From Candidatus Zixiibacteriota bacterium (GTDB lineage Bacteria > Zixibacteria > MSB-5A5 > GN15 > JAAZOE01): a stretch of 64,000 nucleotides of DNA. Below, piece by piece: positions 1 to 64,000 of this stretch. Within the stretch, counting starts at the first letter, position 1. Each line of letters starts with the position of its first letter. The stretch is taken from positions 1 to 64,000 of the forward strand of contig DAOUTW010000005.1 of the NCBI GenBank assembly GCA_030668485.1. The letters run 5' to 3'. The position numbers were made by a program, and so were the translations under genes. The notes under the pieces are model-generated. The model searched no databases. It saw only the letters and a list, made by a program, of their open reading frames with translations, and had not been told where the DNA came from.

Positions 1-277
1 AATGCCCTCCTCCTGATAGAAATTAGGCAGGGATTTACTTATCCAACAGTTTCCACAATTTCCCATTGGCTTCGGCTAATCTCACCTGAGCATCATCTTT
101 ATCCAACCTCAGACGATGCATAGCAATGGCCAACTTTACCGAGCCGTCCGACTTTTCAAGACAGTAGGTCGGATTCCAATTCGCTCTTGTGAATTGAAAC
201 CCGACATCACCGGTAGCCCATACCTCCATTTGCGGACGTGTGGGTTCATATAGGCTGCATGTAGTTCATTGCCTCGT

Positions 278-340
278 CCACGCGACAGCCAAAAACAGGC
301 TCTGCCCGGCGACAGCCTAAAACCGGCCCCTGCTGGGCAC
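278..340 (-). repeat. Two-unit copy of the dispersed GGCTGTCGC repeat
   Basis: Read on the minus strand, two units 27 bp apart each contain GGCTGTCGC, and the one nearer the low-coordinate end is preceded by GGCAGAGCCTG. Related copies lie at about 4817-4932, 5134-5160 and 63405-63440. The surrounding first 424 bases of the window hold no gene I can support. The short open frames there run through the repeat and have no clear ribosome-binding site. Confidence 0.65.
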
Positions 341-424
341 CCTGCCGGCAATTTCACCAGTAAATCGCTGTTGATTCCGACAACTGCCGGTTAGGTGAGA
401 ACTACATTTAGGAGAAGGTAGAAA

Positions 425-745
425 ATGTGTACCCGACCGATAAAAAACAGCCGATCTGATCGACAACAAATATCACTTCAAGATAAAAACACCCTCCACA
501 GAGACCCAAAAAAAAACTTTAAAAATGACCGACCAAAGCCAAACCCAGTCGCCCCAAACTCCTTCTACGGCGTTGCTATTCAGTGCCTTATGTGGACTAA
601 TGGATTTCCGGTCTGTTTTAAAGCAAAGCCAAATAAATCTACGAAAACAACATCAAACTTATGCACAGGAGTAAAAAATGATAAGACGAACCCATTTAGG
701 CCTGGGCGGTCAGAATGCGATCTTCAGTCCGCCCTTGAGTTCTAG
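425..745 (+). CDS. Small hypothetical protein, doubtful
   Basis: A 106-residue lysine-, asparagine- and proline-rich frame preceded by a good-looking GGAGAAGG ribosome-binding site about 6 bases before ATG. I recognise no family, signal peptide or membrane segment. Its 3' end runs antisense into the last 12 codons of the convergent DUF481 gene. The ribosome-binding site is the only positive argument. The composition is unlike the neighbouring proteins, so it could be a chance frame in AT-rich spacer DNA. Confidence 0.22.
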   Translation: MCTRPIKNSRSDRQQISLQDKNTLHRDPKKNFKNDRPKPNPVAPNSFYGVAIQCLMWTNGFPVCFKAKPNKSTKTTSNLCTGVKNDKTNPFRPGRSECDLQSALEF

Positions 746-1462
746 ATCATACTCTTTGATGCCGACCGGCGGTTCGGAATCGTAGCGGTAGGTCAGGATA
801 TTGGTAATTGATAAATGTGTGCTGATATTTATCTCCAGAGCCGCCTCACCCAGAACACGAACATCATTGAAGTCTGCATATTTGGGTTGAATATATACCG
901 TGGAGGAGAAACCTATCCGATCCTTCTTAGATGTACGAAAACTGAGATAATGACTGCCCCGAATAATCTTTATGATTTCACCCGAGTCGAGCTCTTCATA
1001 TTCATACATCGCTGTCACGCCGACCGCCAGAAAAGTCAGATCGCGACGCATCAGCCTCAATCTGATTCCGGAACCGGCCAGATAGCGAGCCGTGAGGTCC
1101 TGGGTTTTGTCATATTGCGCCTGCAAAAACAATTCATACACCCATCGGTAGTGCAATTCATGATTATACCTCAGATGAGAAAACCCCTTGTTGACCAGAT
1201 CGCCGCCATCGGCCGAGGCCGTTTCCAATTCATTGATCATAAAGGTTTGATGCTTGCCCGTTCGCCAGACGAATCCGGGCGCCAGTCCGAATTCAACCAG
1301 ATCGGAATTACCTTTGGTCAGCGAATAGTTAAACTCGGCTCCGATAGAAAACCCATCCTCATCCAATCCCTGTCGCAACTTCTCGGTATTCACTTGCCCA
1401 TGGGCGAAGCCCGTCATCAAGAATATCATTCCAAGTATAACAATGAGGCGAATCTTTATCAC
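710..1462 (-). CDS. DUF481 family outer-membrane protein
   Basis: A 250-residue protein with a signal peptide of about 22 residues (hydrophobic core IVILGMIFLM, cleavage near AHG/Q). The body is rich in alternating aromatic and polar strands with charged turns (for example FSIGAEFNYSLTKGNSD). It ends in a terminal phenylalanine, the usual signature of a beta-barrel recognised by the BAM machinery. This matches the DUF481/YdiY salt-induced outer-membrane family. It is the last gene of the Kdo operon, 21 bp after the acyltransferase gene, which suggests a role at the outer membrane. Its function is unknown. Confidence 0.8.
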   Translation of the reverse strand: MIKIRLIVILGMIFLMTGFAHGQVNTEKLRQGLDEDGFSIGAEFNYSLTKGNSDLVEFGLAPGFVWRTGKHQTFMINELETASADGGDLVNKGFSHLRYNHELHYRWVYELFLQAQYDKTQDLTARYLAGSGIRLRLMRRDLTFLAVGVTAMYEYEELDSGEIIKIIRGSHYLSFRTSKKDRIGFSSTVYIQPKYADFNDVRVLGEAALEINISTHLSITNILTYRYDSEPPVGIKEYDLELKGGLKIAF

Positions 1463-1483
1463 AGCACAAACTCCTTTGATGAT

Positions 1484-2419
1484 TTATACTTTCAGTCCCA
1501 TCGACGTCAGGAATTTTTTGTCATCCTTCTCCGGGCGGGTGTGCCAGCGGTTATGCATCCATATCCATTGTTCGGGATATTCACGGATAAGATTTTCGAT
1601 AACTTTGGTCATCTGGCTGGTGATGCGATAAACATTCTCACGCGACCGCTCCCTCGATTCCGGAACCAGTTCCTCGCCGCAAACAATCCGATATTTACCT
1701 CCGGGAAACGACAGGCAGAAGATCGGGATAAAGGCAGCGCCCGACATCAATCCGAGTTGAGTCGGCCCGATCGGCGTTTTGGCCGGACGACCGAAAAAGT
1801 CAGTCAATTCACCGGAGACCCTAAAAGAATCGGTATCAATCAGAAAACCGATCGCATGACCGCTTTTGAGCAGACGGATGATAGTCATTGGCGAATCGTC
1901 GGTGCGAACATTGACCAGCCCCATGGCCGAGCGGTTGGCGATCAGAATATCATCGATCCGTTTGTCATACAATTCCCGGCCGATAGCGCCACACTTATAG
2001 CCAGACTGAGCGATATATGCTGCCAAAAGCTCGAAATTCCCGATATGTGCGGTGATACCGACAATCCCCTTGCCGCGATCATACGCCCTGCGGAAATGTT
2101 CCTCACCGACCACTTCAATCTGCGGCGCGATCTGGCTCTGGTAATGACGCTGCAGGCGCATCGCTTCCATAATCGAGCGCCCGAAGGTAATAAAACCACT
2201 GCGTGCGATCTCTTTCTTGCGTCGGAATGAAATCTCCGCCCCATAAGCCCGGTCAAGATTGGTCAACGCTCGCCGCCTTTCCTTTCGGACGCAAAGATAG
2301 GCGGTAAGCCCCAAACTTTCACCAATGAAAAGCGCCAAACGGCGCGGCAGGAGATTGATCAGGCGAAAGATGTTTTTCGCCGCGAAGTAGATCAGGTTAT
2401 TTTTGAACCTGTTGGCCAC
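1484..2419 (-). CDS. LpxL/HtrB-type lipid A acyltransferase
   Basis: A 311-residue member of the lysophospholipid/lipid A acyltransferase family. The HX4E catalytic motif is visible as HIGNFE at residues 125-130. An N-terminal hydrophobic stretch (about residues 18-42) would anchor it to the inner membrane. Late acyltransferases of this family add a secondary acyl chain to Kdo-lipid A. Its position 11 bp downstream of kdsD, within the Kdo synthesis operon, supports a lipid A role over phospholipid synthesis. Which acyl chain and position it uses cannot be read from the sequence, so I give no symbol. Confidence 0.85.
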   Translation of the reverse strand: MANRFKNNLIYFAAKNIFRLINLLPRRLALFIGESLGLTAYLCVRKERRRALTNLDRAYGAEISFRRKKEIARSGFITFGRSIMEAMRLQRHYQSQIAPQIEVVGEEHFRRAYDRGKGIVGITAHIGNFELLAAYIAQSGYKCGAIGRELYDKRIDDILIANRSAMGLVNVRTDDSPMTIIRLLKSGHAIGFLIDTDSFRVSGELTDFFGRPAKTPIGPTQLGLMSGAAFIPIFCLSFPGGKYRIVCGEELVPESRERSRENVYRITSQMTKVIENLIREYPEQWIWMHNRWHTRPEKDDKKFLTSMGLKV

Positions 2420-2430
2420 GGCGTCAAAAC

Positions 2431-3390
2431 CTAAACCAGTTTGGAGGTCAGGATATCATGAAGGTGGATAATGCCGACCGGGCGCTTATCATCGTCGACA
2501 GCTACCAGAACCGTTATTTTGAACTGTTCGCATCGCTGCAGAACTTCATCGAGGATGGCATCAGGGGAGATGGTGCGCGGATTTTTTGCCATCACTTCAG
2601 CTATCGGCAGATCGAAAAAATGTTCGCCTCGTTCCGATAAGCGCCGCAGATCGCCGTCGGAGAAAACGCCTGCCAGCTTACCGTTGGCATCAACCACAAC
2701 CGCAATACCGAGCCGTCCGCCCGACATGACGATTAATGTTTCCATCACCGTTTTCGATTCAGGAACGGTCGGTATTTTGTCGCCGGTATGCATGAGGTCG
2801 GAAACACGCACCAGCAGCCGCCGTCCCAGCGATCCACCGGGATGAAGCTTGGCGAAATCCTCCGCCGAAAAACCCCGCTCCCGGAAGCAGGCAACCGCCA
2901 GAGCATCACCCATGACGACTGCTGCGGTAGAAGAGGCGGTAGGGACCAGATTGTCGGGAGAAGCTTCCGACGGCACACCGCAATCGATGACGATCTCCGA
3001 TCTCTGGGCCATTGGGGAATCAACTTCCGCCGTCAGGAGAATCATAGGAATGCCGAGACGTTTGAAGGCCGGAATTATCTGATGCAGTTCCGAGGTGTCG
3101 CCTGATTTTGATATGGCCAGCACGATATCCCCACTGGTGACAATACCGAGGTCGCCGTGAATCGCCTCGGCCGGATGGAGGAACATCGCCGGTGTGCCGG
3201 TGGAGGCAAAAGTGGCGGCGATTTTTTTGCCGACAATACCGGATTTACCCATCCCGGTGACAATCACACGGCCATTGGTTTTAAGAATCGCCTCGACTGC
3301 CTTATCGAAATTCTCATCAAGCTTCTCCAGCAGTCCTTCGACCGCCTCAGCTTCTTTTATTATCACCTCTTTGGCAATATCTCGAATCAT
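2431..3390 (-). CDS. kdsD: Arabinose-5-phosphate isomerase
   Basis: A 319-residue cytoplasmic enzyme that converts ribulose-5-phosphate to arabinose-5-phosphate, the first committed precursor of Kdo. An N-terminal SIS domain (phosphosugar-binding GMGKSG at 46-51 and the LHPAEAIHGDLG segment at 71-82) is followed by two CBS domains over roughly the last 110 residues. This is the KdsD/KpsF architecture at normal length. Its ATG overlaps the kdsC stop codon (ATGA), so the two are probably translationally coupled. The operon order kdsA-kdsC-kdsD covers three consecutive Kdo steps. Confidence 0.95.
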   Translation of the reverse strand: MIRDIAKEVIIKEAEAVEGLLEKLDENFDKAVEAILKTNGRVIVTGMGKSGIVGKKIAATFASTGTPAMFLHPAEAIHGDLGIVTSGDIVLAISKSGDTSELHQIIPAFKRLGIPMILLTAEVDSPMAQRSEIVIDCGVPSEASPDNLVPTASSTAAVVMGDALAVACFRERGFSAEDFAKLHPGGSLGRRLLVRVSDLMHTGDKIPTVPESKTVMETLIVMSGGRLGIAVVVDANGKLAGVFSDGDLRRLSERGEHFFDLPIAEVMAKNPRTISPDAILDEVLQRCEQFKITVLVAVDDDKRPVGIIHLHDILTSKLV

Positions 3391-3941
3391 TTATACAGAA
3401 AATCGGCCATATTAAGGCCTCTCCCTTTGAAATAAAGATCCAGAACCTCACGAACGGCGCCATAGCCACCCTTTTTCGAGGTTACATAGTCGACCACGGC
3501 CAATAGTTCGGGATACGAATCTTTCACTGCGACCCCGATTCCAGCCTCCCGCGCCAGTGATACATCCATAATATCGTTGCCGATATAAATGGTATCCGAC
3601 AGATCCATTTTCAGTTTCTTTTTTTTGAAATATTCCTTAATCAGCCGCGCTTTGTCGCCTTTTTCCTGGATAACATGCTTCACGCCGAGGTCTTTCATAC
3701 GAGTTGTGGTTGCGGGTGAATGGCGGTTGGACATGATAATAACTTCCAACCCCGCCCGCATCGATATTACGATACTGAGACCATCGCCGATATGAAAGCA
3801 TTTAAGCTCAAAACCATCGGGACCGATATAAAGGCTGTCATCGGTCAGAACACCATCGACATCGAGAATTATGGCCTTCATGCCGCTTAATTTTTTTGCC
3901 AGCCTGGTTTTGGTCAAGTAAGTTTTCTTCCGAGTTGTCAT
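3387..3941 (-). CDS. kdsC: Kdo-8-phosphate phosphatase
   Basis: A 184-residue HAD-family phosphatase that releases inorganic phosphate from Kdo-8-phosphate. The nucleophile motif ILDVDGVLTD places the catalytic aspartates at residues 27 and 29. Motif II is MSNRHS near residue 71 and the metal-binding motif GNDIMD lies at 121-126. There is no large cap domain, as expected for KdsC, whose active site is completed by oligomerisation. It lies 3 bp after kdsA and overlaps kdsD by 4 bp. Confidence 0.95.
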   Translation of the reverse strand: MTTRKKTYLTKTRLAKKLSGMKAIILDVDGVLTDDSLYIGPDGFELKCFHIGDGLSIVISMRAGLEVIIMSNRHSPATTTRMKDLGVKHVIQEKGDKARLIKEYFKKKKLKMDLSDTIYIGNDIMDVSLAREAGIGVAVKDSYPELLAVVDYVTSKKGGYGAVREVLDLYFKGRGLNMADFLYK

Positions 3942-3944
3942 AGA

Positions 3945-4742
3945 TCAGCGTCTCACTATCTCGAGTACATTCCCCAATAATTCCGGCATCTGCTCCAGCG
4001 GGAGTTGAGTTGCCGCATCCGATTTGGCTCTTTCCGGCTCGGGATGAGTTTCCACAAATAGGCCGTCGATCCCGACTGCTGCCGCCGCCTGCGCCAGCGA
4101 AACGACGAATTCCCGGTCGCCGCCGGAACTGGTACCCAGCCCACCGGGGCGCTGGACCGAATGAGTAGCATCGAATATCACCGGCCAGCCGAATTTCCGC
4201 ATAATCGTTACACCCCGAAAATCGACGACCAGGTTGTTGTACCCGAAAGATGTACCTCGCTCGGTCAGCATAATCCGATTATTGTTAATCCAGGCCCCTT
4301 TTTCCGCCGCCTCTTTCATATTCTCCGGCGACATAAACTGACCTTTTTTGATATTTACCCATTTGCCCGACTTGGCCGCCATCTGGATAAGTTCGGTCTG
4401 ACGGCACAAGAAAGCCGGAATTTGGAGGATATCGATATCCTCAAACATTTCAACTTCGGTGGTTTCGTGGATATCGGTCAGAAGCGGCAGTTCCAGGTCT
4501 CTCTTAACCTTGCTCATGATCTCAAGTGCCCGATAATCCCCAATCGTGGAAAACGATTCGGCTGAGGTTCGATTGGCTTTGCGATATGAGGATTTGTAAA
4601 CCAGCGGCAGATTTAGCTTACGGCAAACCTCCTTGAGGAACGCGGCCGTTTCCATCGTGGTTGCTTCATCTTCGACAACACAATTGCCGGCGATCAGGAA
4701 AAACTTTTTCCCGATTTCGATTTTATCGATTAGCTGAGTCAT
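3945..4742 (-). CDS. kdsA: 3-deoxy-8-phosphooctulonate synthase
   Basis: A 265-residue aldolase-type enzyme that condenses phosphoenolpyruvate with arabinose-5-phosphate to Kdo-8-phosphate. Family landmarks run in order: FLIAGNCVVED, LLTDIHE, KKGQFMSPENM, GTSFGYNNL, DATHSVQRPGG, and a C-terminal FVETHPEPERAKSD. I start at the methionine of MTQLIDKIEIG, which fits the usual N-terminus. The frame stays open 48 codons further upstream, but that part is translated tandem repeat. The chosen ATG has only a weak ribosome-binding site. It is the first gene of the Kdo operon. Confidence 0.93.
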   Translation of the reverse strand: MTQLIDKIEIGKKFFLIAGNCVVEDEATTMETAAFLKEVCRKLNLPLVYKSSYRKANRTSAESFSTIGDYRALEIMSKVKRDLELPLLTDIHETTEVEMFEDIDILQIPAFLCRQTELIQMAAKSGKWVNIKKGQFMSPENMKEAAEKGAWINNNRIMLTERGTSFGYNNLVVDFRGVTIMRKFGWPVIFDATHSVQRPGGLGTSSGGDREFVVSLAQAAAAVGIDGLFVETHPEPERAKSDAATQLPLEQMPELLGNVLEIVRR

Positions 4743-4816
4743 CGACAGAGAATATAAGCAGGCCCCCGCCTGACGGCAAGGAGGAAGTTGGCCCGCAGAA
4801 GCGGGCATTGGGCTGT

Positions 4817-4932
4817 GGCAGAGGCCACTCTTTGGCTGTCGCGCAAGCAGGGGCTTGTAATTGGCTGTCGTGGTGGCAAAAGCCACTCTTTGGCTGTCGC
4901 GCAGGCAGAGGCAACTTTTTGGCTGTCGCGTG
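4817..4932 (+). repeat. 29-bp tandem repeat, four units
   Basis: Units start at 4817, 4846, 4875 and 4904, an exact 29-bp period. Units 1, 3 and 4 are close copies (GGCAGAGGCCAC, then TCTTTGGCTGTCGCGCA). Unit 2 is diverged but keeps TTGGCTGTCG in phase. A degenerate fifth unit may precede them at 4788-4816. The array lies directly upstream of kdsA, where its promoter should be. There are no spacers between units, so it is not CRISPR. Confidence 0.85.
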
Positions 4933-5395
4933 GATGATCTGAGCTAAGCGCATATTGATATAATCCTATTAGGGAAAGCCATTTTGTGCCCTTTTTTTAC
5001 CCCTTTTGTGCCCTTAAATGGGCTAAAAATGGCTTATAATGGCTTAGAATGGCTTTGGAAAAAGGCGATGTTGTTGCCGCACAACGATAATTTGGCTTTG
5101 TTTGCTCGTTTTTACATGCCGGCAGGTGGCAGAGCCACTTTTTGGCTGTCGCCAGGATGATCCGGCTTTTATTACCGGATGGCCTTGAGTTCTTCCATGT
5201 TTACGCATAGTATAGTATCCTTATTCGTTCAGGTTCACTTAATAGGATCACATCGGGATTAACAGCGATCCTATAGTGAAAATGTAATTTTGCCCTCACC
5301 CCAGCCCCTCTCCCAGAGGTAGAGGGGAGAAGATGGGAAATTACCCGGTATGTGGATGTATACTTAGGGGTGAAGGCCGAATTTGGATTTGTAAA

Positions 5396-5479
5396 CCGCG
5401 ATCAGAGATCGCGGCCACCCGCCGCGTGGATAATCAGAAGCTGGGTTTATAAACTTTCCCGGACCAAGGTCCGGGGCAC
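5396..5479. repeat. Two REP-like palindromes with GCCAC/GGCAC tails
   Basis: Two perfect 8-bp stems with 2-3 base loops, each followed directly by CCAC or GCAC: 5396-5414 (loop AGA) and 5458-5475 (loop AA). The stems are unrelated in sequence, but the stem-loop-tail layout is the same as in copies at 7372-7393, 7418-7440 and 7514-7541. Confidence 0.6.
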
Positions 5480-5512
5480 ACGGGTCACTGATCCCGGGCA
5501 CCCGGCGATAAT

Positions 5513-5545
5513 GACTGAACGGGAGTTTTTGACTCCCGCTCAGTC
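5513..5545. terminator. Hairpin downstream of the T9SS-tailed gene
   Basis: Arms GACTGAACGGGAG and CTCCCGCTCAGTC pair over 13 positions with one mismatch around a short T-rich loop. It sits 18 bp past the stop of the minus-strand gene. No U-tract follows on that strand, so it may be another extragenic palindrome rather than an intrinsic terminator. Confidence 0.4.
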
Positions 5546-5563
5546 ATTCTGGAATAATTCTGG

Positions 5564-6301
5564 CTACTTTAGAAGTACCATCTTTTTTGATTCGGATTCG
5601 GTTTCTGTTTTTAGAGTATAGAAATAAACACCTGAAGCCAGATCACGACCGTCTTTACCAATTCCATCCCAATTCACCGTATAATCGCCTGCCGGTTTTT
5701 CCTCATTAACTAATACTTTGACTAATTGACCGAGAGAATTATAGATGTTTAATTTTACATGACTTCTTTTACTAACACAATACTCAATGGAAGTTGAGGG
5801 ATTGAATGGATTGGGGTAATTTTGCGCCAATTCGTAATTTTCAGGTATATCATCAGATTCTCTATCATCATTTAATCCATTTATAATTGAAAAGCCAATC
5901 ACAAAGTTTTTACTTAAATCGCCTAATGATTGCCTTCCGAAAAAAGTAATCTCATAAATATCGTCACCATCTATATCACAAAATGGTGAATTGCCATAAG
6001 TTAGGTCTGCTCCCGATCCATAATAGTATTCATGACCCGCAATATAAATGGCATTCCATACTCCACTATCCCAATCTACTGTACCGGTTTCACCGTCATA
6101 TATAATAATTCTATTAGTCGCTTTATAAACAAGTTCATCGCCGGGATCATTATCCATATTCTCTGCACCAAGAAATAAAAATGGGTTACTCGTCTCTGGT
6201 GGTTCAACGCTCCAAATTATTCCGATTTGGGCATCTACAGTCGAAGCGCCAAATGCCATCAGAATAAAACCGAAAATAAGAGATTGTATAGCTGTTTTCA
6301 C
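5564..6301 (-). CDS. Secreted protein with T9SS-type C-terminal sorting domain
   Basis: A 245-residue exported protein. The signal peptide covers about residues 1-24 (cleavage near VDA/Q). A middle section carries DxDGDD-like acidic turns (FCDIDGDDIYEI), reminiscent of FG-GAP or calcium-binding loops. The last ~90 residues form the standard tail: AQNYPNPFNPSTSIEY, LNIYNSLGQLV, NWDGIGKDGRDLASGVYFY and a terminal KKMVLLK. This tail directs cargo to type IX secretion or cell-surface attachment in FCB-group bacteria. I use the GTG start because GGAGGT lies 5 bases before it. The upstream ATG would place that site inside the gene. Confidence 0.8.
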   Translation of the reverse strand: MKTAIQSLIFGFILMAFGASTVDAQIGIIWSVEPPETSNPFLFLGAENMDNDPGDELVYKATNRIIIYDGETGTVDWDSGVWNAIYIAGHEYYYGSGADLTYGNSPFCDIDGDDIYEITFFGRQSLGDLSKNFVIGFSIINGLNDDRESDDIPENYELAQNYPNPFNPSTSIEYCVSKRSHVKLNIYNSLGQLVKVLVNEEKPAGDYTVNWDGIGKDGRDLASGVYFYTLKTETESESKKMVLLK

Positions 6302-6831
6302 AGAGTACCTCCTTAATGAAATTTGTGATTTTGGTAATTTCAATTAATTCGAGATTTTTCTGATAAAGTTTTCAAGAACATAATTTGTCCCTTTCAACAT
6401 CTAAAAAATACAAAAGTCTTCTCTAACTGCAAGAATTTTCCTGTTGAACTGGATTGACAGTCAATGGTGTGTGGTAACCTCTATGGGAGTAAGATAGAGG
6501 GAAACATCTTTTCTGTCAATACCAATTTTATAAGAAAACTTTGTACCCCACCAGAATGGTGGGTTTCTTTGGGCATCCTGAGGTATTTATCATTAGTACA
6601 AAGCGCGTTCAGGCTTAGGTTATGAAAGTCATCGTCTCAGACCCAAATCCCTTCGCTCACCCTCCGGGTGGGGTACATACGGTATTATCATCCTCGCGCC
6701 AGCCAAAACGTGGCCCCTTCCATTCAGGGAGCACAGGTCTTCAGGGCGAAACCTGAAGGTTGACTTCTCCCATCTTGTCTGCTATCTTAAATTATTAGGG
6801 TGTCATATTTAAAAATCTATAAGGGGGAATT
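6302..6831. other. Gene-free spacer with short palindromes
   Basis: No gene seen. It contains the hairpin CCCACC-AGAAT-GGTGGG at 6547-6563 followed by TTTCTTT, and a small CACCC/GGGTG palindrome near 6658-6672 in a GGTGGGGTAC context like that of the foldback element near 63.5 kb. The last ~60 bp should hold the promoter of the TonB-C gene. Confidence 0.5.
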
Positions 6832-7278
6832 ATGCAAAAAATCGGTTTGGTGTTGCTGCTGGTATTTATATCCGCACTCGTTTGGGCAGCGGATAATAAG
6901 GCAAAAGATAAAACTAAATCGCGAGATAAAATATTACCGCCCGACACTCTGGTCGTTCGGCATGACACTCCGCCCAAAATGATTAAGGAAAAGGACCCCA
7001 AATATCCTCGGCTTGCAAAAGAAGGCGGTTTTTCCGGCTATGTTATTATCAGAGCCTTCATCGATGAAACTGGCAAAGTGGAAAAAGTAAACCGAGTTAA
7101 ATGCAATCGCCCCAATATGGGATTCGATGAGGCGGCAATGAAGGCGGTCTATGAGTCGACTTTTGAGCCAGCCGAACTTAAGGGGAAGCCGGTTGGTGTA
7201 TGGATCAAATACAAAATCCGATTCGATCCCGAAAAGGGCATCAAACGCGGCCCCATCAATTCCGCGGATTTGCAATAA
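6832..7278 (+). CDS. Exported TonB C-terminal domain protein
   Basis: A 148-residue protein with an N-terminal hydrophobic segment ending VWAADNK, which looks like a cleavable signal peptide (about residues 1-20) rather than a retained anchor. The rest is a single TonB-C fold (about residues 46-135): PKYPRLAKEGGFSGYVIIRA, FIDETGKVEKV, FDEAAMKAVYESTFEPA, and GVWIKYKIRFDP. The proline-rich spacer of true TonB is absent, and no exbB or exbD is nearby. An energy-transducing role is therefore unproven and a periplasmic stand-alone TonB-C protein is more likely. AAGGGGG precedes the ATG. Confidence 0.75.
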   Translation: MQKIGLVLLLVFISALVWAADNKAKDKTKSRDKILPPDTLVVRHDTPPKMIKEKDPKYPRLAKEGGFSGYVIIRAFIDETGKVEKVNRVKCNRPNMGFDEAAMKAVYESTFEPAELKGKPVGVWIKYKIRFDPEKGIKRGPINSADLQ

Positions 7279-7371
7279 TCTCAGCCGCGCATCCGAGTTT
7301 TAATGAATTTCTTTGTTGGTGCACGAGATGTACACCAATCACATAATGGGCTTCATTGGCAGTATGAAAGA

Positions 7372-7545
7372 CTCACCGCAAGCGGTGAGGCACTCAAGCC
7401 GGTCGCACGTCAGGAAACCCGGAGCAGAGCTCCGGGCCACGCACCCGGCTTCCACCCTTTTGTTGAGAAGAGAAGATTATGGTCTTGATCTTGTGGTATG
7501 CCAAGCAACTACACCCCACCCGTGCAAGAGCACGGGTGGGGCACC
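7372..7545. repeat. Three REP-like palindromes
   Basis: Three perfect stems of 8, 8 and 12 bp with loops of 2, 3 and 4 bases, each followed by GCAC, CCAC or CACC. The stem sequences differ completely, so what is shared is the structure plus the tail. The third is the longest perfect stem in this spacer. Confidence 0.65.
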
Positions 7546-7633
7546 GCAACTCTATTGCTTGAAATATGCACTTATGGGACAGCCCCAGGACGTATACCAA
7601 TCACAAAAACAGAGAAGACACCCCCCCAAAACA

Positions 7634-7731
7634 AGTTTGAGGGTGCCACCTGGTGGATCAAGACCTGCCGCAACAAAGGAAACGCCGCCAAGAAAGTTTG
7701 AGGGTGCCACCCGGTGGATCAAGACCTGCCG
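7634..7731 (+). repeat. 37-bp direct repeat, two copies
   Basis: Copies at 7634-7670 and 7695-7731 begin AGTTTGAGGGTGCCACC and end GGATCAAGACCTGCCG. They differ at one position (CTGG versus CCGG) and are offset by 61 bp. The inner part GGTGCCACCYGGTGG is itself palindromic and carries the GCCAC motif of the surrounding palindromes. Confidence 0.8.
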
Positions 7732-7848
7732 AAACAGAGTATAGAAGATATGTCCGGTACTATATTGTTGACCGGCCAAATTCAGCTTGACAAAACGTAT
7801 TACAAAGTAATATTTTAGACCTGCTTATTTAGAATAGGATTTCTGCTC

Positions 7849-8127
7849 ATGAAAAAGAATAAATCGGAAGTTATTACCTTTAAGGCCGACGAAGCTCTCT
7901 CCGAGGAGCTGAAACAAATCCCCAATAGATCAGCTTTTATTCGAGCCGCGGTCACGGCTGCACTGGCCTCGACCTGTCCCTTATGCCAGGGAACCGGTTT
8001 TTTGACCCCGAAGCAAAAAGAGCACTGGGAAACATTTGCCAAGAACCATTCGGTGAAAAAATGCAGGGAGTGCGATGAGATGCACTTGATTTGTTCCCGT
8101 GAACCGGCAAAACCGGTCAGTTGCTGA
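7849..8127 (+). CDS. Small ribbon-helix-helix protein with zinc-finger tail, candidate zinc regulator
   Basis: A 92-residue protein of two parts. Residues ~6-40 (EVITFKADEALSEELKQIP, then RSAFIRAAVTAAL) fit a CopG-type ribbon-helix-helix DNA-binding domain: one beta strand and two helices. The rest is cysteine-rich: CPLCQGTG at 43-50, which is the DnaJ-type CxxCxGxG pattern, then CREC at 72-75, H79, C82 and C92. It lies 17 bp before znuA. Inference: a metal-responsive regulator of the zinc operon that reads zinc through the C-terminal knuckle. I know no characterised regulator with this exact layout. Family assignment is moderate and function inferred. Confidence 0.65.
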   Translation: MKKNKSEVITFKADEALSEELKQIPNRSAFIRAAVTAALASTCPLCQGTGFLTPKQKEHWETFAKNHSVKKCRECDEMHLICSREPAKPVSC

Positions 8128-8144
8128 GCCCTGGAGTGATTGCG

Positions 8145-9113
8145 ATGAAAATGAAGGTTATTGTGACGAAAATTGGAATGTGCATATTAACCATTTTATG
8201 GTTACTCGTTTTCGGTGTTATTTCCAGCCAAACTGTTGTTGCGTCTGAAAAAGATAAGATTCAGGCCTTTGTAAGTATTTTGCCTCAATCATATTTGGTC
8301 GATCGTATCGGGGGAGAAGATGTCGAGGTGACCGTACTGGTCGGTCCGGGGCAATCGCCGGCAACTTATGATCCGACTCCCCATAACATGGCGCATTTTT
8401 CGGATGCCGAGGTTTTTTTCAAGATCGGCGTACCATTTGAAAAGAGGCTGTTGGAAAAAGCAATCAAGCTTTTTCCCGATTTGCATCTGATCGATACTCA
8501 GAAAGGAATCAAGCTCAGGCATATGGAGGAGGATTCCGATCATGGCGATCACCATCATGCAGGCGGAGATGATCCGCATACCTGGCTCGATCCGCACCTA
8601 TTTAAAATTCAAGCGGAGACGATCTGCGCCGAGTTAAAGCGGCTGAGACCGGAACGCGCCGATCAATTTGACAAAAATCTGTCAGTTTTGAGGGACGATC
8701 TCGAACAACTGGACACGTATTTGATAGAGTTGATGAAACCGATGGCTGGAAACCGTTTTTATTCATTTCATCCATCGTATGGTTATTTTGTCGAACGGTA
8801 TGGCATGCATCAGGTCGCGGTTGAGACCGCCGGAAAAGGGCCGGGAGCGCGAAAATTGGCCGCAATGATTAAGCAGGCCAAAGAAGACCGGGTGAATGCG
8901 ATTTTTGTTCAGAAACAATTCGCGACCAGTACCGCCGAAGCTATCGCTCATGAAATAGGCGCCGAAGTGGTATTGCTCGATCCTCTGGCTTATGATTATA
9001 TTGAGAACCTGAAGCGGATGGCAGAGAAAATCAGGGCATCGTTTGACGCTAACCGACTGACCAACCCCGAAACCGGTGATGAGGAGACAGGTAATGGCGC
9101 CGAACAGCGGTGA
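8145..9113 (+). CDS. znuA: Zinc ABC transporter substrate-binding protein
   Basis: A 322-residue cluster A-I metal-binding protein of the periplasm, with an N-terminal hydrophobic export signal (about residues 1-33). The histidine- and acid-rich loop HMEEDSDHGDHHHAGGDDPH is typical of zinc rather than manganese binders. Other metal-site segments are DPTPHNM, DPHTWLDPH, FYSFHPSYGYF, and ALDPLAYDYIENL-like C-terminal residues. I start at the ATG of MKMKVIVTK, with GGAGTG about 9 bases upstream. The frame opens 8 codons earlier without a better site. It overlaps znuC by 20 bp. Confidence 0.92.
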   Translation: MKMKVIVTKIGMCILTILWLLVFGVISSQTVVASEKDKIQAFVSILPQSYLVDRIGGEDVEVTVLVGPGQSPATYDPTPHNMAHFSDAEVFFKIGVPFEKRLLEKAIKLFPDLHLIDTQKGIKLRHMEEDSDHGDHHHAGGDDPHTWLDPHLFKIQAETICAELKRLRPERADQFDKNLSVLRDDLEQLDTYLIELMKPMAGNRFYSFHPSYGYFVERYGMHQVAVETAGKGPGARKLAAMIKQAKEDRVNAIFVQKQFATSTAEAIAHEIGAEVVLLDPLAYDYIENLKRMAEKIRASFDANRLTNPETGDEETGNGAEQR

Positions 9114-9873
9114 CTCGATTGTCAGGTTCGACGATGTAGCCTTTTCGTATAACGGCGCGCCGGTACTCGAAAATGTCAGTTTCGGCATTGACAGGCTCGA
9201 TTTCGTCAGCGCCGTCGGCCCCAATGGCGGCGGAAAAACAACCTTGCTCAAGCTGATGCTTGGCCTGGTCAAACCGGATAAAGGATCGATTCGCATTTTC
9301 GGCCGGTCGCCTGAGAGTGCACGGCGGCGAATCGGCTATGTGTCGCAGCAATTCCATTTCGATGCCTTGTTTCCGATTCGGGTTATCGATGTAGTCCTGA
9401 TGGGACGCCTGCGTGGCTCGATATTCGGCGGGCATTACCGACAGGCCGATCGCAAGGCGGCCCTTAAGGCCTTGCAGGAAGTGGACCTGGGTGAACTGCG
9501 CGATCGTCATATTTCGGAGCTGTCGGGCGGGCAGAGGCAGCGGGTTCTAATCGCCAGGGCTCTGGCTACGGAACCTGAGATGTTACTTCTGGATGAACCG
9601 ACCGCTCATGTCGACGTTGCCGCCCAGGAGGAATTTTTCAAATTTTTGCATCAGTTGAACGAACGACTGACAGTGGTCATCGTCACCCACGACGTCGCCT
9701 ATGTTTCATCATACGTGAAATCGGTTTTATGTATTAACCGCAAGGTGGTCAAACATCCGACAAGGGAAATCACCGGTGACATGATCTGCGAGCTTTATGG
9801 CGGCGATGTGCGCCATATCAGCCATAACCATATCGAACATCCGGATTCCGGATCGGATGGCGAGCATGATTGA
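9094..9873 (+). CDS. znuC: Zinc ABC transporter ATPase
   Basis: A 259-residue ABC ATPase that powers zinc import at the inner membrane. Visible motifs are Walker A GPNGGGKTT, Q-loop YVSQQFHFD, signature LSGGQRQR, Walker B MLLLDEPT and switch histidine VTHD. The C-terminal tail is short and histidine-rich (HISHNHIEHPD), which may bind metal. The start is the ATG of MAPNSGDS, preceded by GAGGAGA. It overlaps both znuA upstream and znuB downstream, so the three are one transcription unit. Confidence 0.93.
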   Translation: MAPNSGDSIVRFDDVAFSYNGAPVLENVSFGIDRLDFVSAVGPNGGGKTTLLKLMLGLVKPDKGSIRIFGRSPESARRRIGYVSQQFHFDALFPIRVIDVVLMGRLRGSIFGGHYRQADRKAALKALQEVDLGELRDRHISELSGGQRQRVLIARALATEPEMLLLDEPTAHVDVAAQEEFFKFLHQLNERLTVVIVTHDVAYVSSYVKSVLCINRKVVKHPTREITGDMICELYGGDVRHISHNHIEHPDSGSDGEHD

Positions 9874-10720
9874 ATTTGTCAATGCCGTCGGCCAATATTC
9901 ATTTCTGCAATACGCCCTTCTGACCGGTCTGCTGGCCTCAATAGCCTGCGGTATCGTCGGCAGCTATGTTATCACGCGGCGAATTAGTTATGTGGCCGGA
10001 GCTATCTCCCATTTTGTTTTGGGGGGAATGGGCGCGGCGCGGTATTTCAACGTGGTTCACGGCTGGACCGGCGTGGAACCGCTGCATGGCGCGATTGTTT
10101 CGGCCTTGCTGGCAGCGGTGATTATCGGGTTGGTCAGCATCCATGCTCATCAAAGAGAGGATACCGTTATCGGCGCCTTGTGGGCGACCGGTATGGCGGC
10201 CGGAATTTTATTTATTTCCCAAACTCCGGGATACAATGAAGACCTCATGAGCTACCTGTTCGGCAATATCCTGATGGTGACACCGGGTGATATCGGCTTG
10301 ATTGCCGCTCTGGATGTGCTGGTTATATTGGTTGCCCTGCTGTTTTACAATCAACTTCTGGCCGTTTGCTTCGACGAGGAATTTGCGCGCCTGCGAGGTA
10401 TCAATGTCGAGTTGTTTTATCTCTTGCTGCTCTGCCTGACAGCTCTGACAGTTGTTCTTCTGGTGACTGTCGTCGGCATCGTCATGGTTATCGCATTGAT
10501 AACTCTTCCGGCGGCTGTGGCGGGGCATTTTACCACCACCCTGGGTAGAATGATGCTGGTGGCGACCATTTTCAGTATTGTTTTCACAACCCTCGGTCTG
10601 GCCATCAGCTATGCTCCGAATCTACCAGCGGGAGCGACAATTATAGTTCTGGCGGGCATAACCTATCTGGTAGTAACTGTATTGACCCGTTTCCGCCAAA
10701 CCCGCCGCACCGGCGGCTGA
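9866..10720 (+). CDS. znuB: Zinc ABC transporter permease
   Basis: A 284-residue polytopic ABC-3 family permease with about seven to eight hydrophobic segments starting from LLTGLLASIACGIVGSYVI. The family stretch GAISHFVLGGMGAARYF is followed by a long central loop and a segment ending GIVMVIALITLPAAVA. I place the start at the ATG of MIEFVNAV, 5 bases after GGATGG. An in-frame ATG three codons earlier is possible. It overlaps znuC by 8 bp and completes the uptake system. Confidence 0.93.
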   Translation: MIEFVNAVGQYSFLQYALLTGLLASIACGIVGSYVITRRISYVAGAISHFVLGGMGAARYFNVVHGWTGVEPLHGAIVSALLAAVIIGLVSIHAHQREDTVIGALWATGMAAGILFISQTPGYNEDLMSYLFGNILMVTPGDIGLIAALDVLVILVALLFYNQLLAVCFDEEFARLRGINVELFYLLLLCLTALTVVLLVTVVGIVMVIALITLPAAVAGHFTTTLGRMMLVATIFSIVFTTLGLAISYAPNLPAGATIIVLAGITYLVVTVLTRFRQTRRTGG

Positions 10721-10744
10721 GGGATATAATAGGAATTTGGCCTG

Positions 10745-11458
10745 ATGAAACATTTTATCCAATTAGTTTTAATTATCGTTTTGTCTTTGATATCTTTTGC
10801 TATCGGTCAAGATTTTTTCCCTGAGGAAAATATCGAATTGCTTCGGGCGGGACAATTTCACGGTAATGAAGTGCAGGCAAAGTCCGGCGAGGGCTGGTAT
10901 GGGCTTTTTGAAATAGAGGATCACTTTGAGCTTAAAGCAGTTTCTATTACAGTTGAAGCTGTCCCTGATTTTTTAAGTGGCAACCCGGATGACAGATCAG
11001 GGAAAAGTGTAACCGTTGATCATCCCGGGAAGCCTCTTTTCCTGCTAAAAGGTTGGGTTGCTCCGCACGAAGGAAGAATCAACTCCGTATTTTCCGGGTA
11101 CAAATTTATATATCCCGGTGAAAGAATTAGTTTGAAACTCGGTGATGACAATTATTTTTCGGTATCCGCGTTCGGCGAGGCTGTTCATTTGAGGGGAGAT
11201 ACCCGGCTAAAAAATTATACCCTACAGATTGAAAAAGCTGCGGATTATCAAGTAATTGCTAAATATGATGCTATCTACATAGATGGTGCGCCGTCAATAA
11301 TATGGGCGGGCGACCTTGATTGCGACGGCAAGCTCGACCTGTTGATGGACCTTCGCGATCATTATAACGTCACCGAATATACTCTGTTTCTTTCTTCGCG
11401 GGCTGACGAGGGGAAAATGGTTAAAAAATGTGCCGTCTTCCGCACGGTAGGGTGTTAA
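10745..11458 (+). CDS. Exported protein of unknown function
   Basis: A 237-residue protein with a signal peptide of about 20 residues (cleavage near AIG/QDFF). The body is beta-rich. Near the C-terminus lies WAGDLDCDGKLDLLMDL, a D-x-D-x-D-G loop like those of FG-GAP/VCBS repeats, followed by FLSSRADEGKMV. This resembles proteins with a single C-terminal calcium loop, but I cannot name the family. It follows znuB by 24 bp and might be cotranscribed with it. Confidence 0.65.
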   Translation: MKHFIQLVLIIVLSLISFAIGQDFFPEENIELLRAGQFHGNEVQAKSGEGWYGLFEIEDHFELKAVSITVEAVPDFLSGNPDDRSGKSVTVDHPGKPLFLLKGWVAPHEGRINSVFSGYKFIYPGERISLKLGDDNYFSVSAFGEAVHLRGDTRLKNYTLQIEKAADYQVIAKYDAIYIDGAPSIIWAGDLDCDGKLDLLMDLRDHYNVTEYTLFLSSRADEGKMVKKCAVFRTVGC

Positions 11459-11619
11459 GATTGCCTTTGTATTTTCGCTAATTTGAATTTATATTATAGA
11501 TAGCCGACACATGTGATCATCAACTTCGCGTTGACTGTATTTAATAGAGCTTTCCGTATAACGAATATTAGAGCTTCTTAATAAATTGAAAATTTCACTC
11601 CTTCGAAGGGAGATTAGTC

Positions 11620-11916
11620 ATGCGAACCTTTTTTCTGATGACCAAGCTTTCGCCGGAAGTGTCGAAGCAGGTCAGGAACCGGGCCAAGATCGGTCGGGCC
11701 TGGCTGGCCGAAGTGAAAAAGAAATGCCCGAAGGTCAAGTTTAAGGGACATTATGCGCTTTTGGGGCCTTATGATTTCGTCGATATCTATGAGGCTCCGA
11801 ATGAAGAAGAGGCGGCCAAGGTGTCGATGATCAGCCTGGCCAACGGCGCCGTTCAGGCTGAAAGTTGGACAGCTATTCCTTATAAGAAATTTCTGAAATT
11901 GACCAGCGAGGTATAG
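11620..11916 (+). CDS. GYD domain protein
   Basis: A 98-residue single-domain protein with the ferredoxin-like GYD fold (Pfam GYD). Visible features are YALLGPYDFVDIYEAP, matching the family's G-x-YD core, and the helix-forming NEEEAAKVSMISLANGAVQ. GYD proteins are common, often cytoplasmic and uncharacterised. A strong AAGGGAG lies 8 bases before the ATG. It is probably monocistronic: spacers of over 150 bp lie on both sides and a possible hairpin (GCCGCC-CTCT-GGCGGC, 11949-11964) follows. Confidence 0.82.
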   Translation: MRTFFLMTKLSPEVSKQVRNRAKIGRAWLAEVKKKCPKVKFKGHYALLGPYDFVDIYEAPNEEEAAKVSMISLANGAVQAESWTAIPYKKFLKLTSEV

Positions 11917-11990
11917 AGCTGTCAGCAACATTCAAATCATTTGAAGATGCCGCCCTCTGGCGGCCAACCGGCAAAATTTCAAAATAAAGG

Positions 11991-12068
11991 TTGACATTTT
12001 CGCATGGAGGGCGATTTTGTAGCTAAATTTGAACTCTCCGGCATCTTTCGATGCCTGAGAGCTTTTTC
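11991..12068 (+). promoter_or_regulatory. TTGACA box followed by terminator-like hairpin in the FKBP leader
   Basis: A perfect TTGACA lies at 11991-11996, but I see no good -10 at normal spacing. About 40 bp on, CTCTCCGGCAT (12034-12044) pairs with ATGCCTGAGAG (12051-12061, one mismatch) and is followed by CTTTTTC, an intrinsic-terminator pattern. It is 75 bp upstream of the FKBP gene. It could end readthrough from upstream, act as an attenuator, or end a short RNA. Confidence 0.35.
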
Positions 12069-12142
12069 AAATATTAGCGCCCGGTGGATTACTAAATCGT
12101 ATTTGCCTGGCCAAAATGAAAAACTTTTGACAGGAGTGGCAG

Positions 12143-12568
12143 ATGGCTCAGGCAAAAGATGGCGATTCAGTCAAGGTACATTATACCGGCAAGTTGGAAG
12201 ACGGGTCAGAGTTCGACAGTTCCCGCGAGCGCGATCCGCTCGAATTCACGCTGGGCAGCGGACAGGTTATTCCGGGATTTGAAAAAGGCATTCTCGGAAT
12301 GGATATCGGGGAAAACAAGACTGTAACCATCCCTCCGGAAGAGGCTTATGGCCCGCGTCATCCAGGATGGCCCCGGACTGTCAAAAAAGATCAAATGCCG
12401 GAAGGGATGCCCCCGACCGTCGGCACTTTCCTTCAGGTGCAGCAGCCGGACGGCGGAGTAATTCAGGTCGTAATCGCTCATGTCGCCGATGACGAGGTTA
12501 CTCTGGACAACCACCCGTTGGCCGGACAATCACTCTTTTTCGACGTGGAGCTGGTGAAAATCGGCTAA
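12143..12568 (+). CDS. FKBP-type peptidyl-prolyl isomerase, SlyD-like
   Basis: A 141-residue cytoplasmic prolyl isomerase. FKBP signatures are HYTGKLEDGSEFDSS near the N-terminus, LEFTLGSGQVIPGFEKGILGM, and IPPEEAYGPRHP. The following stretch up to PLAGQSLFFDVELV corresponds to the insert-in-flap region of SlyD-type enzymes, which has chaperone activity. The metal-binding histidine-rich tail of E. coli SlyD is absent. ATG follows GGAGTGGCAG. It stands alone between a GYD gene and two acetyltransferases. Confidence 0.88.
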   Translation: MAQAKDGDSVKVHYTGKLEDGSEFDSSRERDPLEFTLGSGQVIPGFEKGILGMDIGENKTVTIPPEEAYGPRHPGWPRTVKKDQMPEGMPPTVGTFLQVQQPDGGVIQVVIAHVADDEVTLDNHPLAGQSLFFDVELVKIG

Positions 12569-12650
12569 TTGTATTTTTCATCTCAAATTATCGACTGAAT
12601 CATGAACAGATCCCTCTCGGGTTCATTGAAGTGATATAAAGAGATGCTCT

Positions 12651-13208
12651 ATGGATAATAATTTCGGTCGCCTGCCGGTTTTGGAAACCGAACGCCTTCT
12701 TCTTCGCCGGCTGACCCCGGATGACGCCGAGGATATTTTTGCCTACGCCTCCGATCCGGAAGTCACCAAATATATGATGTGGTCGCCTCACAAGTCTCTC
12801 GATGAAAGCCTGACTTTTATTGCCTCGGCCATGGAGCGTTACAAGATTGGTAGTCCCGCTCCATGGGCAATCGTCCTGAAGGCTGAGAACAAAGTGGTTG
12901 GAACCTGCGACTTTATATCATGGTACCCCGACCACGGCCGCTCCGAAATCGGCTATGCTCTTTCGCGTCTGTATTGGGGAAAAGGGTTGATGACCGAAGC
13001 AGCCAGAGAGATCATTTCTTATGGTTTTGATGTCAAGGGAGTCAACCGTATTCAGGCGATGTGTGAAATTCCGAATATCGGTTCGGCCCGGGTTATGGAA
13101 AAGGTCGGCATGTCTTTCGAGGGAATATTGCGAGAATATATGATCCAGCATGGTCAATTTCGAGACATGAAACTCTATGCTATTGTCAGAAAAAACCGCA
13201 GGGGATAG
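12651..13208 (+). CDS. GNAT family N-acetyltransferase (RimJ/RimL type)
   Basis: A 185-residue GNAT acetyltransferase. It opens with the RimJ/RimL hallmark LETERLLLRRLTPDDAEDIF. It continues with the acetyl-CoA-binding core around EIGYALSRLYWGKGLMTEAA, then ANIGSARVMEKVGMSFEG-like residues (NIGSARVMEKVGM) and FRDMKLYAIVR. The family acetylates ribosomal-protein N-termini or small molecules. The substrate cannot be read from sequence. Only 9 bp separate it from a second GNAT gene, so they are cotranscribed. Confidence 0.88.
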   Translation: MDNNFGRLPVLETERLLLRRLTPDDAEDIFAYASDPEVTKYMMWSPHKSLDESLTFIASAMERYKIGSPAPWAIVLKAENKVVGTCDFISWYPDHGRSEIGYALSRLYWGKGLMTEAAREIISYGFDVKGVNRIQAMCEIPNIGSARVMEKVGMSFEGILREYMIQHGQFRDMKLYAIVRKNRRG

Positions 13209-13217
13209 CCAAATCTA

Positions 13218-13814
13218 ATGCAAGATTATAATAAACACGACCGGCCGCATTTTATGTTGCGAGGCAACAGAGTCAATTTGCGGATCATATCACGCTCCGA
13301 TATAGCCGATTATGAACGGTGGGACGATCCCAATATGAAAGCATGGGCCTTTGACGGTCCTTGGTATGGTATTCGAGCCGTGCCCTCGGAGAGAGCTCAG
13401 AAACGGCTGGAAGAAAATCAGGAGCCGCCTTATAATTGCCTTGAAATTGAAACCACCGACGGCGTTCATATCGGCTTTCTTATTGTTTTCCATCGCGAAG
13501 TCGATCCGCATATGACCGAGGTCGGCATTGATATTGTCGAGGAATCGTATTGGAACAAGGGGCTGGGTACCGAGGCGCTTTATTTATGGGTCGATTATCT
13601 GTTTCAGGAACGGAAATTCACCCGCATCGGCTTCTCCAGTTGGAGCGGCAATCATCGGGTCCTTGCCCTCGGCCGTAAGCTGGGATTTGTGCAGGAAGCC
13701 TGTATCCGAAATGGATGTGAGGTCAAAGGGAAATTCTACGACCGAATCAAAATGGGGATGCTGCGTAATGAGTGGGTGAAGGCAAAAGCCTCTTTTTTGA
13801 AAAAATCAGAATAG
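13218..13814 (+). CDS. GNAT family N-acetyltransferase
   Basis: A 198-residue acetyltransferase, a distant paralog of the preceding gene. It opens HFMLRGNRVNLRIISRSD. The acetyl-CoA site region is VGIDIVEESYWNKGLGTEAL and the late motif is SWSGNHRVLALGRKLGFVQEA. The substrate is unknown. Its last 9 bp overlap the convergent end of the minus-strand lipoprotein gene, so antisense overlap of the two transcript ends is likely. Confidence 0.86.
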   Translation: MQDYNKHDRPHFMLRGNRVNLRIISRSDIADYERWDDPNMKAWAFDGPWYGIRAVPSERAQKRLEENQEPPYNCLEIETTDGVHIGFLIVFHREVDPHMTEVGIDIVEESYWNKGLGTEALYLWVDYLFQERKFTRIGFSSWSGNHRVLALGRKLGFVQEACIRNGCEVKGKFYDRIKMGMLRNEWVKAKASFLKKSE

Positions 13815-14699
13815 TGTAAACCGAATCAGGCTCCATCTTTCCACAACCTGCGTACTTCCCGTCGGCACTTTGTCAATGGAAACCAAACCCACATTCGAAT
13901 CATAAAAGTACTGATGTTTGAATGTCGGGTCAGAGACGGTACTGGTATAAAGATTGCATTCATATCGTTCGAGATTGGCCCAGCGAGCAATGTTGATCGA
14001 ATCGACCCTTATTGTTTCGACCAAATCTGGATTAGCGAAATACGTATCTCCTGCCGCAGCCGGGAATTTGATGAAAAGGTAGGGCTGACCGGTAAGAGAC
14101 ATCATCCATAATCCGTTATCTTTGTTCGTATACATTTCTCCGGTTTCGCTGATAAACCACTGCTCAGTCCCGATAATTGTATCGCTGACGATTTCAATAA
14201 TCGTAATGCCACTGGAGATGTTTGAGTCGCCGATCGTATCTCTTTGTTCCACTAGGTATTCCCATTTATTCTCGATTTCAAGGGGCATAGCAACACCCAG
14301 TGTAGTTGTAAAGGTCCAGTCATAATTGGATTCAAGATTATTATCGGCCGCATCGGTGACATCGGTCGTAATAACCGCCGTGTATTCCCGCCCAAAAGCC
14401 AGGCCGTCCGAGGGAGTGAAGGATACGGTTTTGTCCTTATAAAGGATATTGCCCTGCCCGACCCCTCCGATGGCAAAGGTCTGGAGTGTGAATGTCCAGC
14501 GGTCCATTTCTTCGGAAAAGGTGGCGCTTATGGCGACATTGACCCCGGCATTGGTGTCTCCATCGGCCGGTGAAGTCGAGATCACCGTTGGCGGTGTGGT
14601 ATCCGGAATCACCGGAGACGATTCGTCACCGGAGCATCCCCACAAGGTTGCCACAATTGTGGCTGACAACAACGGTATTTTCAGAGCAAGGTTTTTCAT
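13806..14699 (-). CDS. Lipoprotein with Big_5-type Ig-like domain
   Basis: A 297-residue lipoprotein with the lipobox ATLWGC at about residues 17-22. A Big_5-type Ig-like domain follows (about residues 30-125): TTPPTVISTSPADGDTNAGV, ISATFSEEMDRWT, YTAVITTDVTDAADN and NYDWTFTT. The C-terminal half (PLEIENKWEYLVEQ, TGQPYLFIKFPAAAGDTYF, NVGLVSIDKVPTG) is homologous by eye to the next lipoprotein upstream (14799-15419) and more weakly to the one at 45195-46355. Function unknown. The gene pair lies on one strand 99 bp apart. Confidence 0.8.
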   Translation of the reverse strand: MKNLALKIPLLSATIVATLWGCSGDESSPVIPDTTPPTVISTSPADGDTNAGVNVAISATFSEEMDRWTFTLQTFAIGGVGQGNILYKDKTVSFTPSDGLAFGREYTAVITTDVTDAADNNLESNYDWTFTTTLGVAMPLEIENKWEYLVEQRDTIGDSNISSGITIIEIVSDTIIGTEQWFISETGEMYTNKDNGLWMMSLTGQPYLFIKFPAAAGDTYFANPDLVETIRVDSINIARWANLERYECNLYTSTVSDPTFKHQYFYDSNVGLVSIDKVPTGSTQVVERWSLIRFTLF

Positions 14700-14798
14700 C
14701 AGCTATTTATACTATCGGCAATTTGCCCTGGTTCCACTTCCGCCTTATTCAGCCTCAGTTCATGTACCGACACATGTTTCCTCACCAACCGGCGAATC

Positions 14799-15419
14799 TT
14801 ATTTTCTTTTTATCTGTATCAATCGATTTTCGATAATCGGAGAGGCGCCTACGCGGTCGAGAACGTCCATCTTGATCAAGCCCACCCCGGGGGCAAGATA
14901 ATAATTGGTTGTCATACCCTGTTCCCCGATCGTCTGGGAATATTGGTGACAGAAAAAAGTGCCGGCCGGAACTTTGATTTCCAGACCGATCGCCGCAACG
15001 GTGGTTTTGGCTTCCACCCGACCTATCTGGCTGGTAAAAGTGTCGCCGACATCGGCCGGATATTTGGCGAATAAAAACGGCTTTCCTCCCGTGCGGGCAT
15101 AATACAGACCGTCGTTCCAGTTTACGGCATAGTAATCATCAAGGCCGAGCCCCTTGGCTTTAAACCATTTGACACCGTCGATGGTGGTATCGCCAACAAG
15201 GCTGAAAGTATCCACCTTGATTAATCGCATACTGCTGGTGGAGGTATCGAGAGCGCCCACTTCATATATCCATTCGGTACTCAGATCCAGGGGAAAGATT
15301 AAGGTCATCCCCTCCCTGTTTTCGAGTAAGTTCTCGTTGCTTCCGGCATCAGATTCGTCTTTTTTCTCGCCACATCCAAACAGGGCCAGAACCAAAATAG
15401 ACAGAATAAATTTCTTCAT
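14799..15419 (-). CDS. Lipoprotein, paralog of the Big_5 lipoprotein C-terminal domain
   Basis: A 206-residue lipoprotein with lipobox VLALFGC (cysteine at residue 16), then an acidic linker. The domain that follows matches the C-terminal half of the neighbouring lipoprotein: PLDLSTEWIYEVGA, GGKPFLFAKYPADVGDTF, VPAGTFFCHQYSQTIG and YLAPGVGLIKMDVLDRVG. The PADVGDTF / PAAAGDTY match is the clearest. I recognise no named family. The start has AGGAAGGA upstream. It is divergent from lysS across a 200-bp spacer that must hold both promoters. Confidence 0.8.
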   Translation of the reverse strand: MKKFILSILVLALFGCGEKKDESDAGSNENLLENREGMTLIFPLDLSTEWIYEVGALDTSTSSMRLIKVDTFSLVGDTTIDGVKWFKAKGLGLDDYYAVNWNDGLYYARTGGKPFLFAKYPADVGDTFTSQIGRVEAKTTVAAIGLEIKVPAGTFFCHQYSQTIGEQGMTTNYYLAPGVGLIKMDVLDRVGASPIIENRLIQIKRK

Positions 15420-15623
15420 ATATTCCTTCCTCGTATCAACAACATTGATAATATATCCAAAACAGAGTATAAATCAACTTCAACACCCACACCGGCGACA
15501 AAAAAATAAATATCCTGATTGCCATTCGAATGAGTATTTATATATATTGCGAAGTTATACCGTTCCAGATAGGCAATTGCCTGCCTGACAGAGGGGAAAT
15601 TGTATTTACCGTGAGGACCAAAG

Positions 15624-17126
15624 ATGAGTGACAAGCCCAAACGTGAAGAAACCGAACGGACCATAGATCAGATTATCGCCGGACGGATACAGAAACTGGA
15701 ACAGCTCCGGGAAAAAGGGATTAATCCTTATCCATACGGTTATCAGCCAACCCATACCTCAGCCGAGGCGGTGGAGCAATTTGACGCCCTATCCGAAAAC
15801 GAAACACCGATAAAAATGGCCGGGCGAATCATGGCCATTCGTAGAATGGGCAAGGCGCTTTTTTTCCATTTTCAGGATGAACCGGGACGTCTTCAGGGAT
15901 ATATCAAAAAAGACACCGTCGGTCCGGAAAAATGGGAAGAGTTCAGTCTGTTTGATATTGGCGATATTGTCGGTCTTTCCGGGACGATGTTCACTACCCG
16001 CACCAATGAAAAAACGATCGCGGTCACCGATTTTGAAATGCTTTCCAAGTCGCTGCACCCCCTGCCGGAAAAATATCACGGTCTGACCGACAAGGAAGCC
16101 CGGTATCGGCAACGTTATGTCGACCTGTTCGCCAATCCGGATGTGCGGAAAACATTTCAACTGCGGTCCCAAATAATCGCCGCCATAAGAGAATTTTTAA
16201 CCGGGCGCGGCTTTATGGAAGTGGAAACGCCGATTTTGCAACCGCTCTATGGCGGAGGTATGGCCGAACCGTTCGTGACGCATCACAACAGACTTAATAT
16301 GGACCTGTATCTGCGGATTGCGGATGAACTATATCTCAAGCGACTTATCGTCGGCGGCTTTGAGAAGGTCTGGGAATTTTGCAAAGATTTCCGCAACGAG
16401 GGAATGGACCGGCTCCATAACCCGGAATTTTCCATGATCGAACTGTATCAGGCTTATGCCGACTATAACGATATCATGGAGATGTTCGAGGAGTTGCTGC
16501 GCTATACTGTCAAGACGGTGTTTGGCGGCACCGTGATCGAATATGAAGGAAACAAAATAGATTTCGGCCCGCCATTTAAGCGTATTTCGATGCTCGATGC
16601 GATCAAACAACAGGGCGGCCCCGACCTGTCCGACTTCGATTTTGAAAAGGCCAAAGCGCTGGCCAAAGAGGCGGGAATACCGGAAAAAGGATTGATCAAT
16701 CACGGTAAAGTGGTCGAGGCGTTTTTCGAAAAGCTGGCCGAACCGCATCTGATTGCGCCGACTTTTATCATCGATTTCCCCCGCGATGTCTCGCCGCTGG
16801 CGAAGGTTCATCGCGACAATGAAAACCTGGTCGAGCGGTTCGAGGTCTTTATTGCCGGTATGGAATGTGGCAACGCCTTTTCCGAACTCAATGATCCAAT
16901 CGATCAGAAACAACGTTTTCTCGATCAGCGCAAAAGCGCCGATGCCGGCGACGCCGAAGCTCATCAGATAGACCAGGATTTCCTCACCGCCCTGATGTAT
17001 GGCATGCCGCCGACCGGTGGTTTGGGGTTTGGAATCGATCGCCTGGTGATGTTATTGACCGATTCGCATTCTATTCGCGATGTCATTTTCTTCCCCCAGA
17101 TGAAGCCGGAGGAGTATAAAGATTGA
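15624..17126 (+). CDS. lysS: Lysyl-tRNA synthetase, class II
   Basis: A 500-residue class II aminoacyl-tRNA synthetase of normal length. An N-terminal helix and OB-fold anticodon-binding domain (about residues 60-170, KMAGRIMAIRRMGKALFFHF) precede the catalytic domain. Motif 1 is around FLTGRGFMEVETPILQP, motif 2 is FRNEGMDRLHNPEF, and motif 3 is GLGFGIDRLVMLLTD. The C-terminus ends with the usual SIRDVIFFPQMKPE. It charges tRNA-Lys. It is followed after 59 bp by the Lol permease gene. Confidence 0.96.
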   Translation: MSDKPKREETERTIDQIIAGRIQKLEQLREKGINPYPYGYQPTHTSAEAVEQFDALSENETPIKMAGRIMAIRRMGKALFFHFQDEPGRLQGYIKKDTVGPEKWEEFSLFDIGDIVGLSGTMFTTRTNEKTIAVTDFEMLSKSLHPLPEKYHGLTDKEARYRQRYVDLFANPDVRKTFQLRSQIIAAIREFLTGRGFMEVETPILQPLYGGGMAEPFVTHHNRLNMDLYLRIADELYLKRLIVGGFEKVWEFCKDFRNEGMDRLHNPEFSMIELYQAYADYNDIMEMFEELLRYTVKTVFGGTVIEYEGNKIDFGPPFKRISMLDAIKQQGGPDLSDFDFEKAKALAKEAGIPEKGLINHGKVVEAFFEKLAEPHLIAPTFIIDFPRDVSPLAKVHRDNENLVERFEVFIAGMECGNAFSELNDPIDQKQRFLDQRKSADAGDAEAHQIDQDFLTALMYGMPPTGGLGFGIDRLVMLLTDSHSIRDVIFFPQMKPEEYKD

Positions 17127-17185
17127 CCGCGAATTGCAGTTAATGGTACTGGGGCATTTGGATAAGAGGAGAAGGGATAATCGCT

Positions 17186-18406
17186 TTGAAATATGAATGG
17201 TTCATCGCCCGGCGTTACCTGATGTCACGGCAGTCCGGTTCATTCATTTCGCTCAATACCTTCTTTTCCATCGGCGGAGTTGTCATCGGGGTGGCCGCTC
17301 TGATCTTTGTTATGTCGATGATGAACGGCTTCGAATCGGAATTACGGACGCGGATCCTCGGAGTTACGTCGCATGTTACGGTCTTTCCCCGTTTTGAGGA
17401 AAGTTTACTTAACCCCGAAGCGGCGATGGCCGACCTGGAGATGATCGACGGAGTATTGGCAGCGGCGCCATTTATATATTATAAGGCAGCCGTCACATCC
17501 AATACCATGGGCGACGGTATTGTCGTCCGCGGCGTTGAACCTGATTTGGAAAACGCTGTCACCGGGCTGGGGGATAAAATCATAGTCGGCGATTTCGACC
17601 TGACCCCGAACGAAAACGGCGAGGGCGGTATCGTTGTCGGTAAAAACCTTGCCGCCAGCCTCGACGTCGTTCCCGGCGATCCGATGTGGTTGTTTTCATT
17701 GAAAGGTGAAAAACTCAAGGCGGGAGCTCAGCCAAAAGTCAAAAGATTTGTTGTCAGGGCGATTTTCGAAACCGGCATGTATGAGTATGATGCCGGAATG
17801 GCCTATATATCCATACCCGATGCCGCAAGCCTGTTCAAGATCAACGGCGTCACCGGTATCCACCTCAAAACCGCCGATTTCTTCAATGCCGATGAAATCG
17901 CCCGGCAGATAAACCTGACCCATTCGGACCGTTTCGATGCCGTCGACTGGAAGCAAATGCATCGCAATCTTTTTTCATGGATGCAACTGGAAAAAATCGG
18001 GATGTTTATCGCTCTGTCGCTGATTATTGGCGTCGCCGCCTTCAATATCATCTCAACTCTGGTTATGATTGTGATGGAAAAAAGGCATGAAATCGGTATA
18101 CTGAAAACGATGGGATCGGTACCGGCTTCGATATCCCGGATTTTTATGAGTATCGGGCTGGTGGTCGGCATATTAGGATGCCTTCTCGGTTGGTTACTGG
18201 GTTATTTTCTATGCTGGTTGCAGATCAGATTCGAAATTGTATCACTGCCGCCGGAAATATATTTTATTAGCAGCCTGCCGGTTGAAATCAGGCTGCTGGA
18301 TTTCATGCTCGTCGGCGCGGCGGCGGTGTTACTGTGTTTTCTGGCAACTATTTACCCGGCTCGTAAAGCTGCCGGATTATCGGTTGTGAGAGTATTGCGT
18401 CATTAA
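17186..18406 (+). CDS. Lipoprotein-releasing ABC transporter permease (LolC/E family)
   Basis: A 406-residue inner-membrane protein with the LolC/LolE layout. One N-terminal membrane helix (FFSIGGVVIGVAALIFVMSM) follows the family start EWFIARRYLMS. A large periplasmic domain (about residues 45-265) comes next, then three C-terminal helices (GMFIALSLIIGVAAFNIIS, the VVGILGCLLG segment and VGAAAVLLCFLATIYPA). The TTG start is preceded by AGAAGGGA. Only one permease gene is present with lolD, so the transporter may use a LolF-like homodimer unless a partner lies elsewhere. Confidence 0.88.
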   Translation: MKYEWFIARRYLMSRQSGSFISLNTFFSIGGVVIGVAALIFVMSMMNGFESELRTRILGVTSHVTVFPRFEESLLNPEAAMADLEMIDGVLAAAPFIYYKAAVTSNTMGDGIVVRGVEPDLENAVTGLGDKIIVGDFDLTPNENGEGGIVVGKNLAASLDVVPGDPMWLFSLKGEKLKAGAQPKVKRFVVRAIFETGMYEYDAGMAYISIPDAASLFKINGVTGIHLKTADFFNADEIARQINLTHSDRFDAVDWKQMHRNLFSWMQLEKIGMFIALSLIIGVAAFNIISTLVMIVMEKRHEIGILKTMGSVPASISRIFMSIGLVVGILGCLLGWLLGYFLCWLQIRFEIVSLPPEIYFISSLPVEIRLLDFMLVGAAAVLLCFLATIYPARKAAGLSVVRVLRH

Positions 18407-18525
18407 GATGTGTTTTTTTCGGCTGTCCGTGCAAGATTTAAGTTCTGTCCGGCAGACGTAAGTAATAAATATTAAATAAATTGCCAAAAGTGGCGAAATA
18501 TAGAGTAGTTACGTTAAAATAGGAT

Positions 18526-19236
18526 ATGGATAATTTGCACCAGGAAGATGATCTGATTCTGCGATCGACGAATGTTCATCGCGGGTTTAATACTCCCCAG
18601 GGGAGAATTGAGGTTTTAAAAGGAATCAACCTTGAGCTTACTCGGGGTGAAATGGTGACAGTATTGGGGGTTTCCGGCGTCGGCAAAACGACGCTTTTGC
18701 ATATTCTGGGAGGACTTGACCGCCCCGATCGCGGAGAGGTTTTTTTCGGTGGCAAGTCATACGCCCCGTTATCGGAAGCCGAATTGGCCAATTTTCGAAA
18801 CAGCCATGTTGGATTTGTGTTTCAGTCTCATTACCTGATGGCCGAGTTTACAGCCCTGGAAAATGTCATGATGCCAATTTTAATCGCTTCTCGTCCACAT
18901 AGCGAAGCCCGTCGTCGTGCGGAACTATTACTTGACGAAGTGGGTTTAAGTGATAGAGCCGGGCATAGACCGGCAGAATTATCGGGCGGCGAAAGGCAGC
19001 GAATAGCAGTTGCGAGAGCGCTGGCGATGGACCCGGAATTGGTCCTGGCTGATGAACCTTCGGGCAACCTCGACACCGAAACCGGGCAACAACTTCACCA
19101 GCTATTGTTTGACCTGAATCGGACCAAAAAGACAACTTTTTTAATAGCTACCCATAATCAACCGCTGGCCGCGTTGTCTGATCGCGTAATAAAGCTCAGT
19201 GATGGGAGTAATCAGTCCGATATACAGGCTGAGTGA
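18526..19236 (+). CDS. lolD: Lipoprotein-releasing system ATPase
   Basis: A 236-residue ABC ATPase with Walker A GVSGVGKTTLL, Q-loop VGFVFQSHYLM, signature LSGGERQR, Walker B LVLADEPSGNLD and switch ATHN. GNLD and the FQ-x-H/Y-L region are typical of the LolD/FtsE/MacB group. It lies 119 bp after the LolC/E-type permease and should drive release of lipoproteins from the inner membrane. The many lipoprotein genes in this window are plausible cargo. Confidence 0.9.
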   Translation: MDNLHQEDDLILRSTNVHRGFNTPQGRIEVLKGINLELTRGEMVTVLGVSGVGKTTLLHILGGLDRPDRGEVFFGGKSYAPLSEAELANFRNSHVGFVFQSHYLMAEFTALENVMMPILIASRPHSEARRRAELLLDEVGLSDRAGHRPAELSGGERQRIAVARALAMDPELVLADEPSGNLDTETGQQLHQLLFDLNRTKKTTFLIATHNQPLAALSDRVIKLSDGSNQSDIQAE

Positions 19237-19279
19237 GAAAATGAGCCGTCATTGATATTTTGAAAGTGAAGGTCATAAT

Positions 19280-19822
19280 ATGAAATGTCAGGATTGCAAA
19301 GAGCAGGATTCAACCGTCAAGGTTACTCAGATTATCAACAATGAAAAGGTGGTCTTGAATCTTTGTAAGGAATGTGCCGCCAAGCGCGGTTTTCATTCGC
19401 CTCTGGACAACAGCCCGTTTCCGCTGGCGAATTTCCTTTCCGGCATGATGACCAAGGAAGTAACCGGAAAAGATTCTAAATCGGTGACCGTGCCCGATTT
19501 AACCTGCGCCAACTGCGGTTTGACATTCAGTGAGTTTTCCAGACTGGGGCGTTTTGGTTGCGGGCAATGTTACAAGACTTTTCGTGACCAGCTCCAACCG
19601 CTACTACGCAAAATTCACGGCTCATCGCTGCATCGCGGAAAGTTGCCCCCCATGCTCTCCGAAGATGCAACTGTGATCCGGGAGCAGGAACGGCTTCAGG
19701 AGGAACTCAAACTGGCGATTGACTCCGAGGATTTTGAACGAGCGGCTGATTTGAGGGATAAACTCAAGTCGCTCATCGAAAGCAGCGAGGCTGAGGAAAG
19801 CAAGGAAAAAGAAAATGTTTGA
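19280..19822 (+). CDS. mcsA: Protein-arginine kinase activator McsA
   Basis: A 180-residue zinc protein. Cysteine pairs are CQDC (residues 3-6), CKEC near 35-38, CANC and CGQC further on, enough for two zinc sites. A UVR motif closes the protein (LKLAIDSEDFERAADLRDKL). In Bacillus McsA activates the kinase McsB and tunes ClpC. The stop codon overlaps the mcsB start by 8 bp, so the two are translationally coupled. No ctsR repressor gene precedes it; the gene upstream is lolD. Confidence 0.92.
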   Translation: MKCQDCKEQDSTVKVTQIINNEKVVLNLCKECAAKRGFHSPLDNSPFPLANFLSGMMTKEVTGKDSKSVTVPDLTCANCGLTFSEFSRLGRFGCGQCYKTFRDQLQPLLRKIHGSSLHRGKLPPMLSEDATVIREQERLQEELKLAIDSEDFERAADLRDKLKSLIESSEAEESKEKENV

Positions 19823-20858
19823 AGAGATGGCCAAAAAATCGGCGGGATGGCTTAAGGAAGTGGGTGAAGAATCGTCGGTGGTTTTATCCACTCGGATTCG
19901 CCTGGCACGCAATATAGCCGGATTCAATTTCCCCAATTCGGCTGACAAAGAGACCCGTGAGAAACTGTTGGAATATTTTGATTCCGCCGTGGGCAAATCT
20001 GAATTTCTGGGTCAGGGGAATTTTTACCGGACGGAAGAAATCGATCGGACCAACAGCAGTTTTCTTGTCGAACGGCATCTTATTTCGCCCACGATGCTCG
20101 ATAATCTGGACGGATCCGGCGTATTTATAGCGCCTTCGGAAAAGGTCTCGATCATGGTCAACGAAGAGGATCATCTTCGAATTCAAGCCATTACCACCGG
20201 TCTGGAGATGGACCGCACCATGGAACTGGCGGCCCAATTCGATAACGAGGTCGGTCGGCTTCTGGAATACGATTATGATTCCGATTTCGGGTTTTTGACC
20301 GCCTGCCCGACCAATGTCGGCACCGGTCTGCGGGCTTCGGTGTTGATTCATCTGCCGGGCCTGGTGCTAACCCGCGAAATAGAGAAAATTATCAGAAAAG
20401 TAACTAAAATGGGTCTTGCCGTGAGAGGTTTTTACGGTGAGGGCACCGATGTGATGGGAAATCTGTTCCAGGTTTCAAACCAGACCACGCTCGGGCAATC
20501 CGAAAGCGATATTCTTGAAGCGATCGAACGGGTTACCCGGATTATCATCAATGATGAGGCTGCCGCGCGCAGTCGTCTGGAAGAAGAAGCATTTGATCAG
20601 ATTTGCGATAAAATATGGCGCGCCTACGGCATTCTCAAGCATGCCCGGGTGCTGTCATCTGAAGAAGTAATGAACCTACTGTCAGCCGTCCGGCTCGGAT
20701 TGGCGATTAATGTCATAAAGACGTTAAGTATCGAAACTATCAACGATATCCTGCTGCTCTCGCAACCGGCTCACCTGATGAAATATTATGGAGAGGATAT
20801 GGATGCCGATCGGCGCGATATCGTAAGAGCTGAGATGGTCAGGGAAAAATTGGCATAG
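19815..20858 (+). CDS. mcsB: Protein arginine kinase McsB
   Basis: A 347-residue phosphagen-kinase-fold enzyme that phosphorylates arginine residues in proteins and so marks them for ClpC-ClpP. Visible landmarks are STRIRLARN (25-33), NEEDH (116-120) and CPTNVGTG (164-171). The RDxxRA phosphoarginine-sensing motif is RDIVRA at 334-339. That last motif distinguishes protein arginine kinases from small-molecule arginine kinases. It lies between mcsA and clpC, as in the Firmicutes operon. Confidence 0.93.
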   Translation: MFEEMAKKSAGWLKEVGEESSVVLSTRIRLARNIAGFNFPNSADKETREKLLEYFDSAVGKSEFLGQGNFYRTEEIDRTNSSFLVERHLISPTMLDNLDGSGVFIAPSEKVSIMVNEEDHLRIQAITTGLEMDRTMELAAQFDNEVGRLLEYDYDSDFGFLTACPTNVGTGLRASVLIHLPGLVLTREIEKIIRKVTKMGLAVRGFYGEGTDVMGNLFQVSNQTTLGQSESDILEAIERVTRIIINDEAAARSRLEEEAFDQICDKIWRAYGILKHARVLSSEEVMNLLSAVRLGLAINVIKTLSIETINDILLLSQPAHLMKYYGEDMDADRRDIVRAEMVREKLA

Positions 20859-20888
20859 GGATCCATATAAGGGAGGTATTAAGTTACC

Positions 20889-23369
20889 ATGAATGAAATG
20901 TTCACCGAACTGGCACGAAAGGCCATTGAATATGCTCGCGATGAAGCCGCCCGATTGCGTCATGATTATATCGGGACCGAGCACCTCCTGCTGGGTTTGA
21001 TTCTTCTGGGCGAAGGTCGCTCGGTAGAAGTGATCACAAACCTCGGGCTGGAGATCAAAGACCTCAAGGCGGCCATCGAAGAGGTGGTACAGCCGTCCGG
21101 CGGAACCATGACCATGGGTCAACTCCCCTTGACGGCCCGGGCTAAAAAGACGCTGGAAATTTCCGGCCAGGAAGCCCGCGCCCTGAAATCGAAAGATATC
21201 GACACCGAACATATTCTTCTGGCCCTTCTCAAGGACGAAGAAGGGGTCGCCTCACAGGTCCTTTCGATGTTCGAGATTGATTATAAGGAAGTTTACGACG
21301 AACTGAAAAACATAGAGACCGGCAAACCGTCTTCGTTCAAGCGTAAACGGCGCAAATCGAAAACACCGGCGCTCGACCATTTCGGTCGCGACCTGACCGA
21401 GATGTCCCGCCGTGGCCGTCTCGATCCGATTATCGGTCGTCAGAATGAGATCGAACGGGTAACTCAAATATTATCCCGTCGCAAAAAGAACAACCCGGTT
21501 TTAATCGGTGAGCCCGGTGTCGGCAAAACCGCCATCGTCGAAGGCCTGGCTCAGCGTATTGTCGAAGGTAAAGTCCCGCAGACGTTGGAAAACAAGCGTG
21601 TTGTCACCCTTGACATGGCCTCGCTGGTAGCTGGAACCAAATATCGCGGACAGTTCGAGGAGCGGTTAAAATCGGTCATGACCGAGATTATGAATTCCCG
21701 GGACGTGATCATTTTTATCGATGAGCTCCATACTATCGTGGGTGCCGGCGGCGCCGAAGGCTCGCTGGATGCCTCCAATATATTCAAACCGGCGCTGTCG
21801 CGCGGGGAATTGCAATGTATCGGAGCCACGACTCTCAATGAGTACCGCAAATATATCGAAAAAGACGGCGCTCTGGATCGCCGGTTCCAAACGGTGATGG
21901 TCGAGCAGCCAAACGAAGAGGATACGGCCAAGATCCTCAAGGGATTGCAGCCCAAATACGAAGAGCATCATAAGATTACGATCTCTGACGAGGCGATTGA
22001 TGCCTCGGTCAAGCTTTCGAGCCGGTATATTTCAGGTAAGTTCCAGCCGGACAAGGCAATCGACGTTCTTGACGAGGCCGGATCGCGGGCTCACTTGTCG
22101 TCCTACACTCGCCCCCAGGAATTTACCGATATCGAAAATGAAGTCACCGAACTGTTGAAGAAAAAAGAAGAAGCGGTTAAAAATCAGGAATTTGAAACTG
22201 CCGCCCAGTTCCGTGATGAATTGAAATTTAAGAAAGACAAGCTGGCCCAGATGCAGAAAGACTGGCAGGAGCAGCGCGAACAGGAACAGATCGTACTCAC
22301 TGACGACGATATCTCACAGGTCGTTTCAAATATGACCGGTATTCCGCTTTTTCGCCTCGAGGAAAAGGAATCTAAACGTCTTCTGCGTATGGAAGAAAGC
22401 CTTCAGGAACGAATTGTCGGTCAGAATGATGCCATCACGGCTATCACTCGGGCTATCCGTCGTTCGCGAGCCGGTCTGGGCGATCCCAGACGGCCGATCG
22501 GGTCTTTCCTGTTCCTGGGTCCGACCGGTGTCGGCAAAACCGAACTGGCCCGGCAATTGGCGGAATTTCTGTTTGAGGACGTCGAATCGTTGATCCGGAT
22601 CGATATGTCCGAATATATGGAAAAATTCGCCGTTTCCCGCTTGATCGGCGCCCCTCCGGGGTATGTCGGTTACGAGGAAGGCGGCCAATTGACCGAGCGG
22701 GTAAGGCGCAAACCTTATTCGGTCGTTTTGCTGGATGAAATCGAAAAAGCCCATCCGGAAGTATTCAATATTTTGCTTCAGCTTCTGGACGACGGTCAAT
22801 TGACCGACAGTTTCGGGCGCAAAGTCGATTTCAAAAATACGGTTGTGATTATGACCTCCAATATCGGGACCCGTCAGATTGGCGATCACAAATCCCTCGG
22901 ATTTGACAAAAGCGAGCTCGGTACCGATTATGACGGCATGAAGAAACGGATCAGCGACGAGGTCAAAAAGCTGTTCAATCCTGAACTTCTCAACCGAATC
23001 GATGAGACTGTTATCTTCCGGTCGTTGAATATCGAACATATCAAGCAAATTATCGACATCCTCCTGGTCGACCTGGCTAATCGCTTGGCCGAGAAGGGCA
23101 TATCATTCAAATTGGCCGACTCCGGTAAAGACTGGCTGGCCAAAAAAGGGTTCGAGCCGGCCTTTGGCGCTCGGCCACTGAAACGGGCTATCCAGAAATA
23201 TTTGGAAGATCCGCTGGCCGAGGAGATTCTCCGCGGGCAATATGCCGGCGATGGCGAACTCGAAATCGGTGTTGATGAGGCCGAGGATTGTCTGAAATTT
23301 GTCTTCCATAGCGGAGACAAGAAAGACGAGACGAGCCAGGCTGTCGATCCGGTCAATTCGTCGAAATAA
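20889..23369 (+). CDS. clpC: ClpC-type AAA+ unfoldase
   Basis: An 826-residue Hsp100 unfoldase of standard ClpC architecture. The N-terminal repeat domain (about residues 1-145) binds phosphoarginine in known ClpC. AAA domain 1 has Walker A GEPGVGKT at 207-214. A UVR/middle domain ([20 protein letters not shown], about 423-455) follows, then AAA domain 2 with GPTGVGKT at 544-551. The loop near KSLGFDK probably docks ClpP. It should feed McsB-marked substrates to ClpP, whose gene is not in the window. GGGAGG precedes the ATG and an intrinsic terminator follows. Confidence 0.95.
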
Positions 23370-23393
23370 GGCAGGCTTGTAGCGATAAATACG

Positions 23394-23425
23394 GGGGCGA
23401 GAGCGATCTCGCCCCTGTTATTTTT
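23394..23425 (+). terminator. Intrinsic terminator of the mcsA-mcsB-clpC operon
   Basis: The perfect 9-bp stem GGGGCGAGA / TCTCGCCCC with loop GCGA is followed by TGTTATTTTT. It starts 25 bp after the clpC stop. Confidence 0.85.
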
Positions 23426-23449
23426 GGTTGAAATTCGGGTTCTTTTCGC

Positions 23450-23477
23450 TTGCTTTTTTCTTGATAGCTATTATATT
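23450..23477 (+). promoter_or_regulatory. Candidate promoter of rpmA
   Basis: TTGCTT (23450-23455) and TATATT (23472-23477) are spaced by 16 bp, about 70 bp before the rpmA start and just after the clpC terminator. Pattern match only. Confidence 0.35.
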
Positions 23478-23548
23478 TGGTGGCTCTGACCGGCCGGGAA
23501 GGATCGGCCGTTTGAAATGAAAATGACGAAAGACAAGGAATAGACGAG

Positions 23549-23800
23549 ATGGCACACAAAAAAGGCGTAGGCTCCTCCAAAAACGGACGCGACAGCAACG
23601 GTCAGCGACGCGGTGTGAAAGTATACGGTGGTCAGGCGATTCCGGCGGGATCGATTATTGTCCGCCAGTGCGGTACTCATTTTCTGCCCGGCGACAATGT
23701 CGGAGTCGGCAAAGACTGGACGATTTTTGCCAAGATCACCGGCGTGGTCAAATTCGAGCGTGTCGGCAAAGATCGCAAGCGCATCTCCGTCGTGGAATAG
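23549..23800 (+). CDS. rpmA: 50S ribosomal protein L27
   Basis: An 83-residue ribosomal protein beginning [18 protein letters not shown], the conserved N-terminus that reaches the peptidyl-transferase centre. [20 protein letters not shown] and [17 protein letters not shown] follow. There is no N-terminal cleavage extension of the Firmicutes kind. Its usual partner rplU (L21) is not adjacent, so rpmA is a single-gene unit between two terminators here. Confidence 0.96.
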
Positions 23801-23807
23801 GTCGATT

Positions 23808-23870
23808 GTCAAGACCGCAAGGGTCTTGACCTACAAGATTTGAAAGCCCCTCTTTAGGAGGGGTTTTTTT
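23808..23870 (+). terminator. Double hairpin ending in a U-tract after rpmA
   Basis: The first hairpin is GTCAAGACC / GGTCTTGAC (23808-23830, loop GCAAG), a perfect 9-bp stem without a U-tract. The second is CCCCTC / GAGGGG (23847-23863) followed by seven T residues, a standard intrinsic terminator. The first may be an extragenic palindrome of the kind seen elsewhere in the window. Confidence 0.75.
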
Positions 23871-24100
23871 ATGCATCATATGCTGTGAATTGCATCAACC
23901 CTGGGGCAGACCGGGAGGTCTGCCGCCCACAAAGTTTATTTTGTAGATTTTCGCTATTTCCAACAATACTAAGGTAGTTTCAGAACCTTTGATATCCTCG
24001 CAACCAAAACAATGCTTAAATCTAAAATATCTTTACTCGCCTTGTCCATATTGCATTGAATTATCGGATAATTTTCATCTGAAATCGAATCATCGAAGGT
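23871..24100. other. Spacer carrying the first RAYT-type REP palindrome
   Basis: Apart from the REP copy at 23896-23930 it is AT-rich DNA with no gene I can support. The short plus-strand frame near 23989-24174 lacks a ribosome-binding site and runs into the convergent gene. Confidence 0.5.
23896..23930 (+). repeat. REP palindrome, copy 1
   Basis: CTGGGGCAGACC, then GGGA, then GGTCTGCCGCCCAC: the central stem GGCAGACC pairs with GGTCTGCC. It shares almost its full length with copy 3 at 25182-25217 and, in inverted orientation, with copy 2 at 24610-24642. Confidence 0.85.
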
Positions 24101-24592
24101 TTATTCAAAATAAAAACGGTGCTGATCAATACTTTGATTTATACTTTCCATACGATTCGCAACAGCAAGAATAATGGTCAACCATTTTTGATTGAGGTAG
24201 ATGAGAACCTGCATCTGTGAGCCAAAAATCAACAAGGATCTTTTCTTAACTACCTCTTCAATACCGGAAGGGAGTGATTCGGCGTATTCAATAAGTTTTT
24301 CGATATTTATCTCGTTCATTCCACAGCATATTTTATGCAGGTGTTTACTTTTCTCAGGTCCTTCGTATGCCTGTATAATAGGTTGTATCATTTGTATTAC
24401 TTCTTTATTAATCGACTTAGCTTTTACACCTAACCGCCAGATAATAATAGACAGATCAAATCTTAGTTTTACAAGTTCGACTCGAAGGGATTTAATAAAC
24501 GCACGTTTTCTCCGCCGATTTTTCCATTCATCCACAACCAATGTACCGCCAATACCAAGCGCCCAACCCAAAACCAATATCATTATTTCCAT
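24101..24592 (-). CDS. Hypothetical protein with N-terminal membrane anchor
   Basis: A 163-residue protein. One hydrophobic N-terminal segment (MILVLGWALGIGGTLVV) is followed by a basic patch (EWKNRRRKRAF) and then a mainly helical, charged domain. It would be tethered with the domain on the cytoplasmic side by the positive-inside rule. I recognise no family. The base composition is more AT-rich than the neighbouring housekeeping genes. It lies between REP copies 1 and 2, which suggests acquired DNA, but no transposase feature is in the protein itself. Confidence 0.55.
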   Translation of the reverse strand: MEIMILVLGWALGIGGTLVVDEWKNRRRKRAFIKSLRVELVKLRFDLSIIIWRLGVKAKSINKEVIQMIQPIIQAYEGPEKSKHLHKICCGMNEINIEKLIEYAESLPSGIEEVVKKRSLLIFGSQMQVLIYLNQKWLTIILAVANRMESINQSIDQHRFYFE

Positions 24593-24609
24593 CTCAAACC
24601 CCAGCCCTT

Positions 24610-24642
24610 GTGGGCGGCAGACATCCCCGTCTGCCCCAGGTT
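24610..24642 (-). repeat. REP palindrome, copy 2 (inverted)
   Basis: Read on the minus strand it begins CTGGGGCAGAC and ends GTCTGCCGCCCAC, as in copies 1 and 3. It lies 23 bp after the RAYT stop and is inverted relative to copy 3 on the other side of that gene. Confidence 0.85.
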
Positions 24643-24664
24643 CACCCTACCTTTATGTCCAGCT

Positions 24665-25174
24665 TTATTTCATATCAACCTCAATCATCCCCGGCTTATC
24701 ACCCAGCCAATCGCCCGCGCTGGAATATGGCCAATCCGAAGGATTGTCTACCAGACCGGCCTTGACCGGATTGTTATGGATATAGTCCAACTTTATTCGA
24801 AACTGCTTCTCACTGGTGATTATGACATCATCAAATCTCGTCTTCCATAATCGGAATTTTCCATTTTCTTTTAGGCGATTCCCCATCTTACCGAGTTCAA
24901 GTTTGCCGATTTTTCTTGTGCTGAGACTTTTATAACTTTGCATAAACCGAGAAAGACTGTCGAGCCTTTTCAATCCAAGTAAAAGATGCAAATGGGTGGG
25001 CATAAGGACATATCCCGGCAATGATGCCTTGAAAAAGATTGCGGTTTCACGCAGTTGATTCATGGCCGCTCCGGCGGCCTCTGGAATGTTAAATATAGGG
25101 GTGAAATCTGTGACGGTAGTAGTCACAAAGATTAATGCCGGTTCATCATTATTTATCCTTTTCCGAATCACCAT
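24665..25174 (-). CDS. REP-associated tyrosine transposase (RAYT, Y1_Tnp fold)
   Basis: A 169-residue HUH single-strand nuclease of the IS200/IS605-like Y1 family. The HUH motif is PTHLHLL with H61 and H63. The likely catalytic tyrosine is Y81 in FMQSYKSLSTRKIG. The C-terminal hallmark of RAYTs is YIHNNPVKAGLV with DWPYSS. The gene is bracketed within 8 and 23 bp by inverted copies of a REP palindrome. RAYTs are thought to bind and cut such REPs and spread them. The gene looks intact. Confidence 0.9.
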   Translation of the reverse strand: MVIRKRINNDEPALIFVTTTVTDFTPIFNIPEAAGAAMNQLRETAIFFKASLPGYVLMPTHLHLLLGLKRLDSLSRFMQSYKSLSTRKIGKLELGKMGNRLKENGKFRLWKTRFDDVIITSEKQFRIKLDYIHNNPVKAGLVDNPSDWPYSSAGDWLGDKPGMIEVDMK

Positions 25175-25181
25175 AATAAAT

Positions 25182-25217
25182 CAACCCCTGGGGCAGACCG
25201 GGAGGTCTGCCGCCCAC
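25182..25217 (+). repeat. REP palindrome, copy 3
   Basis: CAACCCCTGGGGCAGACC, loop GGGA, GGTCTGCCGCCCAC. It starts 8 bp before the RAYT start codon (on the opposite strand sense) and differs from copy 1 by one base insertion. Confidence 0.85.
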
Positions 25218-25507
25218 GCAGCCCGCTCTCTTAATTAATCAAGCCTCCCAGCATGCATTCCTCGGAAGCGACCATTCCATCATGCCGGGAGCCGCCCACA
25301 ATTCAACCTTACAACAATATTGACCACCCAGACCATATTAAGTCAGTGAATAAATGTCAATCACAAACCTCCCGCAAATCAAAACAAACTTATAGAAACT
25401 TTATCCCCGTTTTTTCGTAAGTATATTCAAGAACCATTCTCCTGTATGTTTATCACCCTTCTCGATTATGTAAGCCCTTTTCCTCACTTTCTTGAAGGAG
25501 CTGTAAA
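25218..25507. other. AT-rich spacer
   Basis: No gene or strong structure seen. The last ~20 bp carry the GAAGGAGC ribosome-binding site of the small lipoprotein, so its promoter should lie in the AT-rich 25320-25460 part. Confidence 0.45.
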
Positions 25508-25765
25508 ATGAAATCACTAAAATGGACAGCCATGACGATCGGACTCCTGCTGGCGCTCTTTGTCTTCATCGGATGCTCATCCAATCCCACATCATCGACG
25601 TTGACATACACGGAAGTCGATGACAGCAACGCGGTGGCAGACAATAATCCTGAGCAAGCAAGCAATACCAGCGGGACACCAGCCGGTTACAGCGCCACTC
25701 CGGCCACCGAACCGCCCGCCAAGTTCGACGAGGCGACCGAAGAGTTACCGGTGTATCCGAATTAA
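25508..25765 (+). CDS. Small lipoprotein
   Basis: An 85-residue lipoprotein. The signal sequence LLLALFVFIGC puts the lipid-modified cysteine near residue 23. The mature part is short, Ser/Thr/Pro-rich and acidic, with no predicted fold (ends EELPVYPN). A strong AAGGAGC ribosome-binding site supports the start. Function unknown. It could be a surface or periplasmic tether, or a structural peptide. Confidence 0.7.
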   Translation: MKSLKWTAMTIGLLLALFVFIGCSSNPTSSTLTYTEVDDSNAVADNNPEQASNTSGTPAGYSATPATEPPAKFDEATEELPVYPN

Positions 25766-25888
25766 TTTGAATATTATTAACAATCGAGATATTGACGAAA
25801 CGACGCCACCGTTATAACCAATAAGTTCGGTGGCTTTGGGGTGAATTATATATTATAATCAGGTTACACATAACACGTATTGAGTTTT

Positions 25889-26729
25889 ATGATCGACATC
25901 AAGCCGTTTTTACAGTTGGGGTGTTCCGAACTGGGACCATATCTCTCCGGAGTCGATAGCTTTATCGACAATCTGGGAACAGCCGGGAGATTTGAGAAAA
26001 CATCATTGCGTTCCATGCCGGTCGATTCTTATGTCCGCAATATGCTCGCCGTCGGAGTCCTCAATCGAATCATGCGCACCGCTTTCCTGAAAACCGAACG
26101 GAAGATCATTGTCCTGCCCGATTGTCTCAAAAAACTACAGCGATTGGGAATGCTGCAAGAGTGATCTCGGCAATGAGTCCGAGTGCACCCAATGCACGCC
26201 TGAGTGTATCGTTTACGAAACGATGGAGCGATTTGGCAACAGCCAAACCACCATAGTCCTGGAACCGGAGGATATGGATGCTTATTTTGGCGAGGTTCGC
26301 CGCCAGTTCGGTACCGTCGGAGTAGTTGGAGTGGCCTGCGCCCTGACGATGCTTTCCGGTTTTGAAAAAACCCTTAAGTACCATCATCCGACCCAGGGAA
26401 TTTTTCTAAATTATTCCAGTTGCGCCCATCATTGGGCCGATCCCGCCTACAATACCAATTACAGCTTGCGACGGATGGCATCGGTATTGAATAAGAACGA
26501 GGATAATCATCCCGAAGAAATCAATGAACGCGGCGAGACCTATAGTATGGAAAAACCAAACCTCTCCCCCGGCGATTTTTATCGTCGGTTGGATAACCTG
26601 GCCGATGTTTTTGAAAAGGACTTTTTGCCGCACTTCCTTGCGGCCAATCCCGATGCCGATCTTTATACTATGTGTGAAAAAGTACAGGGCGCAATAGTTC
26701 CCGACCTGATCACTCGCGATTCAGCGTGA
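25889..26729 (+). pseudogene. DUF116 family gene interrupted by a frameshift
   Basis: Two overlapping frames together make one DUF116 protein. Frame 1 ends its homologous part at RKIIVLPDCLK. The next frame resumes with NYSDWECCKSDLGNE, SECTQCTPECIVYETMERFG, VGVVGVACALTMLSGFEKTL and YSSCAHHW, matching the family's cysteine-rich C-terminal half. The break is in a run of six A at 26129-26134, and removing one A joins the frames exactly. Either a real inactivating mutation, a slippage-dependent gene, or a homopolymer error. The cysteine pattern suggests metal or Fe-S binding. Function unknown. Confidence 0.75.
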
Positions 26730-26771
26730 AGCGGTAACTCTGTTTTATGATTGAATGATACTGATAGATAC

Positions 26772-27266
26772 TTACTCGGTGCCGCCATAATTCCCTGCCA
26801 TCAATTTCAAATAGGTCGCAATCTGCCCGCGGTGATGAATTTCATGATCAAGATTGCCCCGGGCGATAAGCCACCAGACATTGATCTCGCCCGCATAACG
26901 ATCATCTAACACAATTTTTGAATAATCTCTTTCGGTCAAGTTTTTCAATAACACCGATCTTGTCTGACCTGTTTTTTTCAATTCCCCCAACAGCTCTTTA
27001 TATTCTTCATGGTTTTCGACGCATCCCACACAAGCTTCGCCGACAATTGATTTTAGATCGGGGTTTCTCAATTTTTCAAATAGCCATTTATCGCACTCGA
27101 TAAGATGCTGAGCCAGATCGCTAAAACTCATAAAGTTGTGGGCCGGCCGCCAGTTTTCAGATCCTTTCTCAACGGTGGTTAAACGTTTCAGTGTCGATTC
27201 CCGGACTGCCTGAGAAAACTCGAATAATTGCTCGCTTATAAAGGAGATCATATCATTCTCTTTCAT
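26772..27266 (-). CDS. DinB-like four-helix bundle protein
   Basis: A 164-residue protein of the DinB/DUF664-like metal-binding bundle superfamily. The three histidine ligands are visible in FSDLAQHLIECDKWL and in NLDHEIHHRGQIATYLKLM. Members include thiol-dependent transferases and stress-induced proteins. The specific reaction cannot be assigned. It is a single gene on the minus strand, convergent with the DUF116 gene. Confidence 0.8.
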   Translation of the reverse strand: MKENDMISFISEQLFEFSQAVRESTLKRLTTVEKGSENWRPAHNFMSFSDLAQHLIECDKWLFEKLRNPDLKSIVGEACVGCVENHEEYKELLGELKKTGQTRSVLLKNLTERDYSKIVLDDRYAGEINVWWLIARGNLDHEIHHRGQIATYLKLMAGNYGGTE

Positions 27267-27810
27267 TTGAGATACTCACGTTATTTCATTAGGATCTGTG
27301 ATAAAATACCATAATTCCCAGGCTGTCATATTGCAACTTTTATAAATGGCTTGTGTCCTCATCATAAGTCTTATAGATTACTAACGACTATGGCTTAGAA
27401 TATGCAGATTTTGGTGCCTGAGAAACTTCTGGACAAATCCGGTGACCGGGAATCTCGGGGCAACCGATGATCGCCTTGGCCCGGAAGGCATTGTCTGAAA
27501 TCAATTGATTGTTGAATTGCATATTCTTGGTTGAACAGGTTGTGCCTGGTTTTGTCCCGTGCGGTACATGTGACCGCTTCGGTACGGTAAACGGCCATTA
27601 GCGGATTCGGCTTGTCAGGTTGAATTGCTTGCCCTTCATTCACTTGACTCGCATAGCCGGATGCGAACATAATCGGCATGAAATTTGAGACATTAGAGAT
27701 TCGGAGGATGAATTGCCTTTTACTTACGCAAATTTCTTTTACCTTCGTTAAATATATAGTTAAGGCAATCGTCTGAATATAGACAATGGTTTTTGATAAG
27801 GAGGGATGTC
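27267..27810. other. Spacer upstream of the serpin array
   Basis: No gene I can support. One minus-strand frame (27395-27679) shows no family features. Near the serpin side, ATTGCCTT (27712-27719) and AAGGCAAT (27762-27769) form an 8-bp inverted repeat separated by 42 bp of AT-rich DNA, which might be a regulatory site for the first serpin. The serpin ribosome-binding site AAGGAGG ends the spacer. Confidence 0.4.
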
Positions 27811-29061
27811 ATGCGAACTTTTAGTGCTCTGTTACTGATCGCCCTCGTCGGCCTCTTATGCCAATCCTGCACGAGTCAATCAACCGAGCCGACGTCCTCA
27901 CCAGATCCACCGCGAACCCCATCCGATCTTTCAGCGGTTGAGAAAGATTTAATCGCTTCATCCAATCTGTTTGGGTTGAATCTTTTCAAAGAGATCGTCA
28001 CGCGGGAGGATCCCGATTCCAACGTATTCATCTCGCCTCTGTCGGCCTCGTTCGCTCTGGGGATGACTTTTAACGGTACCGCGCTGGAAACTCGGGACGA
28101 AATGAGGGAGGCGCTTCAATACGGCGATCTCACCACCGATGAAATAAATCAGTCATACAAGAATGTCCTGGAAATTCTGACTCAACTCGACCCAACCGTG
28201 GTCTTTGAAATTGCCAATGGTATATGGTATCGCGAAGGGAAACCGGTGAAGCAGGCTTATGTCGATCTTTGTCAGCAATATTTCAATTCACTGGTCGAGG
28301 AAGTCAATTTTCAGGACCCGGCAGTATTGAATATGATTAATGATTGGGTGAGCGAAGCAACTCATGGGCATATCGACACTATCATCACTCCCCCGGTCAG
28401 CGGCGACCTGGCCCTACTCCTCGCCAATGCCATTTATTTCAAAGGAAGCTGGACGCATTTATTCGACACCAGCGACACCAAAACCGAATCCTTTTTCCTC
28501 CGCGATCAGTCACAAACCGATTGCCGCATGATGCACCGCGACGACACGGTTTTGTTTTTGGCCAACAATCTGTTTCAGGCCGTTGATCTTCCTTATGGCG
28601 ATGAGGCTTTCAGCATGACGGTTTTGCTCCCCAGCTATGGACATACCACCGATGATATAATGGCCCAATTGACAGCGGACAACTGGGCCAGTTGGATGGA
28701 CCAGTTTTCTGAGCAAGAAATTCAGTTGTCTTTGCCAAAATTCAGATTTGAATATGAAACGGGCCTCAATGATATGCTGAAAGCGATGGGGATGCCCAGG
28801 GCGTTCGCACCCGGGATGGCTCAATTTTACGATATGTTCGACGATAGTATAGGTTGGATCGATACTGTTTTTCAAAAGGCGTTCGTCCAGGTGGATGAGA
28901 GCGGCACCGAAGCTGCGGCGGTTACTGTTGTCGCTGTTTACGACTCAATGTATCCGGGGCTATATGCCAACCGCCCGTTTATATTCATGATTCGCGAGCG
29001 TGTATCGGAAACCATCCTTTTCATGGGTAAAATCGAAAACCCGGTTTGGGATGAAGGATGA
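27811..29061 (+). CDS. Serpin 1, predicted lipoprotein
   Basis: A 416-residue serpin. Family landmarks are SNVFISPLSASFALGM, ANAIYFKGSWTHLFD, FSMTVLLP, and the terminal NRPFIFMI / MGKIENPVW. The hinge EsGTEAAAVT (glycine P15 near residue 365) has the small residues needed for loop insertion, so it should be an inhibitory serpin. Counting from P15 as in alpha-1-antitrypsin puts P1-P1' at about Ser-Met. The N-terminus LVGLLCQSC is a relaxed lipobox followed by a Ser/Thr/Pro linker, so it is probably tethered to a membrane. It is very similar to serpin 2. I start at the ATG 7 bases after AAGGAGG. Confidence 0.93.
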   Translation: MRTFSALLLIALVGLLCQSCTSQSTEPTSSPDPPRTPSDLSAVEKDLIASSNLFGLNLFKEIVTREDPDSNVFISPLSASFALGMTFNGTALETRDEMREALQYGDLTTDEINQSYKNVLEILTQLDPTVVFEIANGIWYREGKPVKQAYVDLCQQYFNSLVEEVNFQDPAVLNMINDWVSEATHGHIDTIITPPVSGDLALLLANAIYFKGSWTHLFDTSDTKTESFFLRDQSQTDCRMMHRDDTVLFLANNLFQAVDLPYGDEAFSMTVLLPSYGHTTDDIMAQLTADNWASWMDQFSEQEIQLSLPKFRFEYETGLNDMLKAMGMPRAFAPGMAQFYDMFDDSIGWIDTVFQKAFVQVDESGTEAAAVTVVAVYDSMYPGLYANRPFIFMIRERVSETILFMGKIENPVWDEG

Positions 29062-29129
29062 TGTTCCGCTTGACTCTTTGGTAATTTTGACTATATTATA
29101 GATAGTAATAGAATATTTGGGAGGGAATT

Positions 29130-30371
29130 ATGCACAAAGCGGGAATATTAGTCCTATTGATTTGCGTTGCGCTGAGTTTTATTCAGTGTGACAAGGCAAC
29201 CGAGCCGAAATCTCATAACGATTTGCCGAGACCACCGGCTGAGGTTGAAAAAGAAGTTATCGAGTCGTCAAATCTGTTCGGTTTCAATCTTTTCAAAGAA
29301 GTGATCGCGCGGGAGGATCCCGATTCCAATCTGTTCATCTCGCCCCTGTCGGCCTCATTTGCCCTGGGGATGGCCTTTAATGGGGCTGCCCTGCAAACAC
29401 GAGATGAGATGAGACAAGCCCTGGCGTATGGCAATCTGACCACCACTGAAATAAACGAATCATACCGGAATATCATAGAAAGTCTGACCCAACTAGACCC
29501 GGCGGTGTCGTTTGAAATCGCCAACGGGATCTGGTATCGCGAAGGCAAACCGGTTAAGCAATCCTATATTGACCTTTGCCGGGAATATTTTAATTCGCTG
29601 GTCAAGGAAGTCGATTTTCAGGATCCGGCGGTATTGAATATGATTAACGACTGGGTCAGCGATGCCACGCACGGTCACATCGATACCATTATCACTCCGC
29701 CGGTCAGCGGAGACCTGGCTCTGCTTCTGGCCAATGCCATTTATTTCAAGGGTGGCTGGACAGATTTGTTCGACACCATAAATACTTACACCGTATCATT
29801 TTTCTTGCATGGATACGGCAACCCACCGATCAATTGCCGCATGATGTATCGCGATGATACGATTCTGTATCTTGAAAATGATCTGTTTCGGGCCGTCGAT
29901 CTTCCATATGGAGATGAGGCTTTCAGCATGACCGTCTTACTTCCCAACATAGGATACACTACGGATAACATCGTTGAACAGTTGACGACCGAAAACTGGG
30001 CGCAATGGATGGGGGAGTTTTCTGCAGAGGATATTCGGCTGGGTTTGCCAAAATTCAAGTTCGCATACGAAACCGGCCTCAATGAGATGCTGAAAGCAAT
30101 GGGAATGAATCAAGCATTTTCACGGGATATGGCTCAATTTTACAATATGTTCGAAGATAATGTCGGCTGGATCGATACGGTGTTTCAAAAGGCCTTCGTC
30201 CAGGTGGATGAGAGCGGCACCGAAGCGGCGGCGGTCACCGTTATTGAATTTTACGATGGTTTACCTCCGGGGCTTCAAGCCAATCGCCCCTTTTTGTTTG
30301 TCATTCACGAGCATGAATCCGGGACCATTCTATTTATGGGCAAAATCGCCAATCCGGTCTGGCTTGATTAA
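29130..30371 (+). CDS. Serpin 2, predicted lipoprotein
   Basis: A 413-residue serpin and the nearest paralog of serpin 1; long stretches (for example around YFNSLV and DPAVLNMINDWVS) are almost identical. Landmarks are NLFISPLSASFALGM, ANAIYFKGGWTDLFD and NRPFLFVI. The hinge is ESGTEAAAVT. The expected P1-P1' is about Gly-Leu within EFYDGLPPG, unlike serpin 1. The signal ends LSFIQC, again a relaxed lipobox. GGGAGG precedes the ATG. A 68-bp gap follows serpin 1 and a strong terminator follows this gene, so serpins 1 and 2 may form one transcript. Confidence 0.93.
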   Translation: MHKAGILVLLICVALSFIQCDKATEPKSHNDLPRPPAEVEKEVIESSNLFGFNLFKEVIAREDPDSNLFISPLSASFALGMAFNGAALQTRDEMRQALAYGNLTTTEINESYRNIIESLTQLDPAVSFEIANGIWYREGKPVKQSYIDLCREYFNSLVKEVDFQDPAVLNMINDWVSDATHGHIDTIITPPVSGDLALLLANAIYFKGGWTDLFDTINTYTVSFFLHGYGNPPINCRMMYRDDTILYLENDLFRAVDLPYGDEAFSMTVLLPNIGYTTDNIVEQLTTENWAQWMGEFSAEDIRLGLPKFKFAYETGLNEMLKAMGMNQAFSRDMAQFYNMFEDNVGWIDTVFQKAFVQVDESGTEAAAVTVIEFYDGLPPGLQANRPFLFVIHEHESGTILFMGKIANPVWLD

Positions 30372-30413
30372 GATTTCGGTCCTTTTTCTATCTTTGCATC
30401 TACTCAAGTATTT

Positions 30414-30437
30414 AAAAGCCCCTTTGGGGGCTTTTTT
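30414..30437 (+). terminator. Intrinsic terminator after serpin 2
   Basis: Stem AAGCCCC / GGGGCTT with loop TTTG, followed by TTTTTT. It lies about 45 bp after the serpin 2 stop and splits the array into 1-2 and 3-4. Confidence 0.85.
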
Positions 30438-30556
30438 CTTGGTGAAAATCAAAAATAATCTCAATTTGTGGGAAGAAATATTACCAGGAACTGTATTCCG
30501 GGTAGAATCTTCATAATCCAAACAGGGTTTATTTTGATAACAAGGAGGAACCCAAG

Positions 30557-31762
30557 ATGTCATCCCACTCATGCCCTCGCCTGATCCGCCTGGTAGTATC
30601 AATCGGTATTATTTTCATTTTTACTTTTGAAACGACCCAAGCCGGTGAACTATCCTCCTCGATCAATCGCTTCGGCCTGGAGCTTTTCCGGAAAGTCGTT
30701 AACGCCACCGATAGTGACAGCAATGTCTGTATCTCGCCCCTTTCAGCATCGTATGCTCTGACAATTACTTATAATGGAGCGGCAGGAAAAACGCGAGAGG
30801 ATATGTCTACCGCTCTCGCTCTATCAGGTATGTCTCCCGATGAAGTCAATCAAGCTTACCTCAAATTAACATCACGCCTGACCAAGGAAGACAAGGCAAC
30901 CATCATGGAAATCGCAAATTCCATTTGGTACCGCACTGGACTGGCTGTAAAGGCAGATTTTACGGCGCTTTGCCAGAATAAATTCGATGCCCTGGTCCGT
31001 GAGATGGATTTCTCTAGTCCGGAGGCGGCCGAGATAATAAACAAATGGGTGGCCGACAACACCCGTGATAAAATCAAAAGTATAATCGACCCCCCGATCG
31101 ATCCGGACATTGTCATGATGTTGATCAATGCCATCTATTTCAAAGCTGTCTGGCAAAACCCGTTTGACCCCCAACGAACCGGGCCGGCGCCGTTCACTCT
31201 ACCCGACCGGTCACGTACCGAATGTATGATGATGAACAAAATTGACGCTTTCGATTATTACTCCAACGATCTGTTCCAGGCCATAGAATTGCCATTCGGA
31301 AATGGTCGGTTCGCTATGACGGTTCTATTGCCCGATCAATCGATTACCGCCGATGATCTTATTGCAAAGATGGATGATAAGACTATGTCAGAATGGTTCG
31401 CCAATTTTGAAGAAACAAGTATAATCCTTCACCTGCCGCGGTTCAAGTTCTCAAGTGATTTCGGATTGAATAATATGCTTAAGAAAATGGGGATGGAGAT
31501 TGCCTTCACCGGCAAGGCCGATTTTTCGAACATGGTCGATGACCGTATCTGGATCGATTCGGTAATCCATAAAACTTTCATCCAGGTCGACGAACAGGGA
31601 GCCGAAGCGGCTGCCGCCACGGCGGTGATAATGAAGAAGTCATTTATTCCTTCGATGGTTGTCGACCGCCCGTTTTTGCTCCTTATTCGCGAAGTTGATT
31701 CCGGCGCCATCATGTTCATTGCCAAAGTCGTCAATCCGGTATGGGAAGAGGATGAGAGATAA
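30557..31762 (+). CDS. Serpin 3, secreted
   Basis: A 401-residue serpin with a cleavable-looking signal peptide (FIFTFETTQAGE) and no lipobox, so it is predicted soluble in the periplasm or outside. Landmarks are VCISPLSASYALTI, INAIYFKAVWQNPFD, FAMTVLLPD and DRPFLLLI. The hinge EQGAEAAAAT is alanine-rich. The reactive segment VIMKKSFIP places two lysines at about P3-P2 and Ser-Phe at P1-P1', giving a more basic loop than the others. A one-residue register shift would make lysine P1 and suit a trypsin-like target. AAGGAGG precedes the ATG. Confidence 0.93.
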   Translation: MSSHSCPRLIRLVVSIGIIFIFTFETTQAGELSSSINRFGLELFRKVVNATDSDSNVCISPLSASYALTITYNGAAGKTREDMSTALALSGMSPDEVNQAYLKLTSRLTKEDKATIMEIANSIWYRTGLAVKADFTALCQNKFDALVREMDFSSPEAAEIINKWVADNTRDKIKSIIDPPIDPDIVMMLINAIYFKAVWQNPFDPQRTGPAPFTLPDRSRTECMMMNKIDAFDYYSNDLFQAIELPFGNGRFAMTVLLPDQSITADDLIAKMDDKTMSEWFANFEETSIILHLPRFKFSSDFGLNNMLKKMGMEIAFTGKADFSNMVDDRIWIDSVIHKTFIQVDEQGAEAAAATAVIMKKSFIPSMVVDRPFLLLIREVDSGAIMFIAKVVNPVWEEDER

Positions 31763-31829
31763 ATTGACAGCCCGTCGATGTAAAGAAAAGCCCCCTTTCC
31801 GGGGATAATATTATATAGAGGAGGATATC

Positions 31830-33071
31830 ATGGCCGTCTTGATGCGAATAGTTACGGTGATAGTGATCATTATTTTTTGCCTGTCGGTGGCGCTGGCCGA
31901 AAACCAATCATCCATTTCCGAAATATCAGAAGCTGGTAAACTTGTCTCTCGGTCAGCAAATCGGTTTGGGCTCAGACTATTTCAGGAAGTTGCCACGGAT
32001 GGCGAAGGAAATATTTTTATTTCCCCCATGTCGGTTTCATATGCGCTGGCCATGACACTCAATGGCGCCGACGGCGAAACTCGGAAATCAATTCTATCCA
32101 CTCTGCAGTTGAACGGTATCGATGACATCAACACTTCATTCAAAAACCTGACCGCCTATTTGACCGGGCTTGATCCATTGGTAATATTTGATATCGCCAA
32201 TTCGATCTGGTATTGTGACGGCTTGCCGATCAATGACGCTTTTGTGGATGTCAACCGGGATAATTTTGATGCTCTCGTGCGCGGTCTTGACTTCAGCGTC
32301 CCCAAGGCGGCCGACATCATCAACCAATGGGTAAGCGACAACACCAATGAAAAAATTAAAAAGATCGTCCGTCCGCCCATTGATCCATCGACGATAATGT
32401 TTTTGATAAACGCCATCTATTTCAAGGGAGATTGGACGATCAAATTTGACCCAAACGATACGCGCGATCATCCTTTTTATCCGGCTGAGGGAAAAGAGAC
32501 CACCTGTCGCATGATGTTTAACACTAAGAAGTATGATTATTTTGAAATCGATCTTTTTCAGGCGATAAGTCTCCCCTATGGGAAAGCTGATTTCGCGATG
32601 ACTGTTTTTCTTCCGGATTCATTGAGCAACGTCAACAATCTGATTGATCGCCTCGATGAACAGAATTGGTCCATCTGGCAGGAAAACTTTCATAAGACAA
32701 AAGTCGAACTGGGCCTGCCCCACTTCAAATTCGAATACAAGATTACCCTCAACGAGATTTTGAAATCAATGGGAATGGCCGTCGCTTTCGACGGGCAGAA
32801 GGCCGATTTCAAAAAGATGCTGGAACCCGGGTCGGTGCCCGGACAAAATATATATATTGACCAGGTCCTGCATAAGACTTTCCTGCAGGTTGACGAGGAA
32901 GGTACCGAAGCGGCCGCGGTAACATCGGTCACGATGGGACTGACCAGCGCGATGCCGATGCCAAACCCGGTGATGATTATCGACCGTCCGTTTCTGTTTG
33001 CAATCATCGAAAAGAATTCAGGATCAATCGTGTTCATCGGTAAGGTCACCGACCCGGTTTGGGAGGATTAA
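31830..33071 (+). CDS. Serpin 4, secreted
   Basis: A 413-residue serpin with signal peptide (IVIIIFCLSVALAE, cleavage near ALA/E). Landmarks are IFISPMSVSYALAM, INAIYFKGDWTIKFD, FAMTVFLPD and DRPFLFAI. The hinge EEGTEAAAVT is canonical. The loop from the P15 glycine to the RPF strand is 27 residues, five longer than in serpins 1-3, and carries MGLTSAMPMPNPVM, rich in methionine and proline. Its target should therefore differ. It is closer to serpin 3 than to serpins 1-2. It lies 67 bp downstream of serpin 3 and a strong hairpin follows. Confidence 0.93.
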   Translation: MAVLMRIVTVIVIIIFCLSVALAENQSSISEISEAGKLVSRSANRFGLRLFQEVATDGEGNIFISPMSVSYALAMTLNGADGETRKSILSTLQLNGIDDINTSFKNLTAYLTGLDPLVIFDIANSIWYCDGLPINDAFVDVNRDNFDALVRGLDFSVPKAADIINQWVSDNTNEKIKKIVRPPIDPSTIMFLINAIYFKGDWTIKFDPNDTRDHPFYPAEGKETTCRMMFNTKKYDYFEIDLFQAISLPYGKADFAMTVFLPDSLSNVNNLIDRLDEQNWSIWQENFHKTKVELGLPHFKFEYKITLNEILKSMGMAVAFDGQKADFKKMLEPGSVPGQNIYIDQVLHKTFLQVDEEGTEAAAVTSVTMGLTSAMPMPNPVMIIDRPFLFAIIEKNSGSIVFIGKVTDPVWED

Positions 33072-33118
33072 TTATTTGCTTAAAAATTATACCACTGCGT
33101 GAGTGTGATGGCGGAACA

Positions 33119-33150
33119 GAAAAGCCCCTTTGGGATGAGAGGGGCTTTTC
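33119..33150. terminator. Hairpin between serpin 4 and the cupin gene
   Basis: The perfect 10-bp stem GAAAAGCCCC / GGGGCTTTTC with a 12-base loop is followed by T-rich DNA on the plus strand. It lies between convergent genes and may serve both. Confidence 0.75.
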
Positions 33151-33177
33151 ATATTTGTATTTTTCAGTTACCTGATC

Positions 33178-33525
33178 TTAGTAATCGCCGCGAGCCGGAA
33201 CGATACAGATCATGACGAAATCTTCATCGCCGGCATTGGAATACTGATGTTCCTTGTTCGACGGCACCACCGCGAACGAACCGGCGCTTAAGTCGTTTTT
33301 CACACCTTCTATTTCAACCGTACCTTTTCCGGAAATGACATAGTTGAAATGTTCCCAGTCATGGCTATGTTTGGGGGTGTGGCCATCTTTCTGCAGGGTA
33401 AAGACGCGCAGAATATGATCTTTCCACCCCTCTTCCGGGCCGATCGGAACCTGCTTGAGGACATTTTGTATCCCCTCACCCGATATCTGATTTTTCTCGA
33501 TATCTTTTATATTCGCAACGAACAT
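33178..33525 (-). CDS. Cupin domain protein
   Basis: A 115-residue single-domain cupin. Motif 1 is seen as DGHTPKHSHDWEHFNYVISG (metal-ligand histidines and glutamate) and motif 2 as AGSFAVVPSNKEHQYSN. Small cupins bind a metal and act as isomerases, dioxygenases or ligand sensors, and the substrate cannot be told here. GGAGG lies 6 bases before the ATG. It is a single gene between the serpin array and the toxin-antitoxin pair. Confidence 0.85.
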   Translation of the reverse strand: MFVANIKDIEKNQISGEGIQNVLKQVPIGPEEGWKDHILRVFTLQKDGHTPKHSHDWEHFNYVISGKGTVEIEGVKNDLSAGSFAVVPSNKEHQYSNAGDEDFVMICIVPARGDY

Positions 33526-33600
33526 TTCATCCTCCGATTATTAAAATTTCACAATTTTAAACAGATATTATTATTGGTTGTTCCCTATTAATGGTGTTCA

Positions 33601-34623
33601 CTAATCAATGCTTAACGACTGAGCAAATTCATAATCTATGATTTCCCACTTTTTCGTTTCTCGAAACCCTACTTCTTCATGCGAGTACTTTTCTATTTGG
33701 CTTGCTGAAAAATGCTTAAATTTACTTGTGATATTTTTTATTGAATCGAGTTCAATTTTCGAGAACACGTCCTGATTAGGGCCAACCTTTATGAAAAATC
33801 GTTCCGTTTGGGAATCCCCATCCTCAGATATCTCAGAGTCCATAATTCCTAATCCTTTCATCAATCCAAAAATCTCATCATACTCTTTTGGTACCGGGCC
33901 ATGTATTCCCCTTAGGTATACCATACCGGTAATTGATTCTCCGTATAGTTTTTTATAGAGGAAATCAGCATAAAATGGCAGTTTATTCAATTTTGTTTTG
34001 TATACCGATCCCATTTCCGCCACGAAGAATGCAATCATCTGAATAAATTTATCCATATTAAATCTTCTATTCCCGGAATGCGCCCCCCCATCATAATCGA
34101 AATGAGTGCGTATTAACCAATTGCTCTGATGTTCAAACAATTCCCGTGCATTGTTTACAACAGAATAAATTGCCCGACGAATACTCTCTATATCTCTTTG
34201 ATTGAGGCGGCGGCTATTTGTCAAAAACAAATCTCTCATATTCAGCGGATTTTTTACAAACCTTAGAACTTCATTGTGAGCGACATCTGGCAGCCGTCCT
34301 GATTCATATTGACATATTATTGGCTCGCTCCAAAGCAGTAGTCGCGCGAATTGGCGTTGACTAAATCCATATTTTTCTCTTAGTTTTCGAATATCTTCAG
34401 GATGCAAAAGATTGTGCCTTTGACGGTAGATTTCATACGCCTGCTCTATGTTTTTTTCCTCTTGCCCCATACTTGAAAAATCTCTTTTGCATTTCTGGCA
34501 AACAAAATATTGCGAATTTATTTCTATGCTTTCTGTCTTGACTAATACTGTCTCTTTTTCAGTTCTTTCCTCAATTTCGCATAAGTCTTCGCAGTGCGGG
34601 CAGTATGAATTCATATTATTCAC
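33601..34623 (-). CDS. Panacea-type antitoxin: YgiT zinc finger, HTH and DUF4065
   Basis: A 340-residue antitoxin with three parts. An N-terminal MqsA/YgiT zinc finger has cysteines 8, 11, 42 and 45 (CPHC, CQKC). A helix-turn-helix covers about 77-110 (KYGFSQRQFARLLL, then QYESGRLP). A C-terminal Panacea domain (DUF4065, formerly SocA-like) includes LPFYADFLYKKLYGESITG and YLRGIHGPVPKEYDEIF. The HTH should autorepress the operon, and the Panacea part is known to neutralise varied toxins. Its start overlaps the toxin stop by 8 bp (toxin first, as in mqsRA). The gene is markedly AT-rich compared with its neighbours, suggesting transfer. Confidence 0.88.
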   Translation of the reverse strand: MNNMNSYCPHCEDLCEIEERTEKETVLVKTESIEINSQYFVCQKCKRDFSSMGQEEKNIEQAYEIYRQRHNLLHPEDIRKLREKYGFSQRQFARLLLWSEPIICQYESGRLPDVAHNEVLRFVKNPLNMRDLFLTNSRRLNQRDIESIRRAIYSVVNNARELFEHQSNWLIRTHFDYDGGAHSGNRRFNMDKFIQMIAFFVAEMGSVYKTKLNKLPFYADFLYKKLYGESITGMVYLRGIHGPVPKEYDEIFGLMKGLGIMDSEISEDGDSQTERFFIKVGPNQDVFSKIELDSIKNITSKFKHFSASQIEKYSHEEVGFRETKKWEIIDYEFAQSLSID

Positions 34624-34969
34624 CTCCCTTCAGCGGATAATCAAGTTTCTCTTTAGGTTTATGGAAGGAGATACATGTGCAATGTTTTAGTCCTCCCAAT
34701 TCCCGAAGTTTCAGTTTTATATAGCATTCCATATCATCAACTAATATTCCGAATATCCACGCATCGGTTTCTCCCTGTTTTTTTGAAATGTGGGAGAAAT
34801 TTTCAACCTCAAGGTTTTTTACAATTTCTCTTATTACCGTTTGTGAAAGACCTAATTCTAAGACAAGTTCTCTATTCTTCTTTCTATCTATATACCAAAA
34901 ATCACCTTTTTTAATAGCACTCTCGACCGAATTAAGAAAATCCTCAACGTTTTGTCTTTCGGCCCCCAT
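34616..34969 (-). CDS. MqsR/RelE-fold-type toxin
   Basis: A 117-residue small protein directly upstream of the Panacea antitoxin. The pattern VESAIKKGDFWYIDRKKNREL, LGLSQTVIREIVKNL and a C-terminal ECYIKLKL...CISFH resembles MqsR-family mRNA interferases, which have a RelE-like fold and end with the same KL...SF strands. I use the internal ATG (MGAERQN). The upstream GTG eleven codons earlier overlaps a TATTAT-like promoter element. Assignment rests on pattern similarity and gene order, so moderate. Confidence 0.7.
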   Translation of the reverse strand: MGAERQNVEDFLNSVESAIKKGDFWYIDRKKNRELVLELGLSQTVIREIVKNLEVENFSHISKKQGETDAWIFGILVDDMECYIKLKLRELGGLKHCTCISFHKPKEKLDYPLKGGE

Positions 34970-34994
34970 AATATCATTGCCCCACAAACTTATT

Positions 34995-35073
34995 ATTGTC
35001 ACTATATAATAACATTTTTATCAATCATTTGTTCCTATAAACATACACTATTTTTATATTTTGTCAATCATTT
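34995..35073 (-). promoter_or_regulatory. Candidate promoter and direct-repeat operator of the toxin-antitoxin operon
   Basis: Very AT-rich DNA upstream of the toxin. TCAATCATTT occurs twice (35021-35030 and 35064-35073), 43 bp apart, a possible operator for the antitoxin HTH. A TATTATATAG stretch just before the toxin could be the -10 region. Confidence 0.35.
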
Positions 35074-35096
35074 TCTACTAACTCATTATATGACAA

Positions 35097-35130
35097 TAAA
35101 AAACCCCTTTTTAAAAGGGGTTTTTTTCTA
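35097..35130. terminator. Bidirectional terminator after dnaN
   Basis: AAAAACCCCTTTT / AAAAGGGGTTTTT forms a perfect long stem with a minimal loop. A-tracts and T-tracts on both sides make it work in either direction. It lies just past the dnaN stop. Confidence 0.85.
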
Positions 35131-35155
35131 AAAATCCGTCTTATCGTCAAATCCC

Positions 35156-36268
35156 CTACTCAGTCAGCCGTAGCGGCATCAGCAGACAGAGGAAATCGTC
35201 CTTGGATGTATCGGCCGTATAGATTAATCCTGCCGAGACCGGATTGGATAATTCAAAAATCACCTCATCCCCTTCGATCTTACCCAGGATATCGTTGACA
35301 TACCCGGCATTGTATCCGATTTCTATCGCTTCGCCCTTGTACTCACAGGGAAGATTTTCTTTCGCTTCGCCACCGACATCGGTATTGGTCGTCGATAAAA
35401 CCAGGTTATTATTTTTCATCGCGAATTTTACCTGATGGGTCAGCGAATTCGACAGGATTGAAACTCTTCTCACCGATGAATATAAATCTTCCTTAGCGAT
35501 AATCATTTTCTTATCCGACCCGGCCGGGATAACGGCATCATAACTGGGATAAGGACCTTCTATCAAACGCGATCCAACTACGATATCACCCAGATTAAAG
35601 ATAATTCGATTTTCCTCGAAAATGATTCCAATAGTTTCCACATCGTCATCAAGAAACTTGGGAATAAGATCAAGTACTTTGGGTGGGATGATAACATCGT
35701 CGTTGAGACCTTTGAGCATCTTATTTTCACTCGCCACCCGGGCCATGCGATGACCGTCGGTGGCAACCATGGTCATACGGTCACCTTTGGTTTGCCATAA
35801 TACACCGTTTAAGGCCGGCCTGGTTTCATCGCGCGAACATGCGAAAGTAGTTCTCGTGATCATCTTGATCAGAGATTCAGCTTCGACCGTAACCTGCTTT
35901 TTAATATTGACCGCCGGCAGTTCCGGAAACTCATCAGGAGAAATCCCTCCGATTTTATAACTTCCGTTAGGGACTTTCAATTCGATACGGTTAGAGGTCC
36001 CCTCAAAAGAGATATCGCTCTCGGGCAACTCTTTTATGATATCAAACAGCATCCTTCCGGGAATTACGGCCGATCCTTTTTTGGAAATATCAGCATCAAG
36101 GGTGGCGATGATTGTCACATCGAGATCGGTAGCTGATATTTTTAGCTTCTTATCGAGACATTCAAGAAGAATGTTTGAAAGAATTGGCAAAGTTGATTTG
36201 GCCGGTACTACCGAAAGAACGGATTGCAGATAGTGCGTCAAGCGCGATTTCGGAAGAGAAAACTTCAT
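35156..36268 (-). CDS. dnaN: DNA polymerase III beta sliding clamp
   Basis: A 370-residue clamp subunit of normal length. It begins MKFSLPKSRLTHYLQSVLSVVPAKSTLPILSNIL and contains ATDLDVTI, FACSRDETRPALNGVL and TDGHRMARV. The C-terminus IYTADTSKDDFLCLLMPLRL corresponds to the partner-binding pocket motif. It tethers polymerase III to DNA. AAGGAGC lies 8 bases before the ATG. It follows dnaA on the same strand across a 278-bp spacer containing DnaA-box-like sites. Confidence 0.96.
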   Translation of the reverse strand: MKFSLPKSRLTHYLQSVLSVVPAKSTLPILSNILLECLDKKLKISATDLDVTIIATLDADISKKGSAVIPGRMLFDIIKELPESDISFEGTSNRIELKVPNGSYKIGGISPDEFPELPAVNIKKQVTVEAESLIKMITRTTFACSRDETRPALNGVLWQTKGDRMTMVATDGHRMARVASENKMLKGLNDDVIIPPKVLDLIPKFLDDDVETIGIIFEENRIIFNLGDIVVGSRLIEGPYPSYDAVIPAGSDKKMIIAKEDLYSSVRRVSILSNSLTHQVKFAMKNNNLVLSTTNTDVGGEAKENLPCEYKGEAIEIGYNAGYVNDILGKIEGDEVIFELSNPVSAGLIYTADTSKDDFLCLLMPLRLTE

Positions 36269-36546
36269 CGGGTGCTCCTTAGATAGATGTTGTTCACACC
36301 TTTCTTTTATTTTAGTTCTTTTTTATATAAAAGAACAATAATAACAAGGCCGGTGGAAATGTGCAAAACCAGCGGTAAAACTTCTTAAACCGGTATGCAA
36401 CGAGGCCTTGCCCAAAGCAATTCAAATAAAGCGGTGTTGAAGCCCTTGTCAACAACTGTTTTTTTGCGCGGAGGTAATCCACACTGGCGATGCATCCAGA
36501 GTTTATCAACAGCTTACCACCAAAGTATGTGACATTGTCGAAGTCA
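36269..36546. other. dnaA-dnaN spacer with DnaA-box-like sites
   Basis: Candidate DnaA boxes: TTGTTCACA (36290-36298), TTGTCAACA (36446-36454), TAATCCACA (36475-36483) and a good TTATCAACA (36503-36511). They lie downstream of dnaA and, with the sites upstream of dnaA, suggest a bipartite origin. The spacer has no gene. Confidence 0.55.
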
Positions 36547-37911
36547 TCAGTTAGTCAGGCCCCGGGTGATTTGATCGAGTCTCTGGCGGAAATCGGAATC
36601 CTCGTCAATATGCTTCTGAATTAGATTACAGGCATGTATAACCGTGGAATGATCCCGGCCGCCAAAAACCTCGCCGATCGCTTTAAGCGAATTTTTGGTA
36701 AGCGTTCTTGACAGATACATCGCGACCTGTCGTGCGAGAGCGATATTTTGAGTTTTTTTCTTGGCTGAAAGCAAATCTATACTAACCCCAAACGCCTCGG
36801 CCACCACTTTCTTGATCTGATCGATGGAAATCGACCGTTTTCTGGTCCGGAAAGTATCGGAAAGAACCCGTTTGGCCATTTCGAGGTTAATTTCCTCATT
36901 GTTAACCGAAGAATAGGCCAAAAGGCGGATTAGGGAACCCTCAAGTTCCCGGATATTACTGGTTACCGAATTAGCGATGAAAGAAATAACATCTTCGCCG
37001 ATGATAATATCCTCAGCCTCTATCTTACGCTGCAGAATGGCCATCCTGGTTTCCATGTCGGGCGGCTGAATATCGGTCACCAGACCCCATGAAAATCGCG
37101 ACAGGAGCCGCTCTTCCATCCCTTTGATATCTTTGGGAGCGCGATCGGAGGAAAGAACAATCAGTTTTCCGACATTGTACAAGGTGTTGAAGGTGTGGAA
37201 AAACTGTTCCTGGGTCGATTCCTTACCGGAAAAAAACTGTGTATCGTCGATCAAGAGAGCGTCCACATTGCGATAAATGTTTATGAAATTGGTGGTGGTG
37301 TTGCTTGAGATGGAGTTGATAAAATCAGATGTAAATTTCTCTGAGGTGGCATATATCACTCTCTTGGTCGGATCGTTGCTGATTATATAATGGCCGATGG
37401 CCTGGAGCAGGTGAGTTTTGCCAAGTCCCACGCCGCCATAAATATATAGCGGATTATACTTTGTTTTACCCGGGGCCTTGGCAACTGCCTGAGCGGCGGC
37501 GCTGGGAAACTGGTTGAAATTACCGACTACCAGGTTTTCAAAAATATAGCGTTCGTTGAGCATACCTGTTTGAGGCGAACGCTGTACTACCGGCCTTGGA
37601 GGTTCGGTCGTCCCACTTTCAGATTGGAAACAAAGCTCAGTTTGGTTTTGATCTTCCTGGTTGATCTGAAAACTGAAGGATACATTACGTCCGCATGACT
37701 GCATCAGCGATTCTTCGATCAAATCGCCATAATGTTCTTGTATCCACTCGGCTACAAAACCGTTCGGGACCCCGATTTTTATTCCTCCGTTGCCGTCAGA
37801 AGCGCCTGAGGTACGCTTCAGCCAGGTTGCATACGATTGCTTCCGGATGCGGTGTGAGATATAAGCAAGACAATCCTGCCAGACCTTTCCGTGGTCAAAA
37901 TCAATAGACAT
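36547..37911 (-). CDS. dnaA: Chromosomal replication initiator DnaA
   Basis: A 454-residue AAA+ initiator. Domain I is at the N-terminus (WQDCLAYISHRIRKQSYATWL) and domain II is a short Gln/Glu-rich linker. Domain III has Walker A GGVGLGKTHLL and Walker B ALLIDDTQFF. Domain IV, the DNA-binding part, has the signature GGRDHSTVIHACNLI near the C-terminus. I start at MSIDFDHGKV, with GAGGGG upstream, rather than at the frame's first ATG 40 codons earlier, which lies among DnaA boxes. Autoregulation by those boxes is likely. Confidence 0.96.
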   Translation of the reverse strand: MSIDFDHGKVWQDCLAYISHRIRKQSYATWLKRTSGASDGNGGIKIGVPNGFVAEWIQEHYGDLIEESLMQSCGRNVSFSFQINQEDQNQTELCFQSESGTTEPPRPVVQRSPQTGMLNERYIFENLVVGNFNQFPSAAAQAVAKAPGKTKYNPLYIYGGVGLGKTHLLQAIGHYIISNDPTKRVIYATSEKFTSDFINSISSNTTTNFINIYRNVDALLIDDTQFFSGKESTQEQFFHTFNTLYNVGKLIVLSSDRAPKDIKGMEERLLSRFSWGLVTDIQPPDMETRMAILQRKIEAEDIIIGEDVISFIANSVTSNIRELEGSLIRLLAYSSVNNEEINLEMAKRVLSDTFRTRKRSISIDQIKKVVAEAFGVSIDLLSAKKKTQNIALARQVAMYLSRTLTKNSLKAIGEVFGGRDHSTVIHACNLIQKHIDEDSDFRQRLDQITRGLTN

Positions 37912-38340
37912 TTTAATAAACCCCTCACGAGACGTTTTCCACAATGGTTGTTGATAAGTCGACGACACCTTCTCTGTACTATTCAATAGGTTACAAACAA
38001 TCCTCAATGTGTGGTGGTCTTTTATCCACAATCATTATATTTTTGGGCGGTCAAAATCTATTGTAAAACGATGAACCTAAATACCCCTTTGTACTTATCC
38101 ACATTTTACTAACACTATACCTATCACTAGGTTCCGTTACTAAAATAAGGAATCACTTACTTTTGTCAAGGGGCGAGGGCTAAATTAATATGCATAAAAC
38201 TGTAATCACTTTTCACGCCATTATTTATAAGAGCATTTAAAAATTTCTTATCAACAATCAAATTTTGATTACCATCGGCAAAATTGCTCTTCGATCATAA
38301 GTACAAAATTAGCAAAAAGTAAGGAAAAAACGTTTTTGTT
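37912..38340. other. Putative replication origin (oriC) upstream of dnaA
   Basis: Two perfect TTATCCACA boxes (38022-38030 and 38095-38103), TTATCAACA at 38248-38256 and, inverted, at 37949-37957, and TTTTCCACA at 37935-37943. The flanking DNA from about 38104 is strongly AT-rich and could be the unwinding element. Its position next to dnaA-dnaN is the usual one for oriC. Confidence 0.75.
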
Positions 38341-38759
38341 AACCCGCAATCAAATTATCGTCTGAAAAAGTCATGAACATCCAATTTTTCCCGGTCATTT
38401 AGCTGAAATGCAATAAAAATGGACATTGACAGCATGATGATATTCATGATTAGTCACCCGGTAGCATTGCGACATGAGTTTGATCATCGGTTTGTGAAGG
38501 AGCCTTCCGATAGCATCATTGCAATCAATCCCGGGATAAAATCAGGCGATGCGGCAACATTATAAGCATATTCGATTTTGAGGAACAGCAGCTAATCTGT
38601 AACGGGCTGTATCGTCATTCTACGGGAAGATTATGCAGGCGGTCGCGATATCGTTTTTCGAATTCGTGGGGGAGTTTCTTGAAACGCGATTAATTAAACA
38701 CCCCCAGGCAGTTTGATACTGCCCGGAGATGTTATAATTTGATTTCAAATTCGCAAGAG
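38341..38759. other. Spacer beyond the origin
   Basis: AT-rich, no gene supported. One short minus-strand frame (38620-38877) overlaps the Rrf2 gene and lacks a ribosome-binding site. It ends with GGCAG...CTGCC near 38705-38724 (AGGCAGTTTGATACTGCC), a small imperfect palindrome downstream of the Rrf2 gene that could end its transcript. Confidence 0.45.
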
Positions 38760-39164
38760 CTATTTTCTCTTCCTTGATTTCAGGTCGACCAGGCTTACCT
38801 TGGCGAACTCCGCTTTCATAGCTTCTTGGGCTTTCTTGTAAACCTTCATCAATTTGCAATCCGGTTCGTGCTGGCAATCAATCGGGCCCTTCAGGCAGTC
38901 ATACAGAAAAATCGTTCCCTGAATAGCTTCCAGAATTTCCAGCAACTTAATTTTTTCGGGAGGCCGGGACAGGCGAACGCCTCCACCATAACCTCTCACG
39001 GAACGAACCAAACCTGAGCGGGAGAGATCGGATAGAATTTGAGGCAAAAACTTGACCGGTATCTCCTGAGCCTGGGCGATCGCCTCTGACGTCGAAAAAT
39101 GATCCTTTGCTTCCGATAGTTGCCATAACGCTCTGATAGCGTACTCTGTACGGTTGTTTATCAC
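38760..39164 (-). CDS. Rrf2 family transcription regulator with three cysteines
   Basis: A 134-residue winged-helix regulator. The Rrf2 start NRTEYAIRALWQL is followed by EIPVKFLPQILSDLSRSGLV and VRGYGGGVRLSRP (recognition helix and wing). Cysteines 90, 97 and 103 (YDCLKGPIDCQHEPDC) match the Fe-S-cluster-binding spacing of IscR/NsrR-type members. It therefore probably senses Fe-S status, oxygen or nitric oxide. No isc or suf genes lie nearby, so its targets are unknown. GGAGGAAA precedes the ATG. Confidence 0.88.
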   Translation of the reverse strand: MINNRTEYAIRALWQLSEAKDHFSTSEAIAQAQEIPVKFLPQILSDLSRSGLVRSVRGYGGGVRLSRPPEKIKLLEILEAIQGTIFLYDCLKGPIDCQHEPDCKLMKVYKKAQEAMKAEFAKVSLVDLKSRKRK

Positions 39165-39544
39165 GGTATTTCCTCCGTTAAGGAATTAAGTTTGATACAG
39201 CAAGCGGTTGAATTCCAGCCGTTAGGACTTTGGCGATGCCAAGCAACTCGCGCTGAAGGGTGCAGTACCGTAGGACAACTCCTAAGTACATTATTTTGCT
39301 AAATGCAGTTATCATAGATTGTCATAATATGAAATAATTCGTCATTAGTAAAGAGCTTTTTTAAGATTATAATAAAAATACCCAAAAAAGATGTGTTTAA
39401 ATTCCACTATTAAAAAACTAACCTTGAATTCCCTATCGGGGAATATGCAATATTGTCCCATAAAGGTCGAATTTCAGCTTGACAATACCATGCTTATCCA
39501 TAAATTGCAAGACCGCCGACGATCAAATGAGACGAGGAGTTGCG
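39165..39544. other. Spacer between Rrf2 and pth with small hairpins
   Basis: It holds both divergent promoters. Two small hairpins, TTGGC-GAT-GCCAA (near 39230-39242) and TAGGA-CAAC-TCCTA (near 39271-39284), lie within 55 bp. Function unknown. No gene seen. Confidence 0.4.
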
Positions 39545-40144
39545 GTGGTCAAAATAATCTGCGGCTTGGGGAATCCGGGTCCGCGATATGAACATACGCG
39601 CCATAACCTCGGTTTCGATATTTTGGATCGTCTGGCGCAAAAGATGGATCTCCCCCCGGCCGAAACATCGGCTTGGTTTGAATATCGCATTGCTCCGGCG
39701 ATATCGGGTGAAGTTTATTTGATTAAACCTCTCACTTATGTCAATCGATCGGGGCTGGCGATGCACGAAGCGATGAAACGATTCGAGGTAGATCCAACTG
39801 AGCTCTTTGTCATAAACGACGATTTTCATATTCCTCTTGGTTCGCTGCGAATACGGAAGTCGGGATCATCCGGAGGCCACAACGGCTTGGAGTCGGTTAT
39901 CGAAATTCTGGGCCGCACTGATTTTGCCCGGATGCGGACCGGTACCGGGCCGCTGCCCGAATGGGCTGTCGCCGACGGTAAGTTGATCCCCGATTTCGTT
40001 CTCAGTCGTTTTGAACCACAAGAGGAGGAAACCGTCGAAGAAATGATATCGCTGGCGGTCGAGGCACTGGAAGTGGTATTTAACCAGGACCTTGATCAGG
40101 CGATAAGTAAATATAACAAAATTAACCCTACTCCGGGGCAGTAA
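39545..40144 (+). CDS. pth: Peptidyl-tRNA hydrolase
   Basis: A 199-residue enzyme that recycles peptidyl-tRNA. It opens VKIICGLGNPGPRYEHTRHNLGF, which contains the catalytic histidine (TRHN). NDDFHIPLGSLRIRKSGSSGGHNGL, FARMRTGTGP and FVLSRF complete the fold. I use the GTG before VKIICG because GAGGAG lies 5 bases upstream. The in-frame ATG six codons earlier is possible. It heads a ribosomal-protein gene cluster. Confidence 0.94.
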   Translation: MVKIICGLGNPGPRYEHTRHNLGFDILDRLAQKMDLPPAETSAWFEYRIAPAISGEVYLIKPLTYVNRSGLAMHEAMKRFEVDPTELFVINDDFHIPLGSLRIRKSGSSGGHNGLESVIEILGRTDFARMRTGTGPLPEWAVADGKLIPDFVLSRFEPQEEETVEEMISLAVEALEVVFNQDLDQAISKYNKINPTPGQ

Positions 40145-40181
40145 GCCTCGGGGTCAACCTGAGTCCGAAGGGAGTAAATAA

Positions 40182-40667
40182 ATGCCTGTCTACGACTCTA
40201 CCTTTATCCTTAATCCCCAGCTTGAAGAAGGCGGATTGGACACCCGCATCAAGGATGCCGTTGATTTGATCAACGCCAACGGGGGAAAGGTAATCAAAGA
40301 AAATCGGATGGGAATGCGCCGGATGGCGTATGAAATCCAGAAACTAACCCAGGGCTATTATGTCAGCCTGGTGTTTGAAGGAAATCAAGGGACAGTAACC
40401 GAACTCGAGCGCAAGTTCCGACTCGACGAATCATGCCTTCGTTTTCTGACCTGCCATTTTCAGGATTTCAGCCGCAAGCGAGAGCGCAAGGTGTCGGCTG
40501 GAAAAAGTGAGAAGACATCTGAGATCAAGACTGAAGCCAAGACGGAAGTTCCCACGGAAGCTCCCACGGAAGCTAAACCCGACAATGATCCCCCGCCTCA
40601 ACAGGTAGAAGAGAAAACCCCCGCGCCCGAGACTTCCGCGCCTGAATCAGAAAAGGGACAGGAATAA
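40182..40667 (+). CDS. rpsF: 30S ribosomal protein S6 with acidic/proline tail
   Basis: The first ~100 residues are a standard S6 (MPVYDSTFILNPQL, RRMAYEIQKLTQGYYVSLVF, LRFLTCHF). About 60 further residues form a low-complexity tail rich in Glu, Lys, Pro and Thr, containing short repeats of the type TEVPTEAPTEAKP. S6 tails vary (E. coli S6 is poly-glutamylated), but this one is long. GGGAG precedes the ATG. It is followed by rpsR after 66 bp with no ssb gene between them. Confidence 0.94.
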   Translation: MPVYDSTFILNPQLEEGGLDTRIKDAVDLINANGGKVIKENRMGMRRMAYEIQKLTQGYYVSLVFEGNQGTVTELERKFRLDESCLRFLTCHFQDFSRKRERKVSAGKSEKTSEIKTEAKTEVPTEAPTEAKPDNDPPPQQVEEKTPAPETSAPESEKGQE

Positions 40668-40733
40668 ATCCTGCCGGCAGTTTTGGATATTGACCCTGAG
40701 ATAAAAGAGATTTTACGAAAGGTGTAGAGTATT

Positions 40734-40958
40734 ATGGAAAAGCGAAGAAAAAGGCACTGTCGCTTTTGCGAAAATAGAATTCAGCAAATCGACTATCGCG
40801 ATGAGCGCCAGTTACGCCGCTTCGTAACCGAACGCGGCAAGATTATTCCCCGCCGGATTTCAGGTAGTTGTGCCCATCATCAACGTATGCTGACAACCGC
40901 CATCAAACGGGCGCGTCACTTGGCAATTCTGCCTTTTGTGGCCGAAACTTTTAAGTAA
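40734..40958 (+). CDS. rpsR: 30S ribosomal protein S18
   Basis: A 74-residue S18. It has a CxxC start (RHCRFCENR) and a further cysteine in [15 protein letters not shown], a zinc-binding (C+) version. The end [10 protein letters not shown] is the conserved S18 C-terminus. AAAGGTG precedes the ATG. It pairs with S6 on the 30S platform, and the two genes are adjacent as usual. Confidence 0.96.
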
Positions 40959-40973
40959 ACCGGTTGGGCACGA

Positions 40974-41948
40974 TTGAATCGGCATAGAGTTATCATATTT
41001 ACCGCAGTGGCGCTGGCAGTGACACTGCCGTACTGGACGGCCCTTCCCATGCTGGTCGATTTTCTGCCGGCGGTGGCGCTGTTCGGGGCGATAGCCTACT
41101 TCTTCGAAGTGCTATTGATGATTGTCCTGGTTATGGCTGTCATCGAGGGCCGCATCAGGCTAGTTATCGGTGCGGCCGCGACCGGGTTTATCCTCGGCGC
41201 CATACCGGGGCTGGCGGTGCTGCCGTTGAGCGCTTTCCTTCCGCTTTGGCTCAAGGCGATTATTCCGGCGATGACGCTGGGCTTTTTAATTAACCGTGGC
41301 TGGCAGGCAGGAAAATCATTTGCCGTCGCAGCATTATTCATGGGCCTCTTCATTCTGATGATCTATGCCCAGAGTGGAGAAGCGCTGGGTGTGCAGGCCG
41401 AAGAGGCGAGGAGCTCAATTGAAAATATGGTGACCGGGCCGATGACGGCCAGTGGATACAATACCGATGCGATAAACACGATGATCGATCAGATGATGGT
41501 TATGATAAGTCTGCTGATGAGGCTTTTACCCGGCCTGATTATTATGTCGGGGATAGGGCAGTTGTTCGTGGCTTTTGCTTTGACCGAATGGTATTATACC
41601 CGGCGGGACAGTTATTTCCCAGGTTTTGGACCGTTCATATATTGGAAAATTCCGGAAAAGCTGTTATACTTGCTGGGAGTGATACTGATTATCAGGCTGT
41701 TGGTCGGCGGCGGTATGGAGATGGCGGCCGACAATGCCATCTTTATTCTGTTTACCCTTTATGCCGTCTGCGGTCTGGCTTTGATCGAGCATTTTCTGCG
41801 GCGACTGCGACTGCCCATCCTGGTCCGGGTCATTTTTTATGTTGGCCTGACTTTTATGCATATCCCGGGACTGATGGCGACCGCTATAGCCGGGCTGTTC
41901 GACAGCTATTTTGATTTTCGCAAGGTACGAGCGCATACATTGGGATAG
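40974..41948 (+). CDS. DUF2232 (YybS-like) membrane protein
   Basis: A 324-residue polytopic protein with about eight hydrophobic segments. Recognisable DUF2232 parts are GFILGAIPGLAVLPLSAFLPLW and the central loop EEARSSIENMVTGPM before more helices. YybS-type genes commonly sit between rpsR and rplI, as here. A TTG start is used, 16 bp after rpsR. Function is unknown, but the conserved linkage suggests a role in the membrane or in translation-linked processes. Confidence 0.8.
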   Translation: MNRHRVIIFTAVALAVTLPYWTALPMLVDFLPAVALFGAIAYFFEVLLMIVLVMAVIEGRIRLVIGAAATGFILGAIPGLAVLPLSAFLPLWLKAIIPAMTLGFLINRGWQAGKSFAVAALFMGLFILMIYAQSGEALGVQAEEARSSIENMVTGPMTASGYNTDAINTMIDQMMVMISLLMRLLPGLIIMSGIGQLFVAFALTEWYYTRRDSYFPGFGPFIYWKIPEKLLYLLGVILIIRLLVGGGMEMAADNAIFILFTLYAVCGLALIEHFLRRLRLPILVRVIFYVGLTFMHIPGLMATAIAGLFDSYFDFRKVRAHTLG

Positions 41949-41975
41949 AAAGTTTTTTGAAAGGATATAGATGTT

Positions 41976-42425
41976 ATGAAGGTAATTCTGACAGAAGATA
42001 TTGCCAAACTCGGCATTTGCGGAGATACGGTGGAAGTCAAGGCGGGATATGCCCGCAACTTCCTGATGCCCCGTAATCTGGCCATCCCGGCCACCAAGGG
42101 CAACCTCCGCGCCGTCGACGATGTCAAGAAGCAAAAAGAACTGAGGGACAAAAAGCGTCTTCGTGGAGCCGAAAAGGTGCGGGACGATCTCGAAAAATTG
42201 ACCCTCAATACCGAACTGGTTACCGACGACGACGGTAAAGTCTTCGGATCGGTGACAACTCACACGATTGCCGACCTGATCGAAAAGGCGGGCAATAAGG
42301 TCGAGCGGCGTTCCATCGAGCTGGAAGAACCGATCAAGGCGCTGGGCGTCTATACGATCAAAATCAAGGTTGAGAAAGAAGTTTTCGCCAATGTAAAACT
42401 CTTTGTCGAAAAGAAAGCCGGCTGA
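41976..42425 (+). CDS. rplI: 50S ribosomal protein L9
   Basis: A 149-residue L9 of standard two-domain form. The N-terminal rRNA-binding domain begins MKVILTEDIAKLGICGDTVEVKAGYARNFLMP. A long connecting helix (KKQKELRDKKRL) leads to the C-terminal domain (FGSVTTHTIADLIEKAG, VKLFVEKKAG). AAAGGA precedes the ATG. Its stop overlaps the next gene's start by one base. Confidence 0.96.
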   Translation: MKVILTEDIAKLGICGDTVEVKAGYARNFLMPRNLAIPATKGNLRAVDDVKKQKELRDKKRLRGAEKVRDDLEKLTLNTELVTDDDGKVFGSVTTHTIADLIEKAGNKVERRSIELEEPIKALGVYTIKIKVEKEVFANVKLFVEKKAG

Positions 42426-42922
42426 TGAGTATGATTCAAGTCCAGATAGACGGCTTGGCGATGGATCTGGTATCCAATTCGCCGGTCGTCATCCTGGCTT
42501 CCAAGGAACTGGAAAAAGTGCTTCCGATTTGGATCGGACATAATGAAGCCTGGGCGATTGCGATGGAGATATCGGGCCTGGGATCCAAAAGACCGTTGAC
42601 GCACGATCTTTTCAATTCGACCATCGACGCCTTGGGCGGCAAACTGGAACGGGTGGAGGTTACCGAATTAAAAGAACAGACCTTTTATGCCCGGCTTCAG
42701 ATTGCTGTTAACGGCAAGCAAGTTCATGTCGATTCACGACCGTCCGATTCGATTGCCCTGGCACTCAAGGCCAAATGCCCGATATTTGTCAATGAGGATC
42801 TTTTCCAGGTCACCCAGGAAGAGGGCGCTGAGGAACAACGTCCTCCGGTGGGTGATCGAGAATCGCTGAAAGACCGCCTAAAAAGAATCGATCCCGAAGA
42901 TTTCGGCAAATACTCGCTATAG
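42425..42922 (+). CDS. Bifunctional nuclease family protein (DUF151)
   Basis: A 165-residue protein of the DUF151 / bifunctional nuclease family. Landmarks are SPVVILASKELEKVLPIWIGHNEAWAI, RPLTHDLFNSTIDALGG and DSRPSDSIALALKAKCPIFV. A short UVR-like charged tail (ESLKDRLKRIDPEDFGKY) closes it. Family members have been reported with RNase/DNase activity in plants, but the bacterial role is unclear. It is coupled to rplI and ends the ribosomal cluster. A hairpin follows at 43017-43047. Confidence 0.88.
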   Translation: MSMIQVQIDGLAMDLVSNSPVVILASKELEKVLPIWIGHNEAWAIAMEISGLGSKRPLTHDLFNSTIDALGGKLERVEVTELKEQTFYARLQIAVNGKQVHVDSRPSDSIALALKAKCPIFVNEDLFQVTQEEGAEEQRPPVGDRESLKDRLKRIDPEDFGKYSL

Positions 42923-43016
42923 GAAGCGAACGCTATGGGCCATTCAAGGCCTGCTCCGGTCGTAGAAAGGCCGGGTTATGGGTATGTCCGGGAATAGATT
43001 TGCATATAAAAATTAG

Positions 43017-43047
43017 AAACGGCGACTGATTACATCAGCCGCCGTTT
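43017..43047. terminator. Hairpin ending the ribosomal cluster
   Basis: AAACGGCGACTGAT pairs with ATCAGCCGCCGTTT, with one unpaired position and a short loop, followed by TATAAA. It acts as a likely terminator about 95 bp after the DUF151 gene. Confidence 0.65.
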
Positions 43048-43208
43048 TATAAATTCTGCCCCAACTTTTATCTACTTCAACAACAACATCTTTTTGGCGG
43101 CACCCAAGTCATCAACCTTAATTCTTCAAAATCTATTACCTCCAGGGCCGCAAACTCATTGTCAATAAACAGGGTAAATGTTTGTCTCCGGTGACCGATA
43201 AATGGCAT

Positions 43209-43946
43209 ATGGAAACTCCATTTGGAATGCAGGAATTTGGAGTCGAAGAACTCCAACAAAGGCAGGAAGTTAAGCCTTCCGTAAAAGAAAAAAAGGGAAA
43301 AAAGGGAAAATCGCTCATCCGCGAGTATGCCGAAACGATTATTATCGCTCTTCTCGTGGCAGTATTACTCCGGGTTTTTGTTGTCTCCGCCTACCGGGTT
43401 TCATCCGGATCGATGGAAGACAGCCTGATGGAGGGCGATTATATCTTTGTCAACAAGCTGGCCTACAAGATGTCGCCTCCCAAAATCGGTGATGTCGTGG
43501 TATTCACCAATCCCTTCGACCCGACGCGCGATTATATCAAAAGACTCGTTGCCGCCGAGGGGCAAACGGTGGAATTATTCGATAAGATACTGTATGTCGA
43601 CGGCCTGGTGGCCGATATTCCGGCCGGGTCGAAGCATGTTGACAATAAAATCCTGCCGCAGGTGCTGTCAAATCGCGATAATTTCGGCCCCATGATAGTT
43701 CCCGAAGGGCAATATTTCGTCATGGGCGACAATCGCGACGACAGCCAGGACAGCCGTTTTTGGGGATGTGTCGATAAAAGGCATATAAAAGGGAAGTCTA
43801 TTTTCGTATATTTCTCCTATGAAGCAGATCCTCAGGCGCCGGAATGGAAAGCCCCGTATGTCATGGAATTCTTCGAGATTGCCTTTTACAATCTCATCCA
43901 TTTCCCGAGCCGTCTCAGAATCGACCGGATCGGAAGCAGTTTCTAA
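43209..43946 (+). CDS. lepB: Signal peptidase I
   Basis: A 245-residue membrane protease that removes signal peptides. A basic N-terminus (KEKKGKKGK) precedes one membrane helix (ETIIIALLVAVLLRVFVV). The catalytic serine is in SSGSMEDSLMEGD, the lysine in RDYIKRLVA, and box E is YFVMGDNRDDSQDSRFWG. I chose the ATG of METPFG. A TTG nine codons earlier and an ATG six codons later are alternatives, none with a clear ribosome-binding site. The many exported proteins here depend on it. Confidence 0.9.
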   Translation: METPFGMQEFGVEELQQRQEVKPSVKEKKGKKGKSLIREYAETIIIALLVAVLLRVFVVSAYRVSSGSMEDSLMEGDYIFVNKLAYKMSPPKIGDVVVFTNPFDPTRDYIKRLVAAEGQTVELFDKILYVDGLVADIPAGSKHVDNKILPQVLSNRDNFGPMIVPEGQYFVMGDNRDDSQDSRFWGCVDKRHIKGKSIFVYFSYEADPQAPEWKAPYVMEFFEIAFYNLIHFPSRLRIDRIGSSF

Positions 43947-43974
43947 AAACTTCTTCCGACCCTATCCGGGGGCG

Positions 43975-45111
43975 TTGTCAATTTACACCCATTTTCCGTT
44001 CTGCACAAATCTGTGCGCCTATTGCGATTTCTATAAGGAGCCGTATGCCCGCGATCGGGCCGCCCGCCTTTTTAAGGCAATCGGCTATGAAGCCGAAATG
44101 GTGTTCTCGGTTCTGGGACACGAACCGATCGATGTCGCCTCGATCTATATCGGCGGTGGCACCCCTTCTCTGCTCGACCCGCAGCTACTCGAAGATTGGG
44201 TCCGGTCGGTCGGATCTTATACTCATTTTCTGCCCGATTATGAATTTTCCATCGAGGTCAACCCGGAAAGCCTGACGAGCGAATTTGCACAGCGGAGTTT
44301 CGGGGCGGGAGTCAACCGAATAATTATCGGCGCCCAATCGTTTTTGGTCAAATCGCTCAAGTTGCTAAACCGGAAACAAACGACCAAAGACATTTATAGA
44401 GCTTTTTACCGTGCCCGGTCGGCCGGTTATGAAAATATCGCCGCCGATCTGATTTTCGGACTGCCGGCGCAAACGATGAAATCTCTCAAGGCCGATATCG
44501 AGCGACTGATCGACCTGGAACCGGCCCATATATCGTTTTATGAGCTAACTGTCGAGGAAGGCACTCGTCTGGCCGAACAGGTTGCATCGGGGGAGATCAA
44601 GCTACCCACGGAGGAAAAATCGGCTGAAATGTATGGTTTCGGCGCTCACCTGCTGATTGATCGCAAATATCGGCGGTACGAAGTATCGAGTTTTGCCCGG
44701 GATGGCCGTCGCAGCCGACACAATTATGCCTACTGGACCGGAGCACCATATATCGGCCTCGGACCCTCGGCGCATGGCTATATCAACAATGTCCGCTATG
44801 GTAATACGGCCGATATCGACCGATATATCGAGACCGTCGAAGCCGGTTATTTGCCGATCGCTTTCGCCGAGGATTTGAACGATGATCAGCGGTTGATGGA
44901 AACCGTAATGCTATCATTGCGAACCAACGAAGGTCTCGATCAGCAAAAGCTGGTCAATCGATTTGGCGACACCGCCGGCAGGGTCATCGATAATCCCATA
45001 GTGAAGCAATATATTAAATCCGGCCATATAATCGACGACAGTGGATTTTTGCGCCTGACCGACTCCGGCTTTCTCCTGGCCGACAAAATTATCCTCGATT
45101 TGATAGCATAA
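43975..45111 (+). CDS. hemW: HemW-like radical SAM heme chaperone
   Basis: A 378-residue radical SAM protein of the HemN/HemW group. The cluster motif FCTNLCAYCDF gives CX3CX2C with cysteines at about 10, 14 and 17. GGGTPSLL, SIEVNPESLT, INRIIIGAQSF, LIFGLPAQT, YELTVEEGT and GLGPSAHGY match HemW more than true HemN. I place the start at TTG (SIYTHFPFC) after GGGGGC. The frame is open far upstream but would overlap lepB by over 100 bp. HemW traffics heme. The start codon is uncertain. Confidence 0.85.
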   Translation: MSIYTHFPFCTNLCAYCDFYKEPYARDRAARLFKAIGYEAEMVFSVLGHEPIDVASIYIGGGTPSLLDPQLLEDWVRSVGSYTHFLPDYEFSIEVNPESLTSEFAQRSFGAGVNRIIIGAQSFLVKSLKLLNRKQTTKDIYRAFYRARSAGYENIAADLIFGLPAQTMKSLKADIERLIDLEPAHISFYELTVEEGTRLAEQVASGEIKLPTEEKSAEMYGFGAHLLIDRKYRRYEVSSFARDGRRSRHNYAYWTGAPYIGLGPSAHGYINNVRYGNTADIDRYIETVEAGYLPIAFAEDLNDDQRLMETVMLSLRTNEGLDQQKLVNRFGDTAGRVIDNPIVKQYIKSGHIIDDSGFLRLTDSGFLLADKIILDLIA

Positions 45112-45194
45112 GTGATTATATCAAAAAGGGCGGCCCGAATTTAATCAGGCCACCCTCCAACCTTAATAAACAAAGGTTTTTTGAAATTAGAAAA

Positions 45195-46355
45195 TTATTG
45201 CAATTCGTAATTGGTTAATTCAAAAACCTCTTCGGTATTGAAAGTGCCCAGCGTATCTCCAAACTCGTTGACCATCATAATATCAGAAAAGAAATAGGTC
45301 CTTTTAACGTAACCGGAATCGCAAATATAATCGTAACCTTCGATCCAATCATCCCACTGGTCGTCATCGTCGATATCCCAGAACCACCTTATCTTGAAAC
45401 AATCAAAATTGCCTGCAGGAACGGTGACATTTTCCGTTGACAAGACGGTCTTTCCCATATCCCATGCATCACCCAGGTCGGCGCTTCGGTATAACCAGTC
45501 CTGGCCCACCTCAAGAGGATATTTCAGATCCTGAATCGAATGCTGCTCATATATAATTGAATCGGCATTTTTCGATGCCGGTTTTATTTCATTGCGAAAA
45601 GCCGCACTCAATTCCCTCAGACTTGTATATTGTTGACCTCCGAATTCAAGGAAAATACCCTGAGGGAGCTCCTTTTTGGGCGGGCCAACCCATCCGGGAT
45701 TGTCATACGCATGGACAAACATGCCCTCAACAGTGTTAGTACGATAATGATAGCCCACGCCTTGATCCTGACCCTCCGTCCAGTCGGTTTGGAAAACATA
45801 AGTTTCAAGAGAATCATTCAAGGTGTCAAGTTCGGTTATTTCTGTTATCCCGGTGACGGTATAATCCCAGTCGAACATATTTTCCAGACTATCCGGTTCG
45901 AAATCATAAGAAGTGCCGTTGAGCTCGTACGTCCAGGTATTGCCAATGACGACAGGAAAACTGAAAGTAAAGGCTGTATTGAATTTCCATACTGCCGATA
46001 CGACCGAATCCTCACCTTCCGGATGTGCCGTTATTTTCCAGTAATAAACGGTTTCTCCGTAAAGCGGGCCGATGTCATAGGCGGTATCGGTTATCATGGA
46101 ATCGATAAGCGGCGGTGGATTATCTGTACCGAAATAGATGTTAAAGTAATCGGTGATGGAATCAAAATTCGAATAAGACCATTTAAGCGATGTCATAACC
46201 GGAACGTCACCGGCATTGATGGCCGGATCGGGATTAACGGGAACCGGCGGCCCAGGAATAAACGGATTGTGATCATCACTGCACCCCAGGACAAAGATCA
46301 TTCCGATAATCAAAACAAAGCAAACCATCGTAATATGGCGCACCGTAAAAAACAT
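45195..46355 (-). CDS. Lipoprotein with fibronectin-like and shared C-terminal domain
   Basis: A 386-residue lipoprotein with lipobox MIFVLGC (cysteine near residue 25) and a proline-rich linker (PFIPGPPVPVNPDP). The next ~100 residues look like a fibronectin type III-like fold (LKWSYSNFDSITDYFNIYFGT, YYWKITAHPEGEDSVVSAVWKF). The remainder (PVVIGNTWTYELNG, PLEVGQDWLYRS, VPAGNFDCFKIRW, DSGYVKRTYFF) is related to the lipoproteins at 13.8-15.4 kb. It is a single minus-strand gene. Confidence 0.78.
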   Translation of the reverse strand: MFFTVRHITMVCFVLIIGMIFVLGCSDDHNPFIPGPPVPVNPDPAINAGDVPVMTSLKWSYSNFDSITDYFNIYFGTDNPPPLIDSMITDTAYDIGPLYGETVYYWKITAHPEGEDSVVSAVWKFNTAFTFSFPVVIGNTWTYELNGTSYDFEPDSLENMFDWDYTVTGITEITELDTLNDSLETYVFQTDWTEGQDQGVGYHYRTNTVEGMFVHAYDNPGWVGPPKKELPQGIFLEFGGQQYTSLRELSAAFRNEIKPASKNADSIIYEQHSIQDLKYPLEVGQDWLYRSADLGDAWDMGKTVLSTENVTVPAGNFDCFKIRWFWDIDDDDQWDDWIEGYDYICDSGYVKRTYFFSDIMMVNEFGDTLGTFNTEEVFELTNYELQ

Positions 46356-46495
46356 AAAAGTACCCTCCTGTAAAAAAGCCCGGTTTTAATAAATTACTGT
46401 GTTGTGTGTGTGTTAAAAAATAATATAACAGGCCAAATTGCTCTGTCAAGGGCGGTGGCGGAAAATCTATTATAGTTATATAATAGATTTGCGAG

Positions 46496-47227
46496 TTATA
46501 CCGGCCTCAGGATGTATATGGCCCAACCCAGATATTCCCGCCCGAAGCGAAAATAATCATCCTGAGTTTTCCGAAACCATTCGATCACCGCCTGTCGGTC
46601 GGGATGATTTTTGTTTTCCTCCAGCCACGCAGTCAAACCTTCCCAGTTGGTCGCTTCATACCGCGCCCAGTCGTCATCATTGGCGCGAATCATATAACCG
46701 ATATCGAATCCTTCTTCGATAGATATCTGCATCAACTCCGTTTCGGTATGCACGCCTTTCGCTTCGGTGTACTCCGGAGGGACATCCTTTGTCAGCAGAT
46801 AAGGCTCACCTATCAAAAGCCTGCCGCCCGGTTTGATCGTTTCTCGCATTGCCTGAATGGTGGGGCGGTAACCGTTCCATATAAACGAGGCTCCCAGACA
46901 TACGGCAAAATCGAAGCTGTGCTTTTCTACTTCATATTCAGCCCCTTTGCCCTCGACAATTTCAATTCTGTCAGCCAATCCTCGATCCCTGACTTTTTGT
47001 CGCGCCCGTTCAACGGCGTACGGGCGGAAATCGATACCGATACCGGATATCCCAAAATGTTTAGCCCATAAAACCAATGGTTCGGCAAAACCGCAGCCGT
47101 AGTCGATAATTCGGCTTCCTTTTTTAAGCCCCAGATGTTTCCCCGCCTCGATAATCTTCTCCGGCGACGAGGGATTTATCAATTCCATATCCCGTTCGGC
47201 TAAATCGTAAAACTCATACCATTCCAT
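46496..47227 (-). CDS. SAM-dependent methyltransferase
   Basis: A 243-residue class I methyltransferase. The SAM-binding motif is IIDYGCGFAEPLVLWAK, followed by GIGIDFRPYAVERAR (motif with acidic ribose ligand), then FDFAVCLGASFIWNG and KPGGRLLIGEPYL. The C-terminal third is rich in tryptophan and acidic residues (WARYEATNWEGLTAWLE). The substrate is unknown. I use the ATG of MEWYEFYD, 8 bases after GGGAG. A GTG five codons earlier is possible. Confidence 0.87.
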   Translation of the reverse strand: MEWYEFYDLAERDMELINPSSPEKIIEAGKHLGLKKGSRIIDYGCGFAEPLVLWAKHFGISGIGIDFRPYAVERARQKVRDRGLADRIEIVEGKGAEYEVEKHSFDFAVCLGASFIWNGYRPTIQAMRETIKPGGRLLIGEPYLLTKDVPPEYTEAKGVHTETELMQISIEEGFDIGYMIRANDDDWARYEATNWEGLTAWLEENKNHPDRQAVIEWFRKTQDDYFRFGREYLGWAIYILRPV

Positions 47228-47367
47228 TTGGTGTGCTCCCACGCAATATGATTATGTGCCGCGTTATCTGATGAATTGAAAAGTAAATGAATAAAACTCA
47301 AATGTCAAATAATTATTTTTGAATGATAACATCCGAAGGAAATGGACGAGTGCTCCTGCTATTAATG

Positions 47368-48249
47368 CTAAAACCCTTCCTTCTTCAACTTCTTCAGCCA
47401 AAATTCTGCTCGTTCGGATATGATTGGATTGTCCGGAAATTTATCCAGAAGATATTCCATATATTCGACGGCGCCGGTTTTGTCTTTCAGGGTTCCGTAG
47501 TTTTCAATTAGATGAAAAAATGCCCATTTTAAGTCAGGTGAGTGAGGATAATTTTCTATTAGCGTCTGGCAGGCTCCAATCAATGACAAGCGACTTTCGG
47601 CAGCATTTGACATCACAATAGCCGAATATAAAGCTTTAGGCGCATAAACACTTTCAGGGTATTTTGCCGCGAGCTCAAGATAAAGATGATATGATTTTCG
47701 GCGGCTTTTTTTCTTTTCTTCCTGGGATACACCTTCCCAATGCAGGCTGTCCGCGTGACGGAAAAGTAGATAAGCTTCCTTTTCCATACCCGTTGGATCA
47801 ATTATGGTTATTACCAATTCGTTTGATTTTACATTATCCAGACATTCGGGATATACAGCATCCTTCGGAATTTCCATGAAACATGTATAAATGCCCGGAA
47901 AATTTACATTGTATCGATCTCCGACCTCCTCAAAATCAACATATGATGTCCCTGGTGCTATGGTATCGCCTCCGAAAATGTATGATAACCACAAGGTATT
48001 AGGACGTTTATTTCCACTATCGTCACATATGTCAAAATACTGATCGAATGCATAAAAAGTCGTGGCCATTGAGTCGTAAGATATATTCATAATTTCATAA
48101 TGTATCACAATTTGTTCAAGAGGATAATATTGTTCTTGATCCGCCCAAATTCGAACCTCCAAGCAATTGTTCGATGATGTACATTGAAGATTTAATATAA
48201 TCAGAATGGAGATTAACAACATAAACAATAAATGGCTTTTGCCCAACAC
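47368..48249 (-). CDS. Lipoprotein with TPR-like C-terminal repeats
   Basis: A 293-residue predicted lipoprotein (ILIILNLQC, a relaxed lipobox with glutamine at -1, as in serpin 2). The first ~130 residues are beta-rich (an Ig-like fold is possible: YYPLEQIVIHYEIMNIS). The C-terminal part has three tetratricopeptide-like units of the YbgF/BamD type: LYLELAAKYPESVYAPKALY, then QTLIENYPHSPDLKWAF and YLLDKFPDNPIISERAEFW. Such proteins often scaffold envelope complexes. Function unknown. Confidence 0.75.
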   Translation of the reverse strand: MLGKSHLLFMLLISILIILNLQCTSSNNCLEVRIWADQEQYYPLEQIVIHYEIMNISYDSMATTFYAFDQYFDICDDSGNKRPNTLWLSYIFGGDTIAPGTSYVDFEEVGDRYNVNFPGIYTCFMEIPKDAVYPECLDNVKSNELVITIIDPTGMEKEAYLLFRHADSLHWEGVSQEEKKKSRRKSYHLYLELAAKYPESVYAPKALYSAIVMSNAAESRLSLIGACQTLIENYPHSPDLKWAFFHLIENYGTLKDKTGAVEYMEYLLDKFPDNPIISERAEFWLKKLKKEGF

Positions 48250-48320
48250 AATGCTTCCCCCATGATTATATCATAATATAGTGATTATATATATTGCGTC
48301 AATATCTTAATCGTCGAAAA

Positions 48321-49097
48321 TTACCCAGTGTGCGGATAAAAGGCTCTGATGTTCAATCCTGTTTTCTGTCGGCCCCGTTCGGCGATTGTCTCGAGTTTAT
48401 CCGGCGGCACCAGCCTTAGCTCTGTCTTTGGCACCGGGCGGTCAATCGAATAAAGATGCACCTCAAGTGGATTGATCTCGATCAGATGATTGAAATAAAC
48501 CTCCAGTTCATCATCATCGATATTGCCGGGCGATCCATCGACAATCAACGACTGAACCAAAATATTATCCAGCGCATAAAGCTGTTTGATAATTCCTTCA
48601 AAACCAATCCCCTCGGCCGGGCGATTGATTGCTTTAAAGATTTGTTCCGTACCGGCATCGAGTTTAAACATCGGGTAATCTATTTTAGTAATAACCTCCC
48701 GCACTCCCGGTAATGTCAGGCCGCTCGAATTGGACAGCAGACCAATTTTAACAGCCGGCCGATACTTGTCACGCAAGCGCACCACATCATCAACCAACCG
48801 AGGAAATTCCGGATACAAAGTCGGCTCACCGTTTCCTGAAAAGGTGATGTAGCTGAACTCCGTCGAAGACTGCATTGCCTCTTTGATAGCGGCAACCACC
48901 TTATCCCTCGTGGGAAGATCGTCCGCGAATGGCTCGAAAGTTGCGGCATGTTTTTTGGTCCAGCCATAATGGCAATAGACACAGTTGAACGAGCAGAGTT
49001 TATATTTTCCGGGCATCAGGTTTATTCCCAGCGATTTCCCCAGTCGCCGAGAATTGACCGGTCCGTAGATAATTCCGGGTTGAAGCGATAACATCAT
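48321..49097 (-). CDS. Radical SAM protein
   Basis: A 258-residue radical SAM enzyme. The Fe-S motif CSFNCVYC (cysteines 35, 39, 42; CX3CX2C) is followed by FSGNGEPTLYPEFP (SAM-binding GGE-like motif) and later HLYSIDRPVPKTEL. It belongs to the broad group of MoaA/TYW1-like small radical SAM proteins starting IIYGPVNSRRLGKSLGINLMP, which is widespread but lacks a defined reaction. It is a single gene, separated by 25 bp from the zinc-ribbon membrane protein upstream. Confidence 0.86.
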   Translation of the reverse strand: MMLSLQPGIIYGPVNSRRLGKSLGINLMPGKYKLCSFNCVYCHYGWTKKHAATFEPFADDLPTRDKVVAAIKEAMQSSTEFSYITFSGNGEPTLYPEFPRLVDDVVRLRDKYRPAVKIGLLSNSSGLTLPGVREVITKIDYPMFKLDAGTEQIFKAINRPAEGIGFEGIIKQLYALDNILVQSLIVDGSPGNIDDDELEVYFNHLIEINPLEVHLYSIDRPVPKTELRLVPPDKLETIAERGRQKTGLNIRAFYPHTG

Positions 49098-49122
49098 CGT
49101 ATGCCTCCGGGATAATTCGGCA

Positions 49123-49767
49123 TTATAACTGCATCAGAATAGTCCGCTGCATCCAGATGGCAAGAAGAAGGAAGACGATCACAAACAAACTGACAAAAAG
49201 ATAAATACGGCTCCGGTAACCGTGGCGGAGAGCATACAGGCAAAAAGTCAGTTGAAGGACCGGAAGAATAAATGTTACCAGGGGGATTTTCAAAACAGTC
49301 CAGTAAGAAACTCCAGCCGCCGCTCCGGGCCAGGCCCAAAATGTATATACCCACAAGCCTGTATATATTATTAGTACAAAAACTATTTGCACCGTCAAAG
49401 ACCCGCTTTTTTGCACTGGAGCCGTTTCGAATTTATCTATTGCAGCCGGCCCCTGCCGGACCTGGCTGCGCTCAATTTCTTCACACCATGAACTTGCTCC
49501 ACATTGCGGACAGCGAAGCATCTTCACGCCACTCAGATGAGGACTCAGAAAATCCGTGATCGGACCTATAGCAAAAGTATGCCGACACTCAAGGCATTGA
49601 TATCCGGTATGATTGGCGTGCCAGCGCACCAGAAAAAAGGTCAAAACTAAAACCGCCGCAATCACCACTATCGGCAAGCCGCTGAAGTCCCACAATTGCG
49701 GTAATATGAAAAGAGCCAGCGCGATTGCCACCACTGTCACTAATCGGATAACCAAATTCGTCTTCAT
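49123..49767 (-). CDS. Membrane protein with zinc-ribbon-like cysteines
   Basis: A 214-residue membrane protein. Two N-terminal hydrophobic segments (VTVVAIALALFILPQLW; LPIVVIAAVLVLTFFLV) precede a soluble loop with CLEC and CPQCGASSWC, a probable zinc ribbon. Three C-terminal segments follow (VQIVFVLIIYTGLWVYTFW; LVTFILPVLQLTFCLYA; YLFVSLFVIVFLLLAIW). I recognise no named family. It may be cotranscribed with the radical SAM gene 25 bp downstream. Confidence 0.7.
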   Translation of the reverse strand: MKTNLVIRLVTVVAIALALFILPQLWDFSGLPIVVIAAVLVLTFFLVRWHANHTGYQCLECRHTFAIGPITDFLSPHLSGVKMLRCPQCGASSWCEEIERSQVRQGPAAIDKFETAPVQKSGSLTVQIVFVLIIYTGLWVYTFWAWPGAAAGVSYWTVLKIPLVTFILPVLQLTFCLYALRHGYRSRIYLFVSLFVIVFLLLAIWMQRTILMQL

Positions 49768-50341
49768 TCACTCCCCCGCCATCAGTAAGCCGGGCTATTG
49801 GTTAAAGCGATAGCAATATCGGAGGGTTGAGGGTCATGGTCAAGGATTAATGAGTCGGGTATCTGGTGAGTCCAAAAAGGAAACCCTGCCGGGGAAAGCA
49901 GGGTTTCTTAGATCGATTGGTAAGTTGGCAAGCGAGTATGTTTTGACCTGAAATAGTATGGTCTGCAAATTTTCTGCCGAAACTGATCGCATCCGGTAAG
50001 CAATTTGGAGACAAGGGGAAGCGTCCGGTCGAGATATTTATCGCATTGGAGCATGCGACCAAAATGTCCACTGTGTGAACATCAGCACTGAGGTCAGTTG
50101 GTTGGTAAACTTTGGCAATCTGAAATGTGACAAGAGGTTTGGCATATATAACGACCGTCGGAAAACCTGACACGGGATCTTATCTTATTGTCCGACAAGT
50201 AATAAAGAAATTGACAGAATGGTAGTGTGACTATATTGCGACAATCGAATCGTGTGTTGAATTTTTCAAGCTAATTTGTAATTTGCTTGAAATAAGATAG
50301 CTTGCTTCAATCGACTTCTTAGATTAAAATGATATTACCCT
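49768..50341. other. Spacer before the SLC13 gene
   Basis: No gene supported. The hairpin AAACCCTGC / GCAGGGTTT at 49881-49906 lacks a U-tract. The rest is unstructured to my eye. The SLC13 promoter should lie in the AT-rich 50210-50330 part. Confidence 0.45.
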
Positions 50342-51883
50342 ATGCATAGTAGTCAATTATCGAATACCGGGCGCGGCCTCAAACAACAGATCGGATTAAT
50401 CGCCGGTCCGGTCCTGGCTCTGATCGTGTTGATGTTTACCGATCTTCAACCGGGCGAACCGATGGTTACCCGATGTGCATCAGTTGCGATATTGATGGCG
50501 GTCTGGTGGATCACCGAGGCGATCCCGATTCCGGCCACAGCTTTGTTGCCGGTGGCGCTGTTTCCTCTTCTGGGGGTGATGAAAGGCAAAGCGACAGCAG
50601 GGTTATACTTTAATCATATTATATTTTTGTTCATCGGCGGCTTTATTATCGCTCTGGCGATGGAAAAATGGAACCTTCATCGGCGTATCGCCCTGAAAAT
50701 AATAATGTTCATCGGATTCAGCCGCAGCCGGATTATGCTCGGGTTTATGATTGCGACCTTTTTTCTCTCGATGTGGATTTCAAATACCGCCACAACCATG
50801 ATGATGATTCCGATGGCGATGGCGATAATCGCCAAAATGAAAGACAGCTTTGGCGCCGAAAAAGTCGGCCGCTTCGCCGTCGGACTGTTGATCGCGGTCG
50901 CTTATGCCGCGTCGATCGGCGGTACGGCCACCCTGATCGGCACGCCGCCGAATATGGCCTTTTCCCGGATTCTGACGATAGCTTTCCCCAACGCCCCCGA
51001 GATCAGTTTCACCCAATGGTTGATGTTTGCCCTACCGTTCGCCGCCCTGTTTCTCATTATTGCTTGGCTATTGCTGTCTTTTGTTTTTGCGCGGCACAAA
51101 GGAGCTTTGTCGGCTGACCCGGAAGTCTTTCGCGCCGAATATCGCCGGCTCGGTAAAATGAGTTATGAAGAAAAAATAGTGTTCATACTGTTCCTGCTGG
51201 TTGCCGTTCTCTGGTTATTTCGCAAAACGATCGACCTCGGGAGTTTTTCAATTCCCGGATGGTCTTCGTTCTTGCCGGTTCCAGGATTTATAGATGATGG
51301 AACGGTTGCTATCATTGTGGCCTTAATGTTGTTTATTATTCCCTCCCGAACCACAAACAACGGCCGTAGAGCCCGGTTGATGGATTGGGAAACGGCCGTC
51401 AAACTTCGCTGGGGAATAGTGATACTGTTTGGCGGTGGCTTTGCCCTCGCTTCCGGTTTTGTAGAATCGGGTCTGGCAGCCTATCTCGGGACACAACTGG
51501 CCGGCCTCAAGCAATTACCGCCTTTGATTATTGTGATAGTGGTCTGTACCATGCTGACATTTCTGACCGAAATAACCTCGAATACCGCCACCACCGAAAT
51601 CTTCCTGCCAATACTGGCCGCCCTGGCAGTGGCGATAAACGTCAATCCGTTTCTGGTGATGATCCCGGCAACACTTTCGGCGTCATGCGCTTTTATGTTG
51701 CCGGTGGCAACCCCGCCCAACGCCATTGTTTTCGGTACGGGTGAAGTCCGGATGGCCGACATGATGCGCGTCGGGATATATCTGAACCTGATCGGCATCA
51801 TTCTGATCACCGCCGCTATCTATTTTCTGGGCGTCCATGTTTTCGGAATCGATCTATCAGTCATGCCGGCCTGGGTACAGTAA
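50342..51883 (+). CDS. SLC13/DASS-type anion:sodium symporter
   Basis: A 513-residue inner-membrane transporter with about twelve hydrophobic segments. The two sodium/substrate motifs of the DASS family are present: MWISNTATTMMMIPM in the first half and EITSNTATTEIFLPI in the second. ITEAIPIPATALLPV near the N-terminus and LPVATPPNAIVFGTG near the C-terminus support them. Substrates of the family are dicarboxylates, citrate or sulfate, and this one cannot be told. The last 96 bp before the final nine codons or so are exactly duplicated 3.4 kb downstream. Confidence 0.92.
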   Translation: MHSSQLSNTGRGLKQQIGLIAGPVLALIVLMFTDLQPGEPMVTRCASVAILMAVWWITEAIPIPATALLPVALFPLLGVMKGKATAGLYFNHIIFLFIGGFIIALAMEKWNLHRRIALKIIMFIGFSRSRIMLGFMIATFFLSMWISNTATTMMMIPMAMAIIAKMKDSFGAEKVGRFAVGLLIAVAYAASIGGTATLIGTPPNMAFSRILTIAFPNAPEISFTQWLMFALPFAALFLIIAWLLLSFVFARHKGALSADPEVFRAEYRRLGKMSYEEKIVFILFLLVAVLWLFRKTIDLGSFSIPGWSSFLPVPGFIDDGTVAIIVALMLFIIPSRTTNNGRRARLMDWETAVKLRWGIVILFGGGFALASGFVESGLAAYLGTQLAGLKQLPPLIIVIVVCTMLTFLTEITSNTATTEIFLPILAALAVAINVNPFLVMIPATLSASCAFMLPVATPPNAIVFGTGEVRMADMMRVGIYLNLIGIILITAAIYFLGVHVFGIDLSVMPAWVQ

Positions 51884-52055
51884 TATCGGCAACATATGCC
51901 GAGACAATTACCTTTTAAACAGAATAGTATTATAATATATCAGTTGACATAATTACTGTTATAGTGTATATAGCATTATCCAGGGGAAGTTACACCTTCG
52001 TGCATTGACATCATTTTTTAAGTCAGGTGAATTTTTTATCGAAAGGGGAAGAACC

Positions 52056-54335
52056 ATGAAAAGTCTGCATGGGTTGTGGGCATTGCTGGCATTACTGATA
52101 TCTATATCGATATTTTGGGCGCCAAATGTCGGTGCTGAGGTACCGCAGGTGATTAATTATCAAGGGCATCTGACTGACTCGGCTGGAACCCCATTGGACA
52201 CGACCATAGGCATGACCTTCACCATCTACGATGCCGCTACAGAAGGCAATAACAAATGGAGGGAGACACATACGTCTGTGACGGTTACCAACGGTCTGTT
52301 CAGCGTTTTGTTAGGGTCGGTGAATCCGATAGCCGACAGTATCTTTGGCGGCGCCGACCGCTGGTTGGGAATTACGCCGGGCTTCGTCCCGATGGACGAG
52401 GCGGAAATCACTCCCCGCACCTGCCTGGCCTCTGTCCCATATGCCTTCCATGCCGGCACAGTCGACAGCGCCATAGGTGGGATGATAATTGGAGATCTAA
52501 GAGTTAGCGGAAGGCTTGTTCTGGGAACCGGCGACAAAACAGATGTCGATGGCACAATCCTCTCACCGACTGGAATAGTCGCGATAGGGAAGGAGGTCGG
52601 TGGCAATTTTAATAAGGACATCAAAGTTGGCATTGGAACTCAGAGCCCACTAGCCCACCTTCACATCGAAGGATTCGGAACCTCAAATTTACTCGGGCTC
52701 CAGGCTGCCGCGAGTACTGGAGACAATTGGATATCAAGCTATGACGAATTAGGAAACCGCAGATGGTTAATAAATATGCTGGACCGAAGTGTGAACGATA
52801 ATTTCCAGATATTCAGTGAACAGGTGCCCGGCTATGTGTTTTCAATTACACCCGAAGGCAGGGTTGGCATCGGCACAGCGTTTCCACAAACAGAACTTCA
52901 GGTAAACGGAAGTATTTCTATTTACGGTCTCGATGGCAATACATCTTTGTTTCTGGGGCAAGAGAATGTGCCTTCCGGCGTTTTGGGAGAATGGGGAATA
53001 CAATATTGGGAGGGAGGGCTTAATTTCTGGAGACCCTTTGGATGCAGCGGTAATTGGGGAAATAACATATTATTTCTTTCAGATAATCACAACGTTGGTA
53101 TCGGCACCAAGGCCCCCACACAGAAATTTCACGTTGACAATGGTGACCTTCTCGTTGAAGGCGTTGGGAGTTTCCAGGCTGGCGGTGACGAGGCTCGAGT
53201 GTTCCTTGGAGACAACAACCACTACATAAAAGCAGTCAACGGTTCAGGCGTTAGAATTGGAACATTCGGCGTGGGTGATGCGATTACGATATTAGAATCC
53301 TCAGGCAAAGTCGGCATTGGCATGAACAACCCACAGTACACACTGGATGTAAGTGGTGACATTCATGCATCCGGAACTATCCATGGAACCGTCGCTGGAA
53401 CTATTGATAATGCAGACAAGGTTGATGGGATCCACGCCAGTGCGACCGCAACTGCAAACTACCTGTATCCCCTGGATGCGAGTGCCAAAATCCCTAACAC
53501 TCGGCTTTACACAGGATCGGGCAACGGCCTTGATGCGGACAAACTGGACGGTTCACATGCCAGTTCGTTCGCTTCTACTACTCATGGCCACTTTCATGCC
53601 TTTTGGAACGGGAGCAGCTCTTCGTCTTATGGATTAAGGGTTGACAATAGCAGCGGTGACGGCATTTGGGGCATTAGTGCCTCAGGCGATGGTGTTTACG
53701 GTTCTGCAAGTGGATCATCCTATGCTGGTGTATTTGGCGATAACGTTTATGGCTATGGAGTGTACGCGGATGGTGATATGCGTTGCAACTATGACCTGTA
53801 TGTTGACGGGGACGCAAACATCACTGGCTACACTTGGAAAGGCGGCGGTGGTTTCAAGATCGACCACCCACTCGATCCTGAGAGCAAATACCTTTACCAC
53901 TCCTTTGTGGAATCCCCGGATATGATGAATGTATACAACGGCAATGTGATGCTTGATGCTAATGGTGAGGCTACGGTTGAACTTCCTGATTATTTTGAAG
54001 CTGTTAACCGGGATTTTCGCTATCAGCTCACTTGCATTGGTGGATTCGCACCCATCTATGTGGCAGAGGAGATTTCCACAAATGTCTTTAAGATCGCGGG
54101 CGGTAATCCCGGCATGAAGGTGTCGTGGCAAGTTACGGGTATTCGCAAAGATGCTTTTGCTGAAGCCGATCCTATTCAAGCCGAGGTAGAAAAATCAGAT
54201 ACTGAACGCGGCAAATACCTGCACCCAGAAGCTTACGGTCTCGGTGAAGAACACGGTATCCATTATGAAGAGCACAAGCGCATGAGGGAAAAGCATAAGG
54301 AGATGAAGCGCCAACAAGAGGAATCGGGGCAGTAA
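52056..54335 (+). CDS. Exported GIGT-repeat, tail-fibre-like protein
   Basis: A 759-residue exported protein. Signal peptide (LLALLISISIFWAPNVGA), then a beta domain starting VPQVINYQGHLTDSAGTPLD that recurs in FCB exoproteins. Then comes an irregular repeat region with VGIGTQSP, VGIGTAFP, VGIGTKAP and VGIGMNNP, each followed by a strand and LxVxG. This layout resembles phage tail-fibre or trimeric beta-helix stalks. The C-terminal domain runs from KIDHPLDPESKYLYHS to SWQVTGIRKDA. It ends in a charged helix (KRMREKHKEMKRQQEE) likely to form a coiled coil. A GGGGAAG site supports the start. Surface fibre is my inference. Confidence 0.7.
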   Translation: MKSLHGLWALLALLISISIFWAPNVGAEVPQVINYQGHLTDSAGTPLDTTIGMTFTIYDAATEGNNKWRETHTSVTVTNGLFSVLLGSVNPIADSIFGGADRWLGITPGFVPMDEAEITPRTCLASVPYAFHAGTVDSAIGGMIIGDLRVSGRLVLGTGDKTDVDGTILSPTGIVAIGKEVGGNFNKDIKVGIGTQSPLAHLHIEGFGTSNLLGLQAAASTGDNWISSYDELGNRRWLINMLDRSVNDNFQIFSEQVPGYVFSITPEGRVGIGTAFPQTELQVNGSISIYGLDGNTSLFLGQENVPSGVLGEWGIQYWEGGLNFWRPFGCSGNWGNNILFLSDNHNVGIGTKAPTQKFHVDNGDLLVEGVGSFQAGGDEARVFLGDNNHYIKAVNGSGVRIGTFGVGDAITILESSGKVGIGMNNPQYTLDVSGDIHASGTIHGTVAGTIDNADKVDGIHASATATANYLYPLDASAKIPNTRLYTGSGNGLDADKLDGSHASSFASTTHGHFHAFWNGSSSSSYGLRVDNSSGDGIWGISASGDGVYGSASGSSYAGVFGDNVYGYGVYADGDMRCNYDLYVDGDANITGYTWKGGGGFKIDHPLDPESKYLYHSFVESPDMMNVYNGNVMLDANGEATVELPDYFEAVNRDFRYQLTCIGGFAPIYVAEEISTNVFKIAGGNPGMKVSWQVTGIRKDAFAEADPIQAEVEKSDTERGKYLHPEAYGLGEEHGIHYEEHKRMREKHKEMKRQQEESGQ

Positions 54336-54442
54336 TCGTGAAAACCAAATACCACGTTAGTTTTCTCTCGATGCACTTTGCGCAGTGGTCGCAAACGCTA
54401 CGGCGCGGTTGTGGATTATCGGGAAAAACTGAGGGAGGTTAA

Positions 54443-55060
54443 ATGAAAAAAATAAGAATTCTGTCGGGATTATTGCTGCTCTTACTGATTCTCCTGGTTT
54501 TTGTCGCGCATTTTGTGGCAGGGAAACCTGGGGTGGCAGATGGTAAGAAAAACGAGGCGGATAGTAATATCACTACTAGAGATGTCAAAGAAGCCATGCC
54601 CCACGAAGTCTTGCCGTCGATGGTCAAGAGGTTGATAGGTGAGGAGATCAACTGGCAGGTGATATCGAGCGGCGGTGATATCGGTGGGGCATCAACCGAT
54701 TTCATCCTGAGTGGAACGGTGGGCCAGACAGCGATGGGGACAGGCGGTTCGGACATTTTTGGCCTAAGCCACGGCTTCTGGCAGGAGTTCGACGGGGCAG
54801 GTCCATGCGATTGCATACCCGGTGATGCCAACAACGACGATCAGATTAACGTCGGAGATGCCGTTTATCTGATCAACTATATTTTTAGGAGTGGCCCGGG
54901 CCCGATACCATATCCTGTATGCAGCGGCGATGCCAATGGCGATTGTACGTCCAATGTGGGTGACGCCGTTTATCTTATCAACTATGTTTTCAAAGGCGGT
55001 CCGCCGCCGGTAATCTGTGAAGAATGGCGAGCCAGTTGCGGCCCGGATATGTTCAAATGA
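54443..55060 (+). CDS. Exported protein with dockerin-like tail (1)
   Basis: A 205-residue protein with a long hydrophobic signal or anchor (LLLLLLILLVFVAHFVAG). The middle motif INWQVISSGGDIGGAS, LSGTVGQTAMG and LSHGFWQEF is shared with the protein at 55599. The C-terminal ~75 residues carry two dockerin-like calcium loops, PGDANNDDQINVGDAVYLIN and GDANGDCTSNVGDAVYLIN, each followed by YxFxxGPxP. It ends CEEWRASCG. No cohesin partner is in the window. AGGGAGG precedes the ATG. Confidence 0.75.
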   Translation: MKKIRILSGLLLLLLILLVFVAHFVAGKPGVADGKKNEADSNITTRDVKEAMPHEVLPSMVKRLIGEEINWQVISSGGDIGGASTDFILSGTVGQTAMGTGGSDIFGLSHGFWQEFDGAGPCDCIPGDANNDDQINVGDAVYLINYIFRSGPGPIPYPVCSGDANGDCTSNVGDAVYLINYVFKGGPPPVICEEWRASCGPDMFK

Positions 55061-55598
55061 TATAGCAAGAATACTCCGGCAATACGCGCGGGGCGGTATA
55101 AAACATGATGGGGAAAGCGGAAAGCCCAGTCTCCCCATGTGAGTGTTACATTATTTAAAGTATAGCTTCTTGCCGGCCAATTCCGGTGTGACCCGGCCGA
55201 CATGATGCGCGTCGGGATATATCTGAACCTGATCGGCATCATTCTGATCACCGCCGCTATCTATTTTCTGGGCGTCCATGTTTTCGGAATTGATCTATCC
55301 GTTATGCCGGGATGGGCTAAGTAGTCGTCACCTAAATCAGTCGTTCTTGTAACCTATTGCTATAATAGATATTGACAAAATCCAATAGGCCTTTATATTA
55401 ATTAGAGGACATCCTGCAGGGATCCTTATCGGTTCTCTTAATATCGGCAAAGTGTCAAGTATAGCCTAATTGCCATTGATACATGTGTTTACAATTGACC
55501 ATATTCGATTTGCCGGTTCAGATGCTCTTGTTTTGAAATGATAAACGGCAAAAAAAACGATCTATTCTATATGGCTCCTGGGTAACGGAGAAAAAGTC
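55061..55598. other. Spacer carrying the displaced SLC13 3' end
   Basis: Apart from the duplicated SLC13 fragment it has no gene. Beyond the fragment the DNA is AT-rich and should contain the promoter of the second dockerin-tailed gene. Confidence 0.5.
55195..55324 (+). pseudogene. SLC13 gene 3'-end fragment
   Basis: 55195-55290 is identical over 96 bp to 51754-51849, inside the SLC13 gene. The next ~34 bp keep the reading frame to a stop but differ mostly at synonymous or conservative sites (ends IDLSVMPGWAK instead of IDLSVMPAWVQ). No start codon or upstream coding part remains. It therefore marks a duplication or insertion event and is not a gene. Confidence 0.9.
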
Positions 55599-56228
55599 AT
55601 GAAAAACAATACTATAGTTGCGGCAGTTTTCGTCCTGGCGATGTTTCTGATTTCCAGCCCTTTTGCTGCGGATAAAGGGGGCAAGACCAAAAAGGGTCAG
55701 GCCGTTAAGACTTCTCAGAGTTTGACCCCGGCCCAGACAATTCAGCCGGTCGAACCAACCCATACAGAGAGCGAAGTTATTCCTTTGAATTCCGTCAACT
55801 CTTCGGCGGGCGAGAAGATCGACTGGCAGGTGTTGTCCGGAGGCGGAATTATCACCAGTAGCGGTGGCGGTTATCGACTTGGAGGTACCATAGGCCAATT
55901 GGCAGCCGGACGATCAAGCGGTGGGGCAAATAGCCTCAACCACGGTTTCTGGCAAAATTTCGATCTGAACCCCTGCGATTGTTTTCCGGGAGATGCCAAC
56001 GGCGATATGGTCATTGATGTCGGTGATGCCGTTTATATTATCGGCTATGTTTTCCGTGGTGGGGCTACTGCGATACCTTATCCGATATGCAGCGGTGATG
56101 CTCAGGCCGACTGCTTTTGCAATGTCGGCGATGCCGTCTATGTTATCAGCTATGTTTTCAGGCATGGCGAATATCCGTTGAGCTGTGAGGAATGGCGCGC
56201 CAACTGCGGCGACGTATTCTTTAAGTAA
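55599..56228 (+). CDS. Exported protein with dockerin-like tail (2)
   Basis: A 209-residue paralog of the protein at 54443. It has a signal peptide (AVFVLAMFLISSPFAA) and a Lys/Thr/Gln linker. The shared middle motif is IDWQVLSGGGIITSSGGGYR, LGGTIGQLAAG and LNHGFWQNF. Two dockerin-like loops follow (PGDANGDMVIDVGDAVYIIG and GDAQADCFCNVGDAVYVIS), then CEEWRANCG. In the second loop AQAD replaces ANGD, so calcium binding there may be weakened. A plus-strand terminator follows. Confidence 0.75.
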   Translation: MKNNTIVAAVFVLAMFLISSPFAADKGGKTKKGQAVKTSQSLTPAQTIQPVEPTHTESEVIPLNSVNSSAGEKIDWQVLSGGGIITSSGGGYRLGGTIGQLAAGRSSGGANSLNHGFWQNFDLNPCDCFPGDANGDMVIDVGDAVYIIGYVFRGGATAIPYPICSGDAQADCFCNVGDAVYVISYVFRHGEYPLSCEEWRANCGDVFFK

Positions 56229-56340
56229 ATAAGGAAACCACCAGATCCGAAGATATCGCCGACTCGCAAATTGAATTAGATGAATTGGCGGAGAGGATAT
56301 TGGAAGGTCTATGAAAAGATAAATCGGATTTTTCCGGTAG

Positions 56341-56370
56341 AGAGAGTGGGACCACCCACTCTCTTTTTTT
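56341..56370 (+). terminator. Intrinsic terminator after the second dockerin-tailed gene
   Basis: The perfect 10-bp stem AGAGAGTGGG / CCCACTCTCT with loop ACCA is followed by a run of seven T. Confidence 0.88.
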
Positions 56371-56375
56371 GTCCA

Positions 56376-56939
56376 TTACCCGGTAAAAAGTTTTTTTCCG
56401 GCCAATTCCAAAGCTATCCTGGCGACATGTATGCCATGATTGCGGGCAACCTCGGTCATTTCCCCGGAAAAACCGGTCTGTTCCATAGCGCCGGTTGCTG
56501 TCCGAGCGCATGGTCCCCAATGAAGACCGCCGTTGGTATACCCCGGCGTATTCTTCGGCAGCGGCACCATAATCATACCCAGTTCGGCAATATTGGCCAG
56601 CATCGAAAGCATCGTCAACTCGGCTCCGCTGCCGGTACCACCGAAACCGCCGGCGGTAACAAAGACAGCTCCCACCTTGCCGTTCAAGGTATCCTTCATC
56701 CATAATCCGCTGCAGACCGAATCGAAGAATTTTTTCATCCGCCAGTCAAGACTGCCCATATGAACGGGTGAACCGAATATCACGGCATCGCTGGAAATGA
56801 GATCTTCAGCCGATGTTTCCTCGGCCGGTTTCAGCACACAGTTGGCTCCCTCGACAAGGCGCACCCCTTCGGCTATCACTTCAGCCATTTTCTTGGTACT
56901 GCCGTAGTCGGTAGCATAAACAATAATTACTTTTGTCAT
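56376..56939 (-). CDS. Flavodoxin/WrbA-like protein
   Basis: A 187-residue flavodoxin-fold protein. The FMN phosphate loop is VYATDYGSTKKMAE at the N-terminus. FGSPVHMGSLDWRMKKF (WrbA-like second loop) and FVTAGGFGGTGSGAELTML follow, then PLPKNTPGYTNGGLHWGPCA. This is closest to WrbA-type NAD(P)H:quinone oxidoreductases, which do two-electron quinone reduction. The family also contains other reductases, so I give no symbol. It is followed on the same strand after 23 bp (upstream) by yceI. Confidence 0.85.
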   Translation of the reverse strand: MTKVIIVYATDYGSTKKMAEVIAEGVRLVEGANCVLKPAEETSAEDLISSDAVIFGSPVHMGSLDWRMKKFFDSVCSGLWMKDTLNGKVGAVFVTAGGFGGTGSGAELTMLSMLANIAELGMIMVPLPKNTPGYTNGGLHWGPCARTATGAMEQTGFSGEMTEVARNHGIHVARIALELAGKKLFTG

Positions 56940-56962
56940 TTACAGGTTTTCTCCCGATAAAA

Positions 56963-57550
56963 TTACTTACTCTTAACCAATTCGATTTCCAGTTCGATCT
57001 TGACATCGTCTCCGACCACCAGCGAACCATCCTTAAGAGCATTATTGAAAGAGACATTGAAATCCTGTCGATCAATAGTGGTGCTCCCACTGAAGCCGGC
57101 GCGGGTCCCGCCCCACGGATCCTGCCGGACACCGTAAAATTCGCCTTCGATACTGACTTCTTTGGTGACATCCTTGATGGTTAAATCACCGGTCATGATG
57201 AAAGTATCGTCTTTACCGGCCATGATCGTTTTTGATTTGAATATCATTGTCGGAAATTTCTCGGCATCGAAGAAATCGGGCGCGAGTAAATGTTTGTCGC
57301 GATCTTCGCTATCGGTATCGATCGAAGCGATCTGAATAGTGATCTCAACCGTAGCTTTGTCAATATTAGTGCCGTCGAAATTTACTGCTCCGGCATAATC
57401 TCCAAAATTCCCCTTGGTCTTGCTGATGACCAAATGACGAACGGAAAATCCGATGCTGGAGTGAGCCTGGTCGAAATTCCACGTCTCGGCAAAAGCGGAA
57501 ACGCTGAACAAGGACAGGGCTAAAAAAGTGACAAAAAGTCGCTTATACAT
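56963..57550 (-). CDS. YceI family periplasmic lipid-binding protein
   Basis: A 195-residue exported protein with a signal peptide (FVTFLALSLFSVSAFA, cleavage before ETW). The YceI lipocalin-like fold begins WNFDQAHSSIGFSVRHLVISKTKGNF. It continues DKHLLAPDFFDAEKFPTMIFKS, LTIKDVTKEVSIEGEFYG and FNNALKDGSLVVGDDVKIELE. Family members bind isoprenoid or other amphiphilic lipids in the periplasm. I start at MYKRLF, 4 bases after AGGAGA. An ATG nine codons earlier is less likely. It probably forms an operon with the flavodoxin-like gene. Confidence 0.92.
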   Translation of the reverse strand: MYKRLFVTFLALSLFSVSAFAETWNFDQAHSSIGFSVRHLVISKTKGNFGDYAGAVNFDGTNIDKATVEITIQIASIDTDSEDRDKHLLAPDFFDAEKFPTMIFKSKTIMAGKDDTFIMTGDLTIKDVTKEVSIEGEFYGVRQDPWGGTRAGFSGSTTIDRQDFNVSFNNALKDGSLVVGDDVKIELEIELVKSK

Positions 57551-57854
57551 ATTATCTCCTGGATTTATTTTGTCCATAAAAGACCTTAATGACTATCAAC
57601 AGATATTGGGGTGTAATGTTCATTTAATTTTTTCTTTTTTGTCGAAAATCGTGGTAATTTGAGTACCGTTGGGAACTCTATGTAGCAAATGTAGACGACC
57701 CCAAATGCGATAAAATTCGAAACCCTCGGCCTTTTTTTGAAACAAATCATCCCCATTTACGTCAATTATTATAGAACATCCCCTCATCCTTCCTCGCGTT
57801 TTGTCAGACTCTCAGGGCAATTTAAATATCACCGCCTCGTGAAAGGAGCATGCT
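57551..57854. other. Divergent spacer between yceI and the large exoprotein
   Basis: No gene or strong structure. It must hold two divergent promoters. AAAGGAGC, the ribosome-binding site of the large gene, ends it. Confidence 0.45.
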
Positions 57855-60800
57855 ATGTTAAGACGATATGCTATCGTTTGTCTCCTCTCCATGCTAATTG
57901 TAAGTCTGTTTTTGATTTCAACGGTATGCGGCGCCGACCAACCCGCTCAGCCGTTGAGGATGAGCATGAAAGCGCCGGCCAGGCAAGGGCCGGTTTATAG
58001 TTTCCCCAAACTGGAAGGCAATTATGATCCCGGAGTGAGTACCGCTACGGGCGCTTCCCCCACATTGAATCTGCGGGGGACTCGCAGCCGGTCCAACCCG
58101 GATACGTTGGGCACTACCACTTATGATCAGCAACACAACTGCTCTGTGGCTCGCCAGGTGGAACATCGAGCCATGTATAGCGTTCCGCCCAATAACTTGT
58201 ATGGCGACTATATCCATTTTGACTGGATGGCGCAGGATAATTTCATTCTTGGCGACAACCGCGGCATAGGTTATCAGGCATATGAAATATCGAATTGCAG
58301 CCATGTTTTCGATCAGGGAGGTCTTCGTGTCGAGGGAGCCTATGCGGGATATGTCGGAATCGATGCTGACCCCGGAGGCTGGGCGATTATTACCGCCCAT
58401 CAAAATGACGGCGATGTTTATGCCGCCAAGGCCTACTGGGATTTCACCATAGCAGGACCGGCATATGGTGTCTTTACTTCGGAATTACCCGGAAGTGATG
58501 TTTTTGGATGGTGGACCAATGATGGAACCGGACCCCTCAACGAAAACTCATGGCCACGCATCGAATGGGATATCGATGGCACCGGTGACCAGGTGCTTCA
58601 TATGGTCGCTTCCGAGTATTCGGGAGGGGCGGCGGACCCGCAGACGATTTCTTATTATCGTCGAGTCGGTCCCTACGGCACCGGAAACGGAGTATGGTCG
58701 CCCCAGCGGGTAATCGACACGGTTGTCAATATAAACGTGACAGTAGCCTCTTCTCCCGTAACCGACAGGGTCGCTGTGGTATGGAATGCACCGACCGATT
58801 ATAAGCGCGATCAATTCAATGAATTTGAATTTCAATGGGAAAATGACGTCTGGTTTGCTATTTCAACCCAGAACGGCCTTGACTGGGCCAGCGAAACCGT
58901 ATCATCCGCAAACGGCGACCCCTCCATCGGGCATACTGTCGACCAGGGTATCGGCGTCCCCGCGCTGACCGGAGTCGGCGGCAACCTGACCGTTTATGAT
59001 GCGGCCAATCGATACAAGGCGTACAGTGATATGTCTTCGTTGATAACCACCGGCGATGTTCTTAATATCGTCTGGGGATGTTTGCGATGGGATGATTCGA
59101 CGAGCACCTATCGCCGCCAATCGGCGATTTTCCACTGGAAGGAAAGTGATGACATCCCCGGTCCGGGACGAGCGATCGTTTACGCCGAATGGGATACCGG
59201 TGGTACCTGCTTTGCCTATGCCTGGGGAGCCGATGTCGCAAAAATGACCATCTCCGAATGTGACGGCAAGCTTTATTGCTTGTACACTCAGTTCGGCACG
59301 GCGGACAATCCTTGCGGTGACGTCGATTCCGAAAACAGTATCACCAACGGATATCTCTATATGTCGGTTTACGACCCGACCTTTGACGCCTGGGATCGTC
59401 CGCAGCGAGTGACCGATATTCCCGAGACTCCGAATGGATGTACGCCGGGCGATGCCGGCAATTGTAACAGTGAATACTGGGCGTCGATGTCGCGCTTCGG
59501 GCGCATCGATACCTGTATGTTCGCGAGTCAACCGGTGCTCGATATTCTGTATATCAACGACAAAGCGCCGGGAGACGCCATCGACGAAAATTCAGGCTTC
59601 TGGACGACAAATCCGGTGATTTGGTGGACTTACCCCTGCCGAGCGGCGGTGGCCGAACCGGGTTACCGTGATGATGCCGGCGCCGGATATGGCGTCAGCT
59701 ATGAAAACAATGTCCTGTATGTCCGACCCGGCAGCGATACTACTTTCACGCTCAACGTCGAGAACGACGGTCTTCTGGTCAACGAAATTTCACTGGAAAC
59801 GTCGACAGGCGATGGGACTGTGAGCATTGCACCTGATATCACAGGCACAATTCTCCCGGTTCAAACGATCGTGCCGATCCAGATTACCATCGCGGCGACC
59901 ATAGCGGCGACCGATCCGTCTACCGTTACCGGAACTATTACGGTGACGCATGAGGCCGAAGGCAGCCCGCGTGAAATTCCTCTTGAAATTCTGGTTTCGT
60001 CCACCTATGAACCGCTCCAGTCGGTCGATCTGGCAACAGTCTGTAAGAATCTGCGAGTTTACAACAACGGCCAGATGAGCAACAACGCCTATAATGCTTC
60101 GCTTGATTTCAACGATATCCATGATCCGGACGATTGTGGCAATATTTATCTCTATGATGCCTCGCCGATCATCTGTCGTGATGTCGGCGGAGAAACCAGG
60201 TGTTATTTCGCCGCTTATGATAATTCATTCGGCAGCGATCATGCCCTTCGTCAAATAACCCCCATGTATGTCGATTCCTTGACGAATGCCGACTATACCT
60301 ACAGCAGCGCCGAATTCATCACCGGCGATACCGCGATAGGCCTTATTGTCGAATACTACGCCCCCAAGGCGGAAGCCGACTGTAATTTCATTATTGAAAA
60401 ACTCCGCTTCTGGAATCGTGATCATAGCGGTGAGGGAGTCATCTTGACTGGCGTAGCCGCCGGCGAGGTGCTTGACTGGGATATCCCCAGTCATGAGGAC
60501 GGCTCCAACAATGAATCGGGTGTCGATGAAGAACGTCTCCTGATTTACCAGAACTGCTACGAACACGACCCCTGTGATACGACTTATTACTGTCGCAGGT
60601 ATGGCGGAATAGCAGCCTATAAAGATACTCCTTTCAAAAACTATATGACGATTGAAAACGACGTCTATGTTTATGATACCGGTCCCTTTGGAAACGATGC
60701 ACCGCTTCCGGCCGATACGATATACGGATTGATGACCGGTAATACCGGTTTCAGCACCGCGGCTATCGATAGCTGTGAGGACTTGACAACTCTGGTTACC

Positions 60801-61217
60801 TTCGATGTTTATGATTTGCAGCCGAATGATACCCAGTGTGTGGTCAAAATTCTCACAACTTCACTCTCGGACCCGAATGCCGGCGCTTTGAAAGGTTATG
60901 TCGATGAAGCCAACACCTTTATCGATAATCATTCTGAAATAGCCTGCGATGCCGGTCCGGGACCGTGCGACTGCGATCCCGGCAATGCCAATGGCGACGA
61001 TGCTGTCAACGTCGGTGATGCCGTATACTTGATTAGCTACATCTTCAAGGGCGGTCCGCCGCCGGTGCCGTATGAAACCTGCAGCGGTGACGCCAACGGC
61101 GATTGCGCCTGCAATGTCGGCGATGCCGTGTATATTATCAGCTATGTCTTCAAGGGCGGTCTGCCGCCGGTCGACTGCGAGACGTGGCGACTAAACTGCG
61201 GCGAAACAATTTTCTAA
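57855..61217 (+). CDS. Large exoprotein with dockerin-like tail (3)
   Basis: A 1120-residue exported protein. Signal peptide (IVCLLSMLIVSLFLISTVCGA). Residues ~130-560 contain recurring blade-like segments (GGWAIITAHQNDGDVYAAK, SSPVTDRVAVVWNAP, FAYAWGADVAKMTISECDG), which suggest a BNR/sialidase-like beta-propeller. Residues ~610-720 look like an Ig-like domain (RPGSDTTFTLNVENDGLL through IPLEILVSS). A beta-rich domain follows. The tail has two dockerin-like loops, PGNANGDDAVNVGDAVYLIS and GDANGDCACNVGDAVYIIS, and ends CETWRLNCG. No catalytic motif seen. AAGGAGC precedes the ATG and a strong terminator follows. Confidence 0.75.
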   Translation: MLRRYAIVCLLSMLIVSLFLISTVCGADQPAQPLRMSMKAPARQGPVYSFPKLEGNYDPGVSTATGASPTLNLRGTRSRSNPDTLGTTTYDQQHNCSVARQVEHRAMYSVPPNNLYGDYIHFDWMAQDNFILGDNRGIGYQAYEISNCSHVFDQGGLRVEGAYAGYVGIDADPGGWAIITAHQNDGDVYAAKAYWDFTIAGPAYGVFTSELPGSDVFGWWTNDGTGPLNENSWPRIEWDIDGTGDQVLHMVASEYSGGAADPQTISYYRRVGPYGTGNGVWSPQRVIDTVVNINVTVASSPVTDRVAVVWNAPTDYKRDQFNEFEFQWENDVWFAISTQNGLDWASETVSSANGDPSIGHTVDQGIGVPALTGVGGNLTVYDAANRYKAYSDMSSLITTGDVLNIVWGCLRWDDSTSTYRRQSAIFHWKESDDIPGPGRAIVYAEWDTGGTCFAYAWGADVAKMTISECDGKLYCLYTQFGTADNPCGDVDSENSITNGYLYMSVYDPTFDAWDRPQRVTDIPETPNGCTPGDAGNCNSEYWASMSRFGRIDTCMFASQPVLDILYINDKAPGDAIDENSGFWTTNPVIWWTYPCRAAVAEPGYRDDAGAGYGVSYENNVLYVRPGSDTTFTLNVENDGLLVNEISLETSTGDGTVSIAPDITGTILPVQTIVPIQITIAATIAATDPSTVTGTITVTHEAEGSPREIPLEILVSSTYEPLQSVDLATVCKNLRVYNNGQMSNNAYNASLDFNDIHDPDDCGNIYLYDASPIICRDVGGETRCYFAAYDNSFGSDHALRQITPMYVDSLTNADYTYSSAEFITGDTAIGLIVEYYAPKAEADCNFIIEKLRFWNRDHSGEGVILTGVAAGEVLDWDIPSHEDGSNNESGVDEERLLIYQNCYEHDPCDTTYYCRRYGGIAAYKDTPFKNYMTIENDVYVYDTGPFGNDAPLPADTIYGLMTGNTGFSTAAIDSCEDLTTLVTFDVYDLQPNDTQCVVKILTTSLSDPNAGALKGYVDEANTFIDNHSEIACDAGPGPCDCDPGNANGDDAVNVGDAVYLISYIFKGGPPPVPYETCSGDANGDCACNVGDAVYIISYVFKGGLPPVDCETWRLNCGETIF

Positions 61218-61241
61218 CGTCAGAGAAACACCTTCTACAAA

Positions 61242-61280
61242 AAACCCTGCCTGTCGTTTCGGACAGGCAGGGTTTTTTAA
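61242..61280. terminator. Strong terminator between the exoprotein and porin genes
   Basis: The perfect 14-bp stem AAACCCTGCCTGTC / GACAGGCAGGGTTT with a 6-base loop is followed by T residues. Because of the A-tract on the other side it can serve both convergent genes. Confidence 0.9.
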
Positions 61281-61308
61281 TGATACGCTTAGTTTCTGAA
61301 GCGTCGAT

Positions 61309-62490
61309 TTAGAAGTTCATCGAAATTGATGTCTGAGCTCTTACATTTTCCATTCTTTCATTGCCGGAATATCGTGTTTCCCAATGAGACACTTCGAAAC
61401 CCATGGTCACTTCGGGTATGAAGGCATAGCTGACATTGGCAAAGATGCAACGGTTCTGCGTCCGTCCGCCAGGGAAATCGCCTTCATCGGGATCGTCGAT
61501 GCCGACACCGGCGTTCATTCGGAACTGTTCCTCCGGCTGAACCCAGGCTGAAACCCAGCCGCCGCTAGTCTTGATTCCGTCGATCCGGCTGTCATTAAGA
61601 ATACTTCCCAGGTAGCTGTTAAGATTGGAACCGACAAAAAACTCACCCGAGGCGCCATAACCGGCAGCCATCGTCAGTGACATATGAGTGACCACTGCCC
61701 AGTTTTCATAATTTTCGGAATTGCCCAGATTGGTCTCGGCTTTTAATTTTCCATAGAGACCGGAAATACCAAGGCGAAGAATATTGCCCGATTCCATGCG
61801 TTGGTTAATATCGACGAGGGCCTGCAGTGAGGGAATACCGGCGTCGGTACCGTCATCGGAAACGTCGCGACTTTCGCCGGCCGCAAGGCTAAACGTCGGC
61901 GTCAAGTCGGAACCGATGGTGCGGAAGAAACCGGCAGCCATGGTCACATTGGTATTTTCATTGGGGATGAAATTGTACGCCATAGCGACCTGCGGACGAC
62001 GATAACCGATATTGCCGCATCCCCACAAAGCGGCATAATTCAAAGTGGCCGGATTGAGAGGTGAAACCAGGTCGTTGGTCTGACCGGCGATCAATTTGAG
62101 GTTGTCACGCTCGATAGTGAAGAAAGCATGACGGAGTTGTAACATCGGATTGTTCTCCTGTATCTCAGGGCCGAAAGACCCGGCATACAGATCAAACTCC
62201 AGCTTACCGTTGATGATGAAATTATTCCGGTTGGTGTTGTTGGCGATGATTCCCAAGCGGGTGGCGTTGGCGGTCATATTGAATTGCCTGTCGCTTTCAT
62301 CAACCGCCTGGGGCTCGACCCACATGGAAAAATTACCGTTACTGGTCAGGTTCTGGTCAAAAGAGCCGTCGAGCTGGAGGGCGCCATACCAGTTTAAATT
62401 GAAGGCCGGTTTGTCTTCAGCACCGGCAACCGCGCCAAGGCAAAAGATTGCTCCTATAAGCATAACCTGCGCCAAACGTAAATACCTCAT
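61309..62490 (-). CDS. Porin-like outer-membrane protein
   Basis: A 393-residue predicted beta-barrel. The signal peptide (VMLIGAIFCLGAVAGA) is followed by FNLNWYGALQLDGSFDQN, a typical first strand. Many amphipathic strands follow (LRHAFFTIERDNLKLIAGQT, ALWGCGNIGYRRPQVAMAY, FIPEVTMGFEVSHWETRYSG). It ends in phenylalanine (TSISMNF), as outer-membrane proteins do. It resembles DcaP-like or general porins, but the substrate is unknown. I start at MRYLRL, 6 bases after AAGGAGC, not at the ATG 31 codons upstream. Confidence 0.83.
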   Translation of the reverse strand: MRYLRLAQVMLIGAIFCLGAVAGAEDKPAFNLNWYGALQLDGSFDQNLTSNGNFSMWVEPQAVDESDRQFNMTANATRLGIIANNTNRNNFIINGKLEFDLYAGSFGPEIQENNPMLQLRHAFFTIERDNLKLIAGQTNDLVSPLNPATLNYAALWGCGNIGYRRPQVAMAYNFIPNENTNVTMAAGFFRTIGSDLTPTFSLAAGESRDVSDDGTDAGIPSLQALVDINQRMESGNILRLGISGLYGKLKAETNLGNSENYENWAVVTHMSLTMAAGYGASGEFFVGSNLNSYLGSILNDSRIDGIKTSGGWVSAWVQPEEQFRMNAGVGIDDPDEGDFPGGRTQNRCIFANVSYAFIPEVTMGFEVSHWETRYSGNERMENVRAQTSISMNF

Positions 62491-62785
62491 ATTTCTGCTC
62501 CTTCCTTTGTGTGTGCGCGTGCGAATCGCCCGGATCAGGATGACACGCCGCGGAACGAGTCCTACCTTTATATCTAAATTCATTTCTCAAGCTGTCACAT
62601 GGCGAGAATACCATTGCCCGCCATTCTCATTCTTTTTATCGGACAATCAAGGCTGCGCTTGAGGGAAAATTGTAAAAAATTTGCACAGTATCAAGCGAAA
62701 ATAAGCAAGCGAAATCTGATTGTTACCGGTTTGAGGCTGCCGTATATTTCATATAGCATTTCCCTGAAGCTCCGACGAGGAAGAG
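62491..62785. other. Spacer between the porin and the lyase remnant
   Basis: A divergent spacer with no gene I can support. It contains the porin promoter region on the minus strand and GAGGAAGAG just before the remnant's ATG. Confidence 0.4.
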
Positions 62786-63037
62786 ATGTCTGAATTCAAT
62801 TTCAACCGTTTTCGGGTCGAGACACCGCGATATTATTATCCATACGGCGATGATCCGCATATCATATCGGGCGAGTCGGGTGCAGCCGGATTGGGGGCGC
62901 TGATAGCCCTGATGAAAGATAAAAATCTGTGCGAAGCCAAAGAGAAGCTCGGTCTGGGTCCGGAATCACGTATATTACTATTCAGCACCGAAGGCGCCAC
63001 CGATCCGGAGAACTTTTCCAAAGTAATAGCCGATTGA
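62786..63037 (+). pseudogene. C-terminal remnant of a PLP-dependent ammonia-lyase-like gene
   Basis: An 83-residue frame. From residue ~25 it matches the C-terminal end of diaminopropionate ammonia-lyase/threonine-dehydratase-like enzymes: ISGESGAAGLGALIALM, then LGLGPESRILLFSTEGATDP. The PLP-lysine domain, over 300 residues, is missing. The first ~22 residues (MSEFNFNRFRVETPRYYYP) might be the enzyme's own N-terminus joined by an internal deletion. A good GAGGAAGAG site is present, so a short protein might still be made. Confidence 0.6.
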
Positions 63038-63057
63038 TCAATCATAATCCAATGGCG

Positions 63058-63092
63058 GGTGTATGTATTTTACATACACCACAGCATTTTTT
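63058..63092 (+). terminator. Hairpin after the lyase remnant
   Basis: The perfect 10-bp stem GGTGTATGTA / TACATACACC with a 3-base loop, then ACAGCATTTTTT. The T-run starts 6 bases after the stem, so it is a moderate terminator candidate. Confidence 0.6.
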
Positions 63093-63404
63093 AAGTCCCG
63101 GAGGATGTTGCTGGGCATGGGCTTGAACGGAATTTGGCTTTATTTGCTCACTTTTTAAGTTTTTCCGGCATACGTCTCATGGTTTAATAAATTTCCCTGC
63201 AGGTTGTTATTTCCCTTGAAGTTGCCGGGAATTGGGTTTGTTTTGCCGTATTAAACATGTCGGTTATAAATCCTCTATTGTTTTTGCTCGTTTTTTTGGA
63301 CAGTGTGCTTTGTCTTTTGCATGCGGGCATGAGTGTACTCCTTTCGATTACCTTCTCTATTAATGGTCCGATTGGCAGGATTTACAGCGATTCTATGTTG
63401 TTTT

Positions 63405-63440
63405 TGCAGGCAGGCAAAGCCTGTTTTTGCTGTCGCGTAG
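63405..63440 (+). repeat. Dispersed GGCTGTCGC-type repeat, single copy
   Basis: GCAGGCAAAGCCTG, then TTTTTGCTGTCGCG and TAGATGACCTGA. It parallels the last unit of the 29-bp array near kdsA (GGCAGAGGCAAC, TTTTTGGCTGTCGCG, TGGATGATCTGA), including the downstream GATGAxCTGA. Confidence 0.65.
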
Positions 63441-63458
63441 ATGACCTGAATTAATTAT

Positions 63459-63656
63459 GAGTACCCCGCCCAGAGTTCGCGTATGCGACGGCGGGTGGGT
63501 TTTTTGGGATCAACTCGCGGCGTTGATATGTGATTGAAATGTTTGGCCCTATTTAGAATAGCATCATCTTGAAGCTAAAGTATTCGTCGCCCCGTGCGAT
63601 CGCGGGACTAGAATCCCACCCGCCGACCATAAGAATGGTCTCTGGGCGGGGTACTC
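63459..63656. mobile_element. 198-bp foldback (MITE-like) element
   Basis: The ends GAGTACCCCGCCCAGAG (63459-63475) and CTCTGGGCGGGGTACTC (63640-63656) are perfect 17-bp inverted repeats. Inside, CGGCGGGTGGG (63489-63499) and CCCACCCGCCG (63615-63625) form a second perfect 11-bp inverted pair. There is no open frame of note and I see no clear target-site duplication. Confidence 0.6.
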
Positions 63657-63738
63657 TGTGATTTTTGTTGGTGGGATGGTTTTATGTCACAATCAGATGA
63701 ATGTGGATGATGGAGAAATAGCAGGCCCAAAAGCATAA

Positions 63739-63774
63739 ACCCACCTTGCGCCCCAAAGCGGGCTTAGGTGGGGC
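63739..63774. repeat. REP-like palindrome with GGTGGGGCAC tail
   Basis: ACCCACCTTGCGCCC pairs imperfectly with GGGCTTAGGTGGGG, followed by CAC. Its tail matches the palindromes at 7514-7545 and 63928-63965. Confidence 0.6.
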
Positions 63775-63927
63775 ACAGAGTCAAATTTAAGAATTTTCCT
63801 CTCTTTGGCTTTCGATGGGATTTTAATTTTGGTTGCGCGCACGGGAATGTCCTCTTCTCTCATCCTGTTCACCTAACAAGAGGGGCGCGGAATTTACGGC
63901 GATTTGATAGATATTTTGCAGGATTAT

Positions 63928-63965
63928 CCCACCCGAAACGCTCAGAAGCGTTTCAGGTGGGGCAC
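63928..63965. repeat. REP-like palindrome with GGTGGGGCACC tail
   Basis: CCCACCCGAAACGCT pairs with AGAAGCGTTTCAGGTGGGG around a short loop, followed by CACC. The inner stem GAAACGCT / AGCGTTTC is perfect. Confidence 0.65.
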
Positions 63966-64000
63966 CAAGCTATATTATTTCAGTAGCAACATCTGCTTTG

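What the first reader, a model, noticed from the sequence alone, without database searches (positions are those of the whole stretch)
27811..33071. Four tandem serpins in a bacterial genome
Four consecutive full-length serpin genes on one strand each keep the alanine-rich hinge needed for inhibition. Known knowledge: bacterial serpins are sparse and usually single. By eye, 1 and 2 are recent duplicates, and 3 and 4 form a second, more diverged pair. A dedicated set of irreversible protease inhibitors suggests defence against several proteases, whether from predators, hosts or neighbours, or the cell's own secreted enzymes.
Basis: partly seen in the sequence, partly recalled or inferred. Interest (0 to 1): 0.82.

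Follow-up and report, generated by a model that had tools for sequence, protein, structure and literature searches.

The report
Four exported serpins beside dnaN
An uncultured Zixibacteria-type bacterium carries four intact protease-trap (serpin) genes in a row beside its replication genes; such rows recur in its relatives and other phyla, so the array is real but a new example of a known kind, with protease targets still unknown.

Summary
Four full-length serpins (Pfam PF00079, E 1.5e-97 or better) lie in tandem and are the genome's only ones. They are 42-72% identical, and even the closest pair agrees at only 53% of third codon positions, so they are not assembly copies. All keep the inhibitory hinge. 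AlphaFold models of S1 and S3 match cleaved and native miropin. S1 and S2 carry lipoprotein-type signals; S3 and S4 other export signals (by eye).

The interpretation needs correction. (1) Arrays recur: 58 of 133 genomes of this phylum have serpins, one with five in tandem; a Gemmatimonadota genome has four and a Prolixibacteraceae genome at least four. (2) The four are not one radiation (AU p 0.002). S1/S2 are recent duplicates whose nearest kin lie in another family; S3/S4 pairing is unresolved. (3) The locus is old: two family members keep one lipoprotein-type serpin at the same cupin-dnaN-dnaA position. (4) Loops differ, implying different targets, but 'defence' is undemonstrated.

Exploratory lead: genomes with S1/S2-type loops usually encode a lipoprotein caspase-like protease (8 of 9 versus 23 of 124; post hoc; family-stratified p 0.005-0.02).

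Verdict: a new member of a known kind.

The parts
27811..29061 (+). S1, serpin with lipoprotein-type signal (LLCQSC); reactive loop ESGTEAAAVTVVAVYDSMYPGLYANRPF at 28897-28980
   Evidence: model (pLDDT 91.6), best PDB matches cleaved miropin
29130..30371 (+). S2, serpin with lipoprotein-type signal (SFIQC); loop ESGTEAAAVTVIEFYDGLPPGLQANRPF at 30210-30293
   Evidence: 72% identical to S1
30557..31762 (+). S3, serpin with non-lipoprotein export signal; loop EQGAEAAAATAVIMKKSFIPSMVVDRPF at 31592-31675
   Evidence: model (pLDDT 83.4, loop disordered), best PDB match native miropin
31830..33071 (+). S4, serpin with non-lipoprotein export signal; loop EEGTEAAAVTSVTMGLTSAMPMPNPVMIIDRPF at 32895-32993, same length and T-S centre as miropin
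29070..29099 (+). promoter-like site in the S1-S2 gap (TTGACT..TATATT/TATTAT)
   Evidence: consensus match only
30414..30435 (+). intrinsic terminator-like stem after S2, separating S1-S2 from S3-S4
33119..33150 (+). intrinsic terminator-like stem after S4
33178..33525 (-). cupin gene; its neighbourhood with serpin, dnaN and dnaA is conserved in two family genomes
35156..36268 (-). dnaN, conserved neighbour
36547..38031 (-). dnaA, conserved neighbour

Best explanation
The locus is an array of four exported, inhibition-competent serpins in two probable transcription units (S1-S2, S3-S4). Two are probably membrane-anchored lipoproteins and two soluble. Each presents a different reactive loop as bait. 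A protease that cuts the loop is trapped as a covalent acyl-enzyme when the loop inserts into sheet A, so the set protects envelope proteins from several protease specificities, most probably the cell's own abundant exported proteases together with stray foreign ones. The array grew at an old serpin site beside cupin-dnaN-dnaA by one recent duplication (S1/S2) added to older, divergent copies. Shown by sequence: family, hinge, loop diversity, synteny, tree. Inferred: inhibition, localisation, targets, benefit.
For: Pfam and fold: S1 modelled like cleaved miropin (5ncu, rmsd 1.0), S3 like native miropin (5ncs). Hinge P17-P9 kept in all four and near-invariant in 166 relatives while P2-P1' vary. 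Lipobox-like signals in S1/S2 and in 112 of 173 serpins by a crude rule, none in S3/S4. Terminator-like stems after S2 and S4. A single lipoprotein-type serpin at the same cupin-dnaN-dnaA site in G001 and G003. One clade for the four rejected, p-AU 0.0018. At least 16 subtilase-domain and 72 T9SS-tail matches in the genome.
Against: No inhibition data. No protease gene was seen beside the array, but only selected neighbours were scanned. Serpin presence does not track subtilase density (3.84 vs 3.88 per Mb in genomes at least 90% complete; p 0.92), and the five-serpin genome G118 has only 5 subtilase candidates. P1 positions of S1-S3 are ambiguous by one residue. Signal types were judged by eye and a crude rule, without a signal-peptide predictor.
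Confidence: 0.68

Rival explanations
1. The array is mainly a shield against foreign proteases (predators, hosts, competitors), diversified by an arms race in the loops.
For: Loops differ while hinges stay fixed; surface-type lipoprotein signals; arrays recur in unrelated phyla; no correlation with the cell's own subtilase density.
Against: No predator or host link seen at the locus; S1/S2-type loops are conserved among relatives ([I/Y]-D-S) rather than running away.
Confidence: 0.3
2. Regulation of particular own proteases, for example S1/S2 against the lipoprotein caspase-like (C14) proteins.
For: 8 of 9 genomes with strict [I/Y]-D-[STGV] short-loop serpins carry the C14 lipoprotein versus 23 of 124 others; family-stratified p 0.005 (strict) to 0.02 (looser class); no such link for C11. 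The window's genome has three C14 copies, two in tandem.
Against: Post hoc class and test; weaker for all acidic loops (stratified p 0.16); G028 lacks it; genomes of one genus are not independent; the DAC motif suggests basic-P1 specificity by analogy with metacaspases (own knowledge). Catalytic activity untested.
Confidence: 0.12
3. All four arose in place from one founder gene by tandem duplication.
For: Tandem order, similar unit spacing, similar terminator stems; clean in-place arrays exist elsewhere (L057, L110).
Against: One clade rejected (lnL 53 lower, p-AU 0.0018); S1/S2 group with two serpins of family f3 at 100/99.
Confidence: 0.1
4. Non-inhibitory serpins (chaperone or storage-like).
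For: P14 is Ala in S3, unusual; some relatives have odd hinges (TIAAAF, L133/L134).
Against: Small residues at P12-P9 in all four; models fit cleaved and native inhibitory serpins.
Confidence: 0.06

Closest known systems
Miropin (Tannerella forsythia; PDB 5ncs, 5ncu, 5nct, 5ncw)
   Same: Top sequence and fold match; S4 loop has the same length and Thr-Ser centre; broad inhibitor that uses several bonds in its loop (title of the original paper, as cited in PMC5127057).
   Different: Falls in a Bacteroidota clade away from the window serpins; the window has four genes.
Tandem serpin arrays in relatives: L131 (five, G118), L132 (three, G127 / DeMMO3_3), L050 (three), L057 (four, Gemmatimonadota), L110 (at least four, Prolixibacteraceae)
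   Same: Adjacent full-length serpins on one strand, mostly lipoprotein-type.
   Different: Different sites and different serpin lineages; some are local duplications, others composite.
Siropins 1 and 2 (Eubacterium siraeum, PMC5127057)
   Same: More than one divergent serpin in one bacterium, both inhibitory.
   Different: Two genes, gut bacterium of another phylum.
Conserpin, tengpin, chloropin (PDB 5cdx, 2pef, 8gxv)
   Same: Same fold; solved relatives found by sequence or fold.
   Different: Not part of such an array as far as I know; conserpin is a designed protein (own knowledge).

Membership tests
Serpin superfamily (PF00079, MEROPS I4) | full-length domain over the curated cut-off | tested here: met
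   328-372 bits against a cut-off of 27, positions 2-370
Serpin superfamily (PF00079, MEROPS I4) | serpin fold | tested here: met
   S1 and S3 modelled; Foldseek to miropin E 3e-41 and 3e-45; S2 and S4 by homology only
Inhibitory serpins | hinge P17 E, P15 G, small residues P12-P9 | tested here: met
   P9 is Val in S1, S2, S4 as in most relatives; S3 has Ala at P14
Inhibitory serpins | metastable state and SDS-stable covalent complex | not testable with these tools
   needs purified protein
Miropin orthologues | clade with miropin | tested here: not met
   miropin nests in a Bacteroidota clade; it was used as outgroup
Spence 2021 prokaryotic groups S/T/U | placement in the group phylogeny | not tested
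   reference sequences not available here beyond miropin
Bacterial lipoproteins (S1, S2) | lipobox cysteine after a hydrophobic stretch | tested here: inconclusive
   QSC and IQC by a crude rule, -3 residue atypical in S1; no signal-peptide predictor at hand

The most novel reading that the evidence does not exclude
The short-loop acidic serpins S1/S2 are dedicated inhibitors of the organism's own lipoprotein caspase-like proteases, giving a bacterial envelope serpin-caspase control circuit.
Probability: 0.07. Interest if true: 0.85.

Novelty: new member of a known kind. Interest (0 to 1): 0.42.

Why it matters
What prokaryotic serpins do is an open question (PMC8233489). This phylum offers a natural experiment: the same dnaN-side locus with one lipoprotein-type serpin (two family genomes), none at that site (two genomes with readable flanks) or four, plus recurrent arrays elsewhere. 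It suggests that bacterial serpin arrays are assembled both by local duplication and from divergent lineages, and it supplies loop classes whose protease targets can be tested. A serpin-caspase pairing, if confirmed, would be new for bacteria as far as I know.

Tried and rejected
Assembly duplication: rejected by divergence. A single local radiation: rejected by AU test. S3+S4 as a clade: neither supported nor rejected (p 0.49), and S3+S4 with the dnaN-side orthologues likewise (p 0.27). Serpin presence driven by own subtilases: no association per Mb. Any-serpin versus C14 or C11: none. NCBIfam gave no family. Literature: no paper holds both serpin and Zixibacteria, and no retrieved paper was found to describe bacterial tandem arrays. 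The original miropin paper was not held. Centring a genome search on a locus of another phylum was not possible.

Full report
What is there. Four ORFs on the + strand, 27793(ATG 27811)-29061, 29130-30371, 30557-31762 and 31830-33071, are full-length serpins. No other serpin occurs in the 4.5 Mb genome, estimated 99.95% complete. Amino-acid identities are 72% (S1/S2), 50% (S3/S4) and 42-45% otherwise; even S1/S2 agree at only 53% of third codon positions, so these are well-diverged genes and not assembly copies. Each has its own Shine-Dalgarno-like sequence. Strong terminator-like stems follow S2 (30414-30435) and S4 (33119-33150), and a promoter-like site lies in the S1-S2 gap, so S1-S2 and S3-S4 are probably two units (consensus matches only).

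Organism. The window therefore belongs to Zixibacteria; this is an inference from contig lengths and group codes.

Function of the parts. All four keep the hinge Glu(P17)-x-Gly-x-Glu-Ala-Ala-Ala-Val/Ala. Across 166 serpins of the set P17, P15, P12 and P10 are invariant while P2, P1 and P1' vary. The S1 model (pLDDT 91.6) has the loop as a long strand and best matches protease-cleaved miropin (5ncu, rmsd 1.0). The S3 model (pLDDT 83.4) has a disordered, exposed loop and best matches native miropin (5ncs). The two states that a trapping serpin must reach are thus both compatible with these sequences. Inhibition itself is inferred.

Loops. S4 (TSVTMGLT-SAMP, 33 residues from P17 to RPF) resembles miropin in length and Thr-Ser centre, the commonest residues in the set (P1 Thr in 91 of 166, P1' Ser in 93 of 166). 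S3 (TAVIMKKS-FIP, 28 residues) has two lysines before the scissile region. S1 (TVVAVYDS-MYP) and S2 (TVIEFYDG-LPP) belong to a short-loop class of 28 residues with an acidic residue at P2 counted from the hinge, or P1 counted from the C-terminal anchor; the class recurs in Zixibacteria and Gemmatimonadota. S1 and S2 have lipobox-like cysteines, S3 and S4 do not (crude rule), so anchored and soluble inhibitors appear to coexist.

Origin. In G001 and G003 one lipoprotein-type serpin sits at the same place, next to cupin, dnaN and dnaA; in G002 and G004 that place has none, and G006 has its serpin at a rearranged site. A careful tree of 48 serpins joins S1 and S2 (100/100) and puts them with serpins of G025 and G031 from another family (100/99), while S3 and S4 lie unresolved near the dnaN-side orthologues and a Candidatus Electryonea serpin. 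Forcing the four into one clade costs 53 log units (p-AU 0.0018); S3+S4 alone is neither supported nor rejected (p 0.49), nor is S3+S4 with G001 and G003 (p 0.27). The array is therefore composite: a recent duplicate pair beside older, divergent copies. Transfer and differential loss cannot be told apart here.

How unusual. Of 133 genomes of the phylum 58 have serpins: 38 with one match, 11 with two, 4 with three, 3 with four, 2 with five (some matches are partial, on short contigs). L131 (G118) is a five-gene array; L132, L133 and L134 hold about three; named loci add L050 (three), L057 (four, Gemmatimonadota) and L110 (four plus a partial, Prolixibacteraceae). The tree shows in-place expansions (L057, L110) and a composite array (L046). 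One search found no paper with both serpin and Zixibacteria, and none of the papers retrieved was found to describe bacterial tandem arrays.

What it is for. The genome has at least 16 subtilase-domain matches, 72 T9SS-tail matches and three trypsin-family matches, two of which look by eye like HtrA/Deg proteins. Protection from own exported proteases is therefore plausible, but serpin presence does not track subtilase density (p 0.92 in the more complete genomes). A lead came from the acidic loops: the genome encodes three lipoprotein-type C14 caspase-like proteins with a DAC motif and, in the two tandem copies, an SGHG motif (SGHA in the third). Eight of nine genomes with strict [I/Y]-D-[STGV] short-loop serpins have this protein against 23 of 124 others; stratified by family p is 0.005, or 0.02 with a looser class, and the C11 control shows nothing. 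The class was defined after looking at the data, congeners are not independent, and metacaspase-like motifs suggest basic rather than acidic specificity (own knowledge), so this is only a hypothesis. Plant serpins are reviewed as potential inhibitors of serine and cysteine proteases (PMC10609998, title and abstract only), and the Arabidopsis serpin-metacaspase pair is the precedent I recall (own knowledge).

Verdict. Real and intact, but a new member of a known kind. The value lies in the composite origin, the conserved dnaN-side locus and testable loop classes.

Noticed in passing
33601-35002 (- strand): MqsR-like toxin and HTH/Panacea (MqsA-like) antitoxin pair inserted between cupin and dnaN; in the six family genomes cupin directly adjoins dnaN.
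   Followed up: partly
L193:1548-3508 and L194:1266-2144 (same genome, other contigs): Three lipoprotein-type caspase-like (PF00656) proteins, two in tandem; 31 of 133 phylum genomes have a clear homologue.
   Followed up: partly
L133:7274-8476 and L134:1756-2955: Related serpins with an odd hinge, EEGTIAAAF / EKGTIAAAF, possibly non-inhibitory or altered; a neighbouring serpin in L133 is split by a stop.
   Followed up: no
24665-25174 (- strand): Small transposase-like protein (REP-associated type, by eye); homologues lie near serpins in L128, L148 and L169.
   Followed up: no
57855-61217 (+ strand) and 5576-5818 (- strand): A 1120-aa protein with a weak dockerin-like end, below the curated cut-off, and an ORF with a T9SS sorting tail.
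   Followed up: no
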